From Candidatus Desulfolinea nitratireducens (lineage in GTDB: Bacteria > Chloroflexota > Anaerolineae > Anaerolineales > Villigracilaceae), in contig JACNJN010000137.1 of NCBI GenBank assembly GCA_014382535.1, forward strand, positions 1 through 45,516: a DNA stretch of 45,516 nt, read 5' to 3'. Shown in pieces: positions 1-45,516 of the stretch (positions are counted from its first letter, which is position 1; each line of letters begins with the position of its first letter). The translations under genes and the position numbers were made by a program. Under the pieces are notes generated by a model that searched no databases, was not told the DNA's origin, and saw only the letters and a list, made by a program, of their open reading frames with translations.

Positions 1-401
1 GAATAATAGACCAAAGACCATGATATTGCGAAGAGGAGCAGGAAAAGGGTTCCGCCTGCACCAAGATATTCTTTGGCAAGTCGATAGGCGAGATAAGTTG
101 CAATTAAACCCGAAAGGATCGGGGTAAGGCGTAAAATATAATCTTCATTTCCAAAAAGAAGGGTGAAGGTTTTGGTGATCAATAAAAAACCAATTGGCGC
201 GCCTTGATCGTAATCGAGGGGCTGGAGAAGTTCTGCGAATGTGCGGTTAACGATATTAAGTGCAAGATTGGCTTCATCGTGCCAAAGCGAACGATTGGCG
301 ATATATTGTCGTAGGCGTAAGGTGATTCCAAAGAGCGTTATTCCCCATAATAAGAAGTTGGATTTACGGATTGAATTCAGTGGCTTCCACAAAATCGGCA
401 T
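1..401 (-). CDS. Membrane GT-C (family 39-like) glycosyltransferase, 3' part missing
   Basis: This gene is open to the left edge, so only the first 133 or so residues are visible. The ATG at 401-399 opens a protein with a membrane segment at about residues 15-30. It is followed by the sequence SLWHDEANLALN, the acidic DE motif found in the first periplasmic loop of GT-C enzymes such as the PMT/ArnT families. A second hydrophobic stretch (PIGFLLITKTFTLLFG) comes next. Family knowledge says such proteins move a sugar from a polyprenyl-phosphate donor at the outer face of the membrane. It lies 25 bases downstream of the sulfotransferase and probably continues the same transcript. The substrate is unknown. 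The family call is fairly safe, the exact role is not. Confidence 0.75.
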   Translation of the reverse strand, partial: MPILWKPLNSIRKSNFLLWGITLFGITLRLRQYIANRSLWHDEANLALNIVNRTFAELLQPLDYDQGAPIGFLLITKTFTLLFGNEDYILRLTPILSGLIATYLAYRLAKEYLGAGGTLFLLLFAISWSLVYY

Positions 402-426
402 TATTTTCCTGGTTTAAACCCTGGTG

Positions 427-1452
427 CTAAAGTTCGTATTTCCACTTTACTAACATCTCCCCTACGACCTCGTTGAAAATCTCGCGGTCACGGACAGTGA
501 AGATATTTTGCCAATTGCCCGCTTTTCCTTTGGGCAGGAAATCGGCAATGGATTTGTTGCGTTCTTTCTGCCAAGTTTGATCTGGATTGGAGGACATTTC
601 GGCTTGGATGGCTTCATCGAGAGCATCATCAATACTGATGTCGAATAAGGCCCAAACTTTTTTCATCACAGTAAGGGGAGTGTAGAGCAAATCCTCGTAG
701 CGAAATTCATAATAACGCTCGCCAAATAAACGCTTGCCTGCGTCCGCGGTCTCTATCAGATTTTTGACCCAGCCTTCGGCGTTGGCACGCAGCCATTTCT
801 CTGTGAAGATAGAGCGTTCGCCTGTCGTGAAGGGCGTCTGGTCAGCACGCAGAGCATCCACAATCTGCTTATCTTCTTTCGTTAGGAATTTTGACTCTTC
901 GACGAAGTTGCGAAAACGCTGCGAGATGAGCACATCCCGCCCGTCGCGGACGATGTTGATCAGGTAGGCATCGGGATAAACGGCGTGCATCAGTCGCACG
1001 GATTCGCCGTCGTTCAAGCTGTTAGGGCTTTTATCGCCGACGATGTGCTTCTCTGCGCCAGCACGCTTTGCATCACTTTCCATGATGTAGTCGGCAGCAG
1101 CGCGCATCACCAGTGGGGACAGGTCTGTGCCATCGTTCCAGCGGTTGGAGCGGCGGGTGAGCCACTCTTCCATCTCAGCGCTGTCGACCAGCGATTTAAG
1201 TAGCGGCTTGCGGGTGAAAAAATGCGCCTGCCAATTGCAATGCACTTCGGGATGCAGGCGGATGAGCCGTGCCAGCAGCGTCGTCCCCGAGCGGGCATGC
1301 CCGTAGATAAAGAATTTCTCCATCGGGAAGAATTGCTTCATCTCGGCGACCTGCTCCGCGGTCAACGGTGGGATTTCAGCACGTGGACCTGTTTTATCTT
1401 CGCCGCGCAACAAAATGCGGCCAGCGGATTTTATGCGTTTGACTACTTCCAT
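427..1452 (-). CDS. Sulfotransferase family protein
   Basis: This 341-residue protein belongs to the PAPS-dependent sulfotransferase fold. The 5'-phosphosulfate-binding loop GHARSGTT is at residues 51-58, and the 3'-phosphate-binding segment IVRDGRDVLIS is at about 167-177. GDKSPNS at 139-145 and a C-terminal GKAGNW segment near residue 310 also fit the family. The start ATG at 1452 has a good ribosome site (AGGAG four bases away). It is cytosolic, with no signal peptide. Set among glycosyltransferases, it most likely adds sulfate to the locus polysaccharide or its precursor. The acceptor sugar cannot be read from the sequence. A CACAAAG-family repeat separates it from the upstream gene. Confidence 0.88.
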   Translation of the reverse strand: MEVVKRIKSAGRILLRGEDKTGPRAEIPPLTAEQVAEMKQFFPMEKFFIYGHARSGTTLLARLIRLHPEVHCNWQAHFFTRKPLLKSLVDSAEMEEWLTRRSNRWNDGTDLSPLVMRAAADYIMESDAKRAGAEKHIVGDKSPNSLNDGESVRLMHAVYPDAYLINIVRDGRDVLISQRFRNFVEESKFLTKEDKQIVDALRADQTPFTTGERSIFTEKWLRANAEGWVKNLIETADAGKRLFGERYYEFRYEDLLYTPLTVMKKVWALFDISIDDALDEAIQAEMSSNPDQTWQKERNKSIADFLPKGKAGNWQNIFTVRDREIFNEVVGEMLVKWKYEL

Positions 1453-1472
1453 GCTTCTCCTACAAAATAAAC

Positions 1473-1550
1473 TAACACAAAGATCTCAAAGGTTCTCGAA
1501 AAGAAACAAAAAAGATTTTTTTTGTGCTTTCTTCTTGTTCTTTGTGTTTA
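1473..1550. repeat. CACAAAG-family intergenic palindromic element, copy 1
   Basis: The element starts TAACACAAAG and ends CTTTGTGTTTA, giving terminal inverted repeats around an AT-rich centre. It fills most of the gap between two genes. Its edge lies six bases 3' of the stop codon of the upstream gene (minus-strand sense). It closely matches the copy at 20746-20819. Confidence 0.8.
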
Positions 1551-1556
1551 ATTTTT

Positions 1557-2996
1557 TTACTTACTCAATACCTTCAAAACAAACTCAGCCGTCCTCTTGC
1601 CTGAGGTCGCATCGGTAAAGGTGATCTCCTGTTCGATGAAGGCTTTGCGCTCAGCGCCATCCAGCGTGGGGTCATTCAGGTAGGCGTTGACCACATCACG
1701 CAATTCGCTTTCGGTGGCAGCCACTCGCCCGGCATTCGCTTCCCTAAAGCGTAAATGCGTCGGCCAGCCACCGATCTTCTGCAGTGCCAGCGAGTATTTT
1801 CCGGGCTTGTTCCAGCCGCCGAGAGTATCGATCACTGCCGCCACGATCGGGCGGTTGTGAACAGCCGCCTCGACCACCATCGTCGAGTAGACCGTCACAA
1901 AAACGTCGGAATAGGCCATCATGGATGTTTTCTCATCCATATCTTCGCCACCATAATAGCCAAGGGACCCGCCAAGGGCAACTGGGCGGACAACGTGGAC
2001 GTTGGCGTGCTTCTCTTCGAGAGCATGGATCTGCGCCCGTTCTTCAGCGAAAATTTCCGGCTTGTCCTGAAAATGGCTGGGGTGCAGACGAATCAGGAGT
2101 TGGCTTGGCTCATCTAATTGCCCCAAATTCACTATTTTAGCAAGAGCTTCCACGTTGGGGAAATTCGGCGCAAAGTGGACAAAGGAACAGGCATAGGAAA
2201 TTAGCTTGCGACTTGGGTTGAGATTATGCAGTTTGAAATACTCTTCCCTTGACATCAACCACGTTTTACGGAAATAGCCATCGTAGGAGGGAATCCCGCC
2301 AATATGCACGTGCGATGCCTCCCAATCGGAGCCGAGCACCAATTCCTCTTTTTGCTTCTCAGACCAGCAAGTTGCCCAATCCATGAATGCGCCGGGGATG
2401 GCGTAGCTGCTCGGATTATCCCATCCGATGATGGCTGCCATTGTCGGAATCCCGTTCTTCTTTGCTTCGCCGAGCAGATAGCGGTCCACGCGCCAACCCG
2501 CGGTCGAGGCGATCACCAAATCCGGTTGATATTTTTCGAAGAGGTCCCTATAAATCCCGGGGGTGAATCTCATCTGCATTCTAACGAGCATTTTGCGCGC
2601 CCATTTGCTGGAGCGCAGCAGGATGATCATCAGTGCGGAGGGCAGCCAAATCCCGATTCGGAATTTCCAGGTATTTTCTTTGAGCACTTCCCAGATGTGG
2701 CTGTCTTCGGCTTGGTTGTTGATGCGCCACGAGCCGCCGACGCGACGAAGATAGATGAGCAAGGCTTGCAGGCGCGGCTGAACGCTTTTAGCGTAGGCGT
2801 TAGCTTCTTTCAGGCGCAAGCCCTCGAAGATCAGATTTGGTTGCCCGAACCGCTCAGCGATGCGGTCTTTGGTCTCGTCATCGGTAAAAAGGACGACTTC
2901 GACGCCCACATCAAGCAGGGTCTGGACAACGTCGCTTTGCAGGAAGTAGATCAGTGCCATACCGTGGTCGGCGATGATGAAAATGCGTTTGGTCAT
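1557..2996 (-). CDS. GT-B-type glycosyl/glycerophosphotransferase-like protein
   Basis: This 479-residue protein is of the CDP-glycerol glycerophosphotransferase/capsule glycosyltransferase type. The N-terminus (FIIADHGMALIYFLQS) looks like the first beta strand of a GT-B fold. A hydrophobic segment lies near residues 115-130, and the C-terminal half has the phrase AYSDVFVTVYSTMVVEAAVH with the conserved Ser-Thr-x-x-x-Glu pattern of the nucleotide-binding domain. The ATG at 2996 overlaps the TGA of the upstream GT2 gene by four bases (ATGA), so the two are probably translationally coupled. The donor and acceptor are unknown. It is most likely a chain-building or decorating transferase for the locus glycan. 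Confidence 0.65.
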   Translation of the reverse strand: MTKRIFIIADHGMALIYFLQSDVVQTLLDVGVEVVLFTDDETKDRIAERFGQPNLIFEGLRLKEANAYAKSVQPRLQALLIYLRRVGGSWRINNQAEDSHIWEVLKENTWKFRIGIWLPSALMIILLRSSKWARKMLVRMQMRFTPGIYRDLFEKYQPDLVIASTAGWRVDRYLLGEAKKNGIPTMAAIIGWDNPSSYAIPGAFMDWATCWSEKQKEELVLGSDWEASHVHIGGIPSYDGYFRKTWLMSREEYFKLHNLNPSRKLISYACSFVHFAPNFPNVEALAKIVNLGQLDEPSQLLIRLHPSHFQDKPEIFAEERAQIHALEEKHANVHVVRPVALGGSLGYYGGEDMDEKTSMMAYSDVFVTVYSTMVVEAAVHNRPIVAAVIDTLGGWNKPGKYSLALQKIGGWPTHLRFREANAGRVAATESELRDVVNAYLNDPTLDGAERKAFIEQEITFTDATSGKRTAEFVLKVLSK

Positions 2997-4027
2997 GAAT
3001 AATACCGTTTGAAAATCCAGTTATAGATCGCCAACAAAACCTTCTTGACCGGCGCAAAATGCCAAATGGATGCAGATTTCCTCTCAATCTTCTCCTGCCC
3101 CATTTCGCCACGCAGATAACCCAGCGTATTGGACAAATTCATCACCAGCGGATCGGAAACCATCAGGCGCAGGAGACCAGCTTCGTTCATCCGCTCATCG
3201 AGCTGACGGACCTGCCCCATCGGGCGGGACATGTCGAAGGGCAGAAATTGCTGGAGGGTGGATTTATAGGCCACAAATTGCCAATGGGATGCACCAGCGA
3301 GAGCCGTCACTGCGGGCTTTTTTTTCGATCGCGTAGCATTTCGTAGAGAAGCAGTCTCCCTCTCAGTCGAGGAGATTGCTTCGGTCGCTTCGCTTCCTCG
3401 CAATGACGAGGAATAGGTTATTTTCCAATCTCGCGTCTCATCATATACCTTTAGATTTTCTTTCTCGGTCTGCCCAAGGGAGAGATTGAATTCCAGGAAG
3501 GTCTCCCAGGGGATGAATTGCCCTTCTTCACAGGTCGCATTTTTCTGCGCCCACTCGACTGTGGATGAATAAAATTCAGGTGGCGTACGGAAAGGGCGGG
3601 CTGTGACCATGCCCACATTCGGGAAGGTCTCCAAAATTTCAACTGAGCGCGCCAGCCAATTGGGGTAGTAAAGAATATCGCTATCAGCGTAGGCGATAAT
3701 CTCGCCTGGCGCCCCTGCCAGGATCATATTCCACGCCCCGCCCTTACCAACATTCTTCTCCGAAAGCAGCAAATACTGGATACGCCCAGCTTCTTTTTCT
3801 GCGATCAGATAATCCCGTGCTTCGGCGCAGGAACCGTTGTCGAAAACCATCAAGTCGAAGGGCAGACCGGCATCTTTGCGCATGGATTCGAGACTGGCTT
3901 TGAGTACATCCAGTCCCTCTTCATAAAAGCCACTTAAAAAGGGAAGATAGGTCAAAACGGCAACGGTGATCCTCTCTGGCTTGACCACTTCCTTGACGAA
4001 TTTGGCGGGGTTTTGTCCTTTTCTCAT
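2993..4027 (-). CDS. Family 2 glycosyltransferase carrying an in-frame repeat insertion
   Basis: This 344-residue GT-A enzyme has VFDNGS at residues 61-66, NVGKGGAWN at 92-100 and the metal-binding DSD at 115-117, all classic GT2 landmarks. The ATG at 4027 is preferred. A TTG 11 codons earlier is also open but would lie in a less typical leader. Residues 207-241 (SLRGSEATEAIS and the following Ser/Thr/Lys-rich stretch) do not look like GT2 sequence. They are the translation of a 102-bp palindromic repeat at 3306-3407 that keeps the frame open. Without it the protein would be about 310 residues. It overlaps the next gene by four bases. It probably adds one sugar during repeat-unit or chain assembly. 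Confidence 0.85.
   Translation of the reverse strand: MRKGQNPAKFVKEVVKPERITVAVLTYLPFLSGFYEEGLDVLKASLESMRKDAGLPFDLMVFDNGSCAEARDYLIAEKEAGRIQYLLLSEKNVGKGGAWNMILAGAPGEIIAYADSDILYYPNWLARSVEILETFPNVGMVTARPFRTPPEFYSSTVEWAQKNATCEEGQFIPWETFLEFNLSLGQTEKENLKVYDETRDWKITYSSSLRGSEATEAISSTERETASLRNATRSKKKPAVTALAGASHWQFVAYKSTLQQFLPFDMSRPMGQVRQLDERMNEAGLLRLMVSDPLVMNLSNTLGYLRGEMGQEKIERKSASIWHFAPVKKVLLAIYNWIFKRYYS
3306..3407. repeat. 102-bp palindromic element inside the GT2 coding sequence
   Basis: On the minus strand the element begins GTCATTGCGAGGAAGCGAAG and ends near CCGCAGTGAC, with a GAAGCAATCTCC/GGAGACTGCTTC pair inside, so it is a decayed inverted repeat. It is 34 codons long, contains no stop in the host frame and is translated. 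It shares its ends and core with the element at 5608-5694. The GTCATTGCGAG...GAAGCAATCT sequence type is known as a dispersed repeat in several bacterial genomes. Confidence 0.85.
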
Positions 4028-4082
4028 AAATAAATTCCAGGTTAAAGTTGAAGGTTGCAAGTTACAGGAAATTCATAAAAAC

Positions 4083-4991
4083 CTATTTCCCAATTATCTT
4101 TTTGAATATTTTAGCCCAACGCTTGGGACGGACGACTTTTTCCACTTTCTCTTCTTTCAAAAAGAAAAAGAGTTTACGCAGAAACTGTTCCACACCGCGC
4201 CAGAAGCGTCCACTTGTCAGGCGAGGGCGGGTGATTTTACCATCCCGCAGTTGGCGCTTGGTATCTTTGATCGTATAACGCGTTACCGCAGCGCCGCCCG
4301 CCATCTGCATATTCTCATCGGTTTCGGGCAAATTATAATGAATTTCTCCAGTGGGCAGATGCCGATAGTCGTGGTTCTGATGCACGATCATCACATCCGG
4401 CGTGGCATCAATCGTCGTCCACTTCTCAGCGCGCGCCTTGAAGATCATCCAATTATCCCAGCCAGCACGCCCAATTGCAAAATCGGGGATGTCCATATAA
4501 CAAGCGCGCGGGAAGATGAAATAGTCGCTCCCGGCGGGGCGATGTAATTGACCTTCTTTTTGGATATTTTTTTTTAATCGGGATTGCCAATCTTCAGAAA
4601 ATTCCATTGGTTGGGTAACATCCAGATCCCAGCGCTGTCCCATTAAAACGAATTTCTCGAAACGTGACACGATCCTTTGGCTTGCACCCACTATTTCATT
4701 CATCAGCAGGATGTCGGTATTGATGATCCCCAAAAGCGGACTCTCGCTATTTTCGCGCGCCAACGCAAACATGGAGGAGATTAACGGCGTCCCGTTCTCG
4801 TTGAGTTCCACCTTTGGGAGGTGGAGCACGCCCAAATCGCGGGCGGCTTCGGCAAGACCCTCCTCGTCCCCCAGCAGGATGACATCCACATCCGGGAGAT
4901 GAGTCCACGAGGCAATCGCGTTCCGCTGAATGGTCGCAATATGCGGATCAGTGAAGGGTTTTGGGGAGGAAAATAAAGTAAGCAGTGTCAT
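4083..4991 (-). CDS. GT-A-fold-like protein, probable glycan biosynthesis
   Basis: The protein has 302 residues. It begins MTLLTLFSSPKPF and has SPLLGIINTDILLMNE near residues 92-107, which resembles the donor-binding region of GT-A sugar transferases (hydrophobic strand followed by NTD in place of DxD). GWDNWMIFKAR near 178-188 resembles the acceptor-side WD(N)W pattern of such enzymes. The C-terminal 40 residues are strongly basic (KKLFFFLKEEKVEKVVRPKR), which could contact the membrane. I cannot name the exact family. The gene stands alone between the GT2 gene and a dispersed repeat. No clear Shine-Dalgarno precedes the ATG at 4991, perhaps because the repeat sits directly upstream. Confidence 0.55.
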   Translation of the reverse strand: MTLLTLFSSPKPFTDPHIATIQRNAIASWTHLPDVDVILLGDEEGLAEAARDLGVLHLPKVELNENGTPLISSMFALARENSESPLLGIINTDILLMNEIVGASQRIVSRFEKFVLMGQRWDLDVTQPMEFSEDWQSRLKKNIQKEGQLHRPAGSDYFIFPRACYMDIPDFAIGRAGWDNWMIFKARAEKWTTIDATPDVMIVHQNHDYRHLPTGEIHYNLPETDENMQMAGGAAVTRYTIKDTKRQLRDGKITRPRLTSGRFWRGVEQFLRKLFFFLKEEKVEKVVRPKRWAKIFKKIIGK

Positions 4992-5005
4992 AGGTTTCAG
5001 TATTC

Positions 5006-5172
5006 AGTCTCTGAGCGGAACATCGAATGAAGTGAGATGTGTTGTCGCCTGTACCCGAATGGGTGAAGAGCGGCGTTTGTGGAACCCGTCCTTTACCCTC
5101 TCGGGTACAGGCGTCTGCGCTCCCTATCGGTCGCTCCGCTCACACCGTCCCGGTATCCTTCGGGAGGAGCTG
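5006..5172. repeat. Dispersed 167-bp intergenic repeat, copy A
   Basis: This copy fills almost the whole gap between 4991 and 5176. It is an imperfect inverted match to 24171-24339. Shared blocks include GTCTCTGAGCGGA at one end, GGGTGAAGAGCGGC in the middle, and CACCGTCCCGGTATCCTTCG followed by GGAGG at the other end. Internal GTACCCGA/TCGGGTAC pairs make it partly palindromic. Its edge stops three bases from the stop codon of the SpsF-like gene. Confidence 0.85.
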
Positions 5173-5175
5173 TGT

Positions 5176-6042
5176 TTATTCCATCAAAGTTTTATGGTGC
5201 ACATCAGCATTGATCTTTGCCAGCTCGGGTTCACGGTCGAGCAAAGCGAGAATGTCGTGCCATGAAAAATCATCATTATTAAAACGGCCAAAAATTTCTC
5301 GGATAAATTCAAGGTCTTCAGGTGTATCCACCGTCCAGCGGAGAGCGCCGTAATCGAGGTCGTGATTGAGTAAGGCTATCCTAAAGTTACGCTGAGAAAC
5401 CCCGGTTGAAAGGTTTGCATGTTGAAAGGTTTGCAAGTTTACGCCTTCGTACAGATAAGGCATAACGTGCTCACGCTGGTGCTTTTCGGTGGCATTCGTC
5501 CAGGCGTTTTCAAGAGCGGCAAAGGTGCAAACTTCGGTATCCAGACCAATCGGGAAAGTGCGTCCCATTGGCGGTGGGAGGCGGTTGGCGACAAAATCAA
5601 AATTCATGTCACCACGAGGAGCAAGCTCTCGCGACGCGGCAGTCTCCGCACTCATAGAGGGGGATTGCTTCGTCACCTCGTTCCTCGCAATGACGGCGAT
5701 GGTTTGATCTACCACATCTGGATCGAGCACCGGGCAATCTGCCGTTAAACGGACAATGATCTCTGCTTCATATTCTCTCGCTGCCTGATAGTAACGATCA
5801 AGAACATCGTTCAGGCTACCGCGGGTAAAGTTATATCCTCGTTCGGCACAGAACTCCGCAATAGGGTCATCGCTGGGATCAGTGGTTGTTGCAACAATAA
5901 CTTGATCTACCAATTTGGCGCATAGAGCACGCTCAACGACGCGGGCGAGCATCGGCTCTCCGCCAATATCGAGGAGTACCTTTCCTGGCAAACGGGAGGA
6001 GGACATACGGGCCTGGATAATGGCAATTGTGCGAGGTTTCAT
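5176..6042 (-). CDS. spsF: SpsF-like cytidylyltransferase with an in-frame repeat insertion
   Basis: This is a nucleotidyltransferase of the CMP-sugar synthetase/SpsF type. The nucleotide-binding signature IIQARMSSSRLPGKVL is at residues 8-23 and RLTADCP is at 98-104. The ATG at 6042 is chosen because the 12 codons upstream lie in a CACAAAG-type repeat. Residues 117-145 (VIARNEVTKQSP onward) are the translation of an 87-bp palindromic element, placed between DVVDQTIA and NFDFVANR, where relatives have a short loop. Without it the protein is about 259 residues, close to the family's usual size. It would activate a sugar acid or similar with CTP, which fits the NeuB-family synthase at 13.4-14.5 kb. 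The insert may or may not be tolerated by the enzyme. Confidence 0.82.
   Translation of the reverse strand: MKPRTIAIIQARMSSSRLPGKVLLDIGGEPMLARVVERALCAKLVDQVIVATTTDPSDDPIAEFCAERGYNFTRGSLNDVLDRYYQAAREYEAEIIVRLTADCPVLDPDVVDQTIAVIARNEVTKQSPSMSAETAASRELAPRGDMNFDFVANRLPPPMGRTFPIGLDTEVCTFAALENAWTNATEKHQREHVMPYLYEGVNLQTFQHANLSTGVSQRNFRIALLNHDLDYGALRWTVDTPEDLEFIREIFGRFNNDDFSWHDILALLDREPELAKINADVHHKTLME
5608..5694. repeat. 87-bp palindromic element inside the SpsF-like coding sequence
   Basis: On the minus strand the ends are GTCATTGCGAGGA and TCCTCGTGGTGAC, which are imperfect inverted repeats, with GAAGCAATCCCCC inside. The length is exactly 29 codons and no stop occurs in the host frame. It is the same family as 3306-3407 but is read in a different frame (GTC ATT GCG here, TCA TTG CGA there). 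Confidence 0.85.
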
Positions 6043-6055
6043 AAGGAAAAGCCTG

Positions 6056-6136
6056 CACCACGAAGACACAAAGGACACGAAGAATCTCTTTGTGTAAACA
6101 AAGAAATACCTTTGTGCTCTCTGTGCCTTTGTGGTG
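6056..6136. repeat. CACAAAG-family intergenic palindromic element, copy 2
   Basis: The element runs from CACCACGAAGACACAAAGG to CCTTTGTGGTG and is an imperfect inverted repeat. It ends two bases 3' of the stop codon of the DUF4910 gene and reaches to just before the SpsF-like start. Confidence 0.8.
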
Positions 6137-6138
6137 AA

Positions 6139-7464
6139 TTAATCAATATGTGCCTCCGAGGGGATGGGGAGCATGGTCACAAATCCCTTCGCTCTAAACT
6201 TCTCAACGTATTCGTAAGTCTCCCAATAGTCGAGACCGGTTTGTTCGGCGATGTCGAAGATCGAATGTTCGCCTTCGAAGCGCATCATGATCTTTTCGAT
6301 GGCGCGGTTCAGGTTCCAGTTATCGCGCCAATCCACCCACAGGCCATGGCCAGAAAGAAAAACAGGGCCACGGAAAGTTCGTTTGGGAATATAGTTCGTG
6401 GCAAAGATGCGAACGATTTCCTCGGCAATATCGGCAGCCCCAACAAGCATCTCTTCGTCCATGATATTGAGATTGTCTTCGGTGGTGTGGTATTCCTCGT
6501 AAGGAAAGCGGTTGAGCGAGATGCAGGGTACATTGACGCCAGGTCCGTTGATGACGCGTTCGTCGTTCGCAGGGGCGGCGGCGAAATCGCGTTCGTCGAC
6601 GTCTTTTTCACGCAGAACGTATTGCGTAATTCTGTCGAGAAGATGCGTATGTTGGCGGGAGTGATGCCACGCCAACTTATTTTTGTTGCCCGTCATTTCC
6701 ATGAAGATGCCGCCCTGCAAATTAGGGATCAGGTCTTCGTTATTCGCTAAATAGGCGATAGTGCCGATGGTTTCGGGTCCGAACCAGAAGCGGACGCTCA
6801 TCGAGCCTGCGGGGAGCGGGTTTTCTGCCAGTCGTTTGGCAAGCTCAATGGTGGAAACCACCCCGGCGAGATCATCGTTCGCCTGCATGGGATGACAACT
6901 GTGAGCCTGGATGATGATCTCGCCGGCAGATTTAACGGCACCACCTTCGGGATGCAGCACACCGTGTCCAATACGCAGACCAAGTTCCGGGTCGCGGGCG
7001 AATTCGACGTTTATCACAGCATGATAACGGGCATCACGATCAAGGGCATCAAATTGATTTTTCGGGAGACAAAATCCCCAATCCCGTTCGTAATATTTAA
7101 ACTCCCAGGGGATGGCATCAGGGAATTTCTCGTTAAAGCGCAGATGCGGTTCCAGTTCTTCCCAGGTTAATATTTGATCAATGGGCAGGGAATACGAGAT
7201 GATATGAAGAGGATTGTCAGCAAAATCAACGATCCGTTCACCGCCCTCAGTCTCCAGATAAGCCTCATGGACGATATAACGCTCAGGCACTTCCCAGGTC
7301 CAGACGGGCGTACCGGGAGCGTAGGTTTCTGTCTCGTAATTGATTTCGTCCGGGAGGTACCCGCCGATGATCTCGAGGGTTTTATCCATATCATCAGAGA
7401 CGATGGTCCGATGCAGGGGCAACAGTTCGGCGATGATGGATTTCAGGGATGGGTAGGGTTTCAT
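6139..7464 (-). CDS. DUF4910 aminopeptidase-like protein of glycan loci
   Basis: This 441-residue protein has the DUF4910/DUF2172 architecture. It is an M28-like zinc-peptidase core with an inserted domain (about residues 60-150) and a C-terminal winged-helix-like segment (IFDIAEQTGLDYWETYEYVE). HSCHPMQANDDLAG at 188-201 offers the His and Asp metal ligands, GPETIGT lies near 229-235, and EYHTTEDN near 324-331 offers another His. The family is frequent in polysaccharide and nonulosonate clusters, but its substrate is not established. It may deacylate or hydrolyse an amide on a sugar rather than a peptide. No signal peptide is present, so it is probably cytosolic. Repeats flank it on both sides, and the restriction-modification pair lies directly upstream. 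Confidence 0.8.
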   Translation of the reverse strand: MKPYPSLKSIIAELLPLHRTIVSDDMDKTLEIIGGYLPDEINYETETYAPGTPVWTWEVPERYIVHEAYLETEGGERIVDFADNPLHIISYSLPIDQILTWEELEPHLRFNEKFPDAIPWEFKYYERDWGFCLPKNQFDALDRDARYHAVINVEFARDPELGLRIGHGVLHPEGGAVKSAGEIIIQAHSCHPMQANDDLAGVVSTIELAKRLAENPLPAGSMSVRFWFGPETIGTIAYLANNEDLIPNLQGGIFMEMTGNKNKLAWHHSRQHTHLLDRITQYVLREKDVDERDFAAAPANDERVINGPGVNVPCISLNRFPYEEYHTTEDNLNIMDEEMLVGAADIAEEIVRIFATNYIPKRTFRGPVFLSGHGLWVDWRDNWNLNRAIEKIMMRFEGEHSIFDIAEQTGLDYWETYEYVEKFRAKGFVTMLPIPSEAHID

Positions 7465-7473
7465 TTTGTGTTT

Positions 7474-7500
7474 TTAACCACGAAGTACACGAAGGTTTAA
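7474..7500. repeat. CACAAAG-family element, short remnant (copy 3)
   Basis: Only one arm is recognisable, TTAACCACGAAGTACACGAAG. It lies four bases 3' of the stop codon of the adenine methylase and just upstream of the DUF4910 start. Confidence 0.55.
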
Positions 7501-7504
7501 ACAA

Positions 7505-8428
7505 TTATTCGGTTTTGTATTCGGTTGATTTCTCGAACAACTGTGGCTGAGTATGATGAGCTACTTTATAAGCAGGGCGTTTTCTTTCCACAGGCTGCAT
7601 ATTCATAACAAGGGCTTCAAGCATAGGTTTGCGGTTTTTTTCTTTTGCGCCAAGATGATAGAAGTGGTCTCTTGTGATGATATGAAAGTTATGCCAATAT
7701 TCTTCGATGCGTTTGTTTTCTCGATGTTCGTTGCTATGCCAAGTAGATAGAATAAATTTGGCTTTTGTTCCTGAAAGTAACTCGAAAAGTTTTCGGTCTT
7801 TTTCTTCATTCCAAGCGTTAAAATAATCTGTATGTCTGCCTTCGTAGGGAGGGTCGCAGTAGATAAAGTCATTTTTGGTTGCCGAGTTGAAGGTTTTTTC
7901 AAAATCTTGGCAACAAAATTCCCATTCATTTAAACTGCATAATTCTTCAACATCTTTAACTTGGTTGACGATTTTTGTAACATAAGCTTTTGAAAAACGT
8001 TCTGGTTTATGCCCAAAGGGAACGTTAAAGCCGCCACTGCGATTGAAGCGTATCATGCCATTAAAACAAGACCGGTTTAAGAATAAAAAGTCTAAAGGCT
8101 CATGCTTTTCATTAAATCGTTCCCTGACTTCATAATAAAATTCTTTGCCCTTCTCTTTTAGCTTTTCCCCTTCTTCTTTCAGAAAATTTCTGACAATGCC
8201 TGCTGTGATTTTTCCAACGTTAATCTCTTGATAAAACTTAATAATGTGAGGGTTGCTATCTGAGAAAATAGCTTTTTTAGGTTTGATATTAAAACCAACC
8301 ACACCTGACCCCATAAAAGGCTCAATCCATGTGCCACCTTCCTCAAGTTGAACATGTTCTTGAATCCACGGGACAAGTTTTGTTTTTATCCCCTGCGTTT
8401 TGATAGGGGGGACGATAATTCTAGCCAT
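7505..8428 (-). CDS. Dam-family (D12) adenine-N6 DNA methyltransferase of an EcoRV-like system
   Basis: The protein has 307 residues. The SAM-binding motif WIEPFMGSGVVGFNI is at about 34-48 and the catalytic DPPY is at 192-195 (IYCDPPYEGR). This order is typical of the Dam/M.EcoRV group of N6-adenine methylases. It overlaps the 3' end of the upstream endonuclease gene by eight bases, with a purine-rich AGAAGAAAAAG ahead of the ATG at 8428, so the two are expressed together. By analogy with M.EcoRV it should methylate an adenine in GATATC and protect the host. The gene is visibly more AT-rich than the glycan genes around it, a sign of recent acquisition. The target sequence is inferred from the partner nuclease, not read directly. 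Confidence 0.9.
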   Translation of the reverse strand: MARIIVPPIKTQGIKTKLVPWIQEHVQLEEGGTWIEPFMGSGVVGFNIKPKKAIFSDSNPHIIKFYQEINVGKITAGIVRNFLKEEGEKLKEKGKEFYYEVRERFNEKHEPLDFLFLNRSCFNGMIRFNRSGGFNVPFGHKPERFSKAYVTKIVNQVKDVEELCSLNEWEFCCQDFEKTFNSATKNDFIYCDPPYEGRHTDYFNAWNEEKDRKLFELLSGTKAKFILSTWHSNEHRENKRIEEYWHNFHIITRDHFYHLGAKEKNRKPMLEALVMNMQPVERKRPAYKVAHHTQPQLFEKSTEYKTE

Positions 8429-9275
8429 TCTTTTTCTTCTTTGGCTTTAATTTTCTGGCTTTAGGGACAACCAAACTTGTATCACCACCCCTATATTCTA
8501 CAAAATCGGTTAGCGTTGTAATTTTTCTGGTTTTGCCGTCTTTATCTTTTTTCGTGATTTTCCCGTAATTCATCCAATAATCATCGAACCACTCTTCACC
8601 CAACTTGCTGAAAACACCTTTTCCAGCAAGTACATCTTCGATTTTAGCAATACTACCAATATTAGCTGTATTGCCGCTTCCGCTTTTATCACTGGCGATG
8701 CGCCATTTTTCAGCGACAAAGAATTGAAAATCGCCAATCACAGAGGTAATTGATTGAAGTTCTGACAATCTATGCGTTTGCGTCTCTGCTGAATGTGTAC
8801 CACTTGTACGAGAATAAATAATGCCAAGACTAAAATGTCCAAGATAATCACCATAAGGGAATTGAACGTTTTTTGTGCTCTGTCGGTTTGTGAAGTATTC
8901 CCCATGAGAGCCAAGCGTAAAGCCATTGCAAAAGCCAGGATAATCTTCCAGCCGATACGTTGTTTTTAGATCAACAGCAAACTTAATTGTCTCGTTTCGC
9001 TTATTGATAAAAGACAAGTCAGGATAATAGTTTTGATATTCAGGCAAAACAACGGCATAGCCGATTGCCTCAGCAAATGCAATGATTTGTGGAAAAAGAT
9101 GAATTTCAAGAATCTTGGAAACGACTTTTGTGTCAGAAGAAATTGAGTAGATATTTTTGTAAGTATCAATAAAGCCCTTAATTGTCCATTGCCCATCTTC
9201 TGTGGAAATGTGATTTTCCAGTGTTTTTACAAAGGTTTTTAATTCTTGATAAAAATCATTCTTTACTTTGCTCAT
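8421..9275 (-). CDS. EcoRV-family type II restriction endonuclease
   Basis: This 284-residue protein is a clear relative of EcoRV (245 residues). Shared landmarks in order are SDTKVVSKI (48-56), NYYPDL with the catalytic Asp at 86, VDLKTTYR with catalytic Asp 102 and Lys 104, FTLGSHG (119-125), STKNVQFPYGDY (133-144), GSGNTANIGSI (199-209), and GKGVF and DYWMNY near the C-terminus. The start at 9275 is chosen because CACAGGATAATTTA precedes it. An upstream in-frame start would run into the hairpin at 9297-9336. The PD-D-x-K active site looks intact, so it should cut DNA, probably at GATATC. Transcription runs endonuclease first, then methylase. No controller (C) protein gene is present. Confidence 0.93.
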   Translation of the reverse strand: MSKVKNDFYQELKTFVKTLENHISTEDGQWTIKGFIDTYKNIYSISSDTKVVSKILEIHLFPQIIAFAEAIGYAVVLPEYQNYYPDLSFINKRNETIKFAVDLKTTYRLEDYPGFCNGFTLGSHGEYFTNRQSTKNVQFPYGDYLGHFSLGIIYSRTSGTHSAETQTHRLSELQSITSVIGDFQFFVAEKWRIASDKSGSGNTANIGSIAKIEDVLAGKGVFSKLGEEWFDDYWMNYGKITKKDKDGKTRKITTLTDFVEYRGGDTSLVVPKARKLKPKKKKNG

Positions 9276-9296
9276 TAAATTATCCTGTGCGATAAA

Positions 9297-9336
9297 TGAA
9301 AAAGGTGAGTGTCTTGAAATTATACTCACCTTTTCA
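9297..9336. terminator. Hairpin between the acetyltransferase gene and the endonuclease gene
   Basis: The arms AAAAAGGTGAGT and ACTCACCTTTT form a strong stem of about 11 pairs with T-runs on both strands, so it can work as a bidirectional terminator. It lies ten bases 3' of the acetyltransferase stop. The 13-base loop contains TATAAT on the minus strand (9324-9319), so it could instead be an operator over a promoter for the restriction genes. Confidence 0.65.
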
Positions 9337-9346
9337 TTTCCAAGTT

Positions 9347-10102
9347 TTACTTCTCAATATAGTACAGCAAATACGGGTCGCGCTTCATCTCGCGCAGGGT
9401 AAATTCATAGACTTCATTCGCCTTCATTAGCTTGACATCCGCTTCGCCGATTTTACGACTCTTGATGATCTCCGCTTCTTCGAGCAGGGCACCCATCGGA
9501 TCGACCATTGTGTGGACGCCCATATCGAGGTCACGGACAAGCATCTGATAGGTATCTACGGTTGTATTGCCATCCCAATCGGTGATATTGCCCGTGAAAT
9601 CTTTCAGGAAACGGTAATCGACCCCTTCCAACTCTTCAACGTGATGAAAAAAGGTCATACTGTCATTATAAGAAAGACCAATCACCATGATTTTTCCATC
9701 CAGTTCACGCAATTTGGCAAATGCAGAATTCGCGCCATAACTGCTTTTATAGCGTAAATTGCCAAAAGTTTCGGCATATTTACCAATCACGGCAAAAGAA
9801 TAAATGGGGTGAAACACCCGGCTGGCACGTGGATCAAGTCGCACCAGATTGGTCATATATCCCATTTGTGAGGGTGTCAGGCGCACATCCCAACCAACAC
9901 CTTTGCAAAAATCAAAGTTGAAGGTTGGCATTAACAGTGTGCCATCTTCGCCGAGAGCTTCAAGCAAAGCATCGATCACTGCCTGGGGGCCACCATCCAC
10001 ATCACCCAATGATTTATAGGATGAGTGAACAAGCAGGGTATCCCCTGCTTTAACGCCAAGATTCTGAAAGCCGCTGAGAAGTTGTTTAGAAATTAAGCCC
10101 AT
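9347..10102 (-). CDS. AAC(3)-family N-acetyltransferase
   Basis: The protein has 251 residues and matches the AAC(3)/YokD fold. The N-terminal LLVHSSYKSLG (24-34) carries the conserved His-Ser-Ser, and GGPQAVIDALLEALG and GTLLMPTFN follow in the usual order. The family transfers acetyl from acetyl-CoA to amino groups. Some members inactivate aminoglycosides, but many act on amino sugars in glycan loci. Placed 11 bases downstream of the LapA-like gene and within the polysaccharide locus, a role in acetylating an amino-sugar precursor is more likely than drug resistance. That is an inference. A hairpin follows the stop codon. Confidence 0.8.
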   Translation of the reverse strand: MGLISKQLLSGFQNLGVKAGDTLLVHSSYKSLGDVDGGPQAVIDALLEALGEDGTLLMPTFNFDFCKGVGWDVRLTPSQMGYMTNLVRLDPRASRVFHPIYSFAVIGKYAETFGNLRYKSSYGANSAFAKLRELDGKIMVIGLSYNDSMTFFHHVEELEGVDYRFLKDFTGNITDWDGNTTVDTYQMLVRDLDMGVHTMVDPMGALLEEAEIIKSRKIGEADVKLMKANEVYEFTLREMKRDPYLLYYIEK

Positions 10103-10113
10103 GCGTTATACCG

Positions 10114-10515
10114 TTAAGCTACATCATCCAGTTTTTTCTGCACATCAGCAATGACCTGGGCTTTTTCTTGCTCTTCTACTATACCCTTCTCTTTTAATTC
10201 AGTTACTTTGGATTTATGTTTATCCAATTCCTTTTCAGTTCCTTTGAGTCGCTTCTTTTCCATGGAGAGCGACACGCTGCGTTTAATGGCTCCCGGCGTC
10301 ATCAGCAAAACACCGATCAAAAGTCCAAAAGCAAGAGTAACAAGAAGGACTAGTGCCAGCGACTCTGTGAGTTGGAAATTGAGAAATGTAACCGTTACAG
10401 ATTCTGGGTTCCCAAGCGCAAAAATCACGGCTACTACGGCAAAGGCCAAAGCCAGGATCAAGGTAAAAATCACCAGCAGGTTCTCCTTTTCACTTAAATT
10501 GGGCTGTAAGCTCAT
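10114..10515 (-). CDS. LapA-domain (DUF1049-like) membrane protein
   Basis: This small protein (133 residues from the ATG at 10515) has two membrane helices at about residues 11-32 and 45-68. Between them is the LapA hallmark ALGNPESVTVTFLNFQL. A charged, coiled-coil-prone tail follows (KRLKGTEKELDKHKSKVTEL). LapA-domain proteins are inner-membrane proteins linked to lipopolysaccharide assembly in Proteobacteria. In other phyla their role is unclear. The ATG at 10515 lies inside the 3' end of the upstream GT4 gene (26-base overlap). Earlier starts would lack the family pattern. It may scaffold the glycan machinery at the membrane. Confidence 0.7.
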   Translation of the reverse strand: MSLQPNLSEKENLLVIFTLILALAFAVVAVIFALGNPESVTVTFLNFQLTESLALVLLVTLAFGLLIGVLLMTPGAIKRSVSLSMEKKRLKGTEKELDKHKSKVTELKEKGIVEEQEKAQVIADVQKKLDDVA

Positions 10516-11584
10516 AGGCTTGCAGCAATTTTTGGAAATTTTTCGACCAATCAGCACGCGCCTCAGCAACTTCCCGAGACTTCGCACCATTCTCATTCAG
10601 GGTATCACGCTTGTCGGCAACTCGCAAGATGGCCTTGGTCAGTGCATCCACATCGCCATCAGGAAAGAGCCAGCCGTTCTCCCCTTCAATCACCCATTCT
10701 TTATTCGCAGGGATATCCGAGATCAGGCAGGGCAACCCGCAAGCCATCGCCTCCATTAAGGAAACGGATGACCCATCCACATGCGAGGGCGAGATGTAGA
10801 CATCTGCCATATTATAGTAGCGAGGCAAATCTTTCTGGCTGATATAGCCGCCAAAGTGGACTTGATCCATCACTCCGCCAGAGGTCAGGATGCGCCGCAA
10901 GAGGCGATTCTGCGATCCACCCGCCAGCAGGATCAGACTCAAATCTGGCCTGCTCTTTGCAGCCTGGACAAACGCCCGGGCGAGAACATCGACCCCATAA
11001 CGTGGCTCCCAGGAGCGGTTGCAGAATAAAGTGATCCCTTTTTTATGTTTTTCCGTTACCTCGTTGGGTTTGTAATGGGCAAGGTCTACTCCCCAGGGAA
11101 AAACGGTGGTTCTTTCAGAGTTCATCCCATACTGAATGGCTTTATCGCGAGTGACCTGCGCATCGCTGATAAAAAAGGTACTTCTGCGTAAAACAAATTT
11201 TGTGACCCGCTCCCACCATTTGTTCCGATAAACATCCTCCATCAAATCGAAGCCCCAGGACATCATCAGGAGCGGGCGGAATCTCGTCAAAACGGCGACC
11301 AAACCCACGGTCTGGATCGGCCCGGCGTGCAAAATATCGGGCTGGGTACGCTTGATCACCCGTCGCAGTCCACGCACATAACGAGGCACATCCCGCCAGC
11401 GAAAATCGCGCTTTCCGCCCTCCCAGATGACTTGCTCTATCTCTGTCGGGACAATTCGATCTTCGCTCTCATTTTTGCTGCGTTCCAGACGCACAAAATA
11501 GACCTGATGCTCCGTCTTCGCCAGTGCGGAAAGAAAGCGGTGGTCGTGCGGGGAATAGCCGAAGGAAAAATACAAAATACGCAT
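10490..11584 (-). CDS. Family 4 glycosyltransferase
   Basis: From the ATG at 11584 the protein has 364 residues and begins MRILYFSFGYSPHDHRFLSAL, the usual GT-B N-terminal strand and loop. The C-terminal domain contains FCNRSWEPRYGVDVLARAF, a donor-domain opening, then VYISPSHVDGSSVSLMEAMACG, the GT4 E-x7-E region (Ser-Val-Ser-Leu-Met-Glu-Ala-Met), then GENGWLFPDGDVDAL. This is a retaining GT4 transferase that uses a nucleotide-sugar donor in the cytosol. The start lies four bases after the stop of the upstream membrane gene. The sugar specificity is not readable. Confidence 0.87.
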   Translation of the reverse strand: MRILYFSFGYSPHDHRFLSALAKTEHQVYFVRLERSKNESEDRIVPTEIEQVIWEGGKRDFRWRDVPRYVRGLRRVIKRTQPDILHAGPIQTVGLVAVLTRFRPLLMMSWGFDLMEDVYRNKWWERVTKFVLRRSTFFISDAQVTRDKAIQYGMNSERTTVFPWGVDLAHYKPNEVTEKHKKGITLFCNRSWEPRYGVDVLARAFVQAAKSRPDLSLILLAGGSQNRLLRRILTSGGVMDQVHFGGYISQKDLPRYYNMADVYISPSHVDGSSVSLMEAMACGLPCLISDIPANKEWVIEGENGWLFPDGDVDALTKAILRVADKRDTLNENGAKSREVAEARADWSKNFQKLLQAYELTAQFK

Positions 11585-11588
11585 TGGA

Positions 11589-13436
11589 TTATCCGCCAAA
11601 CCTTTCAAGCCATTGATAATATAAGGAAGGATTTTGATTAAGAAAGTTATTCTCATCGCCTGTGAAGCCAATTATAAAACCTGCCAATACAGTAAGCATG
11701 GAAACTAATATCCATAATAAAGCAGCAATACGAATCTGAAACTTATTTTGTGCAAAGGTATGCAAATAAGAGCCCATAAAAATAACCGAGAGCACAATTA
11801 AAAGAGTGGATATATCAAAAAGATATCTCATCGCCGAATTGATGAAAATCACCAGGATAAATGCCTGGATCAAAAAACATCCAAGCATGGAAAACCTGTA
11901 CCAGGAAATCTGGTTTTCATGGCCCCCATCTCCAATTTCTGGTACGGAGAGGTCTCCATTGACCAACAACCAAAAATATCTTGCCAAAAATAATAAAGCC
12001 AATCCTACGAGCGGAACAATAAATAATATTCCTGCAACCGGTTCAGTATAATAATAATGCTCGGGGATATGAATAAAGTAAGGCCACATATTTTCCTTCA
12101 CCCAGGGTACTGTCAAAAAAGGAAATTCACGATCCAGCGAAGGTGGGCGAAAGACATATGAATATAAATTTGGAATAATGTAGTTTGCAGAACTTGTATC
12201 TTTGTAATTGGGAGGCAGGGAAGACCCGGTCAGTTGATAACGATGCCCAAATTCAAATATTGAGTCAAAGCGATCATAGTTGTACCAAAGCATGAAACAA
12301 GCCACCAAGGCAAGCGGCAGAAAAGCTGCAGTAAGCGCAGGTAGGGAAAAATTGATCTTCTTTTGATTGGCAACAAAGATGCGCCAAAAAATAACAATGG
12401 CGAGAAATATTACTGACGGGAGTAAATTAATCCTTGTTGCACCTGCCAATCCAAAAGATAGTGAAGCTAAAACGATATGTCCCTTATTCAGCATAGGGGA
12501 TCGAAATGCTCGAAATAGCGCAAAAAAGCCCATCATTAAAAAACACTGACCACCTACTATAGAAACTTCGTAGAACTTCGGGCGTGTTAATAACCATATC
12601 AATGGAATATTCACAGTTGAGGCAATTACGCCACCCCAAAATACCCAGGCAGGATATTTATATTTTCTATGAATATCCCTAAGAAGGAGCACAGAAAATG
12701 ATGCGATACCAATTACAAATAAAAATACTAATCCGGTATCGGTCACAGGTTTGGATGTTATCGAAGAAACAAGCACCCCAATAACTGCGGGGATTGGGCC
12801 CCAATATAAATAATATTTTCCCTTATAAAAGGATGTATCCCATAAATACTCAATCCCATTTCGCTGTTGAAGATCATAGGGATTTTCCAATTGTAGCAAT
12901 TCAGGGCTGGGTTCAACCAGCAAATGGGTTTGACCCTGTTGGAATGCCTGAGAGAGCTTCCAATAATAATCCTTCCCGGAAGGCCATTTGTCCATACTGC
13001 CTATGGTAATGATCCAAATATATATCCAGACAATACAACAACCTAATAAAACCAGTCCGATATTCGTTAGCTTTTGGGAAAACCACTTATATAATCCTGA
13101 TGTACTTATCCTGACAGCAAAAGATGAATCGCAAATAAAATGAATAATATTTTCGATCTGCGATCTTATCTGCCGTATCAATTTTATTAAAGCTTGAAAA
13201 AAGGAGTGTTTTTTTAAGGTGCCTTTTATATCCGCATATCCGTTGTTTATAATCGGCCCAAACCAATAATATGCTCCAAAAAAACTAATCCCAAGACCAA
13301 GAACCAACATCTTAAATCGTCCCGTTCCCCAACCAGGGTCATTATCAAACCCAAGTCGAAAAGCAAATATGGAGATTAGAATAATGCCCATACCGCCCAG
13401 AATGATCGGTAATCGAATCAGGATTTTACGACTCAT
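11589..13436 (-). CDS. Multi-spanning membrane protein, probable GT-C-type glycosyltransferase
   Basis: This 615-residue protein has roughly a dozen hydrophobic segments, starting at residues 5-25 and 42-60 and continuing from about residue 120 to the C-terminus. A long extracytoplasmic loop lies between the segments near 120-145 and 205-235. It contains PSGKDYYWKLSQAFQQGQTH and YWGPIPAVIGVL, typical of lipid-phosphate-sugar mannosyltransferase-like proteins. No firm catalytic motif can be named. It is only two bases downstream of the NeuB-family stop, so it is co-transcribed. The sequence is AT-richer than the neighbouring sugar-nucleotide genes. It could also be a polymerase- or ligase-like protein. 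Its role in glycan assembly rests on context. Confidence 0.6.
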   Translation of the reverse strand: MSRKILIRLPIILGGMGIILISIFAFRLGFDNDPGWGTGRFKMLVLGLGISFFGAYYWFGPIINNGYADIKGTLKKHSFFQALIKLIRQIRSQIENIIHFICDSSFAVRISTSGLYKWFSQKLTNIGLVLLGCCIVWIYIWIITIGSMDKWPSGKDYYWKLSQAFQQGQTHLLVEPSPELLQLENPYDLQQRNGIEYLWDTSFYKGKYYLYWGPIPAVIGVLVSSITSKPVTDTGLVFLFVIGIASFSVLLLRDIHRKYKYPAWVFWGGVIASTVNIPLIWLLTRPKFYEVSIVGGQCFLMMGFFALFRAFRSPMLNKGHIVLASLSFGLAGATRINLLPSVIFLAIVIFWRIFVANQKKINFSLPALTAAFLPLALVACFMLWYNYDRFDSIFEFGHRYQLTGSSLPPNYKDTSSANYIIPNLYSYVFRPPSLDREFPFLTVPWVKENMWPYFIHIPEHYYYTEPVAGILFIVPLVGLALLFLARYFWLLVNGDLSVPEIGDGGHENQISWYRFSMLGCFLIQAFILVIFINSAMRYLFDISTLLIVLSVIFMGSYLHTFAQNKFQIRIAALLWILVSMLTVLAGFIIGFTGDENNFLNQNPSLYYQWLERFGG

Positions 13437-13438
13437 TT

Positions 13439-14509
13439 TTACTGACCCAAATCCGTCCAGCGCAGTTCCTTGCCCAGCGGCATATCGCTCAAGGCCCTGG
13501 TTCCAATAATTTTCAGAATCTGATCCGGCTTGATGGCACCCTCGGTTGCGGGGCGGAGCACATCGATCATCTCGCGGGTGAAAATTTCACCAGCTTTGAT
13601 ATCTCGCGCAGCACGCAAACACCGGCGTTGTACAACTTGCGTATCTTGCTCATTGGCAGCAATAGTTTTATCTGCAGAGCCAAGCGCACGTTCCAGCAGG
13701 CGGGTTTCACGCACCATATCTGCCCAGGCTTCAGGATTCATGGCAAATTTATGGTCGGGACCTTCGCGATCATTGCTATCGGTAAAATGACGTTCGATCA
13801 CACGCGCACCCAAGGTCACTGCACCGAGCACCGTTGCATTCCCATGTGTGTGATCTGACAAACCCAAGACTACGTTGGGGAACATATTGGCGTAGGTTTT
13901 TAGCACATTCAAATTTATATAATCATAATTATCAGGGCTGGCCGTGTAATTTGTATTGCACTGCATCAGCACCAATTGTTTATTGATCTTCAATATGGCG
14001 TGAACCGCTTTTTGTACTTCGCCAATATTTGATGCGCCGGTAGCGATCAAAACTGGTTTGCCCTTGGATGCGATTAACTCCAGAGATTCGATCCAGTCAA
14101 TTTCACCGGAGCCGATCTTATAAGCGGGCAAATAGGGGTCTATTGCATCGATCGACTCAAAATCGTAAGGTGAAGTGAAATAATGGATGCCAACATCATT
14201 GCACTCTTCAACAAGCGTGGGGGTCCAACCAAGCGGGATGGATGCTTCGGAGTAGACTTCAAAAACAGATTTTTTCCATGTCGCCTGATGAGATACCTGT
14301 CCCCCGTCCATGGCCTTGAAACCGTAATCTGAGACGATCTTGGGGGCTTGGAAATTCTGAAATTTTGCAGCATCCGCTCCGGCTTCTTTTGCCAGGCGAA
14401 TGAGCAGCATGGCACGTTCCAGATCACCATCGTGATTCGCGGCGATGTCGGCGATGAAATAAGTTGGGTGGTTTGGGCCGATTAGTCGATCAGCAATTTT
14501 GATTTCCAT
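13439..14509 (-). CDS. neuB: NeuB-family nonulosonate (sialic-acid-like) synthase
   Basis: This 356-residue enzyme condenses phosphoenolpyruvate with a six-carbon amino sugar to give a nine-carbon acid. The barrel carries GADAAKFQNFQ, FTSPYDFESID, KIGSGEIDW, IATGASNIGEV, LMQCNTNY and LGLSDHTHG in family order. The C-terminal 60 residues (CLRAARDIKAGEIFTREMID) form the SAF (antifreeze-like) domain that closes the active site. The ATG at 14509 is preferred, with AGGAG 11 bases upstream. An ATG seven codons earlier has no such signal. The sequence does not decide between NeuB, LegI, PseI and SpsE. The PseB-like dehydratase and SpsF-like cytidylyltransferase in the same locus suggest a pseudaminate- or spore-coat-like pathway. 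Confidence 0.85.
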   Translation of the reverse strand: MEIKIADRLIGPNHPTYFIADIAANHDGDLERAMLLIRLAKEAGADAAKFQNFQAPKIVSDYGFKAMDGGQVSHQATWKKSVFEVYSEASIPLGWTPTLVEECNDVGIHYFTSPYDFESIDAIDPYLPAYKIGSGEIDWIESLELIASKGKPVLIATGASNIGEVQKAVHAILKINKQLVLMQCNTNYTASPDNYDYINLNVLKTYANMFPNVVLGLSDHTHGNATVLGAVTLGARVIERHFTDSNDREGPDHKFAMNPEAWADMVRETRLLERALGSADKTIAANEQDTQVVQRRCLRAARDIKAGEIFTREMIDVLRPATEGAIKPDQILKIIGTRALSDMPLGKELRWTDLGQ

Positions 14510-14536
14510 AGCAAGATTTTCTCCTTTCATTACATA

Positions 14537-16195
14537 TCAGGGGCAAACATATTGAGAATGACAAAGAACATCCACATCTTGTTGCGAAATATCATAAATC
14601 AAGTAACTATAAGCAATTGTTCCCGTCGGTTCGAAGTTTTCTCGTAACCATTGAAAATCTTCCATTTCTCCAAAAACACCTACTAAATAATTAACCGGGA
14701 CAATTATTTGCCCAGCACTGATACTGTCTGGGGCATACAAAATATCTGGATGTTTCTCCCTATACTCCGCAAGATAATTTTTACCTTGATCCCAATCAAG
14801 ATTAGAATCTGCCAAATATTTGTATGCCGTTTTACGATCCCAAACAAACTCGTTGAAGTAAGCCAGGTAGTGTGGATAATACGATAAAACCGAAATAATC
14901 AGATAACCACCCAGCACAATAAAGGCTATTTGGCGAGCTTTTGTAAAACCTTTCCAGTTTTTAAAAAGGTGTCCTGAAAAAATATATGCCAAAGGATAAA
15001 TAACTAAATAATGACGGATGCCAATTTGAGTATTATAGAAGAAATTGAGGTAAATAATAAAGAATAATACAGGCAGTAAAAGAAATACCTCATCATCCCA
15101 AAGACGTTCCTGACGTTTTTTATCCTTTACAAAGATAACCAGTGCCAAAAGCAAGAGTATTTGAGTAGCAATAGGAACTTTAAGCAAGGAGGCCACAAAG
15201 AAATAACCCTTAAAACCATCCCCATCCCTAAGATTGCCCAATAAATAAATACGACCGTACCCTACACCCATTCGCTCCCTATAACGGACCAGATCAATAC
15301 CTTCTAAATAAGGGTAGGGCACTGGGACTGGTATATTTCCAAGTCCACTATTTGCTTCCTGGAAAATTTTCAGCTCCTCTGATTGGAAATTGTAATCTTT
15401 GAAACGCGTAAAACTACGGTTGAACCAATATCCTAAATTGATCACCATCAAACTGACTATTGAAACAATTCCTATCCAGTATAAAATTTTCCCCAAATAC
15501 CCGGCCACTTTCCTAATGCTAATAAAAGAGTCAGAAGAAAAGCAATCAAAGAGGACCAGCATAAACAAACAAAGAGGAAATAAATATAATGATGAATACT
15601 TGGCAAGCTGGCTTAATCCCAACATAATAGCAAGGATGAACCCTGTACGTGGACTTTTATCCTTTGAAAATTTCCATAGATAATAAAAACAAAATAAAGT
15701 CATTCCAACCCCGTATAAATCTGTGGTTACTAGTTGAGAATGCGCAATAATATTCGGGTCAAATATATAGAGCAATAACGAAATAACAGCAGGGATAAAT
15801 CCATATAAACTTCGAGACCAATAAAAGACCAACCAGGCAACCAAAGCTGAGAAGAAAATTGTCATTAACCGTGCAGTTGAAAATTGATTAAGAAACTCTC
15901 TAATCCCTCCAGATGGGAAAAATTTTATATCTTCATCGGGGATGTAATTTGCCATTTTTGCTGGAAAGGCATTAAGAGCACTAAAAGGCATCTTGCTATC
16001 ATCTACCAATCCCTTTTTATTTACAAGACGGCTTGCATCCCTATTGAGAATTTTGGTCCCATACTTATAATGCTTGCTTTCATCCGCCGTTATCGACAAA
16101 TTCTTCATGCTTAAATAACTAATCAAAACAAACAACAGGATTAGCATCATTGCTACAAGGTTTTCCCTTTGTTGAATAAAGCCCTTCACCTTCAC
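14537..16195 (-). CDS. Family 39-type membrane glycosyltransferase
   Basis: The protein has 552 residues. The first membrane helix is at about 13-30 and is followed by NLSITADESKHYKYG, where the Asp-Glu pair matches the GT-C catalytic acidic motif. At least nine further helices follow, and the C-terminal soluble part (YLADSNLDWDQGKNYLAEY) is a known feature of this PMT-like subfamily. The start is a GTG at 16195 that overlaps the upstream TGA by four bases, so translation is probably coupled. It would take a sugar from a polyprenyl-phosphate donor on the outer face of the membrane. It is AT-richer than the sugar-nucleotide genes next to it. Confidence 0.75.
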   Translation of the reverse strand: MKVKGFIQQRENLVAMMLILLFVLISYLSMKNLSITADESKHYKYGTKILNRDASRLVNKKGLVDDSKMPFSALNAFPAKMANYIPDEDIKFFPSGGIREFLNQFSTARLMTIFFSALVAWLVFYWSRSLYGFIPAVISLLLYIFDPNIIAHSQLVTTDLYGVGMTLFCFYYLWKFSKDKSPRTGFILAIMLGLSQLAKYSSLYLFPLCLFMLVLFDCFSSDSFISIRKVAGYLGKILYWIGIVSIVSLMVINLGYWFNRSFTRFKDYNFQSEELKIFQEANSGLGNIPVPVPYPYLEGIDLVRYRERMGVGYGRIYLLGNLRDGDGFKGYFFVASLLKVPIATQILLLLALVIFVKDKKRQERLWDDEVFLLLPVLFFIIYLNFFYNTQIGIRHYLVIYPLAYIFSGHLFKNWKGFTKARQIAFIVLGGYLIISVLSYYPHYLAYFNEFVWDRKTAYKYLADSNLDWDQGKNYLAEYREKHPDILYAPDSISAGQIIVPVNYLVGVFGEMEDFQWLRENFEPTGTIAYSYLIYDISQQDVDVLCHSQYVCP

Positions 16196-17109
16196 TCCTG
16201 TTGATAACCCCGCAATTTCTGTGGATAACCCTGTTGGTATTGTGTATAAAACTTCGTTAAACCAGTGGAAAATTCGGGGATTACCTGCCCCAAAGCTGTG
16301 GAGAGCTTGTGGATAGATAATTTTAAGTTGGGAGAGCGTTTCGCTGCTAAGCCTGATTCAGTGACGGAAATAGGGCGGATTAACCCCTCATCAAAACCAA
16401 ATTGACGGGCGATGGCACGACCAAACTCATATTTCGTGATCGCCCGTGACCCGACGACGTGATACAGCCCCGAAAGGCTTTTTCCCAGCATCCCGAGCAG
16501 GGTATCTGCCAGATCGCCGACAAACAGCGGGCAGAACCAGACATCGTCAAAACCGTTGACCTGTTTCCCTGCATCCAAATTGTTGACAAAATATTCAGAT
16601 AAAGAACGACTTCCTGAAAGGCTCCAGCCAAAAAAATTGACACGGGCAATAACTGCATCTGGATTCGCTTCCAGGACAACTCGCTCACCATCCAATTTGC
16701 TGCGGGCATATACCCCAAGTGGATTTGGCTCATCTTCTTCGGTGTAGATACCCACCTTGGTACCATCGAAAACGGCATCGGTGGAGATATGCAAGAAGCG
16801 AATATTTCTGGATAAACAGGCAGATGCCAAATCACCGGGCAGATCAGCATTCAGGCGCTGGACGTTGCCCGGGTCCAGCTCGCAAGCGTCCACATCGGCG
16901 TTCGCGGCGCAATGGATAAGGGCATCTGGCTGAGATTCATCCAAAATCCGGGAGACAACATCCGCATCCATTAAATCCGCTTTGAGCAGTTCAAAGGGAA
17001 CATTGGCTAATTTCTGGCGATCCACACCTATGATTGTATGTTTCACCGCCATTTGGAGGCTAAGATTCAATCCAAGTAAACCGGAGGCACCTGTTACAAG
17101 GATGCGCAT
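16192..17109 (-). CDS. RmlD-like NAD(P)-dependent sugar-nucleotide reductase
   Basis: This 305-residue extended short-chain dehydrogenase starts MRILVTGASGLLGLNLSLQ, with the Gly-rich NAD(P) loop at residues 7-13. ISTDAVFDG near 109-117 and YARSK near 134-138 (Tyr-x3-Lys) complete the active site. The overall pattern is closest to dTDP-4-dehydrorhamnose reductase (RmlD/SpsK). No RmlA, RmlB or RmlC gene is in the window, so the real substrate may be the keto-sugar made by the adjacent PseB-like dehydratase. The start overlaps that gene's stop by one base (TAATG), a strong sign that the two work together. Confidence 0.8.
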   Translation of the reverse strand: MRILVTGASGLLGLNLSLQMAVKHTIIGVDRQKLANVPFELLKADLMDADVVSRILDESQPDALIHCAANADVDACELDPGNVQRLNADLPGDLASACLSRNIRFLHISTDAVFDGTKVGIYTEEDEPNPLGVYARSKLDGERVVLEANPDAVIARVNFFGWSLSGSRSLSEYFVNNLDAGKQVNGFDDVWFCPLFVGDLADTLLGMLGKSLSGLYHVVGSRAITKYEFGRAIARQFGFDEGLIRPISVTESGLAAKRSPNLKLSIHKLSTALGQVIPEFSTGLTKFYTQYQQGYPQKLRGYQQE

Positions 17110-18119
17110 TATCCCTCGAGTTTTCCTTCGTTGAAGGCTTTTTCAAAGGGGGCGATATACTTTTTCATGCCCTCCAGATCGAGCCATTCGGAATTATTGT
17201 CGCTGGTATAGGTAAATCCTTCAGGTAGGGATTTGCCTTTATCCTGCCAGGAGTAGCCAAACCATGAGGCTTCGACAGGCTGAACGACGAACATGGTCTC
17301 GAGCTCGACAGAGTGGCGGGCTTCATCTTCCGAAAGGAGATCTTCGTGGAGTTTTTCGCCGGGGCGAATTCCGATAATCTCGATTTCTGCATCGGGAGCG
17401 ATGGCACGAGCGAGATCAATCACCGTGGTGGATGGGATTTTGGGGACGAAAACTTCGCCGCCTTCCATCTGCTCAATGCAATTGATAACGAAGTTGACTC
17501 CCTGCTCAAGCGAGAGCCAGAAACGGGTCATGCGGTCATCGGTGACGGTCAGCTTGCCAGTGGCACGCATTTTCAGGAATAAGGGGACAACCGAGCCACG
17601 CGAGCCGACCACATTCCCATAGCGGACGCAGGCGTAACGAGTCGCTTTTCCTGCCGCATAGTTATTGGATTGAACCACCAGCTTTTCGGCGACCAATTTT
17701 GTGCCTCCATAAAGGTTTGCGGGGCTGACAGCTTTATCAGTGCTCAGAGAGAGGACTTTGCTGACGCCCGCATCCAACGCGGCTTCAACAACATTGGAGG
17801 TACCGATAATATTGGTTTTGATCGCCTCCATCGGATTATATTCGCAGGCGGGAACCTGCTTTAGTGCCGCCGCATGGACGACGATATCCACACCGTGCAT
17901 GGCGCGCAGCAGGCGGTCGCGGTCACGCACATCGCCAATAAAATAGCGCAGACGCGGATCGTTATAGCCAGCCACGCGCATTTCATGTTGTTTGAGTTCA
18001 TCCCGGCTGAAGATGATGATCTTTTGCGGGTTTTTCTCTTCAAGCAGGATTTTGGTGAATTTCTTGCCGAAAGAACCGGTTCCGCCGGTGATGAGGATGG
18101 TTTTGTTTGTCCAATTCAT
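17109..18119 (-). CDS. pseB: PseB-like UDP-GlcNAc 4,6-dehydratase
   Basis: From the ATG at 18119 (GGAG six bases upstream) the protein has 336 residues, the usual PseB length. It has ILITGGTGSFGKKF at the N-terminus, HAAALKQVPACEYNPMEAI, STDKAVSPANLYGGTKLVAE with the Lys and Tyr-x3-Lys active-site residues, RYGNVVGSRGSVVP, and MTRFWLSLEQGVNF. These are diagnostic of the inverting dehydratase group (PseB/FlaA1/CapE-like). It would convert UDP-GlcNAc to a UDP-4-keto-6-deoxy hexose, the first step toward pseudaminic acid or deoxy-amino sugars. The matching aminotransferase (PseC) is not in the window. Upstream in-frame codons run through a repeat and into the previous gene and are not believed. 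Confidence 0.88.
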   Translation of the reverse strand: MNWTNKTILITGGTGSFGKKFTKILLEEKNPQKIIIFSRDELKQHEMRVAGYNDPRLRYFIGDVRDRDRLLRAMHGVDIVVHAAALKQVPACEYNPMEAIKTNIIGTSNVVEAALDAGVSKVLSLSTDKAVSPANLYGGTKLVAEKLVVQSNNYAAGKATRYACVRYGNVVGSRGSVVPLFLKMRATGKLTVTDDRMTRFWLSLEQGVNFVINCIEQMEGGEVFVPKIPSTTVIDLARAIAPDAEIEIIGIRPGEKLHEDLLSEDEARHSVELETMFVVQPVEASWFGYSWQDKGKSLPEGFTYTSDNNSEWLDLEGMKKYIAPFEKAFNEGKLEG

Positions 18120-18136
18120 TATTTGCTCCATTTTTT

Positions 18137-18187
18137 CACCACAAAGACGCGAAAGGTATAAGGGAAAACTTTGTGTACATTGTGGTA
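18137..18187. repeat. CACAAAG-family intergenic palindromic element, copy 4
   Basis: The arms CACCACAAAG and CTTTGTG...TGTGGTAA bracket a short centre. The element lies five bases 3' of the stop codon of the methyltransferase and directly ahead of the pseB-like ribosome site. Confidence 0.75.
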
Positions 18188-18192
18188 ATGCT

Positions 18193-19029
18193 CTATTTTT
18201 CTTTTCTAAATACAACCATCGGATATTGCCCATTGACACCGAAAAAGCGTGGGAAACGCTCCTCCATCCAAAAGGGAAATCGTAATAAGGCATTCCCTCC
18301 GAAACGTGGACGGATAAACCAGCGTAAAAAACGTGTGCTGAGACTGCGCCAGACATAGATTTTGATGGGAAATAAATCTTTAAGTTCGTTTTTTAGCCAG
18401 GCTGCGTTCATTTTACGGACAAAGGTGCCTGCTTCTCTTTCACCATCAGAGCCTTTTTTCTTCCCATATTGAGAGGGACGTCCGGCCAATAAACGTCCCA
18501 GTTGAATGAAGGGTTCGACCAGCTTCATCAAAAATGGGTCACCCCAGCCGTTGACTACAACTGCGCTCTTCCCCGCCCCCAATACGCGATAAAGCTCTCC
18601 ATAGGCCGCGCGATGCTCGTTCATTGGGAGATGATGAATGGTATGCATGGATACGATCCCATCAAAGGCATCCGACACGAAAGGCAGATTGGCCACATCG
18701 GCGACGACGCAGAGACCATGCTCTCCAAGGCGTTTTTTCGCTTCTTGAAGCGCGGTAATCGAAATATCCGCACAGACGCGATAGGTATACCCTTCAGAAT
18801 AGGTCAGATATTCGGAGTATTGAACCGGACCTGAGCCTGCATCCAGCAGATATTTTCCCGAGGGGAGCAGATGCTGGTTGACTCGCAAGCGTGTCTTGTG
18901 AATATATTCGCGCGAAACAGGACGCAGATCCTCGTAGCGGGCGTTTTGATAATTGCCGTCATCTTCCTGCGACCAGCCCACCTGGTTGTAGAATTCACGG
19001 ACTTGTTGTTTGGTGTTTTTTTCAGTCAT
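18193..19029 (-). CDS. Class I SAM-dependent methyltransferase
   Basis: This 278-residue protein has the methyltransferase motif I YLLDAGSGPVQYSEYL at about residues 59-74, an acidic loop after strand 2 (RVCADIS), VVADVANLPFVSDAFDGI (motifs II/III) and the post-core MHTIHHLPMNEHRA. It is similar to type-11 methyltransferases. The first 40 residues (QQVREFYNQVGWSQ) are typical of small-molecule or sugar methyltransferases. In this locus it probably methylates a glycan precursor or chain end. The C-terminal 70 residues are basic and aromatic and may touch the membrane. A 70-bp dispersed repeat lies directly upstream. Confidence 0.8.
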   Translation of the reverse strand: MTEKNTKQQVREFYNQVGWSQEDDGNYQNARYEDLRPVSREYIHKTRLRVNQHLLPSGKYLLDAGSGPVQYSEYLTYSEGYTYRVCADISITALQEAKKRLGEHGLCVVADVANLPFVSDAFDGIVSMHTIHHLPMNEHRAAYGELYRVLGAGKSAVVVNGWGDPFLMKLVEPFIQLGRLLAGRPSQYGKKKGSDGEREAGTFVRKMNAAWLKNELKDLFPIKIYVWRSLSTRFLRWFIRPRFGGNALLRFPFWMEERFPRFFGVNGQYPMVVFRKEK

Positions 19030-19040
19030 ATTTATCTCAT

Positions 19041-19110
19041 GCCCTCACCCCGTCCTTGCTTCGCTCGGACTCCCCTCTCCCGCAAGCGGGAGAGGGGTTG
19101 GGGGTGAGGG
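19041..19110. repeat. 70-bp dispersed palindromic repeat, copy A
   Basis: This copy runs from GCCCTCACCCCGTCCTTGCT to GGGGTTGGGGGTGAGGG, with a central hairpin CCCCTCTCCCGC/GCGGGAGAGGGG. It is the reverse complement of 32604-32673 and differs from it only in two hairpin-loop bases (GCAAGC here, GCGCGC there). Confidence 0.92.
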
Positions 19111-19116
19111 ATTAAA

Positions 19117-20700
19117 TTATTCCCAATCTATTAATTCTCCGGCCAAATAGCCGAAGGTCTTTTCAAATTTTGCCAGGCCTTCTTTGGACATCACTTTCTC
19201 CATCGGCCAGATTTCTTCGTCTTCCCAAAAATGCTGGACATGCCAGGGATAGGGCTGAGGATATTCAAAAAAGAATCGATAGGCATAGGTCCACGCGGAT
19301 TCGACATCTTCGCGGCTGGGGGCATAATCTTTCGGAGCTGAGATGACCTTCTCTAAGATTTCAAAATACTGATCCCACGATGAAGGTTCAATTGTGAAAC
19401 CCTTGCCGCGATAATGGGTCTGTCCGGTGACGATGACGGGGAGTCCGATCATCGCCATTTCCATGCCGACAGTAGTCGTAAATACCAACCCTACGTCGGC
19501 GGCGTTGACCAGATCGTATGTGTTGACCTTTGCATCTGCAGGGAGGAGATGGATATTTTCGGGCAGGGTCGGGAATTTCTCTTTCAGGATATCGTAAACT
19601 GACAGGCCCCATCCCAGCGCTTCACCGGGGTGGACGCGGATCACAAATTGCACATCCGGGCGTTTCGCAAAAAACTCAATTGTCCGCGCCTGCCAGTCGG
19701 TCATGCTATCGCTGAAGGTATGACGTCCCAGCGTCAGACTGTCACCAAGCACATTGGCGGGGAGCAGCACCATGGGGCGATCATCCAGCCCCAAATCGGC
19801 GCGGACTTTTGTGCCGCCCTGTGATTCGATATTTTGCCAGCGGCGGGAAAAATTCTCCCATAATCCGCCGCCCTGTCGTGTGGCGAAGAAATCTTTGACA
19901 CGTATCCATTCTTCGTCGTTGAGCGGCGTATCTTTACGGGCGTTCCACATTCCGGAAGTATCCTGGCGCATTACATCTGCGTTCTGCGCCATCCAGATCC
20001 GTTCACTTTGTTCGCCAAATTCATAGGTTGCTACAGGAATATCGAGATAACGGGCAACCTTATAGGTCATGCCGAATTCGAGGATGCTGCCGTTTGGCAA
20101 GGCGATCGCATCGAATTTATTCTCCCGGAGAAACGTCAATATAACGAGAGCATGCCGCAGGTCACGTTCGCGCCGCATCGCGTATAGATCGCTTTCCACG
20201 TCAATTTCTTCGTGCAGCAAGGAATACTGTGTGTCCCGATACGCGGCAGCGTCCAGTTGTGATTCAATTTCCTCAGGTAATGAATCCCCCACAGGAGCCT
20301 CGAGTAACGAAATTGTCTTTACAATCTCGGTGAGTGGTTTCAAGGCAGCTTTCAAATATAAATCCTGACGACGCAGATCAAAGCGGCTGACAGGTTTCTT
20401 CCAATGAGCATAGGGCAAATACGCCAAGGTAACCTGATGCCCCAGCGCGGCCAGAGCGAGAGATGTCATCGCGGTATGTTCAACCCAATAGCGCAGCATC
20501 GAGAAAACCAGCACACGTTTTCCCGTGGCCGGACGTTGTGCGGCTTTCGTCTGTACTACCCAACGGGGCAATGCTTCTATCAGCCTATCTGCTGAGTACC
20601 CGCCAACCGGAGGTTTATTCGACTGCTGTAATAACCAGTAGAGTTCGGCAGTGAAGGGAGGTAATTTTCCCAGTAATTCTTTGATAATAGATTTGTTCAT
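19117..20700 (-). CDS. Capsule-type GT-B glycosyltransferase-like protein
   Basis: This 527-residue protein carries a GT-B N-terminal strand only after about residue 60 (GKRVLVFSMLRYWVEHTAM). The C-terminal domain has VQFVIRVHPGE followed by HLLPADAKVNTYDLVNAADV and FTTTVGMEMAMIGLPVIVTG, the pattern of capsule polysaccharide transferases (the KpsC/KpsS/LipB-like group) and related proteins. A role in adding a linker or main-chain sugar is likely, but specificity cannot be told. No membrane segment or signal is seen. It sits between the export ATPase and the methyltransferase gene, with repeats on both sides. Confidence 0.65.
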   Translation of the reverse strand: MNKSIIKELLGKLPPFTAELYWLLQQSNKPPVGGYSADRLIEALPRWVVQTKAAQRPATGKRVLVFSMLRYWVEHTAMTSLALAALGHQVTLAYLPYAHWKKPVSRFDLRRQDLYLKAALKPLTEIVKTISLLEAPVGDSLPEEIESQLDAAAYRDTQYSLLHEEIDVESDLYAMRRERDLRHALVILTFLRENKFDAIALPNGSILEFGMTYKVARYLDIPVATYEFGEQSERIWMAQNADVMRQDTSGMWNARKDTPLNDEEWIRVKDFFATRQGGGLWENFSRRWQNIESQGGTKVRADLGLDDRPMVLLPANVLGDSLTLGRHTFSDSMTDWQARTIEFFAKRPDVQFVIRVHPGEALGWGLSVYDILKEKFPTLPENIHLLPADAKVNTYDLVNAADVGLVFTTTVGMEMAMIGLPVIVTGQTHYRGKGFTIEPSSWDQYFEILEKVISAPKDYAPSREDVESAWTYAYRFFFEYPQPYPWHVQHFWEDEEIWPMEKVMSKEGLAKFEKTFGYLAGELIDWE

Positions 20701-20745
20701 TTTTTATTTACTGTTTTTCATGGAAAGCACAGAAAAAAGTATTTT

Positions 20746-20819
20746 TAACACAAAGGGTCTCAAAGCTAAAACAAAAGACTAAGTTTTTCCTTTGTGGTAA
20801 TTTGTGCTCTTTGTGTTTA
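20746..20819. repeat. CACAAAG-family intergenic palindromic element, copy 5
   Basis: The element reads TAACACAAAGGGTCTCAAAG at one end and TGTGCTCTTTGTGTTTA at the other, closely matching copy 1. It lies 31 bases 3' of the stop codon of the export ATPase gene. Confidence 0.82.
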
Positions 20820-20850
20820 GCTGTTTTTTCTAGCATTCTATATACCAAAT

Positions 20851-22119
20851 TTAATCAACCTTCTCAATCTTCCAATCCAAACGCGGGCGGATTGTACCGA
20901 TTCGCGGTTCAGACCAATGCATTCCCGGCGCGCCAGCAGGATCGACGTTAAACTCAAGGGTACGCTCCTCCGCAAAATAGCGACGAATACGGTACGAGCT
21001 GGCGTTCACGCCCAAGGTGTAACGCCCTGTATTTAGCATATCGGGGGGAATTACGCAACGGCTTATATATTGCCCGGCCTTGCGCTCGGTATGGGTATTG
21101 AACATTTTCGGATCATCGGTATCGAAGGATGTAAATACCGGCTCACCGCGTGCAGAATATAGATAGATTCCAATGCGTAAACCAGTGATCGGCTGATCGA
21201 GTTGATATTCAAATTCAAGCGTAAATTCTTCAGTGGATCGGATCGTCTCGACGACGTTTCCGCGATTATCGACTATGCGGATCGCCCGTGGACTGAAAGG
21301 TGCTGCCGTGACAGGGATATCTGCCTCGTCCCAAATTTTTTCCCCAGCCCGCGCATGTCCGGCAGAAAGATAATAATCGACTGCTTCAGCGGATGGCGCG
21401 CGCATGATCATTTTTCCTTTTTCCAGCACAATCGATTCATCCGTCAGGCGCAAAACAGCAGACATATTATGGCTGACGAAAAGCACCGTCCGACCAGCCT
21501 CGGCGACATCATTCATCTTGCCGATACATTTTCTCTGGAACTCGGCATCGCCAACAGCGAGCACCTCATCCACAACAAGGATTTCCGGCTCGAGATGCGC
21601 GGCAACGGCAAAGGCCAAACGCAGATACATCCCCGAGGAATAGCGCTTGACAGGGGTGTCGATAAATTTTTCCACCTCTGAAAAGGCGACAATTTCATCA
21701 AATTTACGGTCGATCTCAGCGCGGTGCATCCCGAGGATGGCACCGTTAAGATAGAGATTCTCGCGTCCGGTCAATTCGGGGTGGAAACCTGTGCCAACTT
21801 CGAGGAGAGATCCCACTCGTCCACGCAATTGCATCATCCCTTCGGTTGGTTCGACAACACGAGAGAGCAATTTGAGCAGGGTGCTTTTCCCTGCGCCGTT
21901 ATGGCCGATAATACCCAAAACCTGACCCTGCTCCACGTCAAAGGAAATATCCTTGACTGCCCAGATAATATTGTCAGGCTTTTTGGCCTCAAGACGTTTC
22001 TGGCGCGAAAAGGTGTTCGCTATCGTATCGCGCAGGGTATTGTAATTTCCACGACTCTGCGGAGCGGTACCAATTTTATATCGTTTCCCAAGATTTTCTA
22101 CATGTACAGCGATTGTCAT
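20851..22119 (-). CDS. wzt: Polysaccharide ABC exporter ATPase with C-terminal glycan-binding domain
   Basis: The protein has 422 residues. Walker A GHNGAGKST is at 72-80, the ABC signature YSSGM at 160-164, and Walker B LVVDEVLAVGD at 181-191. The ATPase domain ends near 240. The remaining 180 residues (FTLEFEYQLDQPITGLRIGI, then NTGRYTLGVNAS) form a Wzt-C type beta-sandwich that in O-antigen exporters recognises the modified chain end. It pairs with the permease immediately upstream. The presence of a Wzt-C domain suggests that export is coupled to a terminal mark such as the methyl or sulfate groups that other locus enzymes could add. Confidence 0.92.
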   Translation of the reverse strand: MTIAVHVENLGKRYKIGTAPQSRGNYNTLRDTIANTFSRQKRLEAKKPDNIIWAVKDISFDVEQGQVLGIIGHNGAGKSTLLKLLSRVVEPTEGMMQLRGRVGSLLEVGTGFHPELTGRENLYLNGAILGMHRAEIDRKFDEIVAFSEVEKFIDTPVKRYSSGMYLRLAFAVAAHLEPEILVVDEVLAVGDAEFQRKCIGKMNDVAEAGRTVLFVSHNMSAVLRLTDESIVLEKGKMIMRAPSAEAVDYYLSAGHARAGEKIWDEADIPVTAAPFSPRAIRIVDNRGNVVETIRSTEEFTLEFEYQLDQPITGLRIGIYLYSARGEPVFTSFDTDDPKMFNTHTERKAGQYISRCVIPPDMLNTGRYTLGVNASSYRIRRYFAEERTLEFNVDPAGAPGMHWSEPRIGTIRPRLDWKIEKVD

Positions 22120-22212
22120 AAGATTTATATGTGTAAAAAGTATTTCGTAAGGATGGTGAAAAGTGACGAGTGATGGGTGATTCTTTCACGTGTCACTTTT
22201 CACGCATCACAT

Positions 22213-23070
22213 CTAGATCATATCCGCAAAGGTGCGTTCCATACGTCGGAAGAAATAGAGTCCGCTGACGAGGACGATCAGCGCCACAACTGCTGATATA
22301 ACGACCTGCAAACCGAGGGTCGCGGTCGCATCGCCGAGCATCGCCCAACGAAAAGCCTCGATCACACCCGTCATCGGGTTGAGGGCATAGAGCAATTGCA
22401 AATTCTCAGGGATGGATGCAGAGGAATATCCGACCGGCGAGAGAAAGAGCCAGAGCTGGGTCATCATTGGGAGGATATATCCGACATCCCGATAGAGGAC
22501 ATTGAGCGCTGAAAGCCAGAGCCCAACACCAAGGGCAACGATCAGCGTCATCACAACCAGCAGAGGCATCACCAAAATCGCCCAGGTCAGGGTGACTTTA
22601 TAGTAGATCATCATTCCGATCATCACAAGGAAGGAGATGCCGAAATCGACGACGCCGCTGAGAACCGAAGAGAGAGGAATGACAAGCCGCGGAAAATAGA
22701 TCTTGGTGATCAGCCCGCGATTGGTGAGCATCGAGCGTCCTGAGCTGGAGAGGGCTTTGGAGAATAGCATCCACGGGAGCAGTGCGGTGTAGCGGAAGAT
22801 CGGTCCGGGGATACCACCAGTATCCATCTGGGCGAGGTTGCCAAAGATGAATTCCAGCACCAACATGTTGACGATCGGATTGATAACCGCCCAACTGGCG
22901 CCCAGCAAGGTCTGCTTGTAGAGGATAAGGATATCGCGCCACGTCAGGAAGGTGATCAACTCACGATAAAGCCAAAGATCACGCAGGTTAAGCGAGATCC
23001 AGCCCTTCGGCGGGCGGATGGTGAGCATCTCTTTTTGGGGAGTGGTTGTAGCTAATTCTGTTTTTGTCAT
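22213..23070 (-). CDS. wzm: Polysaccharide ABC exporter permease
   Basis: This 285-residue ABC-2 type permease has LTWRDILILYKQTLLGASWA at about residues 39-58, the amphipathic coupling-helix region typical of Wzm/TagG proteins. About six membrane helices follow, from residue 60 to the C-terminus. SPVGYSSASIP and ALNPMTGVIEAFRWAMLG near 210-245 are the family's conserved extracytoplasmic segment. It forms the transmembrane half of the exporter with the adjacent ATPase. The 93-base gap between the two genes holds a partial inverted repeat (AAAAGTGACG...CGTGTCACTTTTC) and nothing else clear. Confidence 0.92.
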   Translation of the reverse strand: MTKTELATTTPQKEMLTIRPPKGWISLNLRDLWLYRELITFLTWRDILILYKQTLLGASWAVINPIVNMLVLEFIFGNLAQMDTGGIPGPIFRYTALLPWMLFSKALSSSGRSMLTNRGLITKIYFPRLVIPLSSVLSGVVDFGISFLVMIGMMIYYKVTLTWAILVMPLLVVMTLIVALGVGLWLSALNVLYRDVGYILPMMTQLWLFLSPVGYSSASIPENLQLLYALNPMTGVIEAFRWAMLGDATATLGLQVVISAVVALIVLVSGLYFFRRMERTFADMI

Positions 23071-23077
23071 ATTTTTC

Positions 23078-23169
23078 TAAACACAACGGACTCAAAGGTT
23101 CACAAAGTGAAAAGCAAAACCACTAGAGAATCTTTATGCTCGCCTGTGCCTGAAAGGGTAATGTGTTTA
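23078..23169. repeat. CACAAAG-family intergenic element, divergent copy 6
   Basis: The left end is TAAACACAACGGACTCAAAGG and the right end is AATGTGTTTA. The middle has decayed. It lies 16 bases 3' of the stop codon of the Fcl-like gene and eight bases upstream of the permease start. Confidence 0.6.
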
Positions 23170-23185
23170 ATTTCTTTTTCAAAGA

Positions 23186-24145
23186 CTACTCTCTGTTTTC
23201 CTGATACCACTCGATTGTTCGGCGCATGCCTTCTTCAAAGGAGACCTGTGTCTGCCAGCCAAAATATTCTTTTGCACGGCTAACGTCCAAACCTCGGCGT
23301 GGTTGTCCGTTGGGTTTCTCAGTGTCGAAAACAAGCTTTCCTTCAAATCCGGTCAGGCGAGTAATCATCTCAGCCAGATCCCTGATCGGGATCTCGTAGC
23401 CAGAGCCGAGATTAACAGGTTCGGAATCATTATATTTTTCAGTCGCCACGATTATGCCCTCTGCGGCATCTTCCACGTAAAGGAATTCGCGGGTCGGAGA
23501 GCCGTCGCCCCAAACGACCAACTCTTTATCACCGCGCTCCTGTGCTTCGATGGCCTTGCGGATCAGGGCCGGGATGACGTGGGATGTCTCCAGATTGAAA
23601 TTATCACGCGGGCCGTAAAGATTGACCGGCAAAAGATAGATCGAATTGAAACCATATTGCTGTCGATAAGACTGCGACTGGACAAGGAGCATCTTCTTGG
23701 CGAGGCCGTAGGGAGCATTGGTCTCTTCAGGATAGCCGATCCACAGGTCTTCTTCCTTGAAGGGGACTGGGGTAAACTTCGGATATGCGCACACTGTCCC
23801 AATCGCGGTGAACTTGCCCACCCCACGCTGCCAGGCCTGGTGGATTAACTCGACGCCCATCATCAGGTTATCGTAAAAGAACTCGGCCGGGCGCTCACGG
23901 TTGGCCCCAATCCCGCCGACATTGGCAGCTAAGTGTATGACAACCATATTAGCGGGGTCAATTCCCTCGAGAGTCGTATCATATAGACGAGAGACATCAT
24001 TACTGTTAGTAAGATCGTATTCCTCGATCAACGGGATATAAATATCTGTCGCGCCGCGCTCCTTTAGCTTTTCAATCACAAAAGAGCCGAGAAAGCCTGC
24101 CCCACCGGTCACAACTACCTTTTTTCCTGTCCAAAAGTTTTCCAT
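23186..24145 (-). CDS. GDP-L-fucose synthase-like NAD-dependent epimerase/reductase
   Basis: From the ATG at 24145 (GGAG six bases upstream) the protein has 319 residues. GGAGFLG is at 14-20, [20 protein letters not shown] at 71-90 (strongly typical of Fcl/WcaG), GTVCAYP at 116-122, and Tyr 146-x3-Lys 150 at [27 protein letters not shown] near the middle is also shared with this family. It would turn a GDP- or NDP-4-keto-6-deoxy sugar into an L-fucose-type sugar. The GDP-mannose dehydratase (Gmd) that normally precedes it is not in the window. It is separated from its upstream neighbour by a long repeat-filled gap. Confidence 0.82.
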
Positions 24146-24170
24146 ATGAATCTCCAATTTATAAGCTACC

Positions 24171-24339
24171 CAGTTCCTCCCGAAGGATACCGGGACGGTG
24201 TGTGCGGAAGGCGACTGCTCGTGAGTCTGTAGTCGCCTGTACTCGACAGAGTGAAGGACGGTTTCTTTGCAAAGCCGCTCTTCACCCTATCGGGTACTGC
24301 CGACTTCGACTTGCTACCCTTCGTCTCCGCTCAGAGACT
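24171..24339. repeat. Dispersed 167-bp intergenic repeat, copy B
   Basis: This copy is the inverted counterpart of 5006-5172. It begins CAGTTCCTCCCGAAGGATAC and CCGGGACGGTGTG, has GCCGCTCTTCACCC in the middle, and ends TCCGCTCAGAGACT. Similarity is patchy in the variable parts and high in these blocks. It lies 25 bases upstream of the Fcl-like start. Confidence 0.85.
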
Positions 24340-24417
24340 GTACTGTTTTTTTCTAAACCGACGTGCAACGCATCTGCTACGCGAAGATGCAATGCACATC
24401 TACCTTTTTTTGTTTTT

Positions 24418-24449
24418 CCTTCGTGTCCCTTCGTGACCTTTGTGTTAAA
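24418..24449. repeat. CACAAAG-family element, one-armed copy 7
   Basis: CCTTCGTGTCCCTTCGTGACC followed by TTTGTGTTAA matches one arm of the family. It lies seven bases 3' of the stop codon of the epimerase at 24457-25461. Confidence 0.6.
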
Positions 24450-24456
24450 GGTTTTT

Positions 24457-25461
24457 TTATTGAACAATAAACCTTGCATTCCGATAACGCCCATCCTGCG
24501 GTTTTTTGATCAATCCGCTCTGAAGGGCAAATAAAACCTCACGGACGCCATCGTCTGGGGTCAGGGTCGCTTCAAAGCCAAACTCCCGTTTGATCTTCTC
24601 AAAGGAGACGGTAATATCGCGCATATCGCCGCCAAAGGTCAGATCCTTGTAGGTAACGATCGTCTCTGGCAGGCGCTTCAGCACCAGCCCAACGATCTCA
24701 TCCTTTGTCAAATTGCCCTCATTCGTCCCCAGGTTATAAACCTGACCGCTAATCTTCTCAAGCGGCGCTTCTAACCCCAAAATGATGCCGCGAATTATAT
24801 CGCGTACGTGGATAAAAGAGCGCGAATAACCACGCTGATAAATGATCAACTCACGCTTGGTGAAAGCTTCCAGGACAAATTGGTTGACGATCAAGTCAAA
24901 ACGAGTGCGGGGCGAAATCCCGTAGAGCGTTGCAAAACGGAAGATAAGTGGGGCAATATCATTTTGAGCAAGCAAAAATTCTTCTGCTGCGACCTTCGTT
25001 TCAGCATAAAGCGACTTGGGATTAAGTGGAGTCGTCTCGTTGACGGGCGCGCCGTCTTTCGCCAGGCCATAATTGCTATACGTGGATGAAAAGACGAATC
25101 GCTCCACGCCCAAACCTGCTGATTGCTCGTAAACACTTTCCACAGCCTCGACGTTATATCGCCAGGCCGCCTCGCGACCGATCGCCTGACAGGCCGGAAA
25201 GCCAACAATGCCCGCGAGATGAACAAGGGCATCCGCCTGGGGCTGATCGCGTAAAGCGTCGAGGAGGGCGCGTGGTTGGGTCACATCGGCTTTGACGAAG
25301 CGAAATTCGGGATGCGCCAGATTTGCCACCAACGATTCGCCGCCAAAGAGCAGCGCGTCGAGGACCGTGACTCTGTATCCAAGCCGAAGCAACTCGGAGG
25401 TCAGGAGCGAACCGATATATCCCGCTCCGCCAGTGATAACGATATGATTTGGTTTATCCAT
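24457..25461 (-). CDS. NAD-dependent sugar-nucleotide epimerase/dehydratase
   Basis: This 334-residue extended SDR enzyme starts with the NAD loop TGGAGYIGS at about 9-17. FSSTYSNYG near 120-128 and YAETK near 148-152 give the Ser/Thr and Tyr-x3-Lys active site. SRSFIHVRDIIRGIILGLEA and QVYNLGTNEGNLTKDEIVGL match UDP-glucose 4-epimerase/dehydratase relatives. The ATG at 25461 is preferred over an upstream TTG. The exact reaction (4-epimerase, dehydratase or 3,5-epimerase type) cannot be fixed. It is the first enzyme gene after the regulator and is separated from it by a repeat that overlaps the regulator's 3' end. Confidence 0.8.
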   Translation of the reverse strand: MDKPNHIVITGGAGYIGSLLTSELLRLGYRVTVLDALLFGGESLVANLAHPEFRFVKADVTQPRALLDALRDQPQADALVHLAGIVGFPACQAIGREAAWRYNVEAVESVYEQSAGLGVERFVFSSTYSNYGLAKDGAPVNETTPLNPKSLYAETKVAAEEFLLAQNDIAPLIFRFATLYGISPRTRFDLIVNQFVLEAFTKRELIIYQRGYSRSFIHVRDIIRGIILGLEAPLEKISGQVYNLGTNEGNLTKDEIVGLVLKRLPETIVTYKDLTFGGDMRDITVSFEKIKREFGFEATLTPDDGVREVLFALQSGLIKKPQDGRYRNARFIVQ

Positions 25462-25477
25462 TTCTTCATCCAAATTC

Positions 25478-25557
25478 AAACACGAAGGTCACGAAGAAAG
25501 CTCAAAGGAAAAGCCTTTTGTTTTTTCCTTTGAGAACCTTTGTGCTCTTTGTGTTTA
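25478..25557. repeat. CACAAAG-family element overlapping the regulator 3' end, copy 8
   Basis: The element runs from AAACACGAAGGTCACGAAG to TGTGCTCTTTGTGTTTA, with an inner CTCAAAGGAAAA/TTTTCCTTTGAG hairpin. The last 18 codons and the stop of the regulator gene lie inside it. Confidence 0.8.
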
Positions 25558-26008
25558 ATAACAAAATCTTCATCCCACGGATTTCAAGCAGCGGCGCAGA
25601 TTCATCCTCCACCACTTCGATGCCTTTTTCCAGACAGGTCAGCTTGCAAACCTCGGCGATCTCACCATTGCCACTGATCCGAACTCGGGCGTAGCCTGCT
25701 GCGCTGAGGACATCCAATTGCTCCTGCACACGTTGACGGATCCGTCTGTAGAGATTGAAGGATTGCTCAATATAGTCGACAGTCAGCCGGGCGCGCAGGG
25801 CGATGCCTTCTGCAGTGATGATATAGCGCAGTTTTTTACGCTCGGCCCGCCTGACCTTGACATAGCCTTTTTCGATCAGGCGTTTAATATGCCAGTTGAC
25901 CGTCCCGACAGCTACGCCTAGTTGCCTGGCCAGAGAGGCCTGGGTAATATCGGGATCTTGCTCGATCTGCTCGAGCAGGGAGAGTTCGCGTTGGGATTCT
26001 GTTTGCAT
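25502..26008 (-). CDS. MarR-type winged-helix regulator of the polysaccharide locus
   Basis: This 168-residue protein starts at the ATG at 26008. Residues 18-62 (DITQASLARQLGVAVGTVNW and on through RLIEKGYVKVRR) form a winged helix-turn-helix. The wing and the following RYIITAEGIALRARLTVDYI match the EPS-associated MarR-type regulator group, which usually opens exopolysaccharide loci. An extra domain of about 55 residues (VRISGNGEIAEVCKLTCLEK) could bind a ligand. The last 18 residues, from NTKSTKVLKG onward, are encoded by the repeat at 25478-25557 and are probably not ancestral. A promoter and a perfect 11-bp palindrome overlap the start region, which suggests autoregulation. Confidence 0.82.
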   Translation of the reverse strand: MQTESQRELSLLEQIEQDPDITQASLARQLGVAVGTVNWHIKRLIEKGYVKVRRAERKKLRYIITAEGIALRARLTVDYIEQSFNLYRRIRQRVQEQLDVLSAAGYARVRISGNGEIAEVCKLTCLEKGIEVVEDESAPLLEIRGMKILLLNTKSTKVLKGKNKRLFL

Positions 26009-26012
26009 AATT

Positions 26013-26037
26013 TTATAATTCAGTGGCTGAATTATAA
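26013..26037. promoter_or_regulatory. Perfect palindrome at the regulator start, candidate operator
   Basis: TTATAATTCAG and CTGAATTATAA form a perfect 11-bp inverted repeat around TGG. It begins five bases upstream of the regulator's ATG and overlaps its predicted -10 box. A dimeric winged-helix protein bound here would block its own transcription and possibly that of the locus behind it. No second copy of the full palindrome was seen in the window. Confidence 0.65.
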
Positions 26038-26058
26038 CGCAGAAAGGCGGGAGTGCAA
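26031..26058 (-). promoter_or_regulatory. Sigma70-type promoter for the regulator and the polysaccharide locus
   Basis: On the minus strand TTGCAC (26058-26053) and TATAAT (26036-26031) are separated by 16 bases. The expected start of transcription is near 26024, leaving a leader of only about 16 bases with no clear Shine-Dalgarno. The -10 box lies inside the palindrome at 26013-26037. Confidence 0.55.
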
Positions 26059-26201
26059 GTTGATAAAAGGATAGATCGTAGTGTTTTGCACTATAATAAT
26101 ATGAGTAGAACTCGTTAGACGGCATGCGGCTGGCTGGTTCGACGCCTTCAAGAGAATCTTCACTCGCTCATATTCCCTGCTTCAAAGTCAAGGTAATACG
26201 G

Positions 26202-26642
26202 ATGGAAGCTGAATATAGTCACACCCAATTTGGCACTTTGATGTTTGCTGTTTTTTTGGCAACTGGCGGGTTGATTTCGGTTGTCGCCTTAAAAATAATC
26301 GCTGAAGGTCGATTGGCAACTGCTATTTTAATAACGTACATTTATCACCTGGGACTGGCCTTGTTCTACTCTTTTACCATTGAGATATCCGAAGGGGAAC
26401 TCAATTTCTGGTTCGGGATAAGCGTAATTCGGAAATCATATTCACTAAGTGAGATACATTCAGCCCGGGAAGTAGTCAATCCCTGGTATTACTTTTGGGG
26501 CGTGAAGTCCATTCCCGGGGGATAGCTCTATGCGATCGCCCCAGGCGCTGCGGTGGAAATCATTCTCAAAAACGGCAACATCATTTGTCTTGGAACCAAC
26601 CAATCTAAAAGGTTAAAACAGGCGATTGATGCCGCAAAATAA
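26202..26642 (+). pseudogene. Small membrane-anchored protein interrupted by an amber codon
   Basis: The frame opens at the ATG at 26202, runs 107 codons to a TAG at 26523-26525, and continues open for a further 38 codons to a TAA at 26640-26642. The N-terminal part has two hydrophobic segments (FAVFLATGGLISVVAL and ILITYIYHLGLALFY), then a beta-rich part ending YYFWGVKSIPGG. After the TAG it resumes LYAIAPGAAVEIILKNGN. In proteins of this PH-like type a Trp commonly stands between such GG and LY segments, so TAG looks like TGG changed by one base. The encoded product is therefore truncated or the gene is dead. No function can be given. Confidence 0.7.
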
Positions 26643-26687
26643 CGAATTAGCGATCAATAAGCCAGCCACACAAAACCGAGGTGATTT

Positions 26688-27185
26688 ATGAGAAAGGTAA
26701 ATACGAGGAAAAAATCCTCACAAAAAATATGTAAAGAATACGAACGACGATGGAGGGATTTCTGTGTCGATAAGAACCTGGAGGATGATTGGCTTGAGAG
26801 ATTGAATAAACTCAAGGCATTTATTCTCGTTGGGATCTGTGAGGGGCACAGTAATAATCGCCCACAATCTGCAAGGAAATATCCACATATAAATTTTAGA
26901 CTGAGAAAGTCCCTGCTAAAGGGAATCGCTGGAGATTGGGAGTATCTGAGGGTTGCGATGCTGCAAGAAACAGGAAAGTTGTTTCATAGTGATAATTCGA
27001 GTATTCGACTGGAGTTGAGTTTCCGGTTGAGGGCCGGGCAAGGGAAATTTGTATACCACGAGGATCTGAAAATGAAGGTGATGCGTTTTCATGAGCGGAG
27101 TACAGAGGAGATGGGAGCAGAAACGCGGGGTTGGTTTGATGGCTTAATTGACCAAATAGAGGAGATAGATCGAGTGGTGTATTGA
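26688..27185 (+). CDS. Unknown 165-residue basic protein
   Basis: I do not recognise a family. The ATG at 26688 has a good ribosome site (GAGG about seven bases upstream). The first 25 residues are rich in Lys and Arg, and the rest is mostly helical and charged (ERRWRDFCVDKNLEDDWLER, then HSNNRPQSARKYPHINFRLR). No membrane segment or signal is visible. It follows the interrupted gene by 45 bases and precedes two tiny membrane genes on the same strand, so it may belong to a short accessory operon. A role in a toxin/immunity setting is possible only from the Imm17-like neighbour. Confidence 0.6.
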   Translation: MRKVNTRKKSSQKICKEYERRWRDFCVDKNLEDDWLERLNKLKAFILVGICEGHSNNRPQSARKYPHINFRLRKSLLKGIAGDWEYLRVAMLQETGKLFHSDNSSIRLELSFRLRAGQGKFVYHEDLKMKVMRFHERSTEEMGAETRGWFDGLIDQIEEIDRVVY

Positions 27186-27279
27186 TGGCACACGCAAAGG
27201 CAGGATAGCTAGTTTTGTTTGGATGGTTTTATTATTCAGCCGCTGACATATAACGCAGAAAAAGAGGCATGCCAGGAAG

Positions 27280-27486
27280 ATGAATAGCCCCGGACTTATC
27301 GTAAGCCTTTTTATCAATATCCCTGTAGGCTTGTGGTCGATTCTCTATCTGATCAACAACGGCATTCTCTCCAGATTCTTATTGAACTATCACATCCTGA
27401 TCGGTTTGGGATTGAAAGCCTTACTTCCCGTTTTGGGGGTAATCTTATTCAAAAATTATCGAAATAACATAGGAGCATCTCAATGA
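27280..27486 (+). CDS. Small two-helix membrane protein, unknown
   Basis: This 68-residue protein has hydrophobic segments at about residues 5-24 and 40-58, with a short polar tail (KNYRNNIGASQ). AGGAAG lies directly upstream of the ATG. Its TGA overlaps the ATG of the next gene by four bases (ATGA), so the two small proteins are almost certainly made together. No family is recognised. It may be the membrane partner of the Imm17-like protein that follows. Confidence 0.65.
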   Translation: MNSPGLIVSLFINIPVGLWSILYLINNGILSRFLLNYHILIGLGLKALLPVLGVILFKNYRNNIGASQ

Positions 27487-27689
27487 ACCTCACAAGTATT
27501 ATTCTGATACTGGCTGGCCTCTATGCGGTCATCGGTGCAATTGGAAATTGGGATTGGTTCATGGAAAACAGGAAGGCAATCAGGTGGGTAGAATTGATCG
27601 GAAGAAATGGTGCCAGGGTTTTCTATATCCTGTTGGGGACGGTTCTGATTGTCATCGGCACTCTTTTCTCATTAGGAATTATCGGATAA
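27483..27689 (+). CDS. Imm17-like small membrane protein
   Basis: This 68-residue protein has two membrane helices (IILILAGLYAVIGAI and FYILLGTVLIVIGTLF) separated by NWDWFMENRKA...GRNGARV. The NWDWF, the ENRKA and the GR-x-GAR-x-FY pattern are those of the immunity protein 17 family, which is found beside polymorphic toxins. No toxin gene is recognisable in the window. Its start is embedded in the stop of the preceding gene, and a strong terminator lies about 35 bases downstream. Known family members are assigned as immunity proteins by association, so a direct immunity role here is only a suggestion. Confidence 0.65.
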   Translation: MNLTSIILILAGLYAVIGAIGNWDWFMENRKAIRWVELIGRNGARVFYILLGTVLIVIGTLFSLGIIG

Positions 27690-27721
27690 AAACCAGTTAA
27701 TATCCCCTCACCAATACACAA

Positions 27722-27757
27722 AAACCCTCCGGGAATTGAAATTTCGGAGGGTTTCTC
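27722..27757. terminator. Strong bidirectional terminator
   Basis: AAACCCTCCG and CGGAGGGTTT form a perfect 10-bp stem around a 13-base loop, with a T-rich tail (TTTCTCTTAT) on the plus strand. It separates the converging small-gene operon and the gene at 27776-28717. Confidence 0.85.
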
Positions 27758-27775
27758 TTATCGAATGATCGCCAG

Positions 27776-28717
27776 CTACTTATCGGGCTCAACAACAGCG
27801 CTCTGACCATTGATCGGCGAGGCTGGATTCGCCCAGGCTTTATCTGCATTTGCTGGAAGCGTTTTCCCCTCACGAACAGGATTGACCAAATATTTCACCA
27901 TCACCGCCTGACGTGGCCCCACGCTGGCTCCGATCTCCTCGAGAATGCTCTCGATCCAGGCCTGGTAGGAGCGTACACATATAAAAACCGGTCGGTCGCG
28001 GCGATTGGATAAATTCGCCAAAAGGGAAAGCAGCTTTTCGCGTATATCTTCTGTATTTGGATGGATCAATGGGCGTAGAAAAATGCCACGCGGCCCATAA
28101 GTCACGTCTATATAAGCCAATAACTCATCTGCCTGGCAGATCATTCCTGAAGAGGAATTGACAAAGGTCTCGATCGGTTGCAGCAAGGGCGGGACGATCT
28201 GTCTTTCCAAACTGCCAATGGGGATCAAATCCAGATCCTTTTTCTTTCGCCAGCGTTGGGGAGAATCAGTGGATGAGGCAACCTCGCTCAAATTCCAAAT
28301 TCGTTGACGACCATAAACAGCAAATCCGCTTTGGCGCAAGGGCTGAAAGAGAAAACTCTCTTCATCGATCTCAGCCAATACCTGATGCGCCTGCCACTTC
28401 CCTGCCTGCGCGGCGAGATGCTCAAGCAGGGGGATCGGAGCCTGATTTTCGTATAATAAGTTGGTTGGCGCCAGATAAGTCAGATGGGCAAAGCTCTCCC
28501 CTTCTTTTTGGATCACACATCCCAGCATGGCGGGGTCTTCCCCCTCATTGGCAATTCCTGTATAAATTCGCTGTTTGGGGTCAAGATGCGCGAGAAAATT
28601 CGCCGCACGCAATGGGTTGCCCCGTGTTAATTCTCGCAGACTATCCAGGGAAATTGCCTCATCCCTATACCTGTGAAGCAAAGGCAGATCGAATAGTTCA
28701 AGAGAACGTGGGGGCAT
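27776..28717 (-). CDS. Hypothetical protein, possibly GNAT-like fold
   Basis: This 313-residue protein is of no named family that I can recognise. The layout (two repeats of alternating strands and helices, with HLTYLAPTNLL near residues 78-88 and GPRGIFLRPLIHP near 208-220) is like tandem GNAT-fold proteins seen in Chloroflexota, but the acetyl-CoA loop is not clear. The C-terminal 35 residues are low in complexity and probably disordered. AGGAAG precedes the ATG at 28717. It follows pdxT on the same strand by 50 bases, with a G/C-run repeat between them, and may be read through from the pdx operon. Confidence 0.5.
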   Translation of the reverse strand: MPPRSLELFDLPLLHRYRDEAISLDSLRELTRGNPLRAANFLAHLDPKQRIYTGIANEGEDPAMLGCVIQKEGESFAHLTYLAPTNLLYENQAPIPLLEHLAAQAGKWQAHQVLAEIDEESFLFQPLRQSGFAVYGRQRIWNLSEVASSTDSPQRWRKKKDLDLIPIGSLERQIVPPLLQPIETFVNSSSGMICQADELLAYIDVTYGPRGIFLRPLIHPNTEDIREKLLSLLANLSNRRDRPVFICVRSYQAWIESILEEIGASVGPRQAVMVKYLVNPVREGKTLPANADKAWANPASPINGQSAVVEPDK

Positions 28718-28731
28718 TATTCTTCCTTACA

Positions 28732-28767
28732 TCCCCCTTTTCTACAAAAAGGGGGGAAAGAGGGGGG
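28732..28767. repeat. C-run/G-run palindromic element, copy A
   Basis: TCCCCCTTTT and AAAAAGGGGGG form a short hairpin, followed by AAAG and a second G-run. The pattern resembles 30511-30553. It touches the pdxT stop codon and could end pdxST transcription. Confidence 0.6.
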
Positions 28768-29352
28768 CTATTTCACCAAAGATAAAAAGTACTCATGAAA
28801 ACGGGTATCTCCGGTCAATTCGGGGTGAAAGGATGTCGCCAGCAGATGGCCCTGTTGTGCAGCCACGATTTTTCCGTCCGGGAGGGATACGAGAATCTCC
28901 GTATCTCCATTGACTGACTCAATGATCGGCGCGCGGATAAAAACAGCCTGGAAGGGTTCGTCCGTACCTGAACCTGAGGCTTGCTTCAACGTGGAGATAT
29001 CCAGAGCGGCGATAAAAGAATCCACCTGGCGCCCAAAGGCATTCCGCTCAACAGTGATATCCATCAATCCCAGCAGAGGCTGGTCGCGGCGGACATCTTT
29101 TGAGAGCAGAATCGCACCGGCACAGGTGCCCCAGATAGCGTGGGCAAGCCCAAATTCACGCAAGGGCTCGAGCAGGTCGTAATCGACCATCAGCTTGCCC
29201 ATCGTGGTCGATTCCCCACCCGGGATGATCAATCCATCCAGATCATCCAATTGCGCAGGCAAACGGATCTCAGCCGTCTCTGCGCCGAGTTTCGATAGCA
29301 TCACGATATGCTCTGCAAAATCGCCCTGTAAGGCAAGTACCCCAATTTTCAT
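28768..29352 (-). CDS. pdxT: Pyridoxal 5'-phosphate synthase glutaminase subunit
   Basis: This 194-residue class I glutaminase releases ammonia from glutamine and passes it to PdxS for vitamin B6 synthesis. GLIIPGGESTTMGK (45-58), the nucleophile Cys in WGTCAGAI, and the His-Glu pair in SFHPELTGD near the C-terminus are all present, so the triad is complete. It follows pdxS by 43 bases. That gap holds a 21-bp GC-rich hairpin eight bases ahead of the ATG, and no Shine-Dalgarno is visible, which is odd for a subunit needed in equal amounts. Confidence 0.96.
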   Translation of the reverse strand: MKIGVLALQGDFAEHIVMLSKLGAETAEIRLPAQLDDLDGLIIPGGESTTMGKLMVDYDLLEPLREFGLAHAIWGTCAGAILLSKDVRRDQPLLGLMDITVERNAFGRQVDSFIAALDISTLKQASGSGTDEPFQAVFIRAPIIESVNGDTEILVSLPDGKIVAAQQGHLLATSFHPELTGDTRFHEYFLSLVK

Positions 29353-29361
29353 AAGTTGTTG

Positions 29362-29382
29362 GGGCGGGTCTGAGACCCGCCC
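29362..29382. repeat. GC-rich hairpin between pdxS and pdxT
   Basis: GGGCGGGTC and GACCCGCCC form a perfect 9-bp stem with a three-base loop. The sequence type (GGGCGGGTCTGAGACCCGCCC-like) is a common dispersed REP-like repeat. It occupies the place where the pdxT ribosome site would be expected. Confidence 0.8.
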
Positions 29383-29395
29383 TTACGAATAACGA

Positions 29396-30283
29396 TTACC
29401 AACCCCGCCCGGCGAGTTTGTCTTCTTCGGGCATGGATGAGATATTGATGCCGACCATCGCTTCACCAAGATTTTTGCTGACCTCGGCAAGAATGCCGGG
29501 ATCGTTATAGTGGGTGGTCGCCTTGACAATGGCAGCGGCACGTTTGGCCGGATCGCCAGATTTGAAGATACCAGAGCCGACAAAAACACCGTCCACACCA
29601 ACCTGCATCAACAGGGCTGCGTCTGCGGGAGTGGCGATGCCACCCGCTGCAAAATTGACCACGGGCAGCCGACCAAGTTCACGGGTTTCCATGACGACAT
29701 CAAAAGGTGCGCCGATCTCTTTGGCGTAAGTCATCACTTCTTCAATGGGCATATTTTGTAAACGGCGAATTTCGCCCAATACGGTGCGGGCATGATAAAC
29801 AGCCTCAACCACGTCGCCAGTGCCGGCCTCGCCTTTGGTACGGATCATTGCAGCGCCCTCGCCGATGCGACGCAGCGCTTCACCAAGATTGCGGCAGCCA
29901 CAGACAAAGGGAACTTTGAAATCATGTTTATAAATATGATAGTCTTTATCAGCGGGCGTTAAAACCTCAGACTCATCAATATAGTCAATCCCCAGGGATT
30001 CAAGGATTTGTGCCTCTACAAAATGCCCGATCCGGGCTTTCGCCATTACCGGGATGCTGACTGCATCCATAATGCTAAGGATCATATCGGGGTCGCTCAT
30101 CCGGGCAACACCGCCATCTGCGCGGATATCAGCAGGAACACGTTCCAGCGCCATCACGGCGCAAGCACCTGCATCTTCTGCGATCTTCGCATGTTCGGCG
30201 GTAACCACATCCATGATCACGCCACCTTTGAGCATTTGAGCCAATCCCTTTTTTAGAGCAAAAGAACCTGTTTTTTCTTCCAT
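29396..30283 (-). CDS. pdxS: Pyridoxal 5'-phosphate synthase synthase subunit
   Basis: From the ATG at 30283 (GGAGG seven bases upstream) the protein has 295 residues, the normal PdxS length. [54 protein letters not shown] and [13 protein letters not shown] are all highly conserved. The Lys and Asp residues of the ribose-phosphate and triose-phosphate sites lie within these blocks. It builds the pyridoxal ring from ribose 5-phosphate, glyceraldehyde 3-phosphate and ammonia. It is the first gene of the pdxS-pdxT unit, and its promoter should lie in the 377-base divergent gap upstream. Confidence 0.97.
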
Positions 30284-30407
30284 ATCAGAACCTCCAATTA
30301 CCAAAAAAGCTATTTCGATTCTACCACTGAGCGGAGGCTATTTTACACCTCAAACAGAAATCGTGGGAATGGAATTTGGGAGTTCATAAATTGATGTGTG
30401 TTTCACA

Positions 30408-30553
30408 AGCCCCCTCCCAGTCTTCGTGTAGCATATCCGAAGGATGCCCCCAAATTCTAAAAACGGAATTTACCCTAAAGGATGCTTCGCGAGAGGAGGG
30501 GCAGAGCAATTCCCCCCATTTTGAAATACAAAAATAGGGGGACAAAGGGGGGC
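30408..30553. repeat. Repeat-rich intergenic region between pdxS and the binding protein gene
   Basis: The 377-base gap (30284-30660) contains no gene. Most of it is taken up by a degenerate inverted structure that opens AGCCCCCTCCCAGTCTTCG and is mirrored by GCGAGAGGAGGGGC at 30488-30502. Directly after it, at 30511-30553, is a second copy of the C-run/G-run element (CCCCCCATTTTG, then AATAGGGGG and AAAGGGGGG). Confidence 0.6.
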
Positions 30554-30592
30554 ATTATCAAGAATTCTTCGTATTTTAAGTGCTCCCCAAAA

Positions 30593-30631
30593 ATCTGATC
30601 TTTCCACAACCAGATAAAATCAGATTACAAT
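30593..30631 (+). promoter_or_regulatory. Possible promoter/operator of the binding-protein gene
   Basis: A TACAAT at 30626-30631 could be a -10 box, but no good -35 is seen. It is directly preceded by an ATCTGAT...ATCAGAT inverted repeat (30593-30599 and 30619-30625). This is a weak call. Confidence 0.3.
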
Positions 30632-30660
30632 CAAGGGAGATTTGGGCCTTCGGAGGACTT

Positions 30661-32601
30661 ATGTTGCTAGATACTAAAAGGATATTTTTCTGGATAGTTT
30701 TTATAGGGCTATTTCTTTCTGCCTGTTCCCCTTCAACTGAAGCAACGCCTACCTCTACTCCACTCGTGCCTGCTCCCACTGCTAACGCAGCCACTGCCAC
30801 GCCCAAGCCCATCCGCGAACTGACAATTTGCCTCGGTCATGAGCCAAACACCCTCTATATTCACGATAATCCCAACCCCGCTGCAATAAGTGTCCTTGAA
30901 GCAATTTACGATGGCCCTCTCGATAGCCGCAACTATGATTACCAGCCCGTCAGCCTCCAGAGAGTCCCCTCCCTTGCACAGGATGACGCAAGCATCATCT
31001 CTGTCCCGGTTTCCGAGGGAGATTGGGTCATTGATGCCGAAGGAAATTTAATCGAATTGATCGAAGGCATTCGCGTCTATCCTGCGGGCTGTCAAACAAC
31101 ATCCTGCATCATTACCTACAAAAAGGATATGAACCTCGAGATGGATGAGATGGTCGTCAACTTCAGCTTTTTGGGCGATATGCGCTGGGCCGATGGTGCA
31201 CCTCTCACAGCTGACGATTCTGTGTATGCCTTTGATCTCGCCATCGCCAGCAGGGAGGTAACTTCCGAATATCTCCTTGAGCGAACAGAATCCTACGAAG
31301 CCGCCGATCCCAACTCCGTCACCTGGCGGGGATTGCCCGGGTACCGCGATAATAGCTATATGACCAATTTTTGGACCCCAATGCCCTACCATTTCTGGAG
31401 CGTATTCACCGCTACCGAGTTGCTTGATGCGGATGTCGCTTCTCGGTTCCCGCTTGGCTGGGGTGCCTACGTGGTGGATGAATGGATACCCGCCGAAGGT
31501 ATTCGTCTCGTCAAAAACCCCCTTTATTATCGGGCAGATGAGGGCCTCCCCAAGCTGGATGTGATCAACTTTCGTTTTATAGCCAACCAAAATACCGCCA
31601 TCGCTGCGCTCCTTGATGGCGAATGTGATCTCCTCGATCCCAGCATCCCTCTTGATGGGCAGGTTGCCCTCCTCCAGCAACTCGAAGAGGCTGGACAAAT
31701 ACAATTCTATTCAACTGAAAAGATGTCGATGGAGAGTCTTCACATCGGGATCAACCCCTCCAGCCACGACGACGGAATCATCTCTGGCAACGACCGTCCC
31801 AAGCTCCTCAGCGATCCCAAAACAAGACAGGCGCTCGCTTATTGCCTCGATCGCCAGGCAGTTGTAGATACGGTTCTGCACGGTCTTGCCACCGTCCCCG
31901 ATAACTATATCCCCAACGAGCATCCGCTGGTTACAGCGGATCACAATCTCTATTCATTTGATCTCAATGAGGGGACCAATCTGCTTAATGAAATCGGTTG
32001 GAAAGACCTTGACAATGACCCATCCACCCCGCGTACGGCCCTTAACGTAACCGACGTACCGACAGGTACACGCCTTGAACTGGATTATCTGACAACCACT
32101 TCCATCCAACGCAGACAAGTCAGTGAAATCCTCGCCGGCTCCCTGCAACAATGTGGGATTGGCGTCAATTTGCATTTCCTCGCCCCAGAAGAATTCTACG
32201 CAGCTGGACCAGATGGGCTCCTCTTTGGCCGTCAATTCGACCTTGCACAATTTGCAATGGGTACTGAAGGCAATATCCCACACTGTGATTGGTTCAGCAC
32301 AGCATCCATCCCCAATCCGGCAAATGGCTGGCGCGGTGAAAATATCAGTGGCTTCAGCAATGAGGCCTATGATAAAGCCTGCGATCAAGCCTCTTTTAGC
32401 TTGCCCGATGAGCCTCTCTTCAGGGAAAATTATCAGGATACCTTCGTCATCTATGCCGAGGAGCTTCCTGCCATCCCTCTTTATCCTTATCTTCGCGTCG
32501 CCGCTTCCCGCCCCGATCTATGCGGTTTTTCTCTGGATGCCACCGTGGCAAGCCCCCTCTGGAATATTGAAGAATTTGATTATGGAAATTGCGCACAATA
32601 G
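30661..32601 (+). CDS. ABC transporter substrate-binding lipoprotein (oligopeptide/dipeptide type)
   Basis: From the ATG at 30661 (GGAGG just upstream) the protein has 646 residues. It begins with a signal peptide ending in the lipobox LSAC (Cys 22), so it is a lipoprotein. A Thr/Pro/Ala-rich linker follows, then a family 5 binding domain: DMRWADGAPLTADDSVYAFD, GAYVVDEWIPAEGIRLVKNP and LLDGECDLLDPSIP. The family binds peptides, nickel or glycosides outside the membrane and delivers them to an ABC permease. No permease or ATPase gene is adjacent, so the partner is elsewhere. A dispersed 70-bp hairpin repeat follows the stop codon. Confidence 0.9.
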   Translation: MLLDTKRIFFWIVFIGLFLSACSPSTEATPTSTPLVPAPTANAATATPKPIRELTICLGHEPNTLYIHDNPNPAAISVLEAIYDGPLDSRNYDYQPVSLQRVPSLAQDDASIISVPVSEGDWVIDAEGNLIELIEGIRVYPAGCQTTSCIITYKKDMNLEMDEMVVNFSFLGDMRWADGAPLTADDSVYAFDLAIASREVTSEYLLERTESYEAADPNSVTWRGLPGYRDNSYMTNFWTPMPYHFWSVFTATELLDADVASRFPLGWGAYVVDEWIPAEGIRLVKNPLYYRADEGLPKLDVINFRFIANQNTAIAALLDGECDLLDPSIPLDGQVALLQQLEEAGQIQFYSTEKMSMESLHIGINPSSHDDGIISGNDRPKLLSDPKTRQALAYCLDRQAVVDTVLHGLATVPDNYIPNEHPLVTADHNLYSFDLNEGTNLLNEIGWKDLDNDPSTPRTALNVTDVPTGTRLELDYLTTTSIQRRQVSEILAGSLQQCGIGVNLHFLAPEEFYAAGPDGLLFGRQFDLAQFAMGTEGNIPHCDWFSTASIPNPANGWRGENISGFSNEAYDKACDQASFSLPDEPLFRENYQDTFVIYAEELPAIPLYPYLRVAASRPDLCGFSLDATVASPLWNIEEFDYGNCAQ

Positions 32602-32603
32602 CG

Positions 32604-32673
32604 CCCTCACCCCCAACCCCTCTCCCGCGCGCGGGAGAGGGGAGTCCGAGCGAAGCAAGGACGGGGTGAGGGC
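32604..32673. repeat. 70-bp dispersed palindromic repeat, copy B
   Basis: This is the inverted copy of 19041-19110, matching in all but two bases of the hairpin loop. It starts two bases after the stop of the binding-protein gene and may act as its terminator (CCCCTCTCCCGC/GCGGGAGAGGGG stem). Confidence 0.92.
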
Positions 32674-32703
32674 AAAAAAGCGGTATAATCCCAAGCCGAA
32701 ACT

Positions 32704-33606
32704 ATGAGACGAAAAGCAAAATCACCTGAAGACCTGACCATAGGAGAACTCCGTCGCTTATTGATGGAAAAGCGGCGTAACGTGCGTCAGGATAGACTTG
32801 AGCATTATCGTCGAACGGGACGGGTAGTTCAGCTTGCCTCGAATCAACCTGCCGAGTTGGATATTAATCCCGTTATCGAAACATCTGAAGAGGAACTTGC
32901 CCCCGTCACTGAGAAATCTGCCCGAAAAAGTTGGGCTGATCGTCTCCTTCTTGCTGTTGAAGTGATCGCTGTACTTGGGTTGATCGGAATTATCCTGAGC
33001 GGATTCGGCATTCTGCGTGATCTGAACGCCGAATTTGCCTCCGCGCTCGAACAGCCAACGATGGCGCCAACTCCGCTTGTGATGGCAGTGGTACTCCCCT
33101 CGGGGCATACTCCTCCAGACACAAACGGGAACACGCGTCCCAACGAAGCAGAGATCCCGGATCATCTCCGCCCGATGGTGCAGTCGCTCAAAGATCTGCC
33201 CATCCCACCCTCCAGCCCGGAGCAAGCCATCCGCATCCAGATCCCTGCCCTCAACGTGGATGCACCGATCGTGCAGGGCGATGGCTGGGAGCAGTTGAAG
33301 AAGGGCGTAGCTCAACACTTGGGTTCAGCCAATCCTGGGGAGACCGGGAATATGGTCTTATCCGGGCATAATGATGTTTATGGAGAGATATTCCGCTATC
33401 TTGATCAATTACAGCCCGGCGATGAAATTTCCGTTTTCACGCAGAAGCGCCAATATATCTATGAGGTCAGCGGAACAGTGATCGTCGAGCCGACACAGGT
33501 CGAGGTGATGGCTGCAACCAGCAATCCGACCACAACTTTGATTTCTTGCTACCCTTATCTGATAGATACCCAACGAATCGCTGTCTTTGCAAACTTAATA
33601 AATTAA
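32704..33606 (+). CDS. Sortase (class D/E-like)
   Basis: This 300-residue membrane-anchored transpeptidase has a cytosolic N-terminal part of about 80 residues rich in charged helices, one membrane segment at about 81-104, and a Pro-rich linker. The sortase barrel starts near IRIQIPALNVDAPIV (177-191). His 222 (LSGHNDVYG), Cys 282 (TLISCYP) and Arg 291 (DTQRI) form the catalytic set. It would cleave and anchor sorting-signal proteins outside the cell. No substrate gene with an LPxTG-like tail is obvious in the window. The next gene is a tiny membrane peptide that probably shares its transcript. Confidence 0.9.
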   Translation: MRRKAKSPEDLTIGELRRLLMEKRRNVRQDRLEHYRRTGRVVQLASNQPAELDINPVIETSEEELAPVTEKSARKSWADRLLLAVEVIAVLGLIGIILSGFGILRDLNAEFASALEQPTMAPTPLVMAVVLPSGHTPPDTNGNTRPNEAEIPDHLRPMVQSLKDLPIPPSSPEQAIRIQIPALNVDAPIVQGDGWEQLKKGVAQHLGSANPGETGNMVLSGHNDVYGEIFRYLDQLQPGDEISVFTQKRQYIYEVSGTVIVEPTQVEVMAATSNPTTTLISCYPYLIDTQRIAVFANLIN

Positions 33607-33618
33607 CAGGAGTAGAAA

Positions 33619-33798
33619 ATGGCTAAAAAAAGCAACCGTAAAACAAATGGAAGAAAACCGATCAATTCTGTCCGCCCCTCACGCACCGCAGCAGAATTCA
33701 ACCCGGATTACACAGAAATCAAGAATGATCTAAAGAGGATCGGTCTTTTGGCGGGCATGTTCCTGGCAGTGTTGATCGTATTATCCTTCATCCTTTAG
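33619..33798 (+). CDS. Small membrane protein of 59 residues beside the sortase
   Basis: This gene is short but well supported. AGGAG lies seven bases upstream of the ATG, and it starts only 12 bases after the sortase stop. The first 35 residues are basic and polar (MAKKSNRKTNGRKP, then FNPDYTEIKNDLKRI). The rest is one membrane helix (GLLAGMFLAVLIVLSFIL). The DY-x5-DL-x-RIGLLAG pattern is, to my recollection, shared by small proteins of Chloroflexota. It may help the sortase or another membrane complex, but no function is known. Confidence 0.75.
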   Translation: MAKKSNRKTNGRKPINSVRPSRTAAEFNPDYTEIKNDLKRIGLLAGMFLAVLIVLSFIL

Positions 33799-33835
33799 CA
33801 AAGATTTGATAAAAAATTGTTGTCCGAGAATATAG

Positions 33836-34558
33836 ATGACTAAAAACACTTTTGACATCATCATCCTGATCGGGCGCCCGGCCTCAGGAAAAAGTGAGAT
33901 CATAAACTATCTGAGGCGCAGTACTGACGAAAACCGTCACAATCGGTTTCATATTGGCAAACTGGATTTTCTGGATGATTTCCCGATGCTCTGGGCATGG
34001 TTTGAAGAAGACCATATCCTGGAAAATATTCTTGGACAACCACGCCTGCATACTGATTCAGAAGGGTTCTTCAAACATAAGTATCTCTGGCATTTGCTGA
34101 TCGAACGTTTTAATGTTGAGGTTCCCAAACGCATGCGCATAGAAAATTATCACGACGAACATACGCTGATCATCGAATTCTCGCGCGGCAGCGAACATGG
34201 TGGCTATACCGAGGCCCTTCCGCATCTTGATGAGAGCATCCTTGAGCGCGCCGCGATCGTTTATGTGAGCGTACCTTTCGAAGAATCCTTGCGCAAGAAT
34301 AGGCGTCGCTTCAATCCTGAAAGACCGGATAGCATCCTCGAGCATGGTCTCCCTGATGATAAGCTGGAGCTTCTCTATAAAGATGATGACTGGGCTGAGT
34401 TCAGCAAGCCCAATGCCGAATTCGTTAATATCCGAGGCATGGATGTTCCTTATGCAGTATTCGAGAACGAAGACGATGTAACCACCGACACCCCCGCTTT
34501 ATTGGCAGAGCGGTTGGAAGAGGTATTATCCAGGCTTTGGAAAGAGAAAATAAAATAA
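33836..34558 (+). CDS. P-loop NTPase, kinase-like
   Basis: This 240-residue protein has a Walker A GRPASGKS at residues 13-20 after a hydrophobic strand (FDIIILI). LIIEFSRGSEHGGY near residues 104-117 is the likely second strand with an acidic residue, and VYVSVPFEESLRKNRRRFNP near 148-167 resembles the lid region with catalytic arginines of small kinases. It looks like a nucleoside- or metabolite-kinase-like protein of unknown substrate. No membrane segment is present. It follows the small membrane gene by 37 bases and ends 41 bases before the RNA methyltransferase homologue. Confidence 0.7.
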   Translation: MTKNTFDIIILIGRPASGKSEIINYLRRSTDENRHNRFHIGKLDFLDDFPMLWAWFEEDHILENILGQPRLHTDSEGFFKHKYLWHLLIERFNVEVPKRMRIENYHDEHTLIIEFSRGSEHGGYTEALPHLDESILERAAIVYVSVPFEESLRKNRRRFNPERPDSILEHGLPDDKLELLYKDDDWAEFSKPNAEFVNIRGMDVPYAVFENEDDVTTDTPALLAERLEEVLSRLWKEKIK

Positions 34559-34564
34559 CCCCGC

Positions 34565-34588
34565 AGGGGCGACCGGCCGGTCACCCCT
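34565..34588. repeat. GC-rich hairpin upstream of the RNA methyltransferase homologue
   Basis: AGGGGCGACCGG and CCGGTCACCCCT form a 12-bp stem with one G-T type mismatch and no loop. This is a REP-like sequence of the GGGGCGACC...GGTCGCCCC type. It ends 11 bases before the ATG at 34600, again in the place of a ribosome site. Confidence 0.75.
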
Positions 34589-34599
34589 ACGGCTTTCTA

Positions 34600-35841
34600 A
34601 TGACAGACGAAACCTACGAAATTACTCTTGAAAAATTCATTTATGGTGGCGAGGCGATGGGGCGGCTGCCAGCCTCCGAAGGCGGGAAATTTGGCCGTGC
34701 TGTATTTGTCCCCTTTGCTCTGCCCGGTGAACGCGTTCGAATCAGATTGACATTCCAGAAACGTGGTTTCGCCCGAGCAAGACTGCTTGAAGTTCTCGAA
34801 GACTCACCAGAGCGCATTCCACCAAAATGTCCGCACTTTGGTGGATGTGGGCATTGCGCTTATCAACATATCCCCTACGAATCCCAACTCCGTGCCAAGG
34901 AAGAGATTCTCCGCGACCAGCTCATCCGTATCGGCAAGGTCAAGAATCCCCCGGTAAATGAGATTATCCCATCACCAGAAATCTGGCATTATCGAAACCA
35001 GATGGATTTTCAACTGACAGACAGACGAAAACAGGGAATTTCATTCCCCAATATCCTCTCAATCACCGAATGCCACCTCCCTGAGTCTACGGTCAACGAC
35101 TTTTGGACAGAACTTGAATTTGGTGAAAACGATCTCTTTGAAACTATCTCCCTCCGTCAGGATGCCGCCAACAATCTGATGCTAATTATCCATTCGGATA
35201 ATCCTGAAACCCCTGAAATGACCCTCGAAACTGATCTTTCCGTCGTACACCTCACCGCAGGCGATGCCATCGTGATGGGTGGAGATGATCACCTCGTCAT
35301 CACGCTCCACAACCGTCCGCTGCGAGTCTCCGCGGCCTCTTTTTCGCATCCCAACACTCGCGTAGCCGAGAAAATGATCACGCACCTGCTTAATACCCTC
35401 CCTCTCACTTCCGATTCCACCCTGATAGAGCTTTTTAGCGGGATAGGCTCCTTTAGCGCCTTTCTTGCTCCCAAGGTTGGACGCCTCGTTTGCATCGAAG
35501 AGTCTCCCGCCGCCTGTGAAGATTTCGGGATCAATCTAGATGAGTTTGAGAATGTGGAACTCTACCAGGCCCAGGCAAAAGATGCCCTCCCCAGCCTTGA
35601 CTTTACCCCTGATATTCTGCTCGCCGATCCGCCCATGGGTGGGCTTGGTCGGCATACCCTCGACGGGATTCTGCACCTCGGCGCAGCCACGCTGGCCTAC
35701 GTCTCACGTGACCCGTCCACCCTCGCAAGGGATGCTGCACGCCTGATCAAGGGCGGCTACCGCCTGGACGAGGTCACGCCATTCGATGTCGCCCCGCAAA
35801 CGGCGCAGATTGACAGTATTTCTATATTTAAAAAAGAGTAG
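34600..35841 (+). CDS. TrmA/RlmD-family RNA uracil methyltransferase homologue lacking the catalytic Cys
   Basis: The protein has 413 residues. The N-terminal 70 form a TRAM-like beta barrel (GRAVFVPFALPGERVRIRL), and Cys 77, 83, 86 and 158 match the [4Fe-4S] cluster ligands of RlmD-type enzymes. The SAM domain has LIELFSGIGSFSAFLA and ILLADPPMGGLG. In active members the nucleophile is the Cys of YVSCNP. Here the segment reads YVSRDPSTLARD, with Arg 370 (CGT, one base from TGT). The usual DPPR/DPAR reads DPPM, and the catalytic Glu near the C-terminus is Asp 405. The fold should form, but 5-methyluridine synthesis is doubtful. The ATG at 34600 has no clear Shine-Dalgarno. Confidence 0.85.
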   Translation: MTDETYEITLEKFIYGGEAMGRLPASEGGKFGRAVFVPFALPGERVRIRLTFQKRGFARARLLEVLEDSPERIPPKCPHFGGCGHCAYQHIPYESQLRAKEEILRDQLIRIGKVKNPPVNEIIPSPEIWHYRNQMDFQLTDRRKQGISFPNILSITECHLPESTVNDFWTELEFGENDLFETISLRQDAANNLMLIIHSDNPETPEMTLETDLSVVHLTAGDAIVMGGDDHLVITLHNRPLRVSAASFSHPNTRVAEKMITHLLNTLPLTSDSTLIELFSGIGSFSAFLAPKVGRLVCIEESPAACEDFGINLDEFENVELYQAQAKDALPSLDFTPDILLADPPMGGLGRHTLDGILHLGAATLAYVSRDPSTLARDAARLIKGGYRLDEVTPFDVAPQTAQIDSISIFKKE

Positions 35842-35904
35842 AGTCTTTAAGAGTTGAGCGGGGCGATATTCATAATCCAAAAAGACAAGTTCCTTTGAAA
35901 AGAA

Positions 35905-36546
35905 TTACCGGGTGAAGGTGCCCATTAAATGGGTTTCAGCCAAAATATGTCCTTCCATGGCATTCAGCAAATCATCCTTTTTCACACCGGGAAGAAAGCT
36001 GAGTGTGGTATCCAGTGCATATAATTTAAAAAAGTAACGATGCGTACCTCCGGGAGGGCAAGGACCGCCATAATCAGAACGGTTCCAGGAGTTGTTGCCA
36101 ACAAATATTGATCCGGGATCCTGATTTTTCCCGGTAACAGGAAGATTTTCTTCAAGTTCGCCTTTATCTGCGGGGATATTGAAAAGAATCCAATGATCCC
36201 AGGTACCAACAGGCGCATCCGGGTCATCCATGATAAGGGCAAGACTTTCTGTTCCCACGGGTGGCTCACTCCAGGCAAGCGGCGGCGAAATATCATCTCC
36301 ATCACAGGAGAACTTAACGGGGATATCTGCCTCATGCATAAATGCAGGACTGGTCAATTCAAAGGGCATGGCAGGCTCCTCTTCAATCATCTCTTCCTCG
36401 ACGGGACTATCAGTTGGTGGGACTCCGGTCGGGGGCTGAGGCAGATCTGTCGGTGAGGGGGCAGGCTGTGGGTCAGAGGTTGGCGCGCCTCCACAAGAGG
36501 CTAATCCAAGCATAAGAAGTAGAATGACCAATATTGATCGTCGCAT
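35905..36546 (-). CDS. PEBP (YbhB/YbcL) family lipoprotein
   Basis: This 213-residue protein starts with a signal peptide ending LASC (Cys 18), so it is lipid-anchored outside. A Pro/Thr-rich linker of about 40 residues follows. The PEBP domain has KFSCDGDDISPPLAW, MDDPDAPVGTWDHWILFNIP, GPCPPGGTHRYFFKLYALD and a terminal GTFTR. The DPDAP and GPCPP-x-GTHRY blocks form the family's ligand pocket. The physiological ligand of bacterial PEBP proteins is unknown. It converges with the RNA methyltransferase homologue, and the 63-base gap shows no clear hairpin. Confidence 0.92.
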   Translation of the reverse strand: MRRSILVILLLMLGLASCGGAPTSDPQPAPSPTDLPQPPTGVPPTDSPVEEEMIEEEPAMPFELTSPAFMHEADIPVKFSCDGDDISPPLAWSEPPVGTESLALIMDDPDAPVGTWDHWILFNIPADKGELEENLPVTGKNQDPGSIFVGNNSWNRSDYGGPCPPGGTHRYFFKLYALDTTLSFLPGVKKDDLLNAMEGHILAETHLMGTFTR

Positions 36547-36563
36547 GAGTAACTCCTTTTCAA

Positions 36564-37616
36564 TTATAAATCCTCGCGTTCTACACTATCAAATCCCAGC
36601 ACAAAATCTGGGCCATAAGCCATGGAAGGTGTCTGAAAGCCGACCTTGAAATCGTCCGCCAGCACACGCTCAATGATGGCGACGCTGGTTTGAGCGGTAA
36701 AATAATAGGCTTCCGGGGTGCGCAGCTTGGCGCGGATATGCTCTCCGCTCTCATCATAAGCTTCGCCAATTAGCAGGCTGAAACCATTGGCGTTCTTTTT
36801 GGCAGAGGGGCCGGGTGGCATTAAGCCGATCAGGGCCTTGATGATATTTTTGGCAGGACGATTATAAAGCAGCCAGCCAAGAGAAGCGCTGGCACGCATC
36901 AGCTTGCGGGCGATAGCGGGAAAATACATATAAGTTTCGATATTAGGGACTCCCGTGCTGTAAAAAGCCGTCGCAACATCACCCCAACCCACCGAGGTGA
37001 CCTTGACCGGACCCCGCCCAAAATCGACTTCGCGGATCTTCCATGCAGCCGGAACCTGAGTCATCCTGCCATTTTTGCGGATGGTACCCTGACGGTCCAT
37101 ATTTTCGATACCAGAACGAGCCGTGCCGCGCGATACGCCGCCACCGACACCCCGAATCGAGAGCTGGAGATGTGTGGCGGAGGGGTGTTTTTCTTTGAGA
37201 TATAAGAGCAAACAATCGGAGGGGACCACATCGAAACCTGCGCCGGGCATCATCATGATCCCGGCAGATTTGGAATCTGCATCCAACGCAGCGACGGCTT
37301 CCAGCTCTGGCGTGCCCCCGCCAATATCAAGGTAGTGGGTGCCGGTGCGCAGGCAGGCCTCGGTCATGGCTTTGTAGGTATACCCAAATGGACCGGCGCA
37401 GTGCAGCACCACGTCCACGTCGCGGAGTGCGGAATCCAGTTTTTCGGTTTCGGAAAGATCAAAGGCGAGTGAGGGCAAACCCAGGGTCGCAGCTTGTGCC
37501 GCCAGCTTTTTCTCATTTCGTCCGGCCAGCAGAGGTTGATGCCCGCGCTCAAGGGCCTGCTTGGCGATCAGCGATCCTGTATATCCATACGATCCGTAGA
37601 TAAGAAATTTACTCAT
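36564..37616 (-). CDS. Saccharopine-dehydrogenase-like NAD(P) reductase
   Basis: From the ATG at 37616 (AGGAG four bases upstream) the protein has 350 residues. It starts FLIYGSYGYTGSLIAKQALE, a Rossmann loop of the Gly-x-Tyr-Gly-Tyr-x-Gly type found in saccharopine-dehydrogenase-like and trans-acting enoyl reductase proteins. LAGRNEKKL follows the second strand, and VVLHCAGPFGYT is the conserved mid-domain block. A hydrophobic stretch near residues 240-265 may touch membranes. The real substrate is unknown; lysine synthesis is unlikely. It begins 16 bases after the stop of the VOC gene. Confidence 0.78.
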   Translation of the reverse strand: MSKFLIYGSYGYTGSLIAKQALERGHQPLLAGRNEKKLAAQAATLGLPSLAFDLSETEKLDSALRDVDVVLHCAGPFGYTYKAMTEACLRTGTHYLDIGGGTPELEAVAALDADSKSAGIMMMPGAGFDVVPSDCLLLYLKEKHPSATHLQLSIRGVGGGVSRGTARSGIENMDRQGTIRKNGRMTQVPAAWKIREVDFGRGPVKVTSVGWGDVATAFYSTGVPNIETYMYFPAIARKLMRASASLGWLLYNRPAKNIIKALIGLMPPGPSAKKNANGFSLLIGEAYDESGEHIRAKLRTPEAYYFTAQTSVAIIERVLADDFKVGFQTPSMAYGPDFVLGFDSVEREDL

Positions 37617-37632
37617 ATTGCTCCTGATAACG

Positions 37633-38097
37633 CTATCGATTGTCGGGTTTCTTCCAGTTTTGGATTTCGACGATATTTCCTTCGGGATCGGCAAGATATT
37701 GAAAAGTCAGTAACCCCACGCCGGGAAGATCACGGATTGCAAGCTCACCTATCGCAGAGCCGCCATGATTCAAGATCTCCTGCGCTGTTGCCCCAACATC
37801 GTCGACGATAAAGGCGACATGGGAAAAGCCCGGTGTATTTGGCTGGACAGAGGGGTGTTCGGGCATGGAATTATAGGAAAAGATTTCGAGGGTTGGACCA
37901 GCCTCTCCGCAGCCCGGAAGACGAAGGTGGATCCCGCGGATATGTGAGGCTTTGAGCCCGGTCACCCTGTCGAGCCACTCACCAGAATGATCACGTTCTG
38001 GCGGAGCGGGCACGCACTCGAAAACTTCCTGATAGAAGGCTGAGAGTCGCTTCCAATCTTTTGCGATCAGGTTGGTATGCACGAATTTTATTGACAT
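37633..38097 (-). CDS. VOC (glyoxalase/bleomycin-resistance) family protein
   Basis: This 154-residue protein has two beta-alpha-beta-beta-beta modules. The first starts IKFVHTNLIAKDWKRLSAFY, with an N-terminal metal-type His, and the second starts FSHVAFIVDDVGATAQEIL, with His again. FQYLADPEGNIVEIQNW at the C-terminus carries the usual Glu ligand. VOC proteins cover lyases, dioxygenases and resistance proteins, so the reaction is open. GGATGTCAAG precedes the ATG. It is probably co-transcribed with the reductase downstream. Confidence 0.85.
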   Translation of the reverse strand: MSIKFVHTNLIAKDWKRLSAFYQEVFECVPAPPERDHSGEWLDRVTGLKASHIRGIHLRLPGCGEAGPTLEIFSYNSMPEHPSVQPNTPGFSHVAFIVDDVGATAQEILNHGGSAIGELAIRDLPGVGLLTFQYLADPEGNIVEIQNWKKPDNR

Positions 38098-38165
38098 CTT
38101 GACATCCTTTAATGTAAGTGTTTTTCCAGGAAACTAAATTCAATTCCGATTTTTGAGTTCATTTT

Positions 38166-38837
38166 TCATTGTGTAAAAGAGGCTACGATTAATTGAAGCA
38201 TGGGCAAAGCATTTTCGACAACTTTAATATCATTTGCATCATCAAATTTTTTGCTGCCATGCATAAAGTTTTTTCTAATTGTATAAAGCAAATCGATAAT
38301 TTGGCCTGCTAAAAAATTTCTATTTTCTTCGTTCTCAGGGTTTTTTAAATACGCCTTATAAAACTGAAAATCGACCGGACTCCAAACCGGATATTGGCTA
38401 TCAGTGGTGTAATTGATATTGATCACGCCATTAACTCTTTGGCCGAAGGAATCAAATTCTATCTTTTTCCCTTGAAAGAAGGGGGTTCGACCAAGAAAAT
38501 ATTTAGTCCCTTCATGAAGAATTAGGGTATCTTTCAAATTATCGTCAAATTCCTGGAGGGCAAAACGAATCTGCTCTCTTTCACTGACGATTTCCACTTC
38601 AGGAATATTTACATTTCCATTTGCAATTGTAGCAATAGAGCCATCCTTGTTTTCTTTTATCTGAGTCCAACAGCCTTCACGATGGGCAATGGTTGTGTAA
38701 ATATTATTGAATGCCGTCCAAAATAGAAAGTACTGCTCAAATGGGTGCCTCCCATCCCTGCGAGGTCGAATCCTTCTTGCAGTCTCTATCATTGAATAGG
38801 CAATTGGAATTTCATTTCTTTGAAATATTGTTGTCAT
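38166..38837 (-). CDS. HEPN-like hypothetical protein
   Basis: From the ATG at 38837 the protein has 223 residues. The C-terminal part (IIDLLYTIRKNFMHGSKKFD, then DIKVVENALPMLQLIV) resembles HEPN-fold proteins. The Arg 188-x4-His 193 pair in RKNFMHG fits the R-x4-6-H motif of HEPN ribonucleases and their relatives. The N-terminal half (FEQYFLFWTAFNNIYTTIAH) is helical and similar to Apea/MAE-28990-like proteins. The sequence is AT-rich compared with its neighbours. It sits alone between two housekeeping-type genes, with no obvious antitoxin. It may be a defence or stress protein, or an inactive member. Confidence 0.5.
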   Translation of the reverse strand: MTTIFQRNEIPIAYSMIETARRIRPRRDGRHPFEQYFLFWTAFNNIYTTIAHREGCWTQIKENKDGSIATIANGNVNIPEVEIVSEREQIRFALQEFDDNLKDTLILHEGTKYFLGRTPFFQGKKIEFDSFGQRVNGVININYTTDSQYPVWSPVDFQFYKAYLKNPENEENRNFLAGQIIDLLYTIRKNFMHGSKKFDDANDIKVVENALPMLQLIVASFTQ

Positions 38838-38857
38838 ATTAGGCCAGCCTGTTATTT

Positions 38858-39562
38858 CTACTGCCTTCCGTAGGGACAAATATACAAACACAGTCCACAC
38901 ACACCCACATGATTCTGCTCTTCCAGCCTGGTTAAATAGCGATCACATTTGCCAGCATCAAAGCGAGCCTCCCGAGCTTCTTTTTCCCGAAAAGGTTGCC
39001 CTGTGAAGGCGTTGATCGGGCAAATCTCGACGCATTTCTGACAATCGCCACAACCATCTTCCATTGATTCCCCTGTCACTTTCAACGGCGCATCCGTCAG
39101 TATCGTTGCCCACCGAACTCGGGGGCCTCTCTCTGGCGTAATCAGGAGACAGTTCTTGCCAATCCATCCCAATCCGGCCAGATGGGCTCCCATCTTATGT
39201 GAGAAGGCCGCAACCAGCTTCTCGTCATCTATCGTCTTCGAGGCTGGGACTGGCAAGGCTTTATAGCCATCGCTTTGGATTACGCTACTCAATCTTGAGC
39301 TAATCAGGTCGAGCCGCTGGTTGATCAGATCATAACCATGATGTTGATAATTAATCGCTACAGCCCGCTCCGCTCGTTGGGGCAGTTGATCTACAATGGT
39401 GTCTAAAAGAGCGATGCCAATCGAAATCGCACGCGGATATTCCGCAATCACTGCCCCACCCTGTTCAAGGATTGCATCACGGGCAGGAGAAAGCTCTGCC
39501 ACACCAAAGAAATCTGCTCCCCAATTTTCAGCTAATCCCTCAATATTTTTATCGGGTGCCAT
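38858..39562 (-). CDS. QueG-like double [4Fe-4S] protein
   Basis: From the ATG at 39562 (GAGG eight bases upstream) the protein has 234 residues. [20 protein letters not shown] near residues 127-146 is the conserved core of epoxyqueuosine reductase relatives. [12 protein letters not shown] and CGLCLYICP near the C-terminus bind two [4Fe-4S] clusters. It is much shorter than true QueG (about 350 residues or more) and lacks the C-terminal HEAT-like repeats. It is therefore probably one of the short reductase relatives, perhaps linked to corrinoid chemistry, rather than the tRNA-modifying enzyme itself. Confidence 0.8.
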
Positions 39563-39694
39563 TATTTTCCTCAATATTAGCTTGGTTTACTTATTTTAAA
39601 GAAATTCATCCAGCAAGAATATCGACCATCCTGATATTGGCGCGAGCCTGGGAAACATATGGGGATAGCCATGACTACTCTAAAATATTGACTT

Positions 39695-40360
39695 TCAATC
39701 ATAGGAAGCGATTTGATCAAGTTTGTATTTGCTGATATTTGGCACCATCGCATCCTTGCCTGGGTATCCTGTGATCAATAACAGGAATGGACGTTCGTTA
39801 TCAGGTCGTCCCAGAATTTCATTCAAAAATTTCATTGGACTCGGCGTATGGGTCAGGGTAGCAAGGCCCGCTTGATGCAATGCTGTGATCAATATCCCGG
39901 TTGCGATCCCTACAGATTCAGTTGGGTAATAATTTTTGTGCGCTACACCTTTTTCATCAATAGTATTCTTTTTTAAAAACACTCCGATCAGGCAAGGTGC
40001 GATTTCCAGAAAAGGCTTATTTTCATCCGTCCCTAGTGGTTGGAGTGCTTTCAGCCATTCTTCAGGAGCACGTCCCTGATAAAATTCCCTCTCTTCTTTC
40101 TCTGCCGCCTCGCGAATCTTCCTTTTAGTCTCTGGATTTTTGACAATTACAAAATGCCAGGGCTGTTGATTAGCACCACTGGGTGCTGTCCCTGCAGCTA
40201 AAATGGCATTATTGATCACCTCCTCTGGAATCGGACGATCTGAAAAATCACGGACCGTGCGGCGACGTTTCATATCCAAATAAAATGATCGAGAGGTGGC
40301 TATCATTTCATCTGTATTTTTCTCGGTAAAATTCAACGGGGAGAATTTTTCTTCGCTCAT
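39695..40360 (-). CDS. Nitroreductase-family flavoprotein, iodotyrosine-deiodinase-like
   Basis: The protein has 221 residues. RRRTVRDFSDRPIPEEVI near residues 32-49 is the FMN-phosphate-binding start of the fold, and GTAPSGANQQPWHFVIV near 56-72 is the second FMN-contact block. The lid segment EREFYQGRAPEEW and the block YPTESVGIATGILITALHQA with GLATLTHTPSP resemble the iodotyrosine deiodinase branch more than the NfsB branch. Bacterial members reduce halogenated or nitro aromatics. The true substrate here is unknown. No Shine-Dalgarno is obvious at the ATG. Confidence 0.82.
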   Translation of the reverse strand: MSEEKFSPLNFTEKNTDEMIATSRSFYLDMKRRRTVRDFSDRPIPEEVINNAILAAGTAPSGANQQPWHFVIVKNPETKRKIREAAEKEEREFYQGRAPEEWLKALQPLGTDENKPFLEIAPCLIGVFLKKNTIDEKGVAHKNYYPTESVGIATGILITALHQAGLATLTHTPSPMKFLNEILGRPDNERPFLLLITGYPGKDAMVPNISKYKLDQIASYD

Positions 40361-40403
40361 TTTGAGTTTCTCATGAAGATGATCGGGAGAGGCTATGCGC
40401 TAT

Positions 40404-41219
40404 TCAATTTCCAGAAAAAAAAGCATTTACGTTTTTCATATAACTTTCATAATCTTCAAAGCGGATATGATGGCCTGTGTCCGGAATATGAATGACTGAA
40501 ATATGGTGATTCAACTCCTGCACCCGGTCAGCAATGGCTGGAGAGAGGAGGCCGCCCTTTTCCAGATCTGCGGTAACGATCAACGTCGGGCAGGTGAGTT
40601 GGGGGACATTTTCTTCCCAATCGCTTTCATCGATGCTCAAGATCGAAAGGATATTGGGATCCATTTGCTTTTTGGCCGGGCACCAGGTATCAATAACCCA
40701 CTCCGGCCAGGTGGGATGCTCGATGCGGGTATCGGCGACAAGTTCATCGAGAGTCAATCTCGTCACGGTTTCAACCCAGGGGGCCATGGGATGTTCACTG
40801 AGTTGACTTAGTTCCACGCTTTCTTCGTGCTCGAACCAGGGCGGATCTTCGAGCAGTAAGGCTCGAGGGATTTCGGGATAGCGCACGCCCAATTCAAAGG
40901 CTACCATTGCCCCCATCGAGTGGCCACCGACGATCGGGCGTTCCAGCCCCAGAGTCTGGATGATCCGGGCAAGATCGGCCCCCATATCCACGCTCTCGCC
41001 AGGTTGGATGCGGGCCGAGAGTCCATGACCGCGGGCATCGGGCATAATGATATCGTAGTCGGCTTCAAGATCGAGAGCCGTTTGAATCCAGCAGAGGCCG
41101 TTATCAGAAAAGCCATGCGCCAGGACCAGGGGCGGTTTGCTGCCCTCGCCAGTCCGCCAATAGTGGTAAGAGACACCGTTGATCGTGAGATATTTTTCTG
41201 TCCAGTGGGAGGGGATCAT
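40404..41219 (-). CDS. Alpha/beta hydrolase
   Basis: The protein has 271 residues. The oxyanion region LVLAHGFSDNGLCW is near residues 31-44, the nucleophile Ser is in the elbow GGHSMGAM near 97-104, the acid Asp is probably in LIVTADLEKGG, and the catalytic His is in DTGHHIRFED near the end. The triad is complete. Family members are esterases, C-C hydrolases or lactonases. Neighbours of the URO-D and phosphotriesterase types suggest a small-molecule breakdown role, but no substrate can be deduced. The gene has a GGAAATAAATT leader before its ATG. Confidence 0.87.
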   Translation of the reverse strand: MIPSHWTEKYLTINGVSYHYWRTGEGSKPPLVLAHGFSDNGLCWIQTALDLEADYDIIMPDARGHGLSARIQPGESVDMGADLARIIQTLGLERPIVGGHSMGAMVAFELGVRYPEIPRALLLEDPPWFEHEESVELSQLSEHPMAPWVETVTRLTLDELVADTRIEHPTWPEWVIDTWCPAKKQMDPNILSILSIDESDWEENVPQLTCPTLIVTADLEKGGLLSPAIADRVQELNHHISVIHIPDTGHHIRFEDYESYMKNVNAFFSGN

Positions 41220-41277
41220 AATTTATTTCCTTTTTTTGTAGGCAGGATTTGGTGGAGAAAAAATCAGATTGCGCTGA

Positions 41278-42516
41278 CTATTCTCTGACAGCCTCGAACA
41301 TCGCGATAATATTCTCCGGTGCGACTTCAGACAGAATATTGTGAATCTGCTGAAAGACGAAGCCACCACCGGGAGCCCAAACCGATACCAACTGACGCAC
41401 ATTCTCCCGGACTTGATCTGGCGTCCCGAGGGGCAAAATGCGCTGTGTATCACAACCGCCACCCCAAAAGGTCAATCGCTCACCATAATCTCTTTTGAGT
41501 TGCGCTGGATCCATGCCCCTGCAGGTGACCTGGACCGGATTTATTGAATCCAGCCCGGCCTCGATCAGGTCATCCAGCAGTGGTTCAATCCCCCCGCAGG
41601 AATGCAGATTGATGCTGAGATGCGGAGCGAGTTCCTTCGTGCGTTGCCACATTTTCGCGTGCCATGATTTGTAATAGCGCCGGTACATTTTCGGTGAGAT
41701 CATCGGGCCTGTCTGCCCTCCAAGATCATCGCCGAATAAGATCACATCAATATAGGGACCGACCGCACCAAGCCATTTCTCCAATCGCGGCATATAGAAA
41801 TCACAGAGTGCCTCTGAGAGCCGTTCACAGGCTTCAGGATGATAGCCCATATGCCTGAGATAAGTATCCATGCGGTAAAGAAATTGCGGCACTTCAAAGA
41901 GGTTCCCGCCAAAGATGCCAAGAATGGCGCGATCGGTCGATCCACGCAGTGTCCGGGCTCCCTCAGCAAGCTGCTGACACCCCTCATCCGTCAGCGGGAT
42001 ATGTCCACCCGGGGCCGGGATTCCGGTCCACATGGTGTATTTAAAGGCCTGCTCCAGATCTGAGAAATCCTGCTCCTCCGGATTTTCTTCCAACCAGGGC
42101 CAGTGGATTTGCTCAAAAAACATACAGCTTTCTTTTTGGATCGCCAGATCAATTCCGTCGTCAGAAAGCAGATAAGAGTCCCTGCCGCGCTTCTCAATAT
42201 TGATAAAGGAGGGGATTTTGCAGGCCGTGCCATCAGGCAATACCCAATCCTTCCAGTCCTGATCCTCCAGCATGAAACCCCGACCCAGCTCGACGACATC
42301 AGATCCAACATAATCCAGGATCTCAGGTTCGACAATTGCCAACTGCTGGACCATGTCGTAGACGTAGATCTCCCCCGACGAAATCCCCAAAGCTTTCTTC
42401 AATTTTGCGTAGGCAATTGCCGCAATCCCACTGGACCGATGACTCCCGAAATCGATCGGCACGCGGTCCGGTTGTTGATGATCCAGGGCAGATTTGATTC
42501 GCTCACGTGAGTTCAT
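41278..42516 (-). CDS. URO-D/MtaA-like methyltransferase-fold protein
   Basis: This 412-residue protein has the uroporphyrinogen decarboxylase barrel but the zinc-type ligands of corrinoid methyltransferases. INLHSCGGIEPLL near residues 295-307 (His-x-Cys) and WGGGCDTQ near 345-352 (Cys) match MtaA/CmuA relatives. The N-terminal RVPIDFGSHRSSGIA replaces the tetrapyrrole-binding Arg loop of true HemE, so heme synthesis is unlikely. It would transfer methyl groups to or from a corrinoid or thiol. No corrinoid-binding protein gene is in the window. AGGAG lies nine bases before the ATG. Confidence 0.82.
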   Translation of the reverse strand: MNSRERIKSALDHQQPDRVPIDFGSHRSSGIAAIAYAKLKKALGISSGEIYVYDMVQQLAIVEPEILDYVGSDVVELGRGFMLEDQDWKDWVLPDGTACKIPSFINIEKRGRDSYLLSDDGIDLAIQKESCMFFEQIHWPWLEENPEEQDFSDLEQAFKYTMWTGIPAPGGHIPLTDEGCQQLAEGARTLRGSTDRAILGIFGGNLFEVPQFLYRMDTYLRHMGYHPEACERLSEALCDFYMPRLEKWLGAVGPYIDVILFGDDLGGQTGPMISPKMYRRYYKSWHAKMWQRTKELAPHLSINLHSCGGIEPLLDDLIEAGLDSINPVQVTCRGMDPAQLKRDYGERLTFWGGGCDTQRILPLGTPDQVRENVRQLVSVWAPGGGFVFQQIHNILSEVAPENIIAMFEAVRE

Positions 42517-42644
42517 TTACATTTTCTCCTGCCGAAGGTTTTGCGTTTGTCCTGATGACTTGAAACAAGCCGGGTACCCGCGGATTTGTTGGACGTGGAC
42601 AATCTTGATTATACGATAAAGGTTCAGACCAGGATTAACTCAAT

Positions 42645-43556
42645 TTAGCGGGCAAACGCCCGATAGGGATTGTCCTGAGTTAGTTGACGGATCGTACCCT
42701 CATCCACCCCCTCAGCCCGCAGTTTGGGGAGAAACTGATCTGAAAGATAGGTGTATGGTTTGGGAATCCCGCCCCCCGGCAGTGCTGGATCATACCAGCC
42801 CCGGTCATGACTGAGCAGCAACTGATCACCCAATCCAGCGTCCAGGAGGCGGAGGATATTCTGCAGATCACCCTCATCATTATCCCCAATTGTGTCATAC
42901 TCAAGCCAGGCTCCACGTCGCGCCATTTCAAGGTGCAAATTAAAATCCTGTTCTTTTTGGGTGTGGATCCAGATAAATCGGTCGGGGGCATACCCCATCT
43001 TCTCAATAAGATTAAGTTGATCCCGAACCACCCGGCCCTGGATAGTGTGGCTTCCAATGATGGCATTTGTTTCCCGGCCCGCAGTTGCAGCCGCCCGCAA
43101 GATTTTGCTTTCACAGGCTGTTAATCCCTGATCCCCTGCGCTCAGCTTAATCCAGCCGGCTTGCACTCCACTACCCTCAATTTCACCTTGTAATTCGCTC
43201 AACATCCACTCGGCCAATTTGGCTTCACTGGCCGCATGTGCCCAGTCAGGAACCCAGGGCTCACGATAAATACCGGTCGGAATTACGATGGGTAGATTAG
43301 TGGCCTTGGACACAGCCAGATCAATATCCACCCGGCGACCCACGCCGATGGTACTGCATTCAACAATCGCGGTTACACCAACTTCCCGGGCCTTTGCAAT
43401 TTCCGGAGCCATGAGCTGGATCACATCTTCAACTTCGGCCTGGGCATAACCCGGCGTATCCCAGGTTCGAAGGTCGACAAAAATATGCTCATGAGGCAAA
43501 ATCATCCCCAGTTCAGCAGGGCTTTTATGGCCCAAAGTGGTAATTAAATTTGGCAT
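42645..43556 (-). CDS. Phosphotriesterase-family metal hydrolase
   Basis: This 303-residue amidohydrolase-type barrel has the N-terminal metal pair His 22-x-His 24 in LPHEHIFVD, a Lys in GWIKLSAGDQG that is the likely carbamylated bridge, His residues in IGSHTIQGR and FIWIHTQKE, and the last Asp in LLSHDRGW. All ligands of the binuclear site are present. Characterised relatives split lactones or phosphotriesters, so the substrate is open. It is next to the URO-D-like gene on the same strand, with a 128-base gap, and the two may form a functional pair. Confidence 0.88.
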   Translation of the reverse strand: MPNLITTLGHKSPAELGMILPHEHIFVDLRTWDTPGYAQAEVEDVIQLMAPEIAKAREVGVTAIVECSTIGVGRRVDIDLAVSKATNLPIVIPTGIYREPWVPDWAHAASEAKLAEWMLSELQGEIEGSGVQAGWIKLSAGDQGLTACESKILRAAATAGRETNAIIGSHTIQGRVVRDQLNLIEKMGYAPDRFIWIHTQKEQDFNLHLEMARRGAWLEYDTIGDNDEGDLQNILRLLDAGLGDQLLLSHDRGWYDPALPGGGIPKPYTYLSDQFLPKLRAEGVDEGTIRQLTQDNPYRAFAR

Positions 43557-43589
43557 AATCCTCTCGCCATATCGCTATATATACTATTT

Positions 43590-43881
43590 TTATTCCAACA
43601 ACAAACCCATCAGATGGACATCAACATAATCAGCATCCAGCTCCCTTTTCATATACTTCCGCAGGGTACCCTCCGCTTCAAATCCTAATTTCTTATAGAA
43701 ACTTATCGCTCGATGATTATCTGCTTCAACCCTCTACTCGATTCTTCTGACACCATCCACTCGTAAATCTCTGATCAGCTCCTGCATGATTTTCGTCCCA
43801 ATTCCCCTGCCCTGATATGATCGCTTTATCCCAAATGCGCCAATAGCTGGTGTAGCGAATGATGGGGTAGCTGGGCTTTGT
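43590..43881 (-). pseudogene. GNAT acetyltransferase remnant
   Basis: On the minus strand the frame ending at 43590 reads AIGAFGIKRSYQGRGIGTKI, the acetyl-CoA loop of GNAT enzymes (Gln-Gly-Arg-Gly-Ile-Gly). It then runs through DLRVDGVRRIE to a TAG at 43736-43734. After the TAG it continues RVEADNHRAISFYKKLGFEA and on to a normal GNAT C-terminus and TAA. No N-terminal half is present, because a TAA precedes the block near 43880. Active GNATs have Leu at the TAG position (IELRVEADN), so a single base change likely made the stop. The gene is 5' truncated and broken. Confidence 0.8.
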
Positions 43882-43942
43882 TAGGCCGCAAATTCCGTTG
43901 AGCCCTATATCAAACTACTTATCAAAAGAAGGTGTTTCTCAA

Positions 43943-44344
43943 TTAAAGCTTCTGTCTCTTATAAATGATGCTAGTATCGTGGATCGGTTTATCAGTTTTA
44001 TCCGGAACCTTGTACTTAGCGGACGATTTTACAACAGGGAATTCTTCTTCCCCAAACACTAAGTGAAAGTTAGCCAAGGTAATAACATCACCTTTGGATA
44101 ATATATATCTGTCAATCTTGTTTCCATTCACATACGTTCCGCCAGTTGAATCAAGATCAATTACCTCAAAACGTTCTTTTTGATATCTTATCTCAGCATG
44201 CTTACGTGATACTTTAGAATGTTCAATAATGAGATCATTGTCTCTAGCACGACCAATTTTTATGATAGCCTGGTTAAATTTAAATAGTGACGAATTTTCC
44301 ATGACAAGTAAAGCAGCAGGGAGTTTTATTTCTTCTGTGCACAT
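43943..44344 (-). CDS. Stand-alone FHA-domain protein
   Basis: The protein has 133 residues. FNQAIIKIGRARDNDLIIEH and SKVSRKHAEIRY carry the Gly-Arg, Ser and Arg-x-His of an FHA phosphothreonine-binding domain. DLDSTGGTYVNGNKI is the second conserved block, although the usual NGT-like triplet reads slightly differently. The domain fills residues 22-105, and the tail is basic. GGAGG precedes the ATG. It should read Ser/Thr phosphorylation by binding pThr. No kinase or phosphatase gene is adjacent. Confidence 0.88.
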   Translation of the reverse strand: MCTEEIKLPAALLVMENSSLFKFNQAIIKIGRARDNDLIIEHSKVSRKHAEIRYQKERFEVIDLDSTGGTYVNGNKIDRYILSKGDVITLANFHLVFGEEEFPVVKSSAKYKVPDKTDKPIHDTSIIYKRQKL

Positions 44345-44470
44345 ATATATCCTCCAAGTAGTCTCACGCTACCTCAGTCCATTTATATTCAGTATATTTG
44401 ATATTCATCTAAAAACAAAACTATTTTTGCACCCAACAGTTTGTACCAGCCCCGCAGAGCGTTAGCGAGC

Positions 44471-44809
44471 TTATCCCTTCATCCCAACAACGAGCCAGGA
44501 AACGACTTCTCGCAATGCATCATAGGCCTTCAACCGTGCTTGATCAGTGCCATCAGCTTCGGCAGTTGCAATATGCTCTTCCATTTGATTGATGACCAAT
44601 GGACCCATCGCCAAGAGTGCATCGGCGTTGGAGGCGGCATACTTTACCAGGACATAGCGAATGAGAGCAGGTACCGGAACACCCGTTGCTTGACTCAAGC
44701 CCTCAATAGTTGGGAGGGGGTCAGCGACGGTGTAATGAGCTACATCCTCTTTAAAGTTGGCGTGCGGATCATCTTCTTCCCAGGAATCGGTATATGGAGT
44801 AAGTTGCAT
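44471..44809 (-). CDS. DUF6027-like hypothetical protein
   Basis: This 112-residue protein is mostly helical (TIEGLSQATGVPVPALIRYV, then ADALLAMGPLVINQMEEHIA). The N-terminal DDPHANFKEDVAHYTVADPL matches what I remember of the DUF6027 family of small proteins known mainly from actinobacteria. This family link is from memory and not certain. The segment after residue 38 resembles a helix-turn-helix. AAGGA lies six bases ahead of the ATG. No function is known. It is isolated between gene remnants and unknown genes. Confidence 0.55.
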   Translation of the reverse strand: MQLTPYTDSWEEDDPHANFKEDVAHYTVADPLPTIEGLSQATGVPVPALIRYVLVKYAASNADALLAMGPLVINQMEEHIATAEADGTDQARLKAYDALREVVSWLVVGMKG

Positions 44810-44921
44810 GGTTTGTCCTTAGATGTGTAATTAGGCTTGCTGGAATTTAAACGTGGGCTATGTTCACTATAACGGTATCTGTTCAAGCTAGAATCAACTC
44901 ACAAAAAGATTGCATCTCTGT

Positions 44922-45516
44922 CTATCTATATATTAATATCCGTAATGCTTCTTTTACCCTTTCTAAAAAGGAGCGATCTCTCCTATTTATTTCTTTAAGT
45001 TTTTGCTTTGTTAAGTACATTTTTTGAAGTTCTAATTTTCCATCCTCTTTTTGACTCATTCGAATACCTGAAATGTTTTGGGCTCTTTTACCGTCAGGAT
45101 CGATTTTTATAGGTGCTTCAAACAAAAAACTTAGCAATCTGTTTCTGAATGGGCGCAAATCACCTAGCTGATACAAGTTTGTAGATGTTTGTACCAATGT
45201 TGGCATATAACCAAAATATTCAGCCACATTTTCAATCAATTCATGTACTTCATCAAACCCAATACGTAAAATACTAATACCGCATATTTCTTGGTCATAT
45301 GTAAAATTCTTCCTTGATCGTTCTTTTGGGTTATCTGGGAACAATAATAATACTTTTTTTGATGGTCTGAGCTGAAGAAAGATGTGATCTACAAGGCCTG
45401 AATAATGTTGATCTAATATTCGATAATCACGAATTTTACTTCCGCCTGTATCCCAATATTGGACTAATAAATTTTCTATCTCATTTGGTAGATTATGCTT
45501 CTTAATATTTTTAATG
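44922..45516 (-). CDS. Unknown protein, 5' end beyond the window
   Basis: The frame is open from the right edge to the stop at 44922, giving at least 198 residues. The visible part begins IKNIKKHNLPNEIENLLVQY and contains LRPSKKVLLLFPDNPKERSR and ICGISILRIGFDEVHELI. It ends in a basic helical tail (RRDRSFLERVKEALRILIYR). The sequence is AT-rich, which suggests an acquired gene. No domain is recognised. A TTG at 45344 could start a shorter product, but the open frame upstream makes a longer protein more likely. Confidence 0.55.
   Translation of the reverse strand, partial: IKNIKKHNLPNEIENLLVQYWDTGGSKIRDYRILDQHYSGLVDHIFLQLRPSKKVLLLFPDNPKERSRKNFTYDQEICGISILRIGFDEVHELIENVAEYFGYMPTLVQTSTNLYQLGDLRPFRNRLLSFLFEAPIKIDPDGKRAQNISGIRMSQKEDGKLELQKMYLTKQKLKEINRRDRSFLERVKEALRILIYR

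Follow-up and report, generated by a model that had tools for sequence, protein, structure and literature searches.

The window, as we call the whole 45,516-nt stretch analysed, is contig C198 of the 3.65 Mb draft genome of Candidatus Desulfolinea nitratireducens (223 contigs). Two of its minus-strand genes each carry a copy of the same palindromic repeat, with GTC...GAC ends in both cases:

2993-4024, minus strand: family 2 glycosyltransferase (GT2) gene, 343 aa from the ATG at 4024, intact (Pfam Glycos_transf_2, E 7e-13).
3306-3407: repeat copy in the GT2 gene, 102 nt, with arms 3306-3359 and 3371-3407 and loop 3360-3370 (covariance-model E 3.5e-6).
5176-6042, minus strand: spsF-like cytidylyltransferase gene, 288 aa from the ATG at 6042, intact (Pfam CTP_transf_3, E 3.7e-35).
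5608-5694: repeat copy in spsF, 87 nt, with arms 5608-5647 and 5661-5694 and loop 5648-5660 (covariance-model E 4.7e-13 genome-wide).

Other dispersed repeats also occur in the window. One of them, also palindromic (CGCCTGTACCCGA...CGGGTACAGGCG), is at 5046-5113, between the gene at 4083-4991 and spsF, with related copies at 24168-24304, and a further one forms a 71-nt inverted pair at 19040-19110 and 32604-32674 (97% complementary, core CCCCTCTCCCGCAAGCGGGAGAGGGG).

Both in-gene copies are inverted repeats, and the original prediction that they share ends and core holds: their right arms are 83% identical, and a single covariance model matches both in a whole-genome search. This model was built from 18 copies of the same genome, including the one in spsF but not the one in the GT2 gene. 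Under identical end definitions, the two lengths are multiples of three, as had been noticed. Read on the minus strand, the spsF copy encodes 29 residues (V117-D145) as VIARNEVTKQSP...APRGD and the GT2 copy reads SLRGSEATEAIS...AVT. These are two different frames of the repeat (VIARNEV... against SLRGSEA...), again in agreement with the prediction; the translations in the two genes are VIARNEVTKQSPSMSAETAASRELAPRGD and SLRGSEATEAISSTERETASLRNATRSKKKPAVT. The TCATTGCGAG motif has 38 exact occurrences in the genome, against 4 for the reversed pattern. Given this excess and the approximately 70 copies of the family found genome-wide, chance resemblance between the two window copies is excluded.

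The structural unit of the repeat is smaller than the palindrome. Arms keep ATTGC and GCAAT around a variable interior of about 9-25 nt, which itself folds (mean of -4.05 kcal/mol, compared with -2.28 kcal/mol for shuffled sequences). Among the 166 arms readable at both letters of the second stem position, 124 have T-A, 37 have C-G and 5 are discordant, although the 161 concordant arms share descent and are not independent events. The same arms revealed no such link between the two arms of one copy. Since pairing covaries within arms and the interior folds, the unit is a [C/T]GTC-tagged hairpin, two of which form the element in inverted orientation; a single full palindrome was set aside as the structural unit, the covariation being within arms and not between them. 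Over three genomes, 229 of 412 arms have the TGTC tag and 80 the CGTC tag. All the copies listed are inverted dimers, in a search whose model was itself built from dimers. Some copies have end subtypes with matching changes on both sides, namely GTCATTGCGAG/CTCGCAATGAC, GTCTTTGCGAG paired with CTCGCAAAGAC or CTCGCAGAGAC, and GATTCTGCGAG/CTCGCAGAATC; they were seen in L002, L003, L007, L008, L302 and in the C14 copy in L100.

The repeat is dispersed throughout the genome and lies mostly between genes. The covariance model identified about 70 copies when the best 150 candidates were scored, a number to which weaker copies may add, and the family is present in 79 of 100 relatives. One genome of the same genus, G002, lacks any match at E 1e-4, against 6 to 41 or more matches in its congeners, which suggests that the agent spreading the repeat was lost or is absent there. 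To place copies relative to genes, the DNA on both sides of each was scored for open frames and codon usage. Only 6 of the 70 copies of the genome are within genes and the remainder lie between open reading frames, although bacterial genomes are mostly coding (we assumed a typical coding fraction of 0.85 to judge this depletion). The genes that hold copies are spsF, the GT2 gene, tilS, and those encoding a GHMP kinase resembling mevalonate kinase, an FAD-linked oxidase with an Fe-S domain, and a membrane-like protein without a Pfam family. None of the 16 intergenic copies with close open reading frames on both sides splits a disrupted gene: the ends that face each other come from two separate genes that look complete. 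Twelve further in-gene copies were identified in G016 (same family) and G007 (same genus), giving 18 over the three genomes. The genes hit in these two genomes include those of a UvrD helicase, an alanine racemase, a proline racemase, MoeA, SIR2, an AMP-binding enzyme and an APH-type kinase, and for several of the genes hit the insertion is within the domain itself.

The protein encoded by spsF, whose nearest named relatives come from metagenome genomes of Anaerolineae, allows a closer view of one such insertion. Its predicted structure has a mean pLDDT of 90.3, with values above 90 nearly everywhere except over most of the insert (residues 117-145), where they drop to 53-70. The insert extends from the end of helix 108-126 as far as strand 150-152 and is thus predicted to be a disordered loop between helix and strand. 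Decay of the active site had been named as one of two observations that would speak against tolerance. We see none: the protein keeps the columns that are invariant among 28 aligned relatives, and Foldseek aligns its model with the cytidylyltransferase 6oew at a TMt of 0.92. The insert is shared, in a diverged form, with G003; the same loop has a different repeat in G007 (NQYSVISGQYE) and none in G008.

In the GT2 protein, the insert was placed between residues 205 and 238. The orthologues in G001, G002, G003 and G008 are empty, their sequence running straight through; compared with them, the gene has gained 96 nt net (32 codons), 6 nt below the length of the element. The empty site already has GTGAC, a match to the repeat end. 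For SIR2 of G007, comparison with the empty G001 and G003 gives a net gain of 81 nt, exactly the length of the element, and shows no visible target duplication. The shorter net insert and the pre-existing GTGAC of the GT2 gene indicate that the insertion rule is not uniform. The GT2 gene of G005 has the same insert, seven codons shorter and with the frame unchanged. At the same place, G012, from another genus, has a repeat of this type and G010 a different one. Similarly, the mevalonate kinase loop has this repeat in our genome, G004 and G007, an eroded form of it in G006, and other sequences in G002, G003 and G008. The loops of SpsF, GT2 and mevalonate kinase thus appear to be recurrent sites of tolerance.

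Inserts that resemble other dispersed repeats were observed at the SpsF loop in L342, L345, G007 and G001, at the GT2 loop in G010 and at the mevalonate kinase loop in G002; the sequences seen at these loops are VTGHYSLVTDH, LLTVHHSLFTDH, NQYSVISGQYE, PSTSLRSAQGG and PPSVLRTSPPEGG. The mevalonate kinase-like gene of our genome (L086, C140) also carries, downstream of its REP insert, another insert that resembles a repeat (APSALRASPPQAGEKKSPPRSRGGRKGG).

The in-gene copies follow a rule of length that the intergenic ones lack. In our genome, the lengths of 6 out of 6 in-gene copies are divisible by three (81-102 nt by model ends; the repeat in tilS may reach 126 nt, likewise divisible by three), whereas the 57 better intergenic copies have remainders modulo three of 19/18/20. 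The rule holds for 4 of 5 in-gene copies in G016 and for 6 of 7 in G007, where the intergenic remainders of the two genomes together are 49/36/46. When the three genomes are pooled, multiples of three make up 16 of 18 in-gene lengths and 68 of 188 intergenic ones (Fisher p 1.6e-5). The two exceptions measure 76 and 88 nt, and the latter (G007:C92) has a net insert of 96 nt relative to empty orthologues, which is still a whole number of codons. Because an open frame across the element was the criterion for recognising in-gene copies, the keeping of frame is to some extent a product of the method; the length rule, though related, does not follow from it by necessity, in a sample of 18 copies from three genomes only. 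As intergenic copies have no length bias, the rule is best understood as a filter on survivors.

Translations of these 18 copies use the VIAR frame in 11 cases, the SLRG frame in 7 and the HCE frame in none, an absence that would occur by chance with a probability of 7e-4 under equal frame use. The density of stops in the second arm is 0.058 for the HCEERSDEA frame, compared with 0.012 and 0.017 for the others: when the length is divisible by three, the terminal CAATGAC puts a TGA in this frame and closes it. An apparent use of the third frame, at G007:C205:4732, was not retained, since a plausible start codon lies downstream of the copy; it is counted among the intergenic copies above. Lengths and frames in genes are non-random, as the original prediction supposed.

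We consider it very probable that the copies of this REP-like repeat found in genes are those that passed a survivor filter. The peptide they add most likely has no function of its own and would be translated as a disordered loop. In this reading, the element is non-autonomous and made of two inverted hairpin units, each running [C/T]GTC-ATTGC-variable inner hairpin-GCAAT-CTCC. A copy within a gene would persist only if it adds whole codons, leaves a stop-free frame and occupies a tolerant loop of the protein; the lengths, the frames and one modelled loop are as described above, and from these we infer selection on survivors. Arms are poor in stops and their sole conserved stop, the TGA, falls in one frame, so two frames per strand are usable at lengths divisible by three and the two window copies can be read differently. 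One could ask instead if selection shaped the family into a portable coding module, its stop-free frames and codon-sized lengths being adaptations. The two usable frames per strand fit this idea, as does the count of stop-free frames in intergenic copies (3.0 of 6, compared with 2.48 +/- 0.13 in shuffles), but the latter is a modest excess that the conservation of the arm sequence explains. Intergenic lengths show no preference for multiples of three, most copies are intergenic, and the insert peptides are poorly conserved, which makes such shaping very improbable. Hence, of the original proposal that the family is tolerated, or even shaped, for coding in more than one frame, tolerance is supported by the frames and lengths in genes, and shaping is not supported, given the even intergenic remainders.

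It is extremely improbable that the genes are dying or misassembled and their frames open by accident, even considering that the assembly is a draft in 223 contigs. Both genes have coding-like flanks and Pfam matches, the invariant residues of SpsF are preserved, and separate assemblies of related species show inserts at the same sites. Furthermore, pN/pS ranges from 0.08 to 0.22 outside the inserts and from 0.43 to 1.16 within them (0.22 and 1.16, respectively, for spsF; 0.08 and 0.58 for GT2), a contrast showing that the genes are constrained and the inserts much less so. The cores of in-gene copies are nevertheless kept better than neutral decay predicts, a pattern that a pure passenger would not show. 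In four orthologous pairs, with core positions defined on one member of each, hairpin cores changed at 13 of 152 sites (9%) and variable parts at 55 of 188 (29%; Fisher p 1.3e-6); pS is 0.17-0.34 in the inserts, below the 0.42-0.59 of the genes. The mevalonate kinase copy of G007 even ties for the best score of its genome, though G004 and our genome have the insertion too. Hairpins may be kept in genes, copies may be converted, or the same loop may have been hit more than once. A reading in which in-gene copies are not passive, a cellular role or conversion between copies preserving their cores at the level of DNA or RNA, fits these data, but independent insertions that struck one loop repeatedly would produce an identical pattern, the pairs are only four, and changes in the SpsF core reach 22%. 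We therefore regard this reading as unlikely, and quite unlikely its specific form in which copies are held as DNA or RNA hairpins while being translated, one sequence serving as both nucleic-acid structure and protein loop.

The proposed survivor filter acting on a REP-like element can be placed among known systems. REPs with a GTAG tag and RAYT transposases are short hairpin units often found as inverted pairs; our repeat resembles them in this respect and differs by its tag, and no repeat match was found in the loci of eight Y1-type transposase (Y1_Tnp) genes of the genome. The superfamily of CGTC-tagged REPs, which includes RPE-4, RPE-6 and the neisserial dRS3, has a terminal CGTC (often TGTC or CCTC), stems of 8-9 bp and loops of 4-5 nt; its members are predominantly inverted dimers, mostly intergenic, lack a dedicated adjoining transposase, and some lie in genes, where they encode 20-30 residues (Di Nocera et al. 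2013, PMC3733652). Our repeat shares with them the CGTC/TGTC tag, the AT at the start of the stem, the mostly intergenic location with some intragenic units, and the lack of a linked transposase. The copies retrieved here, by a model built from dimers, are inverted dimers as well. However, its outer stem has 5-6 bp around a variable inner hairpin, and the five phyla listed in that work do not include Chloroflexota. Palindromic elements of Rickettsia, of about 100-150 nt, are translated in frame in unrelated metabolic genes (Ogata et al. 2000, 2002, reviewed in PMC10969869). Our repeat resembles them in that it inserts in frame into conserved genes of which empty orthologues exist, a likeness that may be taken as one of behaviour; it differs in phylum, in lying mostly between genes and in using two frames. 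We class the repeat as a variant of the CGTC-REP/Rickettsia-palindromic-element kind that falls outside CGTC families 1 to 4, from which it differs in stem and loop size. Text searches of the literature for its sequence returned nothing recognisably about this repeat, and Rfam gave no match at the element, its weak matches all falling elsewhere.

The best-known in-frame palindromic repeats are those of Rickettsia, whose reduced genomes make them harder to interpret. Their behaviour is now seen in another phylum, Chloroflexota, with statistics that can be counted: the many copies, sister genomes and empty orthologues make accessible the rate at which genes are hit, the lengths and frames that survive, and the loops that accept an insertion. 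The loops of SpsF, the glycosyltransferase and mevalonate kinase, which hold different repeat families in different species, are natural maps of insertion tolerance.
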